64,000 nucleotides of DNA. Source: Terebella lapidaria. Taxonomy: Eukaryota > Annelida > Polychaeta > Terebellida > Terebellidae. The notes beneath the pieces are model-generated. The model ran no database searches, was not told the DNA's origin, and saw only the letters and a list, made by a program, of their open reading frames with translations. The position numbers and the translations under genes were made by a program. Position 1 is the stretch's first letter, and each line of letters begins with the position of its first letter. The stretch covers positions 55,572,451 through 55,636,450 of the forward strand of contig OX424556.1 of assembly GCA_949152475.1 (NCBI GenBank), given 5' to 3'. This document shows, in pieces, positions 1 through 64,000 of the stretch.

Positions 1-489
1 ATGTCCTGCACTACTGTTTATGTAGGATCCCTCAAATCATCTGGTGCTCAAATGTTACTGTGAATATGTGTATATGTATAGGAAACGTTTATGAGTAGTG
101 TCAACATTTTGAGGTAACAATCAGGTAACAAAATCAAAGTTACAAGTTCAGGTCAACAATTAGTCAGTATGAATGGCCTCATACGAAAAATAAGACCCAG
201 CGGAATAAAATATGAAAAATGCCAGAATACAGAAAAAGCAAAAAAGAAAAAAAACATAGTGGGATTGACTGGTGACTGATTGACAAACATCCATGCATGT
301 ATGAAATAATTATGATAGGTACACACAATTGAGCAAACTTCATTCAGTGGGCGAACATTACTCGAAGATAAAATTTAATCTGGATAAGTTCATGATATAA
401 ATAGGAATCGTGATTATTTTCAGCACTACAGTTTGATCAATAGTCTGAAACTTCATGACCTAAAAATAAGTTATCTTGTCATGTGTTGG

Positions 490-880
490 GAAAACTAGAC
501 ATCACACGAGAAAGAATAATTATGCTTGGTTGGAGGTCTGCATGTATATCTTGTTAGCTTTCTAGGTATCATTGTATTGTTATGTTTGGTTGGAGGTCTG
601 CATGTATATCTTGTTAGCCTTCTAGGTATCATTGTGTTATTATGTTTGGTTGGAGGTCCGCATGTATATCTTGTTAGCTTTCTAGGTATGATTTCTTCTG
701 TGTTTCCAATTTCGGATTATGGCAAATCATGGCAATTCCTGTCATCGCTTCCATTATGATTGATTTACGCCCGTCTGCACTTTTTTGACACAAGAGAGCC
801 AGTTACTGTCACCAGATGCTACAAGCTGTTACAAAGATAACAATTTCCAGGAAATTATAAGTACAGTGTGAGTTTAACAT
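490..880 (+). other. Exon-like Q module, copy 1 (broken)
   Basis: This copy holds the triplicated hydrophobic stretch, then a segment matching the 'IPVIAS...SQLLSPDAT' region of the copy at 10,050, and ends in aattataagtacagtgtgagt, which resembles a splice donor. The frame open across the triplication stops at 757, before the SQLLSP part. As a coding exon this copy is broken. It may equally be non-coding sequence in every copy. Confidence 0.4.
521..700 (+). repeat. 60-bp unit repeated three times
   Basis: Three consecutive copies of a 60-bp unit beginning tatgcttggttggaggtctg end their first 20 bases at 540, 600 and 660. The period is a multiple of three, so one frame stays open across all copies and reads as a 20-residue hydrophobic repeat (GGLHVYLVSFLG...). 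Other array units carry this stretch only once, so the triplication is private to this unit. Confidence 0.9.
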
Positions 881-1480
881 GTACTTTTGCATTTTTTTTT
901 ATCAAACACAAAGCCCTTTGTCTTTGGTTTCACTTAAAATGCCCGTTTCAATAATTCACTCGAGGCCATGTCGTGTCATAATCATCGTAACCAAAAGAAA
1001 GTATGAACTCCTTATATACTCATAGTTGAAACTCCAACTTTTATTGAATATTGTCTCCTGATATATAGCTTATACATAGAATTGTCTAGATTAAGAGGGA
1101 AATTTCATACGAAAGCTATTTACGGGTTCTTTTCCGATATTTAAGTAAGCTTTGCATTGATCACGAAATTATATGTAACGAGAGTCGTCTCCCGAGGACC
1201 ACAGATGCATGTCGACAACGACTGTTTGATATGGTCGTTTACCATATATGCTTTTTATTGTTGAATTGAACTAATAAGAGTAGCGAATCCATGCTATATG
1301 GGAGCAATTTGTAGGGGTTGACTATCTGAACTAACCGTGGACTCTGCTGCACATAGTAGGTTATAAAGTGTGGGAACCCTTCTCGTCTATAAGCCACTTG
1401 CTGTAGTTCAACAGTTTTTATCGAGAGGGTTTCACCCCCTCATGTCTCATTATGAAAATTGCAATGTGGTGATAATTAGC

Positions 1481-1789
1481 TTCTACTGGCGAATAGAACA
1501 CTATAAAAGGCTTGTCACGTAGAACTGCTGGAAGAATAGCTATTAACAAAAAAGATCAACAACATAATCGATATATACCACTGTCGGAATTGTGTCACAG
1601 TAAGAAATATCAATTAATGAATAATTGAATACAATGAATCAATTTTTCAACTTTATATTGACAAAAACAACTAATAATCACGATCATGGCTCAGAGTTGT
1701 TACAGATTTGTCGTAATTGTCTGTCGAATGAAATTCTTGGAATAGGTTACAAAGGTCCTCGAAGCTGGTAAAATTAATCCAAATCTATT
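1481..1789. other. No recognisable feature
   Basis: AT-rich sequence between the array unit and the inverted hairpin-ended element. No open frame of note, repeat or RNA gene was seen. Confidence 0.5.
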
Positions 1790-2105
1790 CTTAAGGCATT
1801 TTGGCAGAAATGCCTTCATGGTTTTAGCAGAACTTTTATTTCATTTTTTCTTCTTCTGCTGTTTTTGATTCTGCGTGATAACTCAAGAATGACTGAAACT
1901 CCATTGATTTTGAAACTCCATATACCAACAGGGATTGATTTGGTACATACCTTGACCCGGAATTTTTTTTGAGTCAGCATTTTGTTTGTTTGTTTGGTAT
2001 TTCAGTAACGGTGTGCCATAGAGCAAAACGGATGTCATTCGTGGCCAACATGTCCTAACTGTTATAAGTTAGTCTCTACACCGAAATGCCTCCGAGAAAT
2101 CGTTA
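1790..2105 (-). mobile_element. Short copy of hairpin-ended element H (inverted)
   Basis: Read on the minus strand this matches both ends of the element at 19,080-20,607. Shared pieces are the segment with ttgacccggaa and gagtcagcattttgtttg, the end with a GGCATTT/AAATGCC hairpin (about 1795-1815), and the other end near 2065-2100 (gttagtctctacaccgaaat). The internal tandem units of the long copy are largely missing. No coding capacity is seen, so it is non-autonomous. Confidence 0.65.
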
Positions 2106-3420
2106 GGCCTTGACGTCTAGTTCCTTATGAAATCATACAAATGATGGAAGACCTGCTGATATGTATTTAATCGGGATTTGTGGTCACATTATGATATCCA
2201 ATCACGTGTAACAGAGATTGCTTTACGTTGTAATGTTCCTAGAGTCCAATCTGCACATTGCCTCTGAATTGTCAAATTCAGAAGATCCATCAGGTATTCA
2301 AGACTAGTTTGGCAACGCTGATAAACAATTCGTGCATTTTTATGGGTTCAAACCATAGTTTGACCAATCAATGTCCTCTGAATCCATGTCACTAAAACTG
2401 CATCTTATCTGTTGGACCTCATGTATGCGAAGAACCAATTTTTCATTTCCAATTTTAAACACATCATCTGATCTCTAATCTCAAGTCGACAATGAAAAGA
2501 TTATTTTATATGTGATATGATGATTTTTGGTGATTATTTCAAACAAAATATTACTTCACATATGTATCTGGAAACGCGTTGGCTGTACAGAAAGTACTCA
2601 CTGAAAGAAAGTACCATTCCCATGACTTACGGTACATATGCACATCAGACTAGTTCAATCTTTTGAACATAAAGAAAAATTTCACATTTTTTTCAAAATA
2701 TAAAATCTATATACACCACATAGAATCATTATACACACCATTTTTATATTATATTCTATAAATCGCATCAACTATTTATCGCTGCTGTCTCGGGGGTATA
2801 GTGACGTCGTGCCCTGTCCTGTCCATTATCACCCGAAGGAGTCGTCTGGTGCCCGAGGAGCGAGGGGTGGATGCATGGTGGGGTGCATGAGAGTGCGGGG
2901 TGAGAGACTGTGCTCTGAGTGGGCTGCACTTGCTGGGTCGTAGTTCACGTATCACTCCACGGGTGTTACTGTGAGGACGTATGAAATTCACTAAAGAGCA
3001 TCTAATGGACGTCTGACATCAAATAAGGTTGTGATCCAGGAACAGTGAAATGTCTAGACAGGAAACTCGTGGTAATAGGGACATATTTCACCAACTTCAC
3101 ACTTTATAACTTGTTCTGGGGAAAGGTTCTGGGGAAAGGGCTTGATGATGACAGCTTGGAAGATTGGTCGACCATCATGTCTAGCCATACAGATTTACTA
3201 CCAGTTCAGCTTTGCAACAAAATGTTATTATACATACCCACAATTGTGGTACCCACAATCGTAATGTTCTTATAATGCTTGCCAGTATGTATTCAATGTA
3301 ATCTTGCCTGGATTGAGCACACTATATCGAGGTCCTGCCAAATTTGCTACGAATGAATGTGCACACTGTCATTACTCCAGTTAAAAATACTTCCTCCACA
3401 GAAAAACGGAGCAAAGCAAA
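2106..3420. other. Unassigned, with a GC-rich island
   Basis: No gene is recognised. A compact GC-rich patch at about 2775-2995 stands out sharply from the AT-rich flanks. Its minus strand is open for 71 codons rich in His, Pro, Ser and Arg, with no recognised domain. It may be a fragment of a foreign element. Confidence 0.4.
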
Positions 3421-3421
3421 A

Positions 3422-3826
3422 AAAAAATTAGTCCAAGGCCTATGATAGGCCTATGATATGTTTTCTATTTTTTTTAGATATTTTTGCCAGTCCCCTTGAT
3501 TTTAAGGTCACTGGTCAAATTCAAGGTCACGAGAATATTCAGCATATATTATTTCCTATAATGTCCACAGTTTATTGCTAAACTGTAATCTCAAAAATAA
3601 GAGAGATATCAGCAATTTTGCCCTGTGACCTTGAAAATGGAGTCAAAGGTAAATTTAAAGATCATCAGAATATTCGGCACATATAATTTCTTGTAGGCCC
3701 ACAATTGATTCTCAAGTTGTGAAGTCGATAATAAACAAGTTCGTCAGTATGTCCTGTGACCCTGAAAATGAGGTCAAAGGTCAAATGAGGTTTTGTACTC
3801 TGACCTTGTAAATAAGGTCAATAACA
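3422..3826 (+). mobile_element. Truncated satellite-bearing element, left end plus ~3 units
   Basis: It begins with a degenerate form of the left end (attagtccaaggcctat, compare attagcccaagggct at 4518). About three diverged 134-bp satellite units follow, with their tgaccttgaaaatg and gaggtcaaaggtcaaa pieces. The right-hand module and hairpin are missing, and the sequence passes directly into host anchor U at 3827. Confidence 0.7.
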
Positions 3827-3943
3827 TTGTGAGATGCTTCCAGCTAATTTACTTACCAAACATAAACGCTGATGTGTGCAATTTCAACATGAACATACAT
3901 TTTCTGAATTGTGGTTCAGGCCTGAACACCATAGCAATATTAT
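3827..3943 (+). repeat. Isolated copy of array anchor U
   Basis: About 115 bp from cattgtgagatgcttccag to gaacaccatagcaatat is repeated closely at 8840-8950, on the far side of the element cluster. The two copies bracket 4.9 kb of mobile DNA. This is too long for a target duplication and implies a tandem duplication or repeat-mediated rearrangement. Confidence 0.8.
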
Positions 3944-3944
3944 A

Positions 3945-4512
3945 AAATTAGCCCAAAGTCTAAGACAGGTTACCGGACAATTTTGGTTTGGCCATGGCAG
4001 CATTGGCAGGTAACAGACCTTGAGATTTACCAATCAAGGTTCGCAGTGTGAACATATGGCCTTGAGATTTACCAATCAAGGTCATCCGTGTGAACTTCAA
4101 TGTCACCATTACATGTATGTGTGCTGCATTTGATATTCTGATGTTCATAACAAAGATATATCTGGGTGGAATCGTTTAGGCCGCTCAGGTCAATTTACAC
4201 ATTACGAGTCAGACATTTGGCACCCAAAGTCATCTGACGTCAAGTTCAAGGTCATCATTAGTTGTGCCATATGTCTTGCTATATGTTCATAATGCAAACA
4301 TGAGCTCTATCTGCAAGCATTTCATCTATAGAGGCAAGTCTGGGCATTGTTTACTCCAAAATGGCTGTTTTGACCTTTCAAGGTCATCGAAGGTCAAATT
4401 CAAGGTCACCACACAAATCGCCATATATGACTTCCCATTTGAAAGTGCCAATTTCTAAGCTGTATCTTCAAGTGTTCTATGAGTACAGTCCTGACAGCTT
4501 CCATTATGAAGG
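3945..4512 (+). mobile_element. Variant element with the shared left terminus
   Basis: It starts with attagcccaaagtctaagac and caggttaccggacaa, the same terminus as the element at 4519, but the interior differs. There are two ~45-bp direct copies around ccttgagatttaccaatcaa (4018 and 4062) and scattered AGGTCA motifs. No right end precedes the next element, so it is truncated or was abutted by the later insertion. Confidence 0.6.
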
Positions 4513-4619
4513 AAAAAATTAGCCCAAGGGCTAAAAAAGGTTACCGGACAATATATATATTTTAGATAGTAGCCTTTTGTAGCCTTTTAGATAGTAGCCT
4601 TTTGTCATTTCTAGTACAT

Positions 4620-5715
4620 CCACAATTGATTCCTATGCTGTAAAGTCGATGATAAGCAAGATATTAGCCATTTTGTGCTCTGACCTTAAAAATAATGTCA
4701 AGGTCAAACTCAAGGTCATCAGAATATTCAGTGTATATCATTTTCCTTATGTTCATAATTGGTTCCCAAGCTATTAAATCAATAGAGAAGCAAGATATTA
4801 GCCATTTTGCCTATTGACCTTGAAAATGAGGTCAAAGGACGAACTCAATATCATGACATTATTCAGCATATATCATTTTCTATATGTTCACAATTGATTC
4901 CTAAGCTGTAAAGTCGATAATAAGTGAGATATTAGTCATTTTGTCCCGTGACCTTGAAATTTAGGTTAAAGGTCAAATCCAAGATCACGAGAATAACCTG
5001 CATATATCATTTTCTGTACGTTCATAATTGATTCCTAAGCTGTAAAGTAAATGAGAAATGAGATATTAACTGTTTTGTCCTGTGACCTTGAAAATGAGGT
5101 CAAAGGTCAAATTCAAGGTCATCAGAATATTTGGCGTATATCATTTCCTAAAAGTCCACAATTGATTCCTAAGCTGTAAAGTAAATAATTCGCGAGATAT
5201 TAGTCACTTTGTGCTCTTGACCTCGAAAGTGGGGTCAGGCGTCAAATTCAAGATCACGAGAGTATTCAGCATATATCATATCCTACATGTCCACAATTGA
5301 CCCTAAGCTGTAAAATCGATAATAAGTGAGATATTAGCCATTTTGTCCTCTGACCTTGAAAATGAGGTCAAAGGTCAAATTCAAGGTCATGACAATAATC
5401 TGCATATATCATTTCCTATATGTTCATAATTGATTCCTAAGCTGTAAAGTCGATAAGAAACGAGATATTTAGCCATTTTGTCCTGTGACCTTGAAAATGA
5501 GGTCAAAGGTCAAATTCAATGTCATCAGAATATTCGGCATATATCATTTCCTATATGTCCACAATTGATTCCCAAGCTGTAAAGTCGATAATAAGCGAGA
5601 TATTAGCCATTTTGTGCTCTGACCTTGAAACCGAGGTCAGAGGTCAACTTCAAGGTCACGAGAATATTCGGCATATGTCATTTCCTATATGTCCACAATT
5701 GATTCCTAGTCTCTA
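4620..5715 (+). repeat. ~134-bp satellite array inside element A
   Basis: Roughly eight diverged units, each with the order atttcctatatgtccacaat, attcctaagctgtaaagtcg, gagatattagccattttgt, tgaccttgaaaatgaggtca, aaggtcaaattcaaggtca. Divergence between units is visibly higher than in the array at 60.8-62.5 kb, so this copy is older or less homogenised. Confidence 0.85.
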
Positions 5716-6091
5716 ATCTCAATATTAAGTGAGATATTAGGCCCATTGTGTCCCATTATAAAGCATAGGAAAATTTAACATGGGAAAGTCACATTTGGGC
5801 CGAGTTTGGTCCCAAAATGGCCCACTTCGAGCGATTCAAGGGCAACGAAATTTATACATGTCACAGGGGTACATATGAGGAGTGTTATGCATCAATGAGA
5901 AAAAAAGTTACTGAACAGATTTTGAGAAAACGAACGTCAAAGTCCAAAATTGGCCATTTTTCGACGAAAACGGCCGCTCTGACCTTGAAACCAAGGTCAG
6001 AGGTCAAATTCAAGATCCTAGTCTCTAATTTCAATATTAAGTGAGATATCAGGCTTAATGTGTCCCATTATAAAGCATAGGAGAAGTTAAC

Positions 6092-6310
6092 ATGGGAAAG
6101 TCCCATTTGGGCCCAAAATGGCCCACTTCGAGCGATTCAAGGGCAACGAAATTTATACGTCACAGGAGTACATATGAGGAGTGTTATGCATCAATAAGAA
6201 AAAAAGTTACTGAACAGATTTTGAGAAAACGACCGTCAAAGTCCAAAATTGGCCATTTTTCGACGAAAACAGCCGCCATTTTGAAAAAAATGCGAAAATC
6301 AAAAAACTAA
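6092..6310 (+). other. Small basic open frame in the right-hand module
   Basis: A 72-codon frame starting MGKSHLGPKW and ending KKMRKSKN, rich in Lys and Arg. The same module also reads open at 7797-8027 and 62,938-63,168 (76 codons each), from the same ATG to nearly the same stop. This copy has a changed frame near its start relative to the others. It matches no family I know. Conservation may reflect only high DNA similarity between copies. Confidence 0.2.
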
Positions 6311-6639
6311 AAAAAAGCTTTCCTGGAAATATTTTTAGGTATTTTTGTGCAAATATTCGACTGTAAACTTTAATGATAAAAATATGGACGGACGGACAGA
6401 CGGCAAATATTCGACTGTAAACTTTAATGATAAAAATGTGGACGGACGGACAGACGACGGACGACGGACGCCGGACGACGGACGACGGACGACGGACGCA
6501 ACGCCACGGCAATAGGTTATCGGACCAAAGGTCCGGTAACCTAAAAATGAATCAAGATTTTTCAGCAATTACCTAATTTGGTAAAAAATTAGGCCAAGGG
6601 CCAAAGATAGGTTACCGGACAATCTTTATTATTTTAAAT

Positions 6640-7740
6640 GTTAGAAAGGTCACTGGTTAAATTCAAGGTCAAAAGAATATTCAGCATATATAATATTAAG
6701 CGTATATCATGTCCACAGTTGATTGCTAAGCTATAAATTCAATATTCAGAGAGATATTAGCAATTTTGTGCTGTGGTCTTGAAAATGAAGGCAAAGGTCA
6801 AACTCAAGGTAATCAAAATATCCAGTGTATATCATTTTCTATATGTCCACAATTGATTCCCAAGCCATACAGTCAATAGAGGAGCAAGATATGATCCATT
6901 TTGTCCTGTGACCTTGAAAATAAGGTCAGAGGTCAAATTCAAGGTCACGAGAATATTCAGCATATATCATTTCCAATATGTCCACAATTGATTTCTAAGC
7001 TGTAAAATCCATAATAAGTGAGATATTAGCCATTTTGTCCTGTGACCTTGAAAATGAGGTCAAAGGTCAGATTCAAGGTCATGACAATAATCTGCATATA
7101 TCATTTCCTATATGTCCACAATTGATTCTTGAGCTGTAGAGTCGATAATAAGCATATATCATTTCCTATATGTCCACAATTGATTTCTAAGCTGTAAAAT
7201 CCATAATGAGTGAGATATTAGCCATTTTGTCCTGTGACCTTGAAAATGAGGTCAAAGGTCAGATTCAAGGTCATGACAATAATCTGCATATATCATTTCC
7301 TATATGTCCACAATTGATTCTTAAGCTGTAGAGTCGATAATAAGCGAGATATAAGCCATTTTGTCCTGTGACCTTGAAAATCGGGTCAAAGGTAAAATTC
7401 AAGGTCATCAGAATATTCAGCATATATCATTTCCTATATGTCCACAATTGATTCCTAAGCTGTAGAGTCGATAATAAGCGAGATATAAGCCATTTTGTGC
7501 TCTGACCTTGAAACTGAGGTCAGAGGTCAAATTCAAGGTCACGAGAATATTCAGAATATATCATTTCCTATATGTCCACAATTGATTCCTAAGCTGTAGA
7601 GTCGATAATAAGCGAGATATAAGCCATTTTGTGCTCTGACCTTGAAAGTGAGGTCAGAGGTCAAATTCAAGGTCACGAGAATATTCAGCATGTATCATTT
7701 CCTATAGGTCCACAATTGACTCCTAGTCTCTAATCTCAAT
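6640..7740 (+). repeat. ~134-bp satellite array inside element B
   Basis: About eight units like those of element A. A local copy event is visible: the block from gcatatatcatttcctatat through gattcttaagctgtagagtc is nearly repeated at 7093-7150 and 7285-7345, so unequal exchange has acted within the array. Confidence 0.85.
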
Positions 7741-7796
7741 ATCAAGTGAGATATTAGGCATAATGTGTCCCATTATAAAGCATAGGATAATTTAAC

Positions 7797-8027
7797 ATGG
7801 GAAAGTCCCATTTGGGCCGAGTTTGGGCCAAAATGGCCCACTTCGAGCGATTCAAGCGCAACAAAATTTATAGACATCATAGGAGTACACATGAGGAGTG
7901 TTATGTATCAAAAAGAAAAAAAGTTACAGGGCAGATTTTGAGAAAATGGCCGCCAAAGTCCAAAATCAGGCATTTTTCGTCGAAAACGATCGCCATTTTG
8001 AAAAAAATGCGAAAATCAAAAACCTAA
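7797..8027 (+). other. 76-codon basic frame in element B
   Basis: The frame opens MGKSHLGRVWAKMAHFERF and closes KKMRKSKT. It has the same length as the frame at 62,938-63,168, with scattered substitutions and no length change. No signal peptide, membrane segment or known domain is visible. Whether it is ever translated is unknown. Confidence 0.2.
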
Positions 8028-8215
8028 AAAATACCTCCTTCTTGAATTATCTTTAAGTATTTTTGTGCAAAATTTCAGAAAAATTCGCCCGTAAACAAAA
8101 AAGATAAAAATGTGGACGACGACGACGACGACGACGACGACGGACGACGGACGACGGACGCAACGCCATGCCAATAGGTTATCGGACCATAGGTACGGTA
8201 ACCTAAAATGCGAAA

Positions 8216-8378
8216 TTGTAAAAAAACAAATCCTCTCTTTTCAAAAAGTTCATTTTTGTTCATATTTTTAAAAAAAGGACCGTAAAGATAAAACTGTTGA
8301 AGGACGATGAACGGTTGACAGATGAAGGACGCAAAACCATGCTCATAGGTTATCGTACCACAGGTCCGGTTATCTAAG
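8216..8378 (+). mobile_element. Remnant right end of the same family
   Basis: A degenerate right terminus: a short A-rich stretch, a decayed ggacgatgaacgg tract, gcaaaaccatgctcatagg, and a hairpin remnant ending ggtccggttatctaa. The rest of the element is absent, leaving an end fragment beside element B. Confidence 0.6.
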
Positions 8379-8499
8379 AATACAACAGTTATATATGTTG
8401 TCTGCTTTGGACAGAGAACCAACGCACCATCGACATACGTGTGTGTACTAAACAGTTTCGGTGATCTGAGCATCCCATTGCCGTTTATGAGCCAATCAC

Positions 8500-11480
8500 A
8501 AGATATGGGCATGGATTCCAATTCTGCAGAGATCTACTACCCTAGATTTGATCATTGAGGAAAGTCGAATGCTTTTAGCTCACTTAAAGATAATTACTTC
8601 CCTTGATAAGTGACCCCACCATCATGGAAATACCTTGACGTTTCTATAGAATTATGTATGTAGGGGTTCTATAATATCCTCCACTCCCACTTAAAATACT
8701 CAGTTTTTTTCGAACAAAAAATGTCCGGGATGGGACCAGAAAAATGGATGGATATAAAACGCCCTTCCATTAAATTAGATTAGCTGATTCGTTCCCTTTT
8801 CATTTGCAAAGTATATTGCCTTACCGAGATCGTGACATTGTGAGATGCTTCCAGCTAATTACTTTCCAAACAAAATTCTGAATGGTGCAATTTCAACATG
8901 AACATAAATTTGCTGAATTGTGGTTTAGGCCTGAACACCATAGCAATATAATATATTTACGACTTGATGTATTGCTTCATTAAATACAGTATATTTATTA
9001 TGGTGTATACAACATAATAAATATACTATATTAACGAATTCGTACTGGGACATGAGTACTAAAGAACACACCGTGAATTTATTTGATATACTGTTATCAT
9101 AGTTACTTTGTCTGGTACTAAACAATAATTAAACCTTCCTACCACATACTACCTCGGCTCTATCAACATGTCTTGTGTGATATTGAATGATGTTATGGAA
9201 ATCCCCAGACACTAGTTTTATTAATGATGTAAGTAAAATCAGTCACAACATTTTGCAATAGAAACAAAGCCCGACCAAATAGAAATAGATATATCTCGTG
9301 ACGTCCATATCCACGTCAAAGGAAAGTAAAAGACCCACACTAATTGATTAATGTTGCTAGTGTGTTGGGTGGTTGTCATTATATTTGGTGGTTAAGTGGA
9401 TGGATGGCACCATGACACGTCCTGCTGTACTGTTCTGTAAGAAACCTCCAAATCACCTGGTGCTCAAATGTCCCTGTGAATATGCGTATTTGTATGGGAA
9501 ACGTTTATAGGTAGTGTCAACATTTTGAAGTACCAATCAGCTAACAAAACCAAGGTTACAAGTTCAGAGTGTTCAGAATGTAAGAGGTCAACAATTAGTC
9601 AGTATGAATGGCCTATCATCGGTGGTAATAGATTGATACTTACTCCAAATGGCTGGAGGTATTCGTAGACCCAGCGTAATAAAATACAAAAATGCCAGAA
9701 TACAGGAAAAGCAAAGAAAACCCATTGTGGGATTGACTGGGCGAACATGTGTTTAATATTTATATATAACAAACTGAATTAGAGATGGTCAAACATATGA
9801 ATATAAGTACTGCATGATCACTTACATCCGTGTGACATATCGTACACATAGATGATTATGAGAGGTAACGCACACAATTGAGCTGAATTCACCGGGCGAA
9901 CATTACTAAAATAAAATTTAATCTGGATAAGTTCATGATACAAATAGGAATCGTGATTATTTTTAGCACTGACGCTTTGAATGATAGTCAGAAACTTCAT
10001 GACCCAAAAACAGGCCATCTTTATCTTGTCATATGTTGGGAAAACTACACATCACACGAGACAGGATTATTATGCTTGCTGGGAGGTCTGCATGTATATC
10101 TTGTTAGCTTTCTAGTATCATTTCTTCTGTGTTTCCAATTTTGTGATTATGCAAATGGCTCATGCTGTGATATCCCATTAACACCAAATATTTATGCAAT
10201 TCCTGTCATCGCTTCAATTATGACTGATTTTGGCGCATTCACAATTTTATTAACACACGAAAGTCAGTTACTGTCACCAGATGCTACAAGCTGTTCCAAA
10301 GATAATATGCACTTTCCAGGAAATTATAAGTACAGAGTGAGTGTAACATGCAACTTAGCATTTTTTTGCATCAAACACAATATGTGTTTTGTCAAACGCA
10401 ACGAACTGCATATTGGATAAATGAATCGTGCTTCATATATACAAAAATTCGTGAAATAATAGCCAGATGGATTATTATGTCTAGAAAGTAGATCATTGTG
10501 AGTAAATCTACATCCATCTTTATTTGGTAACTTAGTGTACTGACATCAGTTACGCTTCTTCTCACATTGGACTAAGTTCCCTGATTGTTAATCTGTCGTG
10601 ATATCGAATGATGAAATGCACTTGGACCGACACTAGCGTGTCATTAAAATGTCCCTAGATACTTCGTAATGTGCGCAATACGAAGTGTCAGAATCATGAT
10701 ACTGATTACTGTCGCCCAGATATGGTTTGAGAGTACTTATATATGTGTTAGGGTCCGTAGCTCTTCGTCTTTGTAAGCATTTGTCTGTCTGCGAATTTAA
10801 TAAGAAGGAAAGCTCAATTTTGATTATATTCGAAATAGGGCAAGCACACCACCAGGCCGTTGAAGGTTACCAGCAATTTCGAGCGTCGATTCATTAGAGC
10901 GAAAGTCGTCAAAATGATCCTCAGTTTCACATCCATTGGCCGTTTCAATAATGTCTCCTTCAATATTGTCTCCTTATATAGCTTAGATTTTTTTCAATAT
11001 ATAATGGTATTTTATATGAAAGCCATTTACGGGCTAATTTCAGATATGTAAGTAAGTTCTAAATTGATCACATAATTTTATATTAGAGTCGTCTCCCGAG
11101 GGTCGCACACACTTGTTGACAACGTATGTTTGATCTTATCGTGTACCATACAGTTTTTAATGCTGAATTGAACTAATAACAGAAGCAATTTCATGCTATA
11201 TGGGAGCACTTTGTAGGTGATGACTAACTGAACTGATCGTGGACGCTGCTGCTATATCACTGTCTAAGACACTCAAATACAAAAAAATCATGAAACCCAC
11301 TTATCATGCCATTGATATACTTCATCACACATTTCAGCGTACGTCTGTCTACATTTAACCATGAACTATAAATATTTCAATTGTAGTTAACACAATACCA
11401 ACAGTGCCATTATAAGTTCTCTGTCTACTATTAGCTCGTCATTAAAAATATAATCACAATTATTCGGGGTGTCAAGTTGC
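8500..11480 (+). repeat. Tandem-array unit 2, the most complete
   Basis: This unit shows all anchors in order: the lead segment at 8527, U at 8845, P at 9345, Q at 10,060, R at 10,600, S at 10,700 and T at 11,090. The next unit begins with the same lead segment near 11,530, so the repeat length is about 3.0 kb. It carries no large insertion and is the best reference for the array. Confidence 0.85.
10050..10350 (+). other. Exon-like Q module, best open copy
   Basis: One frame is open from before the module through GLLCLLGGLHVYLVSFLVSF, then CDYANGSCCDIP, YAIPVIASIMTDF, LTHESQLLSPDATSC and GNYKYR, and runs into AGAGTGAGTG, a good match to a splice donor. The first third is hydrophobic enough for a membrane segment. 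I do not recognise the family. The paralogue at 39,325 shares IATPV...LLTHESQ-LSPEA in an open frame, which favours coding origin. Most other copies are broken. Possibly an exon of a decayed, tandemly duplicated membrane protein. Confidence 0.35.
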
Positions 11481-13597
11481 GACATGATGCAACATGAGAA
11501 TGCTAAAGCATTGAATTCATGGGTGTGGTTTCCAAATCTGCAGAGATCTATTACCCTAGGCTTGATTATTGAGAAAAATCGAATGTTTTTATCTCCCTTA
11601 AAGATAATATCAGTTCCCTTGATAAGTAACCCGACCATCAAAGGTTTGCACGAAAGTTTCTATAAAATTTGTATGTTTGGGTTTTACAATATATTCAACT
11701 CCCATTCAAACTGCTCAGTTTTTTCGAACAAAAAAAAATTTGTCCAAGATGAGACCAGACAGTAGGTTTGTTCATGACATTGACACCCTAATATTAAATT
11801 ATATGAGATGATTCGTTTCCTTTCATTCGTAAAATTTATTGCCTCACAGAGATTACTGTAGAAATATTTGCAGCTGGAAATATTTGCGATTTGTTTGTCC
11901 AGACAAATTTGCGGAGATTTAAGTTAGCATCTTTAACTGCCAATTTTGTATATGGAAAACACATATTTACAGATTTCATTTTGCAATTGAAAACAAACAA
12001 AACAAACAAAATAAATTGACAACAAATACTTATTTTTTCACAGTATGAACATTGTGAAATGCTTCTAGTGCTAATCTGGTTTACTTCTTTACAGGAAACA
12101 TAAATTCTAAATTGTGTAATGTCATGGAAATCGTAATATATAACCCTTGGTTATGGTTGAGTCCTGGACATCATAGTCAGGTTAGGATTTGAGAAAACAA
12201 TCAGGAAGAACGAAGGACCAATTTGATTGGAACAGAATATGTTGGTGTGGGGTCTGGGACCCTCCTGGGGCCCCAGAAGCTGACGGTTGCTCCGTTGAAA
12301 GTTCTTAACATTCATTTGGGCCCTGATTATGTCATCTGAATTACATGTTTTGTCCACAACATAGATATGAAGTTGGTCAATCAAAATAATTCATAGCAAA
12401 AGTATATGGCAACACGGTGCAACGCTGTTGAATTTTTGGTATTGATATAACCATTGTGGATTATCGCAGAGCGTGATTCTTACATGAGATATAATATATC
12501 AAATTACCAACCGGTTAGTATATCGCTTATTGAGGTCTGCGCCAGCAGAGCGTATTACTTCCCGTGTATTGGGCAATCACAGAGCGTGATTCTTACATGA
12601 GGTACAATATTAACAGATTGATAATTGATACTTAATATCAGAACATACTATATTCACAGTATGTTGAACATACTTTGAATATATCTGATATGGCCTTTGT
12701 GATTTGTGAAACAGCTCATAATCGTTATCATTCTTATAGTCTGGTAATAACCAATAATCATACCTTTCTACCACATACTAACCCAGCCCTATCAATATTG
12801 AATGATGTTATGGATCTGCCCAGACACTGATTTTGTACTGACATATCTCATGGCCTCCATATCCACATCAATGTAAAATAACGAACCACACTAATTGAAT
12901 AATGTTACTAGTGTGTCGGGTGGTTGTCATTATATTTGGTGGTTATGTGGATGAACGGCACCATGACATGTCCTGCTATACTGTTTCTGTAGGATATTTG
13001 GACGTGTCCTCCCAAAAGATCAACACATTTCAATACTGTAAACTTTTTAAGTACGTACTCATACCAAAGTCACAATTTTACACAGATAAAAGCTTTTCAG
13101 CAGCTTTGTTTCTGACAATTATACCTATTTTTAGTTAAAAAGTCCAGCAGCCAAAGTCAAGATCAAAAGTTCAAAACCTTCAATGTCAACAATGTCAGTA
13201 CATTTCGAACCTTTTGAGTGATTCATGGCGTTCAAATGCTAATAGTCTCCAAATTATATCTCTGGACCCAGCGTACTAAAATAAAATATATACAAATGCA
13301 AGAGTACAGAAAATGCACGAAAAAATCACAGCGGAAATGACTGGGCAGAAAATGCACAAAAACCCACAGCGGGACTGACTGGACAAACGTTAATTCATAT
13401 TGGAAAATTCAATTAGAGATGACCAACTATCTGAATATATTCCATGCATGATCACATATATCGATGTCCATGATATATCATAGACATAGATGATAATCAT
13501 AGGTACACACACAATTCAGCAAACCTAATTCACTGAGCGAACATTACTTGAAGACAAAATCACTCTGGAGAAGTTCATGATGAAATAGAAATCTTGA

Positions 13598-13625
13598 TTA
13601 TTTCGGGACTAATGTTTGTTTAAAG
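13598..13625 (+). repeat. Target-site duplication, left copy
   Basis: 28 bp starting ttatttcgggacta and ending tttgtttaaag, repeated with one substitution at 15,640-15,667 immediately after the poly(A) tail. Confidence 0.95.
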
Positions 13626-15225
13626 GCGACCCCTTATCCCCGTATCTTTTTATACTTGCAATTGAGCCATTAGCTATGTCCATAAAAAATAACAAGTTAA
13701 TCAAGGGATTGAAGGTAAATAGTCTTGAGGTAAAAATTGGACAATATGCCGACGACACTTTTCTTATTCTTGACGGGTCAGATGACAGTATTCGTAACAC
13801 TTTTAATACACTAAGGGAATTTGCTAATGTGTCGGGGCTGAGGATAAATGCGGAAAAAACTCAAATGGTATATCTAGGGGGGGAACAAACTACAAAAAAC
13901 TACAAAATGCCCGGAATTATCTTTAAATTGGGTGGAGGAGTTTACACTTCTGGGGATAAAATTTTCAACCAATCTTGATTGGGTGGTACTGTATAATTAT
14001 AAGAAAGCGATTGACAAAATGAAAAGTGTATTGAAAATACATGCCAAACGTAATTTAACATTGATGGGTAAGGTCACTATTATAAAATAATTAGCTATTC
14101 CACAATTAGTACACATACTATCAGTGTTACCGTCCCCAAATAAACAACAAATTAAAGATATATATGACGTTCTTAAATCTTAAATCTTATTTGGGATGGG
14201 AAGATCTAAAATTGCATGGTCAAAATTAACCCTCAGTCATGAACAGGGCGGTCTCAATTTAACAGATCTGGATGTTTTTTTCGGGGCATTAAAAATTAGC
14301 TGGGTAAAAAGAATACAATCCCCGGGATCGTGGCAAATGTTATTTGAGGAAACCATCTGTGGAAATAGGAATATGTTGTGGGAACTTGATAAAAAATCTC
14401 TTCCAAATATAAAGGGAAGAACACACAATAGATTTTGGAAAGAAGTTTTGGAATACTGGATCAATTTTCTATATGAAGACATGCATGTTGACACTATTAG
14501 AAACATAATGAATTACCCAATTTGGGATAGTTTCTGGAACAATAACTTAAATGTAAATGCCGATAGAAATAATTTATTATCAGGGAATATCATTTATGTA
14601 AAAGACCTAGTTACAGAAACTGGACGTTTCTATACATACACAGAATTCAAACAAATTACACAAACAAAAATAACATTTCTTGACTATCATGCTATGATTA
14701 AATCTATCCCCATTAACTGGAAAGATATAATGGTTTCTAACCAAATAGTTAAATCTGAGTGTGTCCTAACAACTAACCCTGTAGAGATTGTAAGAAATAC
14801 CCCTAAACCAACAAAGTATGTGTAAAAACAAATTATGAAAAGAGTGAAAATAATCAATACAAATGAACACAAATGGGAAGAAATTTTCCAACATAGCCTA
14901 GATTGGACATTTATCCACTCTCTACCACACTTTTGTACATTATATCCCAAATTGCAAGATTTTCAATTCAAAATTTTACACAGAATCCTTCCATGTAATA
15001 AACATCTATTTATTTATAAGTTACGTGATTCAGATAAATGCTACTTCTGTGGCAATGATATAGAAACATAATGTCATCTGTTTCATGACTGTACCATAAT
15101 AAAAAGCTTCTGGAGAGAAGCCAGTGACTGGTTTGGCCCAGAGATAAATCTATACCAGTATATTAGTAGGGAAAATATTGTTTTGGGAACGAAAGTTGAG
15201 AAAAAACTTGATATTGATAAATAAT
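13626..15225 (+). pseudogene. LINE ORF2 remnant: reverse transcriptase and C-terminus
   Basis: The gene would encode the LINE replication protein. What remains are RT motifs B to the thumb: GDPLSPYLFILAIEPL at the start, QYADDTFLILDG with the catalytic YADD at 13,745-13,756, and GLRINAEKTQMVYLGG. A frame change follows near 13,975. A 14,196-14,825 segment carries WSKLTLSHEQGGLNLTDL, typical of L1/Tx1 C-termini. After a stop near 14,823 a third segment has LPHFCTLYPKLQDFQFK and a zinc-knuckle pattern CYFCGN...HLFHDC with one in-frame stop. Endonuclease and N-terminal RT are absent. The clade call rests on motif style and could be refined by a tree. Confidence 0.9.
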
Positions 15226-15596
15226 TTGTTGTTGTTAGGAAAAAAGTTTATATATAATACTAGATGAAATCATGTTTCAATTTGGAAATGCATATAGAAA
15301 AGAATAGTACGATTAAGAAGAAAAGTAATTTCAATTTATGTCTAAAATGGGCACTTTTGAAAGACCAACTGATGTGATATGCAAAATAGTGCCTCTCTTT
15401 TTTAATGTATCCCCTGGCAGAGGAAGTTGATGATATGATAGAATTGTATATAATAATTGTAGAGTGTAAAGTGTATAAGTGCAAAATGCCAACTAGCTAC
15501 ATAATGTGTGTAGATGTATGTTCTTTTTCTCATTTTCTTTTTTGGATCAGATAGGAGCATTCAAATATATGAACATTTGTGTATGTGAATTTTGTT

Positions 15597-15602
15597 AATA
15601 AA
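15597..15602 (+). terminator. Polyadenylation signal of the LINE
   Basis: AATAAA lies 11 bases before the 26-base A tail that begins at 15,614, the usual spacing for a polyadenylated LINE transcript. Confidence 0.75.
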
Positions 15603-15639
15603 CCTTAAAAAGCAAAAAAAAAAAAAAAAAAAAAAAAAA

Positions 15640-15667
15640 TTATTTCGGGACTATTGTTTGTTTAAAG
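15640..15667 (+). repeat. Target-site duplication, right copy
   Basis: Right partner of the 28-bp duplication. One base differs from the left copy (A to T at position 15). It follows the A tail directly. Confidence 0.95.
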
Positions 15668-17559
15668 CTATAATCACTTTTAGAATTGACAAAATGTATT
15701 TATTCTGTAGTAGCTTTGTTTTGTATAGAATGAGAAATTGTACAAATTTGGGTCTGAAATATGTATTACGTGCCTAAATACAGTTGCCAAATCAAGAAAG
15801 CTAAATTTGGCTGATTTTGAAATAGATTCCTAACTTTAACAGTGAGGGACTTTATGACCCAATACTAGTTCCTGTTTCATTGTGCCATGTCATGCATTGC
15901 GAAAACTGAACAGGGCATCTACGAGACAAGAATATTATGTTTAGAGGGAGGTCTGCATGTATATCCTGTTAGCTTTCTATGTATCATGTGTGTGTCAGTG
16001 TTTTTAATTTTGTGATTATGTAAAAGGCTCATGCGGCGATACCCCTTTAATATCAGACAGGTATTGGATTCCCTGCCATCGCATTAATCATGACTGACAT
16101 TAACATTTTTGTTGTCACAAGAAAGTCACTCACTTTCATCAGATGATACCAACTGTGTCATATAATACACACGTTCCAGAAAATTATGGATAGTGATTGT
16201 AAATTCTGACCATCGTAGGATGAGTTTGAACATGATTCTTTGCAGTTAATCTCACATATGGCATGTCAAAAACAAAACGAATTCAGCACAAGATGAACAG
16301 TTTATTGGATTTATGAATCCTATTTCATCATAAAACGCTCGTGAAATAATAGCCAGGTAGATCATTGCGTCTACAAAGTAGATTTGATGATAATTCGATA
16401 TTATATATTGTCGTCTTGTGAAACATCACTTGTGGTTGATAATGATTGGTTTGCAAAAAAAGAAAAACACAACCTTATGAGTAAATCTTTGTCCATGTTT
16501 GTCCTTAAAATTAGTGTACTAAATATTAATTTAATTTCTTCTTTTAGTGAACCAATTTCCCCAATTCCCAATCGGTCATAATATCGAATGATGTAATGTA
16601 ACTGGACCGAATCTAGTGTATCATAATTATATCTTTTATAGTTCGCAATCTGCCACATATGACGTTTTAGAACCCTGGTAATAATTACTTTCGCCCAGTC
16701 TGTTTGGCAAATGCAAGAAAAAGGAAAGCCCAATCGACGTGTAAATTATAGCAATGAATTGGTACCACCATGAGCAACCTCTCTGATATATTCAAAATAG
16801 GGCAAGCATGGTCACCAAGGCCGTTGTAGCTCACCAACAATTCCGAGTGTCATTCTGGTTAGAGGGTAAATCGTTAAAAATGATCCTAAAGCCCTCGTCT
16901 TCAGGTTCAAATCCAGAGACCGATTCAAACATTTCACTCAAGGTCATACGATGTCATAAGTTATTCATTGTTGCCAAAAGATGAGGAATACATGAACTCC
17001 TTATATGCTCATTATGCAAACTCCAACTAGTCTTCTATATTTTCTACTCATATTTAGCTCATATATAGATTTGTCTCGGTGAAGAATAGTGGTTTCTTTG
17101 AAGCTATTTATGGATTAATTCCAGATACACAAGTAGGTCCACATTGATAACATACTTGACAGAATGACAGAATCGAATGACAGAATTCTATGACAGAATC
17201 GTCCCCTGAGGGAGGACCCATTTTGGCAATTAATGCAAATAAATCGCTCTGATCTTATACCATACACTACCCTATGCATTGTAGGTGATCACTATCTGAA
17301 CTGACAGTCTACCCTGCAGCACTTTTATAATGTTTTATTAGGTTTTATAATGTGAAACCCTTTGTTTCCTTATTTCAGTTTTTCGTCTGCAATTCACTTG
17401 CTGTAATTCAACAGTTTCTATTGAGGGGCATTTCTAATTAATTGCGAATGACGTTTTCCCCCCTCCTGTCTCATTCTAAAGCTTTTGATGTGGTGATAAT
17501 AAGTTTTTTTCTGGCAAATAGAACATGCGTTAATATATTATGGATGCAACTGTGTTGTA

Positions 17560-18330
17560 TGTAGAATTTGAAATAGCAAAGGAATGGTAATGAAGTTGAG
17601 TTTCAGATCAGCGAAATAATATTATTGATCTATACCACTGACGGAATATTGGGTCACATTAAAAAGGACCACATAATGGATATTTACCTACAATTATAAC
17701 AAAGCATTTCTGTGTCAGAAACATCTTGCCATAATCAGAATCGTCCACAGCGGTTCCTATTCGAATACAGAGATTGGGGTGGAAAATGTAAATTAAAACT
17801 AACCAATCAGATGCGTGTATTTGATCAAACTACATGGAGATGCAAATCATCCTGGCACCACCCAGCCGGGAAATCGCTAACATCGAAAATAAACCACGTT
17901 TGTTTAGATCATATACATTGAGGATTGAAAGAAAATAATACCTTTGCAGATCTATAGGCCAAATAAAATATACCAGTAACTGGCTGATATGACATGAATG
18001 CCAATTGATGAACAACCATGAGTGTGTCTCGGTATCGGACATGCATATCCCCGGTGGAAATGCTTGGAGAACAGATGTACGAATACTCCTTATAATACCT
18101 AGGATCCGTGTGCGGTTATGGGTTAAATTTAAATAATGGGTGAGCCAAAATGTTATTCTGATAAATCACGCCCGGGTAGTAAAAAACTAACTTTCGATGT
18201 GCCATGAACATCTAGTGAAGATTTCAAGGTTCAAAGTTTGCCAAGGTCAACCCAATTTATAAGTTATATGATTCTGACAGATCATATTTCATAATATTTC
18301 ATGCTTCTCACTGATTCAACCCCTGCAACG
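17560..18330. other. No recognisable gene
   Basis: Linker between array unit 3 and the next Q module. Two short overlapping open frames on opposite strands (about 17,710-18,040) show no domain and no counterpart in other units. Nothing else is supported. Confidence 0.4.
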
Positions 18331-19079
18331 TCTTGAAAGCAGGTCTGCAGACATCTCGTTTGCTTTCTAGATACCACGTCTTCAGTGTCTTCCATTCCAT
18401 GAATACGTGATTTTCATCAGACAAATGGTCCATGCTTCGCAAATCCCATTGACACAAGCTCCTTGTGGTAATTCCTGCCATTATAATGATAATGCCCGAC
18501 ATGTAGTCTCGTCTATAATCTCGTGGACCTCAGACAGTCAGTTATTGTCATGTAACACTGCTACGACAGAAAATTGAGACCTGAATTTTGACGGGGTAGA
18601 CAAGGGCAGTATTACAAACTAGACAGAGGATTCCGGGCAAATTAGTTATACGAGGCATATTATATATATTTTGATAAGATTCCAACTCGTGGTACCGCAC
18701 TTGCTATCTGGTCAATTCATATTGTATCAGATACAAGTCCAAATGCATGACATCTGCAGCTTCTGCTATCGTCAAAACCATACGTCGACATGTAACCTCA
18801 TCTTGCCAACAATCCTGCTGGCATTGGAAAATTGACCATATACCTTGTCTAATAACATGTACCTTAGGAAATCTGATATGGATAATGATGATTACTAAAT
18901 CTTGGACATAATAATATAGACTATGATGAAATATTAGACTATCACGAGCAGAAGTAAAATGTCAGGTTTATCAGGATACTTGCAATTTATAATGTGCGTG
19001 GCTAAACATTAACGATATCAACACATGAGAAACTGCATATTGCATGAATAAATCATACCCAACTATATTTTTAGTGAAA

Positions 19080-20607
19080 TGCTTTGCAGGTATTTCTGTG
19101 TATAAACTAACTCATAGCATTAGTGACATGTTTTGCATGAGTGATGAGTCTGTTTTGTTCTGTGACACACCTTTTCTGAGATACAAAAAACAAACAAACA
19201 AAATGCTGACTCAAAAAAAAATTCCGGGTCAGGGTCAAAGTTCATCCTCAATACCCCAAACACATGTTTGTGTAGGACCACGACTCCGAAAATAACGTCA
19301 GCTTTGCTTTACAATACACTGTTTCTGAGATACCGATGAAAATGAAAAATTTTGAATGAGCAATTTCAAGTCAATGTCAAAGTTCATCCTCAATAAGCAT
19401 AAGACATATTTGTCCAGGGCGAAGAGTCCGAACATAATGTCTGTTTCCCTCTTTGACGCACCTTTTCAAGATATTGACGAAAATGAAAAACTTCGACTCA
19501 GCGAAAAAAATAATAATGTCAAGGTCGAAGGTCATCGCTAATACCCTTCAGACATGTTTTTCTAAGGTGACGATTCCGAAAATAAAGTATGTTTTGCTCT
19601 AAGACGCATCATTTCCAAGATATCAAAGACACGAGAAATGCTGACTCAGTAAGAAAATTTCATTCCAAATATTTCGCAAGACATGTTTGTTTAGGGCAAC
19701 GAGTCCAAAAATAACGTCCGTTTTGCTCTACGATGCACGGTTTTTGATATATGCAGGAAGCCTCAAGGGTGAATCAGCAAAAATTCTTTCGAGCTCTAGG
19801 TCAGAGGTTGTTTAACAAATTGATCCCGAATCAATAGGGTTTTTCTCTGGTGTGCAATTTGCAGTCATTGCATGCAGACATTTTGAATTATCGTCCGGAA
19901 ACCAAGTCTCAAAATCAACTTTGTTTTCATAGTCACAGGCCTCATGGACATGGCTCAAAAAGTATACAGCACATTTACTCAATATCCCTGAGCAGCACTT
20001 GCTTGATTCCCGCCTACAGCTTGGTACTAGTCCAAGCAAAAAACAGTCACCGAACGGTCTGAAAACCCGGGATATTCGTGTTGGGCCATAATCTCATGAA
20101 ATTCAGTGTTTATGTGCCAATGTGTCAGAGCCATGGGGGACCATCATAGGCATTCTTTGGAAACATTTTTAGTATTCTACATTGAATAGTATGGATACAG
20201 TTGATATATTTCCCAGTTTGATATCCAAATATGACAGATTTCTGGCAACCTTTACCTGGGTCAGCCAACTGCTCTCAAGCATGATTTAAAAAAAAAATCC
20301 TGCTTTTCTCTGAAAAATATTATCCTTGATGAAAATTTGTCTCAGACAGTTGATTTGATCAGCTATCTCAGGTTAATAATGTTGCCTGTAACAATTTATA
20401 CCCATCTACTGATGATGGTTATATCACCGATTTATGTCATCGCTAGTACAGTGCTTTGCACGGGACAGAAAGAGCAGTAGTGAGAGTTCAAGACGATCCG
20501 TTCAGGCGTTCTTGAGTTATTGCACTGAAACGAAAACGCTGGAAGAAGAAGAAAAAAACAACAACAATGCTAGAACCATCAAGGCATTTCTTTCGAAATG
20601 CTCTAAT
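19080..20607 (+). mobile_element. Hairpin-ended element H with ~140-bp internal repeats
   Basis: The uninterrupted paralogue at 32,940-32,995 shows this ~1.5 kb is an insertion. Inside are about four units of 128-146 bp, each with a 'gagtccgaaaataacgtc'-type core (near 19,285, 19,425, 19,570 and 19,700). The right end is a GGCATTTC/GAAATGC hairpin (20,583-20,602). A short inverted relative at 1790-2105 shares both ends. No transposase is seen. The superfamily is unassigned. Confidence 0.75.
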
Positions 20608-20840
20608 AACCCCCATGTATATGATTGCATCTAGAAAGTAGAGGAATTAATATTTTCATCAATATGATGTTCTGTGTTCTTGTGAAATAGTTATGTTGGT
20701 TGACACTGATGTGCTTCTAGACACACAAAACACAGCCTTGTGGAACCAACAGTCTGTGTCTTCGTCCAACAGAATAAGGTCCCCAACTCCCATCTGTCGT
20801 GATATTCAATGATAATGCAACTGAATGGATAATAGTGTGC

Positions 20841-20938
20841 CATCATTATGACCCGAGCATAGTGTGCAATCATTATGACGCGAGCATAGTCTGCCATCAT
20901 TATGACCCGAGCATAGTATGTCATCATTATGACCCGCA
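20841..20938 (+). repeat. 27-bp tandem repeat, ~3.6 copies
   Basis: Unit catcattatgacccgagcat plus agtgtgc, repeated with few changes. The minus strand reads as 9-residue repeats (ARVIMMAHY), a by-product of the period. The sequence corresponds to a single copy in the R anchor elsewhere. Confidence 0.9.
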
Positions 20939-22599
20939 TCATATGAAGAGAACAGAACCATGATATTGATTGCCTTCGCTCAGATAGGGATCGAGGGTAT
21001 TATATATGTATTTTGGTCTGCAGTTCTTTGTCTCTATGTATCTGACAGTAAAAGCCCGGTTACAATGTAAACATAGCAAATAAATGGGTATCACCATGGA
21101 CCATTCTCCCTTGTCCATTGTTCACAATCTTTATCTCCCAAATCACTTCAGATAATGGGTTTGATATATGACACCCATACTATAAATTATATGGGCTAAG
21201 TCGTTTGCTCCCCATTGGTTTAATACACTGATTTACAAGTATAACAGTGAACAATGTGAGATACGTCCAGCTTTCAATTTGCAAACAGTAATTCTACAGG
21301 AAGTAGATCTGTTGCTTCAAATTTATTGCAGAATACACTGCATATTACAAAGAAATATCATTGTATTTTCAAAATCTCGAAGAACAATCCCAGACACATT
21401 ACTGGTATTTTGAAATTTAATGTGATTTTATTCGATATATATGATCTTACATCCTTCCAAGCAATAGCCATGACAGTATAGATTATAGTGAAATGATGAT
21501 TCTCCATCGGATTAACTCTGAATGGTACTTGAGTATAGTCTATGACATCGATAATAAGTATTCATAAATCAATCCCGACACATACATTGTCTGTGAGACA
21601 ACCGTGATTAAATCATACAGATAAAAAGTATGAATCGTGATTATTCAGCACGGTCGTTACACAAAGTTCACGTCAAATGAATCCATGGGAGTCAGGTCAT
21701 GTTTCATCGTGTCTTGTATCACACATGAATACGGAAATTGAACAGATGACCATTCCTAATGCACACGAGACAGGATTATTACATCTGCTCGGAAGCACTT
21801 ATCTTGTTACCTAGCAATTCATGTCGGCAGTGTCGCGACGCTCTCTGACATTGTGATGGTATTATACAAATGTTTCACGTTTCAATATCCCTTCAGCATC
21901 AGCCCCTCATTGCAGCCATTGTCAGAAGAGATGTAGTCTCGTGTATGATGTTGTTGACACATGAAAGTTAAAGTCTCTTGAGGCCTACGTGCTTTGTCCG
22001 AGAACATGAATCATCCAGAAAAATCTGCATGTAGAGGTATTTGTGCGAGAGGGTTAAATCGTGGACATCATCGAAATGTCAGATGAACGTGTCAAAACAT
22101 GTGTCAGGTGTATCGGAATTCATAACGTATGAGGCTCAATGTTAATGAGTTAATGAATCAGTACCTATGTATCTTCTTTCATCATACTAACCACCCCAAT
22201 TCTTCATCTGTTGTGTTACCAAATGATGGTTCAACTAAACCTATACTGATGTGAAGCTAATGTTCCAATACCTCCTAAATATTTTCATTGTGATCGGAAT
22301 AGTCTACTCTGTTCAAATAACCCATCATGTGCGTTTGCAGATGGTAATCAGGGAGTTGAAAAAAGGGGATAACGACAAAGTATGGCTACCCACGATAACG
22401 CATCACAATACACTAATAAACATGGTCAGAAAACCTACACATCGTCCCATCGATGTTATCCTCGTGTATTCGCTGTACGACTGTATACATTATTCCATGC
22501 ATATTGTGGTCTATATTTGTGTCTTGGATATGACCAGAACTTGGCTGGTTCCATAGTTATCTTACCAACTATTATCCTGTCTGCATATATATTATGAGC

Positions 22600-23470
22600 T
22601 GCTCAAATGTAGCGTCTTCGGTTTCTTATCTTGACGTAAGTGATGACGTATGAAATGGTTATCATGCAATCATGGCTCTTTATTTGAAATTTCGTCCTTC
22701 TTTCAGGGTATCATTGCAACCCCTGCCATCGTCATAATTATGGCTGTTTCATCCGCAAGCTGATTTTGAAAAACAGATACTCCGAACCGATTTTACATCT
22801 CATGTCAAATATAATTCTAGAAAACAGAGTGTCAAGTTGCGGACTGATGACTGATGGAAACCGACAATAACTTCTTCTTATGACCCAAGATTAAAATTGA
22901 GGAAAAAAGCCAGACTATCTGTATGTTCATATATGAATTTGATCTCTGAATGAATACCAAATTGAGTACATTGAGCGTGTCTGTATATTGCACAAATAGA
23001 CTTGCTTATCGCGTAACATTCTCGTAATTTGAATGGATTGGTACCGTGTTTCATTTCACCTTATATCTTTACCTTATATTTTCATGGAAATTGGAATATA
23101 TCCTTTACATAATGAGGGTCGTGGACCAAATGTGAATTTGACAATAGCTTTGAAATTTTAGTATTTATATGTAGTAGAATGTGATTTGTACAATTCCAAT
23201 TCACGTAGCATACACACAGCTTTACACGATGTAACTTCTGAACTATGTTTAATGTGCATATCCGTAATCAATAACGTAACGTTCGATTGTACGATTTTCA
23301 TCCATATTCAGGACAAATTGATGTTCAAATGTATAGGTCTATTGTGAAAAATTCTTGTGCCACAGGTCAGTGAAGCACTAAGTACAGATTTAGCAGATTA
23401 TTTGTATGGGAAATTACCGTTAATGCTCAGTGGCCGGAAACGTTGAATCAGGTGTGAGAACGTTGTAATT
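22600..23470. other. No recognisable gene; array remnants
   Basis: A short Q-like scrap occurs near 22,690-22,760, where tttcag precedes ggtatcattgcaacccc (reading IIATPAIVIIM). The rest is AT-rich unassigned sequence. Confidence 0.4.
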
Positions 23471-24975
23471 ACCCTCAACCCGATGGGGGAAGAGGGTATT
23501 GCACTTGGGTCTGTCTGTCTCCCTGTCTGTTTGTCTGTCTGTCCTTCCGTGCGCATAACTTAAAAACGAATAGTCTGAACGACCCGAAATTTATAGGAAT
23601 GAAGCGGTATTACTGTGGCTCGGTCCTCCTCAATTTTTGTCAAAATCAGATGAAAATGGTTGCCATGGCAACCAAAAAAGTGAAAATCACATAATTGGAT
23701 ATAACTCAGGTTCTAATCAATACTAATATTTCGAACTATTTTTGTATTTTTCTTTGGCCAATTCCCCATCCTATGGTGTACCACCGATGGTCTTAGGTCC
23801 GAAACTCCCCATTATCGCCCGAATCCAAAAAATTGGGAGGTCACGATTTTACGACTTTTGAATGTCCCCGTGCATAACTCGACAACAAATGGTCATATCG
23901 ACCTAAAACTTATAGGGATGAAGTGGTATGGTAGTGGCTCGGTCATCCTCATTTTTTGTCAAAATCGAATAGAATTGGTCGACATGGAAACTAAAAAAGT
24001 GAAAATCTCATAATTGGCTATAACTCCTGTTCTAATCAATATTATTTTTCCAACTTTTTTCGTATTTTTCTTTGTCCAATTCTCGATCGAATCGTGTACG
24101 GCCGATAGTCCTAAGACCATAACTCCCCATTATCGCCCGAGGTCGAAAATTTGGGGGTCACGATTTTACGACTTTTGAATGTTCCAAGATTCAAGACCAT
24201 AATGTGAAGCCAGCTTTCAATCATTTCGTCCAGGAGATGAGCCTTGATAATAGAAAAAAATACTTCGAAATTTTACAGCTCAGTATTGAACGACAAGGTC
24301 AAGGTAATGGAATAGGTCAAAATCAAAAAGTTGCAATAACCCCGCTTATATTCATGATTAATTTTCCCTAATCATTTTATATCTTTCTTTGATCCATTCC
24401 CATGATTTACTACATGACTGATGGTCGTACGTTCGCAATTCCTCATTATCGCCCAAGGACGAAAGTGTAAAGGTCACCAGCAGAATTCTCTGATTCGTAA
24501 TCTCTAGAGTTGTAGTAATTCCCAAACCACTAGCGATATTTAAAAAAATATTGAACATCAAGTATGCAGTATAAATCTGAGAGCCTGCAACGTTTGGGAG
24601 GTCAGTATCAAGAACTCAGGCCGTGGTCGAGAATATAGTCAAGATAGGAAAATCGCAAGTATTTTATTTTATTAATTTTATTAATGATTATTTCTCCCAT
24701 GATTCTTGTATTTTATTCTTATCTATGGCCATCTTCCCACCAAAAATCCCTCATTTATCGCCCAGTTCGAAGATGTAAAGGTCATCAGCTTTCATTTTAA
24801 TAACTCAATATGAAGGGGTGAGGAGGGTCTGCAATGTAGGTATCAATCTATTACCACAAATACAGTAGAATAGGTATCAATCTATTAGGTATCAATCTAC
24901 CACAAACAGGTATCAATCTATTACCACAAATACAGTAGAATCTCAATATCTGATTGTCTCGTTTTGCTTGTATCC
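23471..24975 (+). mobile_element. ACCCTC-ended element G
   Basis: It starts ACCCTCAACCCGATGGGGGA followed by a (TGTC)n-like tract. It has two ~338-bp units with the same content as the element at 59,458: cgcataact, ggttgccatggcaacc, cataattgg, and cattatcgcccga. It ends with gaggagggtctgcaat and tctgattgtctcgtt, which also close the other copy. Non-coding and more diverged than the 59 kb copy. Confidence 0.75.
24836..24950 (+). repeat. ~35-bp tandem repeat inside the end of element G
   Basis: Irregular copies of aggtatcaatctattaccac plus aaatacagtagaat sit between the ctgcaat and ctgattgtctcg terminal motifs. Those motifs are adjacent in the element at 63,520, so this is a later local expansion. 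Confidence 0.8.
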
Positions 24976-26600
24976 TGCACTTGGAAAGTAACAAGAGCTA
25001 CTGAATTGTCCATACAACATGTAGCTGTGTTTGCAATGTCACCGAATAGGGGCGATGATTAAATGGCTGACATCCAATTTATTTTGGCCTGTGTATTTTC
25101 TCTGTAGATGGCATAGAACACATAAATTTGATCATCAAATTACCACCAAGTTTGGAGGTAAACCTCAAATCAGGCGGTAGGTGATTGCTCTGTGATGAGT
25201 AATCTCTCCTAAATGGAATAATCTGTCTCTGAATTTTATTATTAATAAATTGTTTAGCATAATAGTAGGAGATAAATCATCATTACACCCCCAAAATAAG
25301 TCTGCATGACCCTGCAGTAGACTCTGAGCATACAGAAAAACCGCACGAAGTGAACGAATTATTTACACCTGCGTGAACATAAAGAAAGAGTGACACAAAT
25401 TTCCCTATATTGTCGTTATTTCCAACGCAAAAGAATCAAACCGAATATTTGGCGTTTCTTCACCATACGAGTTTCGAAAGATCGGGCTGTGTATTTTTTC
25501 CCCTAATTTTCAGCTATTTTATTACTTTTGCATCATTGCATGGGAACTATCCCGTGTGAAACTATTCTAAAAATCTGATTCTCAATGTCAAACGGTTGCG
25601 CATTGGAATTTTTGCACTCTACAGCTGCTTTGGAGACAGCTACTGATCACTTTCAGATGGAAAACCACAAACCGATTATGCCACTTTAAGAAATCATACC
25701 CTAACGCGCCGTCTGTTCGTAACAGTTGTGTAAGTTACAATTGATATCTGGTGTTTAGCGATCTGGGATCAGTATAATTATCGACCTTTTCTTCAATTTG
25801 GCAACTGGACCAGTTTTCTGGTCATGAATAGAAACTACACACACATTTTCAGTGAAATCCATCGCGTTTTTGCAGAGCTGCAGCCCAAATAATATATACC
25901 AGAAATCGGTATTGCAAAATTGCAGTTCCAAACTTTCACTGAAGGTCAAATATCAAGGTCTCTATACGTGATTTCACATTTGAATGTGCCAACAAGAACT
26001 TGCAGCCGGTGAGATGAAGTTAGCCATGGGGATACTGACAATGAGTTGATGAACATTTGTGACGGAGTTTTCATTTGAACCACATTAAAGCAGCTGCCTT
26101 CGAACCAGTCAATATTTTTTAAAAACTATATTTCATATTAAACATGCAAAACTAACTGAATGAAACATATTCACATCAAATGTAATGAAAATAACCAGTC
26201 CTCAGGGAAATTTTGCTCATTTGAACATTCGGTTATCGCGTAAATACAGGTACTGTATCCATCACATGCAGAATGTAAACAAAGCATAGAAATGCGAGCT
26301 AGACTGACAATTCCACGCACATCATTGTATATCACTGATTATTTTCTCACAACTACACTATATATGCACATACGAACTGGAAAATGTACCCGATGTGGAC
26401 TTTTAAGCGCGATTTGAGCGTTTGTTTACATTTGGGTTTGATGGATACACTTCGTTTGTTTATTTACAAAACCGGTACAAAATGGGCACTAAAACGGATG
26501 AAAAGGCAACTCGGACGGATTGTAATCGTCAAAATCATTAAGCACACCTTTTGTTATATTGCATTAGATGTATTTAAAAAAAAATTGGTTTTGTGAAAAA
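24976..26600. other. No recognisable feature
   Basis: 1.6 kb of AT-rich sequence. No array anchor, transposon end or credible coding region is seen. Short open frames near 25,755-25,950 (minus) and 26,384-26,596 (plus) have no recognisable domain. Confidence 0.4.
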
Positions 26601-26629
26601 TATTGCATACATTCGAAGACAGCAGCTTT

Positions 26630-26812
26630 AACAATAAATAGCCTAGGTATTATATCAGATAAACAAGTAAGATCTATTATGCCTGGGTCTAACTTGAAAA
26701 CAGTTTTCTTCAGTCGTGCATGTTTACTACGGAAACGAGACAACAGAATTCTACATAAAGCACATTACAACAGTCATACAGAACCACTTTTCAAGCTGTT
26801 AAGTTGAGTGGG
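26630..26812 (+). pseudogene. Possible LINE C-terminal fragment
   Basis: An open frame reads NSLGIISDKQV...NLKTVFFSRACL...NRILHKAHYNSHTEPLFKLL. The 'YN-HTEPLFK-L' wording is common near the C-terminus of some LINE polymerases. No RT motifs, tail or target duplications are visible, so this is a weak call based on recall of a sequence pattern. Confidence 0.3.
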
Positions 26813-26894
26813 CAGTTTATGAAATTATTTATGTACCAATCCACGGAAAAGAAACTGCCAATTTGTTTCAGTTATAATTTCAAATATAAAAAAA

Positions 26895-27815
26895 GATAAT
26901 AATAATTTATTTTCTATAGCGTAAATCCACAGAGTGCTCTAAAACGCTTTATGTGATGACATAGGATATTATGATTACATGGGATAGTATGATTAGACAT
27001 TAAAATATTCAAGTGTGCCTTGATTTGAGACTTGAAAAGTTCTAAATTGGGAGCAGTTCTTATACTGTGGGGAAGACTATTCCAGAGGCGTGGCCCTGCA
27101 ACACTGAAGGCACAGGTCTGAACAGCTGATGACCTTGTGAAGGGGATTTGGAGCAAGGACTGGTCACCGGAACGTAGTCCTCTAGCTGGCTCATATCTGT
27201 GGAGGAGTTCATGAAGGTACACCGGGGACTGATTGTTCACTGTCTTGTACACCAGAGTGAGGATCTTGAATTTGACCCTCTGCTCGACTGGCAGCCAGTG
27301 GAGGGATTTGAGCACCGGTGTAATGTGGTCCCTCCTCCCAGTTCCCGTGATCAGCCTTGCTGCAACATTCTGGACACGTTGTAACTTGTTAATCAGCACA
27401 GAAGGAGCCCCGCACAGGAGAGAGTTACAGTAGTCCAGCTTCGTTGTAATGAACGCATGGACTATGCGTTCAAGTGATGGATGGTCCAGGTTCCTCTTGA
27501 TCTTGAAAATGTTGTGAACATGGGCATAGGCAGATTGACAGACAGCTTGCACGTGCGCCTGCATGGACGTTGTGGAGTCCATCACGACACCAATGTTTCG
27601 AGCGCGGGAAGATGGAGCAACATGATGATCACCGATGTGGATGGACGGAGGTACTCTGGTGTGTGCAGATGACTTGGAAGAGATCATGAGAAACTCAGTC
27701 TTGTCACTGTTCATCTTTAGTTGGTGTTCTATCATCCACTGTTGTACAGATGCAATACATTTCTCGATTTCGACAACAGCACAGTCAATTTCATTGGGCT
27801 TGCATGTAAACCAGA
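26895..27815 (-). mobile_element. 5'-truncated CR1/L2/Jockey-like LINE (minus)
   Basis: About 0.9 kb of the 3' end of a LINE in reverse orientation, ending at 26,895-26,909 in an (ATT)n-type tail (aataaattattattatc on the minus strand) rather than poly(A), as in CR1 and L2 groups. The 5' break lies near 27,815, just downstream of where YADD would be. No target duplication is obvious. Confidence 0.88.
26914..27812 (-). pseudogene. LINE ORF2 C-terminal third, still open
   Basis: An uninterrupted frame carries the classic tail of a CR1/L2/Jockey-type polymerase: WMIEHQLKMNSDKTEFLMI, LDYCNSLLCGAP, KLQRVQNVAARLITG, HWLPVEQRVKFKILTLVYK, then FSVAGPRLWNSLPHSIR and LFKSQIKAHL. RT catalytic motifs and endonuclease are gone through 5' truncation, so it cannot act alone. 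The frame is intact over about 300 codons, which suggests a fairly recent insertion. The first residues upstream of about 27,812 are probably flanking host DNA. Confidence 0.88.
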
Positions 27816-27984
27816 TCTGCAAGAAAGATGTATAAAAACAACCTACAGCCAGGCGAACAGACAAGTTTCACTTTCGTGTTTGTGGAGAGACTGCGGTTGA
27901 ATCATTTCCCAAAATCTGGAACGAATGCATGAACCATCTCAACGGCACGAACCATCTCAAAATCGGCACATATGACGCATCTAT

Positions 27985-30900
27985 GAAAAATAGACTTATG
28001 ATTGTTAGTAGTATGGAAATGTACGAGACTAAAATATTACCTACAATCCATATATATATGCAAAAATCCATCCACCACCATCAATACAGTCAGATTTTGA
28101 TGATGCCAATAACAAACGTAAAATGCAACATTTTGCAATAGACACAAAGCCCGACCAAATAGTTTATCCAAAGTTACACTGGCGTGATCAGGTGTTTAGA
28201 TTTCACCATTTTCACAATTTTTAGTACGTTAGTATTTCACAATCTGTTTTCAGATACTGTATTTTGTACATGATGCTTTCTGTGAATGCTACGCGATCAT
28301 TACTATATCAAAACTTGATATATAACAATCCAAACATTGGCCTGATGATTATTTCAATTTACAGCACAATGAGTTTAAATATGCAGCAGCTACACACAAC
28401 AAACCAGAGACACTCTCAGCAGTTTCAACGATATGAAACGTTCATGAGCTAAATGGAGGATATCGGCCTGAATGCAGAGTCTGCAGTGGTCCTATTGAAA
28501 ATAATTTCTTTCTCGATATAAGTACCCGGTATTCAGACACCACAATGGGTCCACTTGGGTATCCTCCATTTCCGTTGAAACCATTCAGTGTTTAGAACAG
28601 ATAAAACCTTCTGGGACAAGACCCGATTACAGGTTCAAAATACGATATCCGTACCTTGAATTCTATGAGCCAAGTAGTTTTCTTCTCATTGACAAAATAT
28701 AGCAAATTACAAAGATTATAATGCACATTGGGAGATGTTTCAAGCTCCCATTCTGTCAAGTCTGCTCATAGGATTACTCATACAGGATGTTGAATTGAGG
28801 TTGACTTATGTAGATCACATTAAGCAAAATTCATAATGTATATCATAATATTCACTCAGATTTTGTCACACGACCCAATGCATATTGTGAAGAACGCATT
28901 TACAGTACCCCACAGAATATTCCCAGGCCCATTATCAGTATTCAAAAACTGTGACTTTGTTCGATAAATATGTGAATAACTATGACAGTAATGTTTATGG
29001 TTACCATTGTTATCATCATAATTCTATGCGATATTGAATTATTCCGACACCAGTTTGGTACCGATATATCTCAGACCTCCATAGCCACGTCAACGGGAGG
29101 TAACATATCCACACTAATTGAATAATATTTCTAGTGTTCTGGGTAACTGTCAGTATATTTGGTGGTTATGTGGATGTACGATCATACAGCATATTCTGCA
29201 GTACTGTTTAGGATCTTGGAGGGTGCCCCCCAAATCACCTGGTGCTTATATGGGCCTTACAGATCTGCGTGTATGTTTAGGAAACGTTTATAAGTATTGG
29301 AAGTGTGAACAATTCAATAAATTCTAATAATGGCAACGTTTTGGTAATCATTCAAATAAAAGTAATAGTTCATAACAAATGAAAGTTCTCCAGCTTATTC
29401 AACATCACACAATTTGACGTAAACAATCCAGGTAACAAATCAAGGTCGGAAGTTCAGAATTTTCAAAGTCAACAATTCGTCAGTACATTTCGGAAATTTT
29501 TGATTATTCAAGGCGTTCGAATGGTTTCCGAAATGGCTAGAGGTAAAGGTAATGGTAATGGTCTCCAAATGGCTAAAGGTATTCGTAGACCCAGCATATT
29601 ACAAAAACCGTGTAAATGCAAGAATACAGAAAGAGCAAAAGGAAACCCACAGTGAAAATGATTGGTCAAACATATATTTTATATGGGAAACTGAATTAGA
29701 GATGGTTTAACATCTAAATGTAGGCACTACATGAGCACATACATCGATGTGACATATCATACACATATATGATTATGACAGGTACACACAATTGAGATAA
29801 CTGAATTCACTGGGTGAACATCACTTGTAGATAAAATTTATTCTGGATCAGTTCTTGATAAAATGATTATTTTAGCAGTATTGTTCGTTTTCTACAATCG
29901 CTTTAATCATGACTGATTTGAGCGCATTTACAAAACACAAGAAAGTCAGTTATTGCCACCAGATGCTACACGCTGTGTCAAATAACATGCACTTTCCAGG
30001 AAATTATTGATATAGAGTAATGTTGCAAATTATAAACAAAACATGTCAAAAACATAACCAAATTTAGCGAACGATGAATTGCATATTGGATAATAAATCA
30101 TATTTTATTTATATCAAAACTCATGAAAAAATAGATAGGTACATTATTGTGTCTAGGAAATAGGTTTGATAATATTCAAAAAGATATTTGGTCTTCTCGT
30201 GAAACATATCTTGAGGTTGATAATGATGTGTTTCAACACGGAAACACAACATTTCGAGTAAATCTCTATCCATGTTTATCTGATAATTTAGTTACCTAAA
30301 ATTAATTTTGTTTCTCCTCTCAATGGACTAGTTCACTAATCGTGACTAGTCGTGATATTTCTTGGTTAAATGCAACTGGACCGACAATAGCGTGTCATTA
30401 AAATACCTGGATATGTGCCATGTAAAGTGTCAGAACCATGGTATGGATTACTTTCGCCCAGATAGGGTTTCAGAGTATTGTACATGTGTTTGGGTCCGTA
30501 GCTGTTTGTCTCTCTATGCTTTACTGTCTTTCTGCGAATGTAAGAAAGTGGTAAGTCAATTCTGATTTAATTCGAAATATATAAGGCATGTACATGTAGA
30601 CCACCAGGCCATTGTAGCTTACCAGCGATTTCGAATGTCGTTTCTTTGGAGTGTAAGTCGTCAAAATGATCCTAAACCCTTTTGCGTCACTTTCACATCC
30701 AATTCACGTTTTCAATCAAAGTGCATGTTATGGTTAATAAGCTATTCACGGTTGAATTTCAGATATATAAGTTCTACATTTATAATAATAATTTTATATA
30801 ACAGTATCGTCTCCAACGGGTCATAGACACTTGTTGACGTTGACATATTTGATCTGATCGTGGACCATTTACTTTTTTTTGTGGAAATGGACAAATAACG

Positions 30901-31140
30901 AAGCAAATCCCTGCGCTATGGTAATACTTTGTAGGTGATGACTACCTGAACTTCAGTGGAGTCAACAGCACTTCGTAGGTTTTATAGTGCGAGATCCATG
31001 TGCTTTTCCTTTTTTAGTTTTCCGTCTATGAGTTACTTACTGTAATTCAACAGTTCTTATCAAGAGGTATGAGGCAATAAGAGGTTTTCACCATCTTCCG
31101 TCTCATTTTGAAGCTCTTGATGAAGTACTGTCAGAATTGA
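27985..31140 (+). repeat. Tandem-array unit 6
   Basis: U at 28,725, P at 29,120, a partial Q module near 29,890-30,010, R at 30,355, S at 30,440 and T near 30,805. The upstream part (27,990-28,450) pairs with 41,370-41,640, including an in-frame resemblance in short open frames (ATRSLL...PNI...MII-IYST). A ~200-bp block at 28,040-28,250 is extra here and belongs to a dispersed repeat. Confidence 0.75.
28060..28200 (-). repeat. Dispersed repeat W, copy inserted in unit 6
   Basis: The segment with ttgatgatgccaataacaaa and cgtaaaatgcaacattttgc recurs at 50,080-50,230 in the same orientation, at 47,325-47,520 and about 51,480-51,645 inverted, and in part at 9245-9290. It interrupts the 27,990/41,370 paralogy. 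No ends or coding content are defined. Confidence 0.6.
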
Positions 31141-33160
31141 TTCATATAAAGAAGGACCATATAATGGATAATAACTTACAATGAATCAATTATTCAAAAT
31201 TATAAAAAAAGTAATTTTTATTCAAAAAGTAATTACCCCCCTCATCGTTCAGAATTGTTTCCACGAAGTACAATATGTAATACACTCGCAATATACAGTA
31301 GTACGCCCATAACATGCACATACATATATTGACAATATCATACATAAAAAACATCCGTGAAACGTTTTTGCCATTGGACACAACATGCATTGATCAATCA
31401 ACAATTTGAATGTCGTTAGATAGCTCTTGTGGCTGGTGTTATGTGTTATCGTTGTAATCCGACTTCAAATAAAGATTTATCTTATCTTATCTAGTGGCGA
31501 TTGAGGATTACTATGTTACCCATCATATATGCTAAGACATTCAATTACTAATGACCATGAAATTTACATATCGTGTCATGGATATATTTCATCGCGCCTT
31601 TCAGTGTACGCCTATCTACATTTAGTCGTGAACTATGAACTTTTAATTGTAGTTATTCCTGTCTACCATTATTGCAGTCTACTTGGAAGCATGTCTGCAG
31701 ATCTTATTGGCTGCTCAGGTGTCGCGTCTTCGGTTTCTTGACTTTTGCCACATGAAAGAAGCTTCGAAGAGTCTTCCATCACATTCATGTTGCAACCTCT
31801 GCCATCATAATAACCATGACTTACATAATAATCTCATCTGCAATCACATTGTCTTTCTAACATGAGTAAGCAAACCAGTTACACTGACTCCAGATTACAA
31901 TCATACATGTCATGCTGAAACTTCTGTGACCCCATATCTCATTTTGCTACTTCACTCACGGGAATATGAAAAGGCTGTGAATATCTAATGAAGATGTCAT
32001 GGTCTTTATCGCGATGGATAATTTCCAGGCATTATTGAAATATCATGTATGAGTTGATGATGTATTTATTGCTTCCATATTCGTCAGTTTTATTACAATT
32101 TATAATGCATGATGTACATCATATTTCATTTTCAAAACCTCGTAGTATGATATGTGATACTATAATGGTATCACATAATACCTGTCATAATATTCAGTAT
32201 ATATGACATTTGGTGTCCCTCAGTTACAGCAAACTCTTGGAACGCTTGCAGATATCTCGTTTACTTTGAATACCACGTCTTCAGTGTCTTCCATTCCATG
32301 AATACGTGATTTTCATCAGACAAATGGTTCATGCTTCGCAAATCCCATTGACACAAGCTCCTTATGGTAATTCATGTCATCGCAATGATCATGTGCGACA
32401 TGTAGTCTCGTCTATAATCTCGTAGACCTCAGACAGTCAGTTATTGTCAGGTAACACTGCTAGGCCAGGAAATTGAGCCCTGAATTTTGACCAGTGTGAT
32501 TAGTGCATTAGTACAAGCTAGACAACTTAGACAAGGGATTCCGGCCAAATTCTATATTTGAGGCCAAGGATGTAAAGTTGATGAAATAAAATTGATAACA
32601 TATCGTCGAAGCACACTTGCTACTTGGTCAATTTTTTACACAGCCCTTGCAACCCTTGCTGTCGCCTCGACATGTAACCTCATCGACAATTTGTTGACAT
32701 GAGAAAGTTGGTTATTATCAAGTGAAGTTATATTATATCAAATAACATGCACCTTTCAGGAAATTAAAAGTACATAGTGAGTTAATTAACGATACAAAAT
32801 ATAAACCATGATGAAATATTAGACTATCAAGAGCAGGTGTATAATGTCAGGTTTTTCAGGTTATATGCAATTTATACGTGCATGGCTAAACATTAACGAC
32901 ATCAACACACAAGAAATTGCATATTCCATGAATAAATCACACGCAAGCATATTTTCAGTTAAAATAACTCGCAAAATAACACCCTTGTAATGATTGCATC
33001 TAGAGAGTAGATAAGATTGCATCTAGAGAGTAGATAAGTTAGGTATTGAGATCGATACTGTTACGTTTCAAGACAACATCCTTGTTGTCTGACAAGCGAA
33101 TGTACTAAGCATTAGTTATGTATCTACGTTCAACAGCAGAGGGTCTCACATTATCAATCT
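31140..33160 (+). repeat. Array remnants with two further Q modules
   Basis: Q modules occur near 31,685-31,910 and 32,235-32,480, with another degenerate piece at 32,640-32,780. The 32,235 copy is close to 18,335. Frames are broken in these copies. The segment runs up to the LINE at 33,168, where the R anchor is interrupted. Confidence 0.7.
32992..33037 (+). repeat. 23-bp direct duplication
   Basis: gattgcatctagagagtaga plus taa occurs twice back to back. The paralogue near 20,625 has it once. Confidence 0.9.
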
Positions 33161-33256
33161 TTTTGTTTAGAATTTTAGAATTTTCATTTCACTTGAAAGG
33201 CCCAGAGGGCATGCAAGTCTTAGACAATCTATTACTTATCTAAGCTTAACTAACAT

Positions 33257-34349
33257 TCATATGTCAAATTTTTTAACAATACAATGAACAAAATTTGCCA
33301 ATCTAAGCAGTACTATTTCGCTGTTTGATGACATGAGTTCACAAAACTTTGACATACTAGGCTTATCGATGTACTTGGGCGGCAGATATGATTTCATTTG
33401 GTTTGCAAAAAAAGTACAAGTACAAATATAATGGTTTTCATCACCAATTTCATTCTGATCACACAGGGTACATGTCCTTTCCATTCTCTCGACACCAGTA
33501 TGTCGACCTTTTTCTATTGGCAAGTTATGATTACTTAATCTGAACCTAGTTAACTTATTCCTAGCGGATTGATTCATGATTGTTAAATATTCCTCTAATC
33601 CTAACTGGACTTTAAAACTTTTATACAGAAAACATCTGGATGACAACTCGATAGAATCTATCCATTTGGTATGATACAACTCATATAATTTCTTTTTGTA
33701 CAGAACCTTGAAGTTTGAAAGAGTCAATGACTGTACCTTGCTATGGTCATGCCAAAAGTCAACCAGACCACAACTATGTAAAATAAATTTAATCTTATTC
33801 AGCCACTCAGAAGAGATTGAAAATTGAGTATCAAGGTTATACAGCAGTTTATATAAGATACAGGAGATTTTATTTTGATCGCCAGTGACTAGTTTATACC
33901 AGAAACCTAACATTCTACAATCCACATTAAAAGCGATAGGTAACCTGCCGAGTTCACCTAGGACCATATTAGAATTAGTGCAGTTTCTGACCTTGAGCAG
34001 CATTTTACAAAATTGTAAATGCATTTTTTCTATAACTTCAAACCTTTTACTTCCCCACACTTCACAACCGTATAAGGCAATAGGTAAAACCAAGCTATCA
34101 AAGAGCTGCAATTGTACATCAATATCAAGCTGTAAGATGCGTGTTTTCTTGATTAATGCAAACATGGCTCGTGTGGCCTGTGATTTGATAACATTTATAC
34201 CTTTACTCAGATTACCATTGCATGAGAACAATAATCCCAGATATGTACTGATATGACATTGATCTTTTGTTCACCCAGTCGGAAATCATTCTCATGTTTC
34301 CCTGGTCTGGAACCGAACACTACCACTTTTGTTTTATCTGAGTTGATAT
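33257..34349 (-). pseudogene. LINE ORF2: thumb and C-terminal zinc knuckle
   Basis: Continuation of the polymerase after two frame changes near 34,240-34,400. The open part (33,257-34,231) reads FDSLVLPIALYGCEVWGSK, MLLKVRNCTNSNMVLGELG, then RLSNHNLPIEKGRH and a C-x2-C-x9-H-x2-C-type knuckle (CTLCDQNE...HYIC). These motifs are typical of LINE C-terminal domains. The stop lies about 80 bp from the element's 3' end. Confidence 0.88.
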
Positions 34350-36824
34350 TCAGCTTCCATGTGTTACAATAATGTAGCATACCATGTAATGCTGCCTGAA
34401 GTTCAGGACGTGCCTGGCAAATATTACAGTGTCGTCTGCATAAAAAATAGTGAACAACTTCAGATATACAATCGTGTCTTCATCTTGTACAACATCACTA
34501 ATTAGAGCTGCTGATTCAGATAGACCATTATATGCTTTAGACAGGTGGTCTTGCAAATCATTAAGATACAGCGCGAAAAGCAGTGGAGATAAATCATCAC
34601 CCTGTCTGACACCTATTTCACATGGGAAGAAAGGGCTACAATGATTGTTTAACTTGACTGCTGATTTTGCAGATCCATACAGGGATCTAATGATATTTAG
34701 GACTTTACCATTGACACCTTGAGATAACAACTTATACCACAAATGAACTCTTGGAACAGTATCAAACGCTTTCCTATAATCAACAAAACAGCAATATAAT
34801 TTCTTTTTGACAATCTTATTGTACATCCAGATCAAAACATGCAAGGAGAATAAATGGTCACTTGTTGAGAAGTTTTTACGAAATCCTGCTTGTTCATATC
34901 CTAGGAGCTGGGTACTATCACAATATCTGTTAATTCTTTTACTTAGCAAAGATGTGAATATTTTACAAAAACAATTAATTAAACTAATACCTCTGTAGTT
35001 GTTTGGATCTGCCTTGCTTCCCTTACTTTTGTATATGGGGACAATTAAGCTTTCAGACCAAGCAGTAGGCAATTTACCATTTTTCAAAATTACATTAAAC
35101 AGTTTAGTTAATAGGGGGCATAACAGTTCTCGTGAGAAATTGAAAAATTCATTCAACAATTTATCTGGCCCTGCAGCTTTGCCATTTTTGAGATCCTTCA
35201 AAACATTCATAACTTCAGCCTCACAGAACATTTGATTTAGCAGCTCATTTTCTAGATTACCATCTCCTAAAGCGCGTTCAATATCAACACTGTTATAAAC
35301 ATTGTTATCTTTATTTAGTGTAGCAAAGAAGTCAGACAGAGTGTCCATATTTATAGCAGTGTCTGGTCCTTTATTGTCCTTATTACTCAACAACTTCCAA
35401 AATTTCTTTGGATCAGAATGTCTAAGTGAGCGTAATTTATCATTGAAATTTTTGTGATAATCATTAGCTGCTACTTTCAAGGCATTTTTGTATCTCTTAC
35501 TTTTAACACGCAGTAATATTAAATTGGATTCAGATTTACACTTCCTGTACATATTTTTTTGTTTTAGATACTCCTTCCTTTTTTGTTTACAATCCTCATT
35601 GAACCATTTTTGGTGTTTATGAACTACACGTTTCACGCTGCCAGGTTTACAAGATTTAGAGATCTTTTTCATATTAGTGTCAGTGGCTGCTTGTGATATC
35701 ATATCACAAATACTAGTATAGACAGAGCCAATAATTATATCATCAACTTCAACATCTTTATCTAGCAGTTCGTCTAGTTTTTGATCCAGTGTATCACTCA
35801 TGTTTTTATCCAAATTCTCAACAAAATTCATTCTCGAATTATCAGACCATCGAAACTGATATCCAACCTGCGTATTAATGTTACCATCATTAGCAAATTC
35901 ATTACATGTATTACCATTATTGTTTTCAAAGAGCAATTCAGGTTTGACTGTCATGTCAATAACATTGTGAACATCTGAATATAGACAGTCAAAGCATTGA
36001 ACTTCAAATGATACAATGCATTCAAATATTTCTGGGGACATCAGTATATAGTCAACCACACTAGCATTTCTACATGTGGGTAGCCCACTAACAGTTCCAA
36101 ACCGTCCATTGACGATACGCAGGTTGAGGTTTTTACATAAACTCAACAGGTCTTTGCCATAATTATTACATTTACCATCCTTAGACACTCTAATGGGGCA
36201 GTCAACACAGTTGCTAGAGCCCAGTAACTCCTCCTTAGCAAAACCAGGAACATCACAGCTGGTATCAACAAAGTCATTCAATTCAATAATGACAGTGGCA
36301 GAACCTGTACGAGCATTAAAATCACCAATCAAGCAGATCTTACGAACTTGAAGATGTGCCAACAGTTCAGATATAATACTCGATATACAATCAAATGAAT
36401 CATTCTTTGCATAGTCTGACCCTTCAGGCAATACATAAACAATTCCAAATAGTATCTGATTGACGACAAAAAATAGCATATTAGGATCTTTACACAACTC
36501 AGAACATTCTGAACAGTGGTCAAAACAAATGACAATGTTTGCATTATCTAACAAAGTATCTTTGAGAAACACACCAACACCTCCAGACTTGTGGGAGACC
36601 TTGTTAGGTTGTGAACCAATAAAGCTATAATTGTTCATTTCAATTACATCCAACTCAGATAATTTCGTTTCCGCACATGCGAATATATTGAAATTATCCA
36701 CCAAGCTACAAAATCCAGGCACATTTATTTTAGTTTTCAAGTTAATATGTACATTGAGGAAACCAATATGTAAACAAATACCATTATTTGGTTGAACAGG
36801 AATGGATGAAAGTCTCTCATACAC
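34350..36824 (-). pseudogene. LINE ORF2: endonuclease and reverse transcriptase
   Basis: An 824-codon open frame. The N-terminal AP-type endonuclease shows FLNVHINLKTK, ACAETKL (catalytic Glu), IGDFNARTG, VDYILMSP and SDVHNVIDM. The RT domain shows NGKAAGPDKL, YRGISLINCFCKIFTSLL, AGFRKNFSTSDHLF, FVDYRKAFDTVPR (first catalytic Asp), GVRQGDDLSPLLFALYLNDL and YADDTVIF at 34,431-34,442. After YADD the frame drifts, and the LNINSDKTKVVVFG motif is found in another frame at about 34,290-34,350. Clade is unassigned. Confidence 0.92.
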
Positions 36825-36836
36825 AGCATGTGAGGC

Positions 36837-37707
36837 CTAAGTGTGCTGGGCTTCAGCGCTGTTCGACAACAGCGGGATGCTGGTGCGTGGCAAGTCGGAT
36901 CGGGCTGGAAAAATGTCACTAAAGGGGTTGACCTGGTGAGGCGATCCCACGACGGAGCTCTGAGTCTGTGTTCCCTGTTGCGACATCTGGAGGAATGGGT
37001 CTGGGATGGGTCGCACCTCACCGACAGCTAAGTCCGACCCTGCCGTCCTAGGCTGCATGGATCTGGGTTGAACTTCGGGGAGAGAAGGGGCCTGGAGTCG
37101 GTTGCCTCTCATGGTGACACCGGGGACGAATCTCGAGATTAACTGGACCATCGCTCTCATGTTTGCCTCAGTGGTTCTCTGGAATTCTGTTTGAGATGAT
37201 CTGATGAAGACGTTGCTATAGCCCCTGGTATTTCTCAGCAACATCTTGCTACGTAGCACTGTTACTTTTTGTTCAAGGTCTTCTAGTGCTACTTTGACTA
37301 ACGGTGTAGGCGCACTTGTGTTGGATGTTCATTACTCCTAGCATGGTCTCCACTTTGTTATAAAGGTCGACCGACTGCTCACCGTCGTGAAAGGGGAGGC
37401 CACTTATCACAACACACCTATCCAAATCTTCTAGAGGGGCAGGGGGTATAGGGGTAGCAAGTTTGGCAACTCGAGATTCGATGTCCTCACATCTTACGAG
37501 AGTTCTCTGAACTTCCCCATCGATATAGTCTTTTACCTGTTCAATTCTGTTTGAAAAGTATACTTTGAGTTCGGCAATGTCATCTCGTAGGGCACTGATC
37601 CCATTACGGAATTCACCACTTGACAGGGGAGCGTCCTCTGCTTGCACTGAACCAGTGGCGGAAGTTTTCTTTGGAGGTGCCATGATCACGCATGCGCGAT
37701 ATATCAC
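36837..37707 (-). pseudogene. LINE ORF1 protein (RNA-binding), frame-shifted
   Basis: LINE ORF1 proteins coat the element RNA. From the start near 37,683-37,707 (MAPPKKTS) comes a low-complexity N-terminus, then a predicted coiled coil (LRDDIAELKVYFSNRIEQ), then an RRM-like core (DRCVVISGLPFHDGEQSVD). One frame change near 37,310 is followed by VTVLRSKMLLRNTR and NVFIRSSQTEFQRT, a typical ORF1 C-terminal fold, and a Pro/Ser/Gln-rich tail ending at 36,837. ORF2 starts 13 bases downstream. The assignment rests on order and motif style. Confidence 0.75.
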
Positions 37708-37980
37708 GTGGTCTCTAATGGCGGGAGTCCCGCGTTCTGCTGTTGTAGATTTCTATCATAAAAGACAGTCAAAAACTCAGTAGCAGCTCCAAAAAGGTCC
37801 TGTAGAAAGGTTCTATAACGTTTTATGTAATTCCTGTCGAATTAATGATATTGTATTTCTCTTGTATATGCAGAAACATCGGTTTAAAGTTGAAACTTTA
37901 AGAACGTGGCTAACAGTGTCACGCATGCGCAGATCGACACTGATGACCCGGTGTGATATCCGCATCAAATAAAAATAAAA

Positions 37981-40030
37981 AAAACCATGATACTGAATGT
38001 TTTCGCTCAGACAGAGTTTGATGTTATTTTGGTTTGAAGCACTTTGTCTCTTTGCATCTGACGGCAAAAGCCAAGACAGTGCTAGCCATATCAAATAAAT
38101 GGGTATCAACAACACGTTTAATCTCTCAAATTACATCAAATAATGGGTTTGATATATGACTCACATACAGTTAATTATATGGGCTAAGTCGTTTACTCTT
38201 CATTGGTTGAATATATTGCTTTACAAAGATAACAGTGAAAATTGAGGTGAGTCCAGTCTCAATCTGCAAACTTACTCTCAGGAAGTATATATATTGTTTC
38301 AAATTTGGTCTTGCACTTTGTTATTCAGGTCATACTTGCAAATTTATTATACAATACACAGCATATCACAAAACTTCAAGGCACATTACTCCTATTCAGA
38401 AACTCGCTGTGGTTTTATTTGATAAATGGTCTTTTATCCTTCTATTCTGTGCAACACCCATGAATGCAATGATTACAGTTGTCAATGATAGTTCTTCATT
38501 GGACAATGATAGTTCTTAATGTCCCAATCCTTTTTATGTTTTATATTGTATGATAATTGTCCTGACACTTGTTTGGTACTGATATATTTCATGATATCCC
38601 ACGCAAAGGAAAGGAAACAGAACAGAACCAATTGAATAATGTGGCTAGTAAATTGTGTGAATGTCAGTATACTCGGTGTAAACGACATCATGCTATGTCA
38701 TGCAGCACTGCTTCTCTATGATATGTCCCTCAATTCACGAGTTATTAGTCATCCCTATAAATATACATGTCCCTTGAAGGGATCTCTCGATATTTCAAGC
38801 ATTCCACACTGTGAAGACTTCATTATAAATTATGTATTAGGGAAAGCAGCTTGGAACATTCCAGGTAATTAGTGAACAAATTCAAGGGAACAAGATCGGA
38901 CTCTTCACTTTCATGATGAACAGTTAATCTGTACATTTCATTCAGCTCTTTGAGTAAATGGCGTGAATAAATGATCCCTAAATCGGCAGAAAATGCTTGG
39001 AGGTATTCCTAGAATTGACGTACTAAGATACTGCCCAATGGAAAAGTGGAAATGACAGGTGTTCTCTATATAGGCAAACTCTGTGAAAAATGACCAACCA
39101 TTTGAATATATTCTTTGATCACAAAGATCGATGATAGGTACTCATACCTTTAGGGACCCTTTAAGTGTATGGGCATATATTCTTTGTAAGACAAATTCTA
39201 TCTTGAATGAATCCAAACAGATAATGTGTAAATGGTGATAAAAGTTTGAATCCCTTGAATTAGGTCATGTTTCATCGTGGTATGTACACGTGTTTTTACG
39301 GAATTTGAACAGAAGTCATTCCTACTGCACATGAGACAGGATTATTATGTCTGCTCGGAAGCACTTATCTTGTTACCTAGCATATCATGTCTTTAGTGTC
39401 GTGGCGATTCGTGGCATTGTGATGGCCATTATACAAATGGTTCACGTTTCGAAATCCCTTCAGCATCAGCCCCTCATTGCAACTCCTGTCCTTGTCATTA
39501 TCATTAGAGATGTAGTCTCGTGTATGATGTTGTTGACACATGAAAGTCAGTTCCTGTCACCTGAGGCCTACGTGCTTTGTCCAAGAACATGAATCATCCA
39601 GAAAATTCTACATGTAGAGGTAGGTATTTGTGGGAGACATCACCGAAATGTTGAATGATCATGTCAGAACGTTTGTCAGGTGTATTAGAATTAACAACCA
39701 ATGTCATCCAACGTTATTACGACTTCAGCACTGATAACTTTGAAGCACAAAATATGTATATTCCATCATACTACCCCCCCCCCCCCATATCTCGATATGT
39801 TGTGATACCATAGACATAGAAGAGAAACTTCTATGTCAACTAAACCTACACCGGTGTGGTGCTGATATTTCCAAATTCCTCCGAGATGTTGGGGCTGATC
39901 TGATCAGTGTTCAAATATCCCATAATATTTTTGTAGGGTTTGGATATGATAATCAGGGAGTTGATAAATGTGGTTAATGACAGAGGATGGTTACTCACGA
40001 TAACCCATCACAATACTATAACTTATATGA
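37981..40030 (+). repeat. Array block after the LINE (S-U-P-Q-R)
   Basis: S resumes at 37,985, U at 38,240, P at 38,634, Q at 39,325 and R at 39,803. A further segment with gataatcagggagttgataa also appears in the 22.3 kb paralogue. A 13-C run at 39,774-39,786 is local simple sequence. No gene is recognised apart from the Q module. Confidence 0.8.
39325..39600 (+). other. Exon-like Q module, second open copy
   Basis: It opens with catgagacaggattattatg, as at 10,053. A frame open from 39,347 to 39,592 contains IVMAIIQMVHVSKSLQHQP, LIATPVLVIIIRD and MMLLTHESQFLSPEA. The last part aligns in frame with YAIPVIASIMTDF...ILLTHESQLLSPDA at 10,190-10,285. The first part, however, lies in a different frame from the HETGLLCLLG reading, so this copy may be shifted. 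The hydrophobic middle could span a membrane. Family unknown. Confidence 0.35.
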
Positions 40031-40079
40031 GCCGATTTTACATATCATGTTAAATATAATTTTAGAAAGAAAAAAAAAC

Positions 40080-41365
40080 AGAAATTCAAGGTCATCAGAT
40101 TATTCGGTATACAGCATTTCCTATATGTCCACAATTGATTCCTAATCTCTAATCTCAAGTACCAGTAAAATGCAAATATAATATAATACTCAATTATCTG
40201 AGCAAAATGGTCTTTATGGCATGTGAAAACCACAACCAGTTCAAAAGTTACAGCACTAAAATCGACAAATTTACTTTTTCAAAACAATTTAGATAATTAG
40301 TATACAAATGAGATATTCATGACGTCATCGGGGGAAGCTGTTTTAATTAGGTTTTGATTAGTTTAGTTAGTTCTAATTAATTTGACATGTATTATTCATT
40401 AATTTAATATTATGATTATTCATCAAAACTTCATCCATACAGTCCTCAATATGAATAATCTGTGATTTCAGTTGTTGTCAAGGTATTCAGTGACCTTATA
40501 TGACCCATGGCAACCATGGTTTCTAAGGCAAAACATCCACTTAGAACAGGGTTTTAACAAACGAAAATGGTGCCAACTTGAGCTCAATATTTATTTAATT
40601 CATAGATGATAGATTGACTTGGCAGTTAAAGGCCATGGCAACCATGGGTACATACGGCTATAGGGAACGACTGGTATTCAAAGCAACAGTACAGTTTATG
40701 TGGATATTGACTATGTATGGTATATAATAATATGCACTAGTCAGATCCTTCGATAACAATTCTTATATCATGGCTCAGAATATCATAATGAATTCTCATT
40801 AACATATTATGTGTATATTAACATGATTAACTAGTTGGTCAAACTTTTCAAGTGATTTCTGTAATGTGCCGAAATAGCAGTTTCAAATGGCTGTAACTGT
40901 TGAACTGATAGTGATATACCATTAACACCATTTTGCTCAGAATAATGAGATATTTCATATGACCTAACATCATTTTTGGCACTTCACTAGTACTTTAAGT
41001 GAGATAAGTGCAATTTGGACCAAAATAGGCCACTTCAAGCGATTCAAAGACAACGAAAATTATACACATCCCAGGGGGTACATATAAGGAATCTTATGCA
41101 ACAATAAGAAAACAAGTTACTGAAAAAAATTTGATGGAACGACCGTCAAATTCCAAAATAGGCTGTTTTTCGTCAATAATGGCCGCCATTTTGAAAAAAA
41201 AATGCAGAAATAAAAAACTGAAATATAATATACCTGCGTCTTGAAATAAGATTCGATCGTAAACTTTAAAGACAAGAATGTAGACGGACGACGATGATGG
41301 ACGAAGAAGATTACGGACACAACGCCACAGCAATAGGTTATCGGACCAAGGTCTGGTAACCTAAA
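40080..41365 (+). mobile_element. Decayed satellite-family element D, split by a MITE
   Basis: The left piece (40,080-40,157) is a single satellite unit. The right piece (40,995-41,365) is the right-hand module, a decayed GGACGA tract and the terminal hairpin (41,336-41,361) ending ggtctggtaacctaaa. Compared with element A (ctctaatctcaatattaagtgag), the two pieces join at the point where the MITE lies. The left terminus is missing. Confidence 0.8.
40158..40994 (+). mobile_element. 837-bp MITE with ~100-bp terminal inverted repeats
   Basis: The left end agtaccagtaaaatgc and right end gcacttcactagtact are inverted copies. Inner blocks also match in inverted order: tctgagcaaaatggt (40,198) against accattttgctcaga (40,930), and ccagttcaaaagttacag against ctgtaactgttgaactg. 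No coding content is seen. Target duplication is uncertain. It sits inside element D and is therefore younger. Superfamily unassigned. Confidence 0.85.
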
Positions 41366-42956
41366 CACAGACTTATGATTGTTAGCGGTATGAAAATGTA
41401 CCAGACCGACAGATATTGTATTTTGTAGGTATCTTATTTCGTAATGATTCTGTCGGTTTCTGTGTATGCTACGCGATCTTTACTAAATAAAATTTTGATA
41501 TTTTACCTTCCTAACATTGACACGATGATTATTCTAATTTACAGCACGACAATAAGTACTTATGCAGCAGCTTGCTACTTTGGACACAGAACCACCAAAC
41601 TAGGAACATTCTATGCAGATTCAATGATATGAGCTACAATTATGAGCGTTTATGAGCTAAATGGAGGGTATGGGCCTTGATGCAGAATTTGCATAGATCC
41701 TATTGTGTACAAACCACCCCAAGTTTTATGATACAGCAAGTGCATTGGGCTCACTTGAAAGTAACTACTTCTCTTAATATAAATTTCCCGGTATTCAGAC
41801 ACCACCATGGGTTGACTTGGGTATTCTCCTCTTCCATTGAAACCACTCGGATTTTAGTGCAAATGGAACCTTCTCGGACGAGACTGCATAATAGGTTTGA
41901 AATATGAATACTTTAAATCCGTATATTTTGTGAGCCATGTCGTTTTCTTTAGTATCATACGAATTTTAGCTGACATCATAATGAACATTAGATGATTCAA
42001 ACTCCCATTCTGTCGAATCCGATAACATACGTCATATAAGCAGTGAATTTTGTGGAAAAAGTATGAGAGGACGAGATGAATTTTTCGTCGAATTATAAAA
42101 TGTATATCGTAATGAAAGATTTATCATACACTACGCTGCATATTGTTAAAAATAATATTACAGTTACAAACCTCATAGAATAATCCTAAGCACATTATCG
42201 GTATTTAGAAACTAATTCTGACCTTATTTGATAAATGTTGCTTTCGTGGAACAGCTATATGTCACTAATGATTATAGTTAATATTGTTATCGTCTTTCCA
42301 TGGACTGGCTCGGAAAGGCCTAATCCTATTTCTCTAAGATATTGAATTATCCTGACACTTATTTGTTACTGATATATCCCATGCTAAACACGTCGACGGA
42401 AGGTAACAGAACCACGTCACTTGAATGATGTGTCTGGTGTATGGGGATAGTGTACATTCGGTGGCTATGTACGTGTAGGTGTAGGACAAATGACATGTTC
42501 TGCAATACTGCAGTTGTAGGATCTTGGGAAACGTGTCCCCCCAAATCATCAGCCATTGCTCAGTCATCACTCAGACAACACTGTAAATCTACCTGTATGT
42601 ATGAGGAATTTTTTACCTCTCACACATTTGAACATTATGAATATCTCAATAAAACTTATTGAAACCCTGTTTCATGGTCTAGGAGCTATATTTCAACCAA
42701 TCGTTCCATGTAGCAAATGAGTCATGGTCAACGATTAATCAGTACATTTGATTCCGCTTTCTGGATGATTCAAGCCATTTGCATGAATAAATGTTCTCTG
42801 AATCTAAAATCCTGGACCAGCATATAGAAATATTACGAATATGTTCAGACGTTTTGACAGGTCATTCCTAATACACATGAGACGGGATTATTATGTCTGC
42901 TCGGAAGCAGGTATCTTGTTGACTAGCATATCATAATTTTCGTGACATTTTGTGAC

Positions 42957-42981
42957 GGTCATTGAAAAATTTTCAATGACC
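42957..42981. repeat. 25-bp near-perfect palindrome
   Basis: GGTCATTGAAAA, one base, TTTTCAATGACC. It lies inside the Q module, where other copies have no inverted repeat, so it is probably a local templated inversion or duplication. Confidence 0.9.
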
Positions 42982-43144
42982 ATCACGTTTCAATATTCCT
43001 TTAAAATTCAGCTCCTTCTTGCAATCGTTACCATGGAAATGATCAAGCGTGAAATGTAGGCTCATCATTGAACTACTGTCACCTGATGCCTACATGCTAT
43101 GCCTAGAACATGCACCATACAGGAAATAGTAGGTACACTAGTGA

Positions 43145-43525
43145 GTGATGAACGGATTCAACGGATAGAAATGCTGAAAAGATCGTATTGATCATCTAGA
43201 ACGATACACAAGGCGTAATCTGATGCGTGTCCATGGCATCAGAGAATCCACAGACACTGACGACAGACGACAGAGCCGACTGACGACACGAACCTGGAGA
43301 ACAAGTTCAAGATTAAACTTCAACCTTGGGAAATGCTGGGATGTCGCCGAGTTGGCCTACCTCGTTTCCAAAATGACAGTGACAGGAATCCTCCCAAACC
43401 TAGACAGAGGGAATTCAGCACGTACCACACGAGAACGCAAAACGTGAGTGCCCGACGAGCAGTGATATCACCATCTTCGTGGAAGTGACCCGAATAAGAT
43501 CCCGTATCGATATGAAGGCATTCGA
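43145..43525 (+). pseudogene. LINE ORF1 fragment (L1/Tx1 style)
   Basis: It reads LERYTRRNLMRVHGIRES, the usual start of the ORF1 RRM region. In a second frame it continues RRVGLPRFQN, NPPKPRQREF and RTQNVSARRAVI, the usual CHRVG...RPR...RR-L pattern, and then DPNKIPYRYEGIRVI. At least one frame change separates the pieces. No ORF2, tail or flanking duplication is seen, so it is an isolated scrap whose parent subfamily need not be the LINE at 13.6 kb. Confidence 0.7.
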
Positions 43526-44290
43526 GTTATAGGACTTCAAACTTGTTGTGAGGTGTATTGAAATTTACAACGTGCCTATGGTAAGCATAAACAAATTGAG
43601 CACACTCTGCACTGTGCATATTGTAGGAATACAAGTATCAACCTACGACCAACAATACCATGAGGTTTTGCTGATATTAATAAAAACCGATATTGAAACA
43701 ACCTAACAAACCCGATCGAACATACACCAGTGTATGAACAGTGTATGATAATTACATCTAGATTTTAACCACAATCTGGAAGGCTACTGAATTGATAGAT
43801 AATAAATAAATCATATTCTATTCTCCAAACACTTATAGAAAGGTCCAAGAATAGGTAGAAGTGGATGTATGATGAAATATTTGCATGTATTTATAGTTGT
43901 GATGATATTTGATGATTGTGACCTTTCATCCGTTGAACATATATTGTGGATAATAATTGTGTGGTGTGATTAATAATTATGTGTTCATTTCGTTGAGCAT
44001 TTCTTGCAGTTAGTAACCACGGTAACTTTGTGTAGATAAATCTTTATCATTTCTAGTATGATGACATAATGTATGAATATAAGTAATAATTCATTACCGC
44101 CAATACATCTAGCCTAGAGTTTGATGATACCATTAGGAAACGGTGTGTAACATAATTGTTTCTATTGTACACTTGATGGAATTAGTACATATCATGTATG
44201 AAACACTAATTCCAATTCCTGATTTTTCATGATATCGAATGATGATGCAGTGAAATTTCGCTAGTGTGGTACTAATATTTATTATATGAT

Positions 44291-44900
44291 TTGGGGTGTT
44301 ATCCTACCACTCCGTATTCCACAAGATTATTCGCCGTTCCCCAAACCCGTGCGATAAAAACCATATCACATTATTTGTTTTTTTACCACGGCTACGAAAA
44401 ACGACATCTAATGACTTTTTCGAGTAGAACTAGAAGCGTCATATGGCGAATGCGTCACTGTAAACAGACGACAGGAAAAAAACATGGATCTTTTTGTTGA
44501 TTTGTCAGTGCAAGTTAGTGTTGATAACCTTTTGGTTTTCAATCGAACATGATCTAATTCATATAATAAACTTGATATGATTTTGTATGTGGGACGTTGG
44601 TGTTTACTGCACGTTGTTTGATCGAAACGTTGTCACGTGAGCTCCCAAAAAATTGACAAGGTGACCCGCGGAATCTTATATTGGTCTCTCTAGCAGCCCA
44701 GTATAACTTTCCGCGGTCCGCTGCTACACATGTTATCCTTGTTTCAAACACTTCATAAACGTTATCTCGGGTTTTGAAAATGTTGAAAACTAATTGTGCG
44801 TGTGGGTAGGAGTTGAGGGACAAGATTTGACTACTGCAGCGTATAATAAAACAAATATGGTTGCTAGCTTCCGTAAAATATCACTTCTTATGTCACTTAT
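44291..44900. other. No recognisable gene
   Basis: Open frames of 69 codons (44,291-44,500, plus) and 89 codons (44,554-44,823, minus) show no known domain. Composition is slightly less AT-rich than around it, but nothing firmer can be said. Confidence 0.35.
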
Positions 44901-44945
44901 GAAAATTATATGGCACTCGGCTTCGTCTCGTACTATATAATTTTC
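44901..44945. repeat. Hairpin with 11-bp perfect arms
   Basis: GAAAATTATAT and ATATAATTTTC flank a 23-base centre containing ggcactcgg and tcgtac, which nearly extend the stem. It is followed within 50 bp by a larger inverted repeat. Confidence 0.85.
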
Positions 44946-44990
44946 CAAAGTGCAATAAAAGTGATACTGCACTCAACCAAGCCCCATATT

Positions 44991-45091
44991 GGTATGATAT
45001 CCACTTGTGGTGAATATGATATAACTCATTCGTTCCCTTCGCTCACTCGTTCCTGATATCACATTCACCACTCGTGGATGAAAACCATACC
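44991..45091. repeat. 101-bp imperfect inverted repeat
   Basis: GGTATGATATCCACTTGTGG at the left is inverted in ccacTCGTGGATGAAAACCATACC at the right, with GTGAATATGATAT against ATATCACATTCAC inside. The loop is tcgttcccttcgctcactcg. With the hairpin at 44,901 this looks like a small foldback element, but no ends or target duplication were found. Confidence 0.75.
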
Positions 45092-46160
45092 AGGAAGCTA
45101 CCATAATCTATATAATCTGTATAATCGATATGACCCAATACCTCCAAGATGCTATATTTTTTTGCCAAAATTCAGGGTGATCTGATTAGTCATTGTTATA
45201 AGTCCCATTATGTTTTCATGAAGTTTCGAGATGATGTTCAACGAGCTGGTAAAAATAAATTCCAACGTCGTATTTCGAAGATTAGTGTCACAATGAAGCC
45301 TTTTGCGGAAATCTATACAATGTGAACAGAAATCGCCATCTAGGGAACAGGGACAGGTATCTCGGAAACTAATAACGACAATCATCAGTACAGAGCCAGA
45401 ATTTCACATTTTGATGCACTGGAAATGCTCTATACTGTGAAACCACAGCATTGTATTTCAATGATGATAGGAGACGAGTATGTAACCAATTACAAGACAC
45501 CAGCAATTGTAGTTAGACCTACAATTAGCTGAATAGGGAGCGGGCTTATGGTAAAATAAGCAAGTATGGGGAGTGAAAAAATCTATTATCAGAGGAAAAA
45601 ATAAGTTTGGATGGCGGTGTGAAAATCAACTACCCCGAACATCCGTACTTGCTGGTCTGCTGTTTGGACAGACTGGAGCCGGAAAGCTCTCTGTGGGTGT
45701 AGATACACACAGATACGGTACCCAAAATCCTCTGACTGGATCCACTGCAAAGAAGATTTTTTGAATGCGTTAAGGTATCAAACGACCGAGGCCGCACAAT
45801 TACAAATAACCATAAAACCGACATATATCAAATATCGATGTCTTTCATATTCCAATGTACGTATGTAGACATTCTACCATGCTTATGTCTAGGATGCATC
45901 GAATATGAGTCGCTCTGAGCTATTTTGGTTTCAATTGTAGTTATTCCTGTCTTCTGTTATAGCATGTATGCAGATATACATATATCCTTAGCTGCTCAGT
46001 TATATATGTTGTGGCGTGTTATTTTCACGTATGTATTGACGCATGAGATGCTTATCATGCAAATGACTCAAGCTTTGAAGAAACCTTTCATCATATTTTA
46101 TTTTCGTCTGGAACAAGTTACTGATTATGCAAGAATCACAGATAACATCAATTGATATTG
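45092..46160 (+). repeat. Degenerate array remnant with Q-like module
   Basis: 45,135-45,260 resembles 22,250-22,350 and 39,870-39,970. A Q-like module at 45,940-46,155 is open and reads LTHEMLIMQMTQALKKPF. This is the last array trace I can follow. Confidence 0.5.
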
Positions 46161-47324
46161 TGATGTTTCATGTATATGGCGCTATATCATAGTTATATAG
46201 CTTTGAATAACACAACCACTGTTTCGACAATATCCCCAATTCACATGACTCTTGTTGGTCCACTGCCATTCAAGCATCAGTACTTTAGGCAGGTTGGAGT
46301 TTTGCTGCAAGGGACATAAGAATAGCATGCAGGTTCTGATAATAGCAATCAAAACAACTCCGCTTTTAAAATCAATATAATTTATATGCATCAGATTACC
46401 AGCTCGTCGTCATTTAAATTGAAAGATGACATGACACTCTCTGTGATGCTTAATTTCCAGGTGCCAGTCGTCATGTAGTGATGAAATTGGGGCATTTGAA
46501 CACTGTTCATGGCGATCATTCCCATGACGAAGTACTAGTACTCTGGAGAAGTATCCTGGTCATCAAGTAATCATTATAACGGGTGATTCAGTGGACAAAT
46601 GCATGTTGATTCCCCTTTAGTCGTCAAATTTTTATATTCTCAGACATTTTGACCCTGGTCCGGACACTGGCATCACAATTCATATCACAAAATTGGGAAT
46701 TTAAAGAAATGACCAAAAATTGATAGGTTGTGTCATCCAGTGAAAGAGTCGAATACGTGGTATGTTAATTGCATTGCCATGTAACGCTTCACACACATTA
46801 TCGACCAGCCTCACTGTAAGTCGTACATTATCCTCATGTAAAGGTTTTTCATGTCAGACATGCAATATAAGACACGGATTAATAACAAGATCATAAATAC
46901 ACAGTTCATCGGACGAAATGATGTGATGAAGGCTCATCAGTTGAGTTTACGATCTTGTACTAAACGTCTTAATCTTATGCTTATATATCTGGCGAAGTAT
47001 TCTTCAACTGATCATATCATTATGGTTTTTACATCAGATTTGCGTTGAATGCCTAAATTTTAAATCGTCAGGCTATGTCCTGTACGAAGTCGCTCAATTA
47101 CCTTTGAATCAGGTGCACGCAACAGCCACACCCCATGGTGTATATGCTAGTGTATATTATTACAAACTACACATCCCAAGAGGATGAAGTTATACACAGT
47201 AATACATTCAGTTCCATCAACTCAGTAGCCTTTTGGCTTGTGATTAGGTACTTAATATGTACTTGTCATATCTCTAATCCCCGGGGTTTGTTTCGGATTT
47301 CTAAAGTATTTTCATAGGTTGTTG

Positions 47325-47520
47325 GGCAGTTGTATACTAATTCCATCAGGTGTACAGTAGAAACAACTATATTCAGCACACTGTCTGCCCCTGATGACGC
47401 CAGTGTGTCTTTTGATAAACTGTTTGGTCGGGCTTTGTTTCTATTGCAAACTGTATTTTACGTTTGTTATTGGAATCATCAAAATTTGGCTATATTGGTG
47501 GTAATAGATTGATACTTACA
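47325..47520 (+). repeat. Dispersed repeat W, copy
   Basis: Inverted relative to 50,060-50,235. Shared blocks include catcaggtgtacagtagaaa, cactgtctgcccctgatgac and gtttgttattggaatcatca. A short frame is open in both copies (VETT...TLSAPDDA...SFDK). Confidence 0.65.
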
Positions 47521-50059
47521 TAATATAGCGCTGTCGTCTGGCTGACAAACATAATACATATATAATTGTGTAACCATATGAAAAGTCTCACATGGAGTAC
47601 GTGCTCAACGAACCGTGTCCATCTAACAAATCTATACTGTCAAGAAAATATACACACTATCCTCGTGGATCATCCAGTTACATAAATGTATTAAGTGGTT
47701 TGCCAACGAAACAACCAAATCAATACCAATATACATAATACCAATACCAAGTGTAAAATATTCCTACCGATTAAAACTGATGCCAGTGTTAGGCAAAATC
47801 AGGACATTTGAAGGAACGTATTGAGCCCCCAAATATGGTCATAAAGAGGTGGAATCTATTGTCCGGACGAGTGACTATGTCCTGTTGCATTTGTGGCAAT
47901 CGTGATGAATTCCACAAAATTAATAAGCAAATCAGTCTAGCAGCATAGCTGCATACATGTGACATTATCTGGTGTACTTAACAACCAGATCTTGATGATG
48001 TCGATATAATTTCGTAAAAGCGCTATTCTCATTAAATCATCCTTGTTGAAGTTCAGATAGCTGGAAACAATGTACGCATATCTGCTCTGGTATAGCAAAT
48101 AATCTGTGAGACAAACATCATACGCTGGAGACAGTCAATGCAGTATACTTACACTGTACGTAGGAACACAGTAATACATTCAGTTCCATCATATCCCGAC
48201 CAAATCTTTGTAAAACGGTACGTATATCATTTTTGTTCAGCTTGTCAAAACGTGCTTCATCCGAGACAGGTGTAAGCTGGGTACTTCACAATAGAGAGGG
48301 GGTGTTGTGTACAGTTTCTTATCATAGACATGTCAGTACCATATCATAGGTCCACATAGGCCAACATGGGGCCAACGTCATGCCAAAACTCACTTTCAAG
48401 GGCCTTGTCCGGTCAGTTCTACCTTGGGCATTTTGGAAGACTTTGCATGGTTTGTATCCTTGAGTGTAGATTCAGTTCTGAAGTGATTAGCCTATTTCAT
48501 CCTGGATCTGTAACCGTTGTTAGTTTATTCTGACGACTTAGCGACGACCCTTCAATTTCATTCAATGTGATTTGCTATCGTTGTGTTATATGAAATCAGA
48601 GCTAATGAACTAACTCAATTACACTGTATGAATCAACCTAAAACCACTAACACCACAAGATCACAATCTTTATGTTCATACATCAATGTCCGTAATACAA
48701 GGTGAAGATGATACATAAAGTTACATCCTCTCCAAAATGTGTAAAATACAGGCGAACAATTGCTCGTCTTTATCCACAAGCGCTCGCATTCGGAGCTGAA
48801 GTGATTACCGCATATGCTGGTGACAACAACAGACGGCAAGAATTGACCAGAACCACAACGATTTCGGCAATCGGCCGTAGTTTACACTAGACAATCGACC
48901 AACAGGATTTGATTAGCCACTATAAATTTGTATCTCATTCCGATATTATGGGATACGACGGCTGTATATCATAACAACATATCAACATTCTGTTAGTGGT
49001 TAGAACCTTTCAATACACAATAAAAACATTCTCGTCACCATCGGGCGTTTATGATGATAACGACAAGTGCCTAAGATCTATGACCGACATTTCTCAGATA
49101 TTTTCACAGCGAGGCCAATAACGAGATCAGAAAAAGAGCTCACACCAAAGCCCCAACAAATCATGTCTGTGAAACAGTCACTGGGATGTACTTCAGTGAC
49201 TACTTCAGAGGGACCTGTGGATTACACTGTGATATGAAACTCAAACCAAAGAGGATTAGTTGCGAATTTTTGCACAACCGACTGGATTACACATTGATCT
49301 TCAGAGACTTATTACCATCACAGACCACTTGTCACGAGATGTTCATATGCTGGATTTTGCAACATATGCAAACAAATTATATGCGCATGTACTAACAGTT
49401 CACGGTTAAATTAGCTATCTTCGTTAAGACTGGAGCAGCGGTAATTTCAAGGAATGGCCTCATAACGTATGGATGTGGTTCTCTCGAAAATAAATTTTTC
49501 GAAATAGATTAGCAATATTTAGTAACATCAAAACATGACATAGCATTCGTGACCTCTATTTCAATACTATTGTATCAATGTTTTGAATTAGTTTTCTTAG
49601 GGATAAGGAATCACACTCTGATCACGATGTCAAATGTCAAGAAATTTGAAATCTGGTGACTGATCATAACATGGTAAAGCCAGCCCAACACGTGTATGGG
49701 TGTCTCCATACATGAGAATCGTATTACGTTTTTGTCGTCGTGCCCATTGAACACAAAGCACCAGTACTTTACGAAGTTTCGTTGCAAGAAACACAAGGAT
49801 AGCAAACGTGTACATCATATTTCCAGCAAATCATCGTTTGAATTGAAAGACAGTAAAATAATATAATTTTAAATTCTGAAATAGTCATTTGCCTGGTAAA
49901 ACCCGGTAACTGTTTGTACAAAATTCATCAATATAGTTATATATTATCAAAGCGAAGTTATCAACTTTTAAATATTTTTTACCATACGCAGTTCTCGAAC
50001 ACGCGAAAGTACATACTCCGGGCAAAGCACTAACGATGTATTCATATCTTAAATTGAAC

Positions 50060-50235
50060 TGTCTGAATGTAAGTACCACCAATACAGCCAAATTTTGATG
50101 ATTTCAATAACAAACGTAAAATGCAACATTTGCAATGGAAACAAAGCCCAATCAAATACTTTATCAAAAGACACATTGGCCTCATCAGGGGCAGATAGTG
50201 TGGTTAATGTAGTTGTTTCTACAAAATATAATAAT
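50060..50235 (-). repeat. Dispersed repeat W, inverted copy
   Basis: The reverse complement aligns with 47,325-47,520 over most of its length. Read on the minus strand it is open and contains TLSAPDEANVSFDKVF and ALFPLQ. It may be an exon-like remnant or coincidence. Confidence 0.65.
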
Positions 50236-52668
50236 CCAGAAATGTCACCAACATGAACATGACACCTGTCGGATACAATATTGACGGGTACCTGTCTAGA
50301 CTGATAACATGAGCTGCCCGTTACAGCCAATACAACACTGGTATAACTGGGAATCCTTTACCCATACTTGATTCGTACTGCTGCCCCAGCATGTGATGTA
50401 ATAGAATGGACGGTTCCATCGCCGTCTGGAACAAGTCACTTTTTATCCAAGAATTACACAAAGTGCCAATTTGCATTTTGATGTTTCATCTGGATGACGC
50501 CCGAAGGCATAATGGCTAATTTGGCACTACACGGATTCTAATTTCGATGTTTTTGTGGATGCTGTTTGATGACATTTATGAAGCAGCAGTGCAGTTCGTG
50601 AAATTGTAGTTTTGAGATTGAGTGCTATTTGCGGAGTTGTCTACCGTAATTGAAGCACCAATACTTTTGGAAAGTTTGGTTAACAAGACACATGATTCAA
50701 CAGTTCTTGAAAAAAGCAGATATCAAACGGTATTTTTAATAACTAAGTGATCACCATTTATATAACAAATCTCGAGTGCTACTGTACCACTGGGTAATAA
50801 TCTGATATATGTATACAAGGTCAATCACGATAATTATTTTTACTTCTCAATTTCAGAAATGACGGTATTTTGGACACAAATTAGCACTCGGGGGTCATTT
50901 CTTCACTGTATCGTTTTAGGTTTAGTGGACATTTCCATATTGGTGGTGGATCTCCCCGATCGTGGTCATTGTGGAACCGTCATCTTCCTGTACGTTATAG
51001 CTCAAACGTTTCTCGAAACTTAGCTAGGCTCACTCGCTTGCACATTACAAAACTAACAATTGCATTAACACGCATTTAGTTGATGGGTGGAGTCAACTTA
51101 CTCCATCAAACAAACAATTAGATAATTATCCCGTTGATAGCATCACGATGTTGAGTCTCACACATAATATCAACTAGTCCTATGATGAGTATAAGCCTCA
51201 CATTATGTGTTGATATGAGTAAGGTTTATCCATGTCATGTCTCCCTGCGATGTATAATATATAAAATAATACATTTAATTGCTCATGAAATTATATCACG
51301 TGGTGCCATGGTGTGATTTCCGATGGCTAACAAACATGTAGGGGCCTACACCTTTTGTTTAATATGAGTACAACTCAATTCAAAGCTCAAATTACTCAGG
51401 TAACACAAAAGATGTATGTTTGTTTGCCACCAGAATCACACCGTAACGGCACCTGACGTACAGGCCCTATTGAATTTCGTATGATAATTCCATCAAGTGC
51501 ATGGTTGAAGCAACTTTTTTGCACACCGTCTTACCCTGATGGCACCGATAAAGCTTTGAATGAAGCTTTATTTTTTTCTGAAAAAACTGCATTTCAAATT
51601 TGCTATTGACATGATCAAAATCTTATTATAGTGGTCGTAATATGTTGGAAACACACAATGGAAGACCCTCAGACGTGTAATTCAAAGTTCATCAGACGAA
51701 ATGTTTCATGACGTTTCGCGCACATGAATTACGAAATTAAATCTGAGTAAGGGTCGTCAGTTGAAGTCACGATTGTTTTCCACCCCGTACTAAACCAATC
51801 ACATTATAATCATTCGAATTTACTTTAACAAGATATAACATATTCTAGATATAACATATCTTAGTCCAATTCGATTCATCGGGTGTATGTTTATTTCAGT
51901 GTGTATTCCATTGTGATCAATACAGGAGACTGACTAATCTTCCAGGTTTTCATAATTTTAATAAAAATTTATCGGCCAAATTACTATTGATATATCCAGC
52001 CGACCCAATGTAACTCATACCCTGACTACACTTTGCAAGAGATATATTCAATAAATCATCACAACCTTATTACCCATATTCGGTATCAAACAAAATTGCC
52101 TTCGAGCACTTGGACGAAAGTTGAATGGTACATTTAGATGACATTTCAGTGCACCATTGTTCACTTTGAGTGGTATGAAGATCAGGTGTCCAATATCAAA
52201 CTAAAAAGTGACAGTTTTAATACTATCCATTATAAAACTTTGCAAATCTGGTCGCTTGCAAAATCGTTTCGCTGAGTCACCGTCTAGAATAACCACGACA
52301 ATTGAAGAAATCAGTGTCCAAATATTATCCCTGATCACTTTACTGTCACACTCCATTTTAATTTACGGCCATCAATATGTCATACATGTGGTACTACGGA
52401 GTTTAAAAAAAAAACTGTTACCAAATATCGAGCAAAAATCAAATTCGGCGAAATTATATCTATAGACTACAAAAAAGCTGAAATCATCATTCTATGATTC
52501 CCATGCTCTTCGTAAAAAATAAAATTCGACAAGGTCAGGAAGCGAAAGTAGACAATATATTGAGTCAAATCTCGAACGAACTCGGTTCACTCCTTCGTGG
52601 TGACGCATAATTTGTAATTTACTGATATACAAAAAATACTAGCGAATGAACATGGAGATTTTCGCAAA

Positions 52669-53115
52669 AGTAATTACTGTAGTTCCTACTCCGAACGTTG
52701 GGTCTACCCCCTGTTCGTCATCTACCCCATGAAAGTGCGCCACCGGCGGTGGCGGGAGATTTTGTCGTATGAATAAACGCGATATCAACACAGTTTTGTT
52801 TTATTTACAAGACAAGTATGATACCAAACACCAAACAATCCGCAAGACTAAACTTGAAATCCATGGACAAAATTTACACAATCGGTATGTTAAGGTTGGA
52901 CAAAAATTCAAATTGGTGATCAAGGTCCGAGCAATTTGAATAGCTATGACATCTTATCTATCAAATACCTGATTATTTCCACACAGCTCTTTGTATGATC
53001 CTGTCGATGGCTCTTCAAACAATCACGGTCACAATTTTGAAAGCACAGAGATCCGCCATCTGTGTATGCCACTCGATCACGTGACCGGTCATGTGATCGT
53101 TTCAGGGATGATGTG
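52669..53115 (+). repeat. Left long terminal inverted repeat
   Basis: It aligns with the reverse complement of 58,161-58,498 over shared blocks such as tctacccc, gtgcgccacc, ggtggcgggag, gaataaacgc, atatcaacacag, caaatacctgat, caaacaatcacggtcacaat and ccatctgtgtatgccactcg. About 130 bp (near 52,815-52,950) is present only in this arm. It contains two palindromes, CGCCACCG/GCGGTGGCG at 52,738-52,754 and a 26-bp one at 53,074-53,099. Confidence 0.9.
53074..53099. promoter_or_regulatory. 26-bp palindrome with CACGTG, 70 bp before the helicase start
   Basis: CGATCACGTGACC then GGTCATGTGATCG, one mismatch between arms. It contains a CACGTG E-box and recurs in the right arm. Its position just inside each end suggests a transposase or host-factor binding site. 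That role is inferred from placement only. Confidence 0.4.
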
Positions 53116-53167
53116 AAATTCGGAATCTGATTTATCGAATGGTTTCACACGTGTTCATGTTCACAAC

Positions 53168-55729
53168 ATGGAGCAAGAATTTGATTCAGTTACAGCACTG
53201 TACTGATGGGATGTAAATTTTAAATTGAAATCACAACAGCTTAGTATTATTAAGAAATTAAAACAAGGGCTAATGTGTTTGCCATTCTGCACACCGGCTA
53301 TGACAAAAGTATGGTATATATTATGCCTGCAATTACTGGCATGGGAATATCGTTAGTAATATTCACTCTTCGAGCCTTGATGGGGCACCAAGCTGCGCAG
53401 CTGTCCTCAAGTCAATGGCGTACCCACAGCAATAATCCGGAGGGGGGACATAGACCCATTGGTGCTGGAAGGCACGTACATAACTAGATTATGTATATAA
53501 GCCATAGAGATTATCGTAGGCCCCTATTTGTAATCATTGATATATTTTCTTAAATTTTAACTAGTACATCATGAGAAAATTCTATACATAATACAACTCT
53601 GGACTAAAATATTTTCGTAATGTAGACAAACAATTATCTGAGATTTGAACGCACACTCAATTTAATAAAAACAATCTGGCACGCCTACTGTAAGTATGCA
53701 TTTGGCGCTAATTTGCACACGTTTTTAGTTTATGTGTCATTGTTGAAATTATAAAGGTATACAAAATTCCCTTCGCTTGACCTGAAGCAATTTTGGAGGA
53801 GAAGTGGCACGACCTCACTGAGAGCTACCAAGGCTAGCTATTACTGATAGCAATCGACGATGTACAGTTTGTGCTAGAATGGTACGTTGCACTCGATTGG
53901 TTTTTGTGTAAACACTATTTATTCTGATTGATCAACAGACAAAGCCCATATGTAAACAGTTTTTTTTTCTAGAAGTTGGTTGTGGCCACAACTACATATA
54001 AAGCTTTTTGATATTATTACTAGTAGATCACTGAATTCGCAGTATCTGCTTTTGTTCAGTGTTCTACTAGTAATAAATTTAATAAGCTTCGAAAGCATGC
54101 AGTTATGGATAACTATTATGTGTACAACTGATGAACACATCCTAATGATTATTGTTGACCACTAAAAATACATTTCAGGGGCAGGAAGACTTTCCGAAAC
54201 GAATTTCAAGAACTGGGTAAGTTAGGGTCCCTATTTACGGACAACCCATGGTTGATGCTAACTGCCACTATCACCGAGGCCGAACTTAAAGCCACGTTGG
54301 GGGTGCTGGATTTCCCTGCCAGCACAGCTGACAACGAGGCTGTCTTTCCGGACCGGCCTGATATAGTCATGAGATACCATGACCGCCCGGGAATGGACTA
54401 CAAGTGCGAAGCGGAGCTGAGGCCAGTGTTGGAGGAACTGCGGACAAAGGGCCCTCTGGTAGACAAAACGGTCATTTATTGCAAGTGTGTACTTTTGTAA
54501 TAGTTGTGTTCATTCAGTACGCCACATGGGCATATTTTAATATCATGAAATTGCGTTAGATTATAACCAATCTGACAACGTGAGTACTCGGAACACCTTT
54601 TTAGATGCTCCTGTGCTCCATCTTCGAAAATTGTGAATCAGGAATATCAATTTACGTGGTCGAGAGTCTTATTACACATCTGCATGATTTCCCTTTAAAT
54701 TTGGTAGAACTAGGATTAATATAATATATAATATAATAGAGTCAGAAACAGTTCAATGTATTTCCAATGTTTTAAAATGCACTATTTTTAAATATATTTA
54801 TTTCCATACATGAACCTTCATTTTATCAAAAGCCATATACAATAATATTGTCACATTGATTGAGCATTTTTGGGTGTCACCAGGGTCTCCTAGCTGATGC
54901 AAAGCGCATACGCCTACGTATATCTCGGCCAGATACTTAGCCATCTTACTGCTGGAAAAAAATCAATATTGGCAATTAAATTACTTTGTATCTTCCAAAA
55001 CAAACATGAACCAGCCGCTAAAGATTTTCCTGCTCCTTCTCGAGGTGTACATGTAGCATATGACTGAAGTGCCAAAAAACGAATTCAATTTTGTATACCA
55101 AGTATTCTGATTTGACAGAACCATCAACGGAGTATCTGACATATATGGGTTATCGGCGTCGGAGCTCGGGCCTGCAGCATACGTCGGTGGGCAAAGAGAC
55201 CCAGAGAGGCGGATTGTAACCACGTTCCGTGGCAACACACTGACGGAGTCCATGGAAAGAACCATTCGTCCATTCAAAACTAAAGACTACATGATTAGAT
55301 TGTAGTAGCCATTGTAGCCTTTGGGTTGGGCGTGTCCATCCCAGATACAAGGTGCATTAATATTTGGGGTATGCTAAGTACTCTGCAAACATTATGGCAG
55401 ATGGTTGGGCGGCTGCTAGAGATGGCCAGTCGGGCCAATGCAATATCTTTGTTGTACGTACGATTATGAAATGGGAGCCGAACCCCGATGCTCAGGTGGA
55501 AGAGGTAGTAACACAGTTGCGTGAAAGCTCTGATCAGTGTGTCAGGGTCTCGGTGCTGCGCATGTTGATGACAGAAGGGATGGACGAGAAGAAATGTGAT
55601 CAGAACTGCAGGCGCAGCTCTGATCACATTTGCAGCTGCTGCAACAACTTTGCAGCTGCTGCAACTTGTGCAGACACCGTTGCTTGTGTCAAAGTGCAGG
55701 ATGTTTATATTGTTCTGGGAGACCATTAG
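53168..55729 (+). pseudogene. RecQ-family DNA helicase, four exons, decayed
   Basis: RecQ proteins unwind DNA 3' to 5'. Exon 1 (53,168-53,487): start MEQEFDSV, Q-motif region FKLKSQQLSIIKKLKQG, motif I HTGYDKS (normally GYGKS), LRALMGHQAAQL. Exon 2 (53,757-53,881): PEAILEEKWHDL and motif II region IAIDDVQFVLEW (normally DE-H). Exon 3 (54,179-54,484): motif III LMLTATIT, VIYC. Exon 4 (55,119-55,729): ELGPAAYVGG, motif V AFGLGVSIPDTR, motif VI QMVGR/AARDG, then a Cys-rich piece (HICSCCNNF) like the RecQ zinc module. Introns 2 and 3 are GT-AG and keep phase (GAATG/GGGCAGG reads EWGR). Several stops and about four frame changes, plus altered catalytic motifs, mark it as dead. It starts 53 bp inside the left inverted repeat. 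Confidence 0.85.
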
Positions 55730-56499
55730 TCAAATATGCTTGGCGCTTTATCTTGTGTAAAGGATTCCCTGTCAAAACGGGGAGATTATGCAGTAGTGTA
55801 CATTTGACATGTGACAGAATGTACTCACACAAGTAAAACAACATCTGCCTTGAACAGATTAAATTTATATTATCTTTGTTGCACATTTTCTGTGACTGTG
55901 CATGTACCACATATCCATATATATTCATATGTCATGAAAAGAAATACATATACACATATAGGTGTTTTTCCATTAAGGTTTTTGTTGCGACTAACCAGAC
56001 CTCTATCTGTCAAGTTTCTGTACGTTATTTCCAGCCGACCAGACCATTGTCTGTCGAGTTTTACGGCCAGCAGATCGAATCCGGTATCACATATCCACAC
56101 ATAAATTCACATGTCATAAAAAGAAATACTAGTACATAAACTTACAGGCAAGATACTCCATAATGCTTGTATTTAATGGCGTTGAGTATATATAGAAAGA
56201 CGTGGAATCAATGCCCAGTATTAAGTATTCCGTGCCAACAAAACAGGGTCCGCTATCCAATCTCATAGTTCGGGGACAGAAAGTCAAATCAGGCATACGA
56301 AGTGATAGAAGACAAAAATGACAGGGAAACTCATGAACCCCGCTAAAAATGGCCATTAGGAGGTGAAATCAGGTGTTCCGGAAATAGTGAGCATTTCCTG
56401 CCCCACTAGTGGCACCCGTCATGAATTTATGCATAGAAGAGTATCTCTGCATTATGTTCTTTCTGGCTTAACAGACCGCTGCCTGTCTATTTTTTTTGC
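55730..56499. other. Spacer between the convergent genes
   Basis: No coding motif is seen. A ~40-bp block (cacatatccatatatattca, tgtcatgaaaagaaatac) at 55,908 recurs at 56,085, and a ccagacc...ctgtc block repeats near 56,000, 56,040 and 56,465, so part of the spacer is a ragged tandem repeat. Confidence 0.5.
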
Positions 56500-57361
56500 T
56501 TATTTTAGGAGTTTTGCCTTGAATTTATCCGGATAAGGAATGTGCTTTAGCTGTGATGTGTTACTAGGGAAAGCTGTATTACATTGACCTGGGATGTGTG
56601 CGAACAGTTTGTCCTCCTTGTACTCACGAACCAGTTTTCTGATATCGTTCTGTTGCGAGTCTGAACGGCGCTTCCTTCGCGTCACCCCCTCCTTGTCTGT
56701 GATGTTTGTCTCGTACAGTTTGTTGATGTCTCTCGCCACAGCCCCCCACCACGCTGCTGCTGCGGGCCAGTGTATGAATGTATGCTCTCATGTGAATTTG
56801 TGGTAGTGTCTATTTTACATTTATTGTTTCACGTGATTGCATGATTTACCCATGAAGGCATGATTCAGGAATTCATTATACAGGTCCATCTCGATGTTGT
56901 TACCTGCCCTGGAAACAAAACTCAGCGTGCGATTCCATCGAATTACATGTGCTAGTGCGTAAGGGAGCCACCCAACTTGTCCTATGAATGAATTAAGATC
57001 GAACTGTCGTAGACCTTAAGTAATGTTTGTCATAAATAAGGAATGAAAAAATGGATAACAGTTTCGTTTGCACAACAGAACCCCAAGACTGGAAGAATGG
57101 CACACACTCGACCAGCAGAAGCATCACCTGTATAACGATACATGTACGTTCGCGCATCACTGCGAGGTCATCTGGGGATGGCAAGACATCTGTCAGGGCA
57201 ATGTCGACTGACCATATGTTGAGCCTCCTCAGGTGCGGGAACTCGGTTTTCCACCGCGTAGGCATTGCCCCAAATTAGGAATCGATCTTGATTTTTTGCG
57301 GAAGTGGTGTGCCTTGTCTTGACATTTTTTATGTTATCCCAGCAAAAGGAGAATCCAGGAG
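56500..57361 (-). pseudogene. DUF6589-like transposon protein, C-terminal exons
   Basis: Exon at 57,361-about 57,030 opens after a TTTGCAG acceptor: GFSFCWDNIKNVKTRH, RFLIWGNAYAVENRVPAP, then after a frame change VDIALTDVLPSPDDL. Exon 56,908-56,850 lies between TTTCCAG and GTAAATC and reads GNNIEMDLYNEFLNHAFM. A last exon, about 56,800-56,500, has WWGAVARDINKLYETN and ends KFKAKLLK. The WDN...RH...W-NAYAV-NRV order and the 'I-LDL-NEFLN' block are what I recall of DUF6589, a domain common in invertebrate and fungal transposons. The N-terminus would lie in 57,480-58,150 but is not identified. Function as transposase is inferred. Confidence 0.55.
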
Positions 57362-57479
57362 CTGCAAATATAATGCACATGAGTATACCAGTGTAAAAGT
57401 TTAAGCAACACCAAAATGGATAAAATGATAGTTGGATTTGCCAATCTTGTTTTATGATATGACAAATACTAATTTCACA

Positions 57480-58160
57480 CATTTCTCAGCTGCTAGAAGT
57501 CCAAAGAACGGTTCGTCAGTTTAATGTGGATATACACATTAAAAGATATACATAATATACAACTACATTCAACTATGTCACGTACTTACTTAAGATCGTT
57601 TTCGTAGTTCATTTCCTGATTGACACTTCATAATTGAGTTATTTCTCGATTGTGCGTTATTTATAAAGGCAGTGTACAGATAACGGTCATTCCCTTAGGG
57701 GCTCGGTATTTGGCAGATCTTACGCTGAGACACGAATGATGGGACATCGGAGAGACGTTTCCGGATCTGTGCACCAGTTTCGTCAACTTTGCACCTATAC
57801 TAGGGCTAATTGCGTTGTTGGACTGATCCGCGATACCAGCAGGGCTATCAAAGTTTATGTCGAGACTGTTTATGGCCTTTTTTATGTCGTTTTCAGCTTA
57901 CGAAATGGGCACATCATATTAGATTTGGGGGTAATGGTACTAATGAACCGCCATATAATTCATAACTTGGAAATTTTAAGTACTTCTAGAGTACTTGGGA
58001 ACATGACATATTTTCCACAGATATAATTACAATATAGATGGAAAAAACTGCATACTCAGAACGCGAATAAGATGTCAGTATGTTGCATTTTGTTTGGATT
58101 TCCCTTTACACGTAGTCAGCAACGAAGCTGAATTTTATATTATACCAGGTATGGTGACGT
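57480..58160. other. Interior beside right arm, unassigned
   Basis: The expected N-terminal exons of the minus-strand gene should be here. A minus-strand reading near 57,700-57,860 (FDSPAGIADQSNNAISP) is open but unrecognised. Nothing is firmly supported. Confidence 0.35.
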
Positions 58161-58498
58161 CACATCATCCCTAAAACGATCACACGACTGGTCACGTGAT
58201 CGAGTGGCATACACAGATGGCGAATGTGCTTTCCAAATTGTGACCGTGATTGTTTGAAATGCCATTGACAGGATCATACAATTAGCTACGTGGAAATTAT
58301 CAGGTATTTGACAGATAAGAAGTTATAGTTTGTAAATAAAACAAAACTGCTGTGTTGATATTGCGTTTATTCACAAGACAGAAGCTCCCGCCACCATCGG
58401 TGGCGCACTTGCACGAGATCATTTATAATGCACGAACACGAACGGGAGGGGGGTAGATCCCACTTTATGAGCATGAACTATAATTACTGCATCCATAT
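58161..58498 (-). repeat. Right long terminal inverted repeat
   Basis: Inverted partner of 52,669-53,115. It retains both palindromes (58,177-58,202 and 58,389-58,405). Palindrome changes differ between arms: the left has GGTCATGTGATCG where the right has GGTCACGTGATCG. Confidence 0.9.
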
Positions 58499-59457
58499 CC
58501 TTCCTTCCATATCGGTTAGGTTATAGGCGCTTATTGTTAGGGGTATAACGCTGATATAGAGCCGTGACGTTAGCTTTAAATGCGCATATTTGCTACTGCC
58601 TATTACCAACCACCGATATAATTGTAATTTAAACTGCTGTGAAAGATTTGTAGCTTATAGGTAAGATAGATCCTATGGAACATATTCCAAGTAATGTAAG
58701 GCAGTTGGACCTGATTTTCTAGGAATTTTGTCCACCACAATGTATATTTCTTTACTGGGCTTATTTCTCATTTATACCAATCATGCATTGTTCTCCGACC
58801 TGCGGCCCTACTATTGTATCGCAGAACGAAACACTAATTTCGCTATTGGCGACGCCATTTAGAAATATGGGCAGTGGTAGCATCGAATGCAATCGAAATG
58901 CACATTCTACAGCAATGTCCAACGACCATAATCTCATGGAATATAAAAACTGCGTTATATTTGAACGAGTATGTTCAAATTTATGCAAACATTTATTATG
59001 CATACCTTCATAAACGTGTTCATGTGTCTGGAAAGTAAACATTCCAGAACCATTCGGTTAAGTGTTCATGGCACTGGTTAGTGTTAAACTTGGGATAATT
59101 TATGGAGCGGCTGAGACGAAATTCAAGTGTCATTAAAAATCGAAACAGTCTCATCGTAACTTGCTATCTGTCATCCAAGATCCGATGTCTATTGTGCACC
59201 TTTCCCTTTTGCCACACATTCTACCTTATAATCACACAACAGTATTGCATGTCCATTAAATGACATCACGGAACTTTGACACAATAGTTGCTAAATGATT
59301 ACCGAGACAGCAGCGCTGAAATACACACGTATTTCGTGGAAGCGCCGTACCATCCGTCATCTCGCTGTAACTCTACAGATATTTGTAGGGTTATACGGTT
59401 CAGAGTGCGTACATAAATTTGTGTTGATTTCCTTGCTTGGAGGTAGTCCTTATGTTT
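58499..59457. other. No recognisable feature
   Basis: About 950 bp of unassigned sequence between two mobile elements. Short opposing frames at 58,761-59,042 have no recognised domain. Confidence 0.4.
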
Positions 59458-59494
59458 ACCCTCGCCCCGATAGGGACAGAGGGTATTGCAATTG

Positions 59495-59550
59495 GGTCTG
59501 TCCGTTTGTATGTCTGTTTGTTTGTTTGTCTGTCTGTCTGTCCGCGCGCA
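59495..59550 (+). repeat. TGTC/TTTG microsatellite
   Basis: gtctgtccgtttgtatgtct then gtttgtttgtttgtctgtct, directly after the left end of element F. A similar tract occupies the same place in element G (about 23,510-23,545). Confidence 0.9.
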
Positions 59551-59689
59551 TATCTCAAAGGAGAATGGTCCGATCAACATGAAACTTATAGGGATGAAGC
59601 GGTATCTCAGTGGCTCGGTCCTCCTCAAATCTGGTCAAATTCGGACAAAAACTGTTGCCATGGCAACGGAAAATGTAAAAATCAATAAT

Positions 59690-60690
59690 TGACCATAACT
59701 CCGGTTCTATTCAAGATAAATTTTTCTAACTAATTTTGTATTTTTCTATGGCCAATTCCTGATCATCTGATATATGGCCCGTGGTCGTACGACCAAAACT
59801 CTCCATTATCGCCCGATGTCTAAAAATTGGGGGTCACGGTTTCAATTTTTTTTGGCCAGCGACGTTTCAGTGCAAATGTCTGCGCTCATAACTCAAAGGC
59901 AAACGGCCCGATCGATTTGAAATTTATAGGGCAAGAGTGCTATGGTGCTGGCTCATTCCCTTCAGAATTTTGCCAAAATCAGATGAAAACGGTTGCCATG
60001 GCAACGGAAAAAAGAAAATCACATAATTGGCTTTAACTCCGGTTCTACTCGATATTAATTTTTCCAACTATTTATGTATTTTTCTTTGGCCATTTCCCGA
60101 TCGTATGGTGTACGACCGATGGTCGTACGACGAAAACTCTCCATTATCGCCCGATGTCGAAAAATCGGGGGTCACGATTTCAGTTATTTTTGGCCAGCGA
60201 CGTTTCAGTGCAAATGTCTGTGCTCATAACTCAAAGGCAAACGGTCCGATCGATTTGAAATTTATAGAACTAGAGTGCTATGATTGTGGCTTAGACCCTT
60301 CAAAATTTTGCCAAAATCGGATGAAAACGGTTGCCATGGCAACGGAAAAAAAGAAAATCACATAATTGGCTCTAACTCCGGTTCTATATGATATTAATTT
60401 TTTCCAACTATTTTTGTATTTTTCTTTGGCCAATTCCCGATCGTTTGGTGTACGACCGATGGTCGTACGACGAAAACTCTCCATTATCGCCGGATGTCGA
60501 AAAATTGGGGGTCACGATTTCGGTTATTTTTGGCCAGCGGCGTTTCAGTGCAAATGTCTGCGCTCATAACTCAAAGGCAAACGGTCCGATAGATTTGAAA
60601 TTTATAGGGCTGGAGTGCTATGGTAATGGCTCAGTCCCTTTCAAATTTTGCCAAAATCGGGTGAAAACGGTTGCCATGGCAACTGAAAAA
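59690..60690 (+). repeat. 339-bp tandem units of element F (about three)
   Basis: ccataactccggttct, gctttaactccggttct and gctctaactccggttct mark units starting near 59,692, 60,030 and 60,369, a spacing of 338-339. Each unit has cattatcgcccga, gtcacgattt, ggccagcgacgtttcagtgc, gctcataactcaaaggcaaa and ggttgccatggcaac. 339 is 3 x 113, so an open frame repeats in each unit (VTISVIFGQRRFSANVC...). Confidence 0.9.
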
Positions 60691-60829
60691 ATTAGCCCAA
60701 TGGGCTAGTAAGGTTACCGGAGAAATATACAGAGTTAAGCCGAGAAAGTTGAAAGTCAAATTCAAGGTGACCACTGAAATCGCCATATCTCTAACCGTGA
60801 AAATGGGATCAAAGGTTAAATTCTAGATC

Positions 60830-62515
60830 ACCAAACTATTCAGCATACATCATTTCCTATATGTTCACTATGGACCCCTAAGCTGTAAATTTGATGATAA
60901 GCGAGATATAAGCCATTTTGTAATCTGACTTTGAAAATAAAGTGACTGACCTTGAAATTTAGGTCAAAGGTCAAATTCAATATCATTAAAATATTCAGAA
61001 TAGATCATTTCCTATATGTTCACAATTGATTCCTAAGCTGTAAAGTCGATAATAAGCAAGATATTAGCCATTTTGTCCTGTTGACCTTGAAAATGAGGTC
61101 AAAGGTCAAATTCAAGGTCATGAGAATTTTCAGCATATATCATTTCCTATATGTTCACAATTAATTCCTAAGCTGTAAAGTCGCTAATAAGCAAGATATT
61201 GGCCATTTTGTCCTGTGACCTTGAAAATAGGTCAAAGGTCAAATTCAAGGTCACGAGCATTTTCAGCATATATCATTTCCTATATGTTCACAATTGATTC
61301 CTAAGCTGTAAAGTCGCTAATAAGCAAGATATTGGCCATTTTGTCCTGTGACCTTGAAAATAGGTCAAAGGTCAAATTCAAGGTCACGAGCATTTTCAGC
61401 ATATATCATTTCCTATATGTTCACAATTGATTCCTAAGCTGTAAAGTCGCTAATAAGCAAGATATTGGCCATTTTGTCCTGTGACCTTGAAAATGAGGTC
61501 AAAGGTCAAATTCAAGGTCACGAGAATATTCAGCATATATCATTTCCCATATGTTCACAATTGATTCCTAAGCTGTAAAGTCGATAATAAGCGAGATATC
61601 AGCAATTTTGTCCTGTGACCTTGGAAATGAGGTCAAAGGTCAAATTCAAGGACATGAGAATATTCTGCGTATATCATTTCCTATATGTTCACAATTGATT
61701 CCTAAGCTGTAAAGTCGATAATAAGCGAGATCTTAGCCATTTTGTCATGTGACCTTCAAAATGAGGTCAAAGGTCAAATTCAAGGTCATGAGAATTTTCA
61801 GCATATATCATTTCCTATATGTTCACAATTGATTTCTAAGCTGTTAAGTCGCTGATAAGCAAGATATTGGCCATTTTGTACTGTGACCTTGAAAATAAGG
61901 TCAAAGGTCAAATTCAAGGTCACGAGAATTTTCAGCATATATCATTTCGTATATGTTCACAATTGATTCCTAAGCTGTAAAATCGCTAATAAGCAAGATA
62001 TTGGCCAATTTGTCCTGTGACCTTGAAAATGAGGTCAAAGGTCAAATTCAAGGTCATGAGAATATTCAGCATATATCATTTCCTATATGTTCACAATCGA
62101 TTCCTAAGCTGTAAAGTCGCTAATAAGCAAGATATTGGCCATTTTGTCCTGTGACCTTGAAAATGAGGTCAAAGCTCAAATTCAAGGCCACGAGAATATT
62201 CAGCATATATCATTTCCTATATGTTCACAATTGATTCCTAAGCTGTAAAGTCGATAATAAGCGAGATATTAGCAATTTTGTCCTGCGACCTTGGAAATGA
62301 GGTCAAAGGTCAAATTCAAGGTCACGAAAATATTCAGCATATATCATTTCCTATATGTTCACAATTGATTCCTAAACTGTAAAGTCGATAATAAGCGAGA
62401 TATTAGCCATTTTGTCATGTGACCTTGAAAATGAGGTCAAAGGTCAAATTCAAGGTCACAAGAATATTCAGCATATATCATTTCCTATATGTCCACAATT
62501 CATTCCTAGTCTCTA
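60830..62515 (+). repeat. ~134-bp satellite array inside element C (about 12 units)
   Basis: The motif cctaagctg recurs at 61,032, 61,167, 61,300 and 61,433, giving periods of 133-135. Units starting near 61,167 and 61,300 are almost identical and share a taggtcaaagg variant, so local unit duplication is recent. Confidence 0.92.
61082..61120 (+). promoter_or_regulatory. Nuclear-receptor-type half-site cluster (one satellite unit)
   Basis: TGACCT (61,082), 8-bp spacer, AGGTCA (61,096): an everted repeat ER8. AGGTCA A AGGTCA (61,096-61,108): a DR1, the arrangement bound by RXR/HNF4/COUP-TF types. TCAAGGTCA (61,112-61,120): an extended half-site of the NR5A/ERR type. The motif match is direct. 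Binding in vivo is not shown. Most units of all five element copies carry variants of this cluster. Confidence 0.4.
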
Positions 62516-62937
62516 ATTTCAATATTAAGTGAGATATTAGGCTTAATGTGTCCCATTATAAAGCATAGGAGAATTTAACATGGGAAAGTCCCATTTGGGC
62601 TGAATTTGGGCCCAAAATGGCCCACTTCGAGCGATTCAAGGGCAACGAAATTTATACATGTCACAGGGGTACATAGGAGGAGTGTCATGCATTAATGAGA
62701 AAAAAAGTTACTGAACAGATTTTGAGAAAACGACCGTCGAAGTCCAAAATTGGCCATTTTTCGACGAAAACGGCCGCTCTGACCTTGAAACCAAGGTCAG
62801 AGGTCAAATTCAAGGTCACGACAATATTCAGCATATATCATTTCCTATATGTCTTTTGATTCCTAGTCTCTAATCTCAATATTAAGTGAGATATTAGGCT
62901 TTAATGTGTCCCATTATAAAGCATAGGAGAATTTAAC

Positions 62938-63168
62938 ATGGGAAAGTTCCATTTGGGCCGAGTTTGGGCCAAAATGGCCCTCTTCGAGCGATTCAAGCGC
63001 AACGAAATTTATAGACATCATAGAAGTACATATGAGGAGTCTTATGTATCAAAGAGAAAAAAAGTTACTGAACAGATTTTGAGAAAATGGCCGCCAAAGT
63101 CCAAAATCAGGCCTTTTTCGTCGAAAACGACCGCCATTTTGAAGAAAAAGCGAAAATCAAAAAACTAA
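62938..63168 (+). other. 76-codon basic frame in element C
   Basis: Opens MGKFHLGRVWAKMALFERF and closes KKKRKSKN, colinear with 7797-8027. The first module copy in the same element (from 62,580) is shifted and does not stay open over the same length. Confidence 0.2.
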
Positions 63169-63545
63169 AAAATACCTCCTTCTTGAATTATTTTTAAGTA
63201 TTTTTCTGCAAAATTTCAGAAAAATTCGCCCGTAAACAAAAAAGATAAAAATGTGGACGACGACGACGACGGACGACGACGGACGACGACGGACGACAGA
63301 CGCAACGCCATGCCAATAGGTTATCGGACCATAGGGCCGGTAACCTAAAAATAAAATCACATAATTGACTATAACTCCGGTTCTAATCAATATTAAATGT
63401 TCAACCTATTTTTGTATTTTTCTTTGGCCAATTCCCAATCATATGGCGTACAACCGATGGTCTTAAGACCAAAACTCTCAATTATCGCCTAATTTTAGTG
63501 ACTAAATCTGAAGGGCGAGGGTCTGCAATCTCTGATTGTCTCGTT

Positions 63546-64000
63546 GTTTCTGTGTCTCATGAGCATCAAAAGTTTGGTAATCTTTTGATGACATGGAATG
63601 TGAAATGGTATTGAATGTTCATGTTATGTCATTGGAACAAAAAGTAATTGAAAATAGATAAAACCTTTGATGATACATGTCAGATTCGTATTTTGATATT
63701 GTGAATATTTGAACATTATTGTCCTTGGCCTCCGATGATCTCAAGCGGTTGGACTCAGAGTTTCGTCCAGCAAAAATGTGTACATATTCCGGACAGACCT
63801 TCAGATCAAGTATATATTAAACACATAGAAGCCATTTGATGTGTGCCAGTCTGCAGAATTTAAAAAATCATGATGGCATTGTTTATTAAGTCTGATAAAA
63901 TGAAATAATTATATGATTGCACATTGGAAATGCACTGGTATCAATTCATTCATTTATGTGTGAACCTAAAACAAGAAGCACTGTATGTAACGACCGTACA
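63546..64000. other. No recognisable feature
   Basis: AT-rich sequence to the window end. No array anchor, transposon end or open frame of note. Confidence 0.4.

Follow-up and report, generated by a model that had tools for sequence, protein, structure and literature searches.

A decayed DNA transposon, probably of the AcademH group, with convergent RecQ helicase and DUF6589 genes in Terebella lapidaria

The window analysed here is a stretch of 64,000 nucleotides of the T. lapidaria genome (C2:55572451-55636450; the genome searched comprised 761.6 Mb in 438 contigs), and positions 52680-58480 of it are very probably a decayed DNA transposon of the AcademH type. In its fuller form this element is about 11.1 kb long, is bounded by inverted repeats about 320 bp long that end in TAG...CTA, and carries two convergent spliced genes, one for a RecQ helicase and one for a protein with DUF6589 and PHD domains. 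The genome-wide linkage of the two genes ties DUF6589, a Pfam family of unknown function, to helicase-carrying transposons and makes it possible to test directly whether this family is a DDE transposase.

The element was delimited by co-linear inverted arms, matching in segments of 104 nt (88% identity), 66 nt (94%), 64 nt (88%), 32 nt (78%) and 20 nt (100%). Such arms had been claimed in a first-pass annotation of this DNA and proved to be real: the top inverted match within 51501-59800 reached 222 bits, compared with at most 38.3 bits in 50 simulated sequences of the same first-order base statistics. The bounds given at that time, 52669-58498, contained the element but were 11 and 18 bases too wide. 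The outer ends, TAGTTC...GAACTA, are directly flanked by a perfect target-site duplication (TSD). The first-pass annotation had proposed looking for duplications of 3-8 bp at this place; the duplication is present, but its length is 9 bp, and the probability that one given 9-mer matches by chance is about 5e-6. The left arm is interrupted by an unrelated repeat, on which 36 of the 44 arm-query matches fell, among the matches listed. The features of the ends are as follows:

52671-52679, no strand: left TSD TAATTACTG, 9 bp
52680-53116, no strand: left terminal inverted repeat, beginning TAGTTCCTACTCCGAACG
about 52812-52941, no strand: unrelated abundant repeat of about 130 bp inserted in the left arm; the C4 copy lacks the insert
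58160-58480, no strand: right terminal inverted repeat, closing with CATGAACTA
58481-58489, no strand: right TSD TAATTACTG, 9 bp

When the genome was searched with the arms, another pair was found at C4:29800372-29811475, enclosing both genes in convergent orientation within 11,104 bp. The ends of this copy are about 97% identical to each other over inverted repeats of about 320 bp, and are flanked by the perfect 9-bp TSD GTGTGACCC. Eight pieces of it were run against Pfam, four of which gave matches above the curated cut-off and four none. The matches on the + strand were to DEAD (3.1e-13) and Helicase_C (3.1e-11), those on the - strand to DUF6589 (1.2e-10) and PHD (1.2e-7). In the genome profile search the DUF6589 match lay at C4:29806988-29807212 (3.2e-7), and in a sequence search the best PDB matches of the helicase exon were chains of RecQ4, WRN and RECQ1.

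Further copies differed in their completeness. At C2:15948006-15950739, a 2.7-kb element with the TSD GGAGACATA has only its outer 79 bases or so in common with the C4 copy. A stretch of 24.5 kb on C14 contained inner pieces and one of the ends, and no second end was found within it. Perfect 9-bp TSDs thus flank all three independent long two-ended copies (window, C4 and the 2.7-kb element), with sequences that differ from site to site. A second copy of the window insertion together with its flanks, 99.2-99.7% identical, is located on C2 at a distance of about 0.36 Mb; as the TSD is common to both, it is a duplicate and not independent evidence. A possible AcademX element, with a 3-bp TSD and TAG...CTA ends, was seen inserted in this duplicate, and a 389-aa frame of this nested insert had no match in Pfam or the PDB.

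The exons in the window were mapped by tblastn, mostly with exons of the C4 paralogue as queries. For two exons (56848-56976 and 56503-56787) the window sequence served as the query, and C4 proved to have counterparts that are 86% and 54% identical, respectively. The mapped exons are:

53168-53473, + strand: first exon of the RecQ helicase, Walker A region (tblastn; the C4 counterpart is Pfam DEAD, 3.1e-13)
54180-54485, + strand: middle exon of the RecQ helicase with an LTATIT motif, open (tblastn; 83% identical to the C4 exon)
55111-55621, + strand: exon of the RecQ helicase C-terminal domain, motifs V/VI (tblastn; the C4 counterpart is Helicase_C, 3.1e-11)
56503-56787, - strand: probable further exon of the DUF6589 gene, downstream part (tblastn; the C4 counterpart is 54% identical and contains stops)
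56848-56976, - strand: exon of the DUF6589 gene with an N..DLxxE motif, candidate catalytic E (tblastn and alignment)
57164-57365, - strand: exon of the DUF6589 gene with WDNI, candidate first catalytic D, in two frames (tblastn)
57766-57825, - strand: remnant of an upstream exon of the DUF6589 gene, 20 residues (tblastn)

This mapping recovered the arrangement noticed before, with RecQ on the + strand and DUF6589 exons on the opposite one. The introns had also been described as keeping phase, which did not hold: the first RecQ exon occupies two frames and contains at least one in-frame stop, the last is broken over three, one exon of the DUF6589 gene runs over two frames, and other exons are missing. 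No tblastn match in the window was obtained for the exons that encode the PHD finger and the second acidic residue, and the corresponding C4 DNA (positions 6707-8408 of the joined slice) has no counterpart there. A profile search of the element interiors, also suggested at first pass, succeeded in the C4 copy but not in the window, where none of eight translated fragments, too decayed for it, matched a helicase or DUF6589 profile and the one hit obtained was irrelevant (E 0.17); the C4 counterpart of the middle RecQ exon, taken alone, had no Pfam match either. Therefore, the identification of the window genes rests on the C4 paralogue. To judge from its frameshifted RecQ gene and the loss of the central DUF6589-gene exons, the window copy is dead. 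It is non-autonomous because both of its genes are broken; at most, it might still be mobilised by proteins of another copy, and its ends are worn.

The pairing of the two genes recurs throughout the genome. A genome profile search with PF20231 yielded at least 76 DUF6589 matches, and a search with the C4 RecQ exon at least 150 matches. A RecQ-type match lay within 15 kb of 50 of the 76 scored DUF6589 matches, compared with about 0.45 expected if their places were unrelated; this count takes mutual copies as separate, and the independent pairing events are fewer than 50, since many pairs duplicate one another and, on C7, a single RecQ match serves two DUF6589 matches. The pairs were convergent in 40 cases, divergent in nine and tandem in one. 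The other 26 scored DUF6589 matches, including the best-scoring one, were farther than 15 kb from any scored RecQ-type match.

The same convergent pair was found in a second family, family B (C4:27953915 onward), of which four copies, on C1, C4, C5 and C17, start at the identical base. Its termini, the right one compared in the C4 and C1 copies, are compatible with TAG...CTA and lack a long inverted repeat, and no inverted repeats were seen in the first slices examined. Its duplications are CTGAGTTGA on C4 and CTTATATCG on C1, of ambiguous length: 9 bp if the end is CTA, or 7 bp if it is CTACT.

That the two genes are parts of a single mobile element, as the first-pass annotation had put forward, is borne out by the C4 copy, in which the same termini enclose the same convergent genes, and by the genome-wide pairing. 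The annotation had itself named the contrary case, in which the arms are a short unrelated element that landed by chance on both sides of host genes. The ends do occur without RecQ or DUF6589 genes, in palindromes of about 50 bp and apparently also at the 2.7-kb element; this explanation is nevertheless extremely improbable, being refuted by the TSDs that match around the whole unit at two independent loci, in the window and on C4, and opposed by the enclosure of the same two genes on C4 and the recurrence of their pairing.

AcademH was reportedly described by Kojima in 2020 (in Mob DNA 11:15), within the Academ superfamily, and the title of that paper is said to name animals and fungi as hosts. 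Terminal inverted repeats are general among Academ-like transposons; they are present here, at about 320 bp on C4, and the long ones are missing in family B despite the same gene pair. According to the part of PMC10045372 consulted, AcademH elements have TSDs of 9 or 10 bp and a helicase, and AcademX elements TSDs of 3 or 4 bp and a nuclease, a difference in length that is seemingly related to the enzyme carried. The Pfam domains DEAD and Helicase_C, both found in the helicase gene described here, have been tied to AcademH (PMC10799480, in part). As the 9-bp TSD together with a helicase is the AcademH combination in these excerpts, the element in all likelihood is a new member of this already described group, an assignment made by TSD length and helicase as set against the AcademH descriptions. 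If it holds, AcademX belongs to the same superfamily, and differs by its shorter TSD and its nuclease. The portions of PMC12730594 and PMC12210899 covered contained nothing on AcademH beyond a reference. Academ had been the first group that the first-pass annotation would compare, rightly so by the account in PMC10045372; its suggestion of a distinct lineage is unsupported at the superfamily level.

A distinct, undescribed superfamily that converged on AcademH features, with DUF6589 as a new type of transposase, is an unlikely reading. The term DUF6589 had no mention in the literature searched, and two features outside the comparison with AcademH, the convergent arrangement of the genes and the PHD finger embedded in DUF6589, would suit such a superfamily. 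Against it, TSD length and helicase agree with the AcademH descriptions in the parts of PMC10045372 and PMC10799480 consulted, and in the literature covered, itself partial, these traits are joined in no other superfamily.

Two other helicase-carrying types were compared with the AcademH reading. Helitrons also carry a helicase, but are not known to have the terminal inverted repeats or the TSD that are present here. Kolobok transposons duplicate TTAA at the target, in contrast to the 9-bp TSDs of differing sequence found here. It is therefore very unlikely that the element is of the KolobokH type, a Kolobok transposon with a RecQ helicase, even though KolobokH encodes such a helicase, on the complementary strand in one rhodophyte Kolobok; the same source (PMC9587614, in part) has KolobokH in fungi only, with the helicase downstream of the transposase.

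The DUF6589 protein with its embedded PHD finger is most likely a DDE transposase, judging by its conserved residues. In an alignment of six DUF6589 stretches from the genome, including the joined C4 exons, the R, N, D and E columns were invariant, although the R of the C4 row lies inside the PHD region and is probably misaligned. The N..D(L/M)xxE motif was clear, and the D of GD/CD was common to the three rows that cover that site. A second alignment of six rows without the joined C4 piece had 13 invariant columns, again including N, D and E. In both C4 and C383 the PHD finger sits between the last two acidic residues (the C383 finger, at 19.4 bits, is under the Pfam cut-off of 24). We infer from this a DDE transposase with an insertion, which would have such an appearance. 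By sequence, the DUF6589 protein L035 had no match in the PDB.

In the proposed mechanism, DUF6589 would bind the outer 25 bases or so, cut at the TAG/CTA ends and insert them into the target at positions staggered by 9 bp. The RecQ helicase would probably help to open the ends, to unwind, or to repair or process the product; this role is our own proposal, and the part of PMC10045372 consulted links only TSD length to the accessory enzyme.

The element's ends also occur almost by themselves. The pattern TAGTTCATGCTCCGAAC-N0-30-GTTCGGAGCATGAACTA, an exact match that favours young copies, was found at 70 genomic places and its reversed control at none; with a gap of 31-61, three longer palindromes were found. 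These micro-palindromes, the least anticipated finding, lie elsewhere in the genome, beyond the window, and consist of little but the two outer ends of the element. Flanks were read for 40 of the 50 places listed, the second 20 of which were picked to include odd lengths, so that the following proportions are not those of a random sample. Thirty-two of the 40 lie in one amplified host repeat and share the same duplication, TCATGGAGC, perfect in 28 and at 8/9 in four; two of them (L106 and L111) had been labelled 'other' by the script filter and were placed by eye. The remaining eight are separate single sites, of 49, 50, 51, 51, 52, 52, 52 and 60 bp, with 9-bp duplications that are perfect in six and at 8/9 in two.

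Four of these single sites (L099, L101, L102 and L105) fit one 52-bp form by eye with at most one change, which favours the short unit itself being mobile. The other four do not fit one form so simply, and deletion in place is a possible source of micro-palindromes. Tentatively, and with the balance somewhat against this proposal as a whole, DUF6589 may be the AcademH transposase and need only the outer 25 bases or so for recognition (with a hairpin from 12-13 nt off TAG in the best-preserved ends); palindromes of 49-60 bp with abutting ends could then be mobile, among the smallest TSD-flanked eukaryotic DNA transposons. Should the palindromes indeed move by themselves, they would rank with the smallest DNA transposons known to us. 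Nothing equivalent to them appeared in the literature searched for tiny palindromic transposons, a narrow and partial selection. End-only derivatives of about 50 bp would set the minimal DNA need of such a transposase, and would bear on the origin of the smallest miniature transposons.

The terminal hairpins were compared with 300 single-base shuffles per end. In family B, the hairpin score of its two distinct ends (four rows, the right ends one base short) was reached by 0 of 300 shuffles. Among nine family A ends, it was reached by 6-11 of 300 shuffles in four, by 40 in one, and by 125-271 in the unremarkable remaining four, which include both window ends. With four of nine ends unremarkable, a universal terminal hairpin was not established by the shuffles. 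The idea that the palindromes arose when one end was copied back on itself at its hairpin (snap-back copying) was weakened, as family B has the stronger hairpins and yet no such palindromes (0 and 0 exact matches, a weak result given that few B copies exist). By eye, the 50-mer is accounted for just as well by a deletion between CCC repeats in the two opposite ends. The 50-bp micro-palindrome is also amplified inside another repeat.

Another transposon-like sequence was found nested in the duplicate of the window element; it and the other features considered here are located as follows (C, contigs of the same genome; L, slices taken from them).

C2:55993521-56001686 (L034/L055), 8.17-kb insert within the duplicate
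C12:19539789-19544168 and C1:90164411-90168787, plus 7 more DUF6589 matches, divergent RecQ-DUF6589 pairs
C17:25861721-25863040 (L035), top-scoring DUF6589 match
L071 from 3415, L072 up to 5349, and L074-L077, family B ends
C1, C2, C3, C7 and C8 (L088, L099-L105), separate 49-60-bp end palindromes
C16 (L059 9823-9856) and C2 (L060 4381-4414), 34-bp end palindrome

The insert is bounded by inverted ends of about 390 bp each (TAG...CTA) and a 3-bp target site duplication, TTA, and a remnant of a Gypsy-like pol is nested in it. One of its reading frames, which by its motifs resembles an XPG-type nuclease, gave no matches in Pfam or PDB searches. The insert is possibly an AcademX sitting within an AcademH.

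Among the scored matches genome-wide, 9 of the 50 paired DUF6589 matches were in divergent, not convergent, orientation to RecQ, and these pairs possibly form a lineage of their own. The top-scoring DUF6589 match had an open frame of 559 aa, and none of the scored RecQ-type matches lay closer to it than 3 Mb.

In family B, related elements lacked long inverted repeats and their left and right ends were unlike, each end carrying a strong hairpin that starts about 12 nt from the TAG.

The two outer ends of the window-type element were also seen as palindromes of 49-60 bp at eight separate sites, each with a 9-bp duplication, and one further end palindrome was amplified within a dispersed repeat (32 of the 40 sites whose flanks were read). 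A 34-bp palindromic version lay within a different repeat, common to C16 and C2; the 9-mers flanking it matched only partially.
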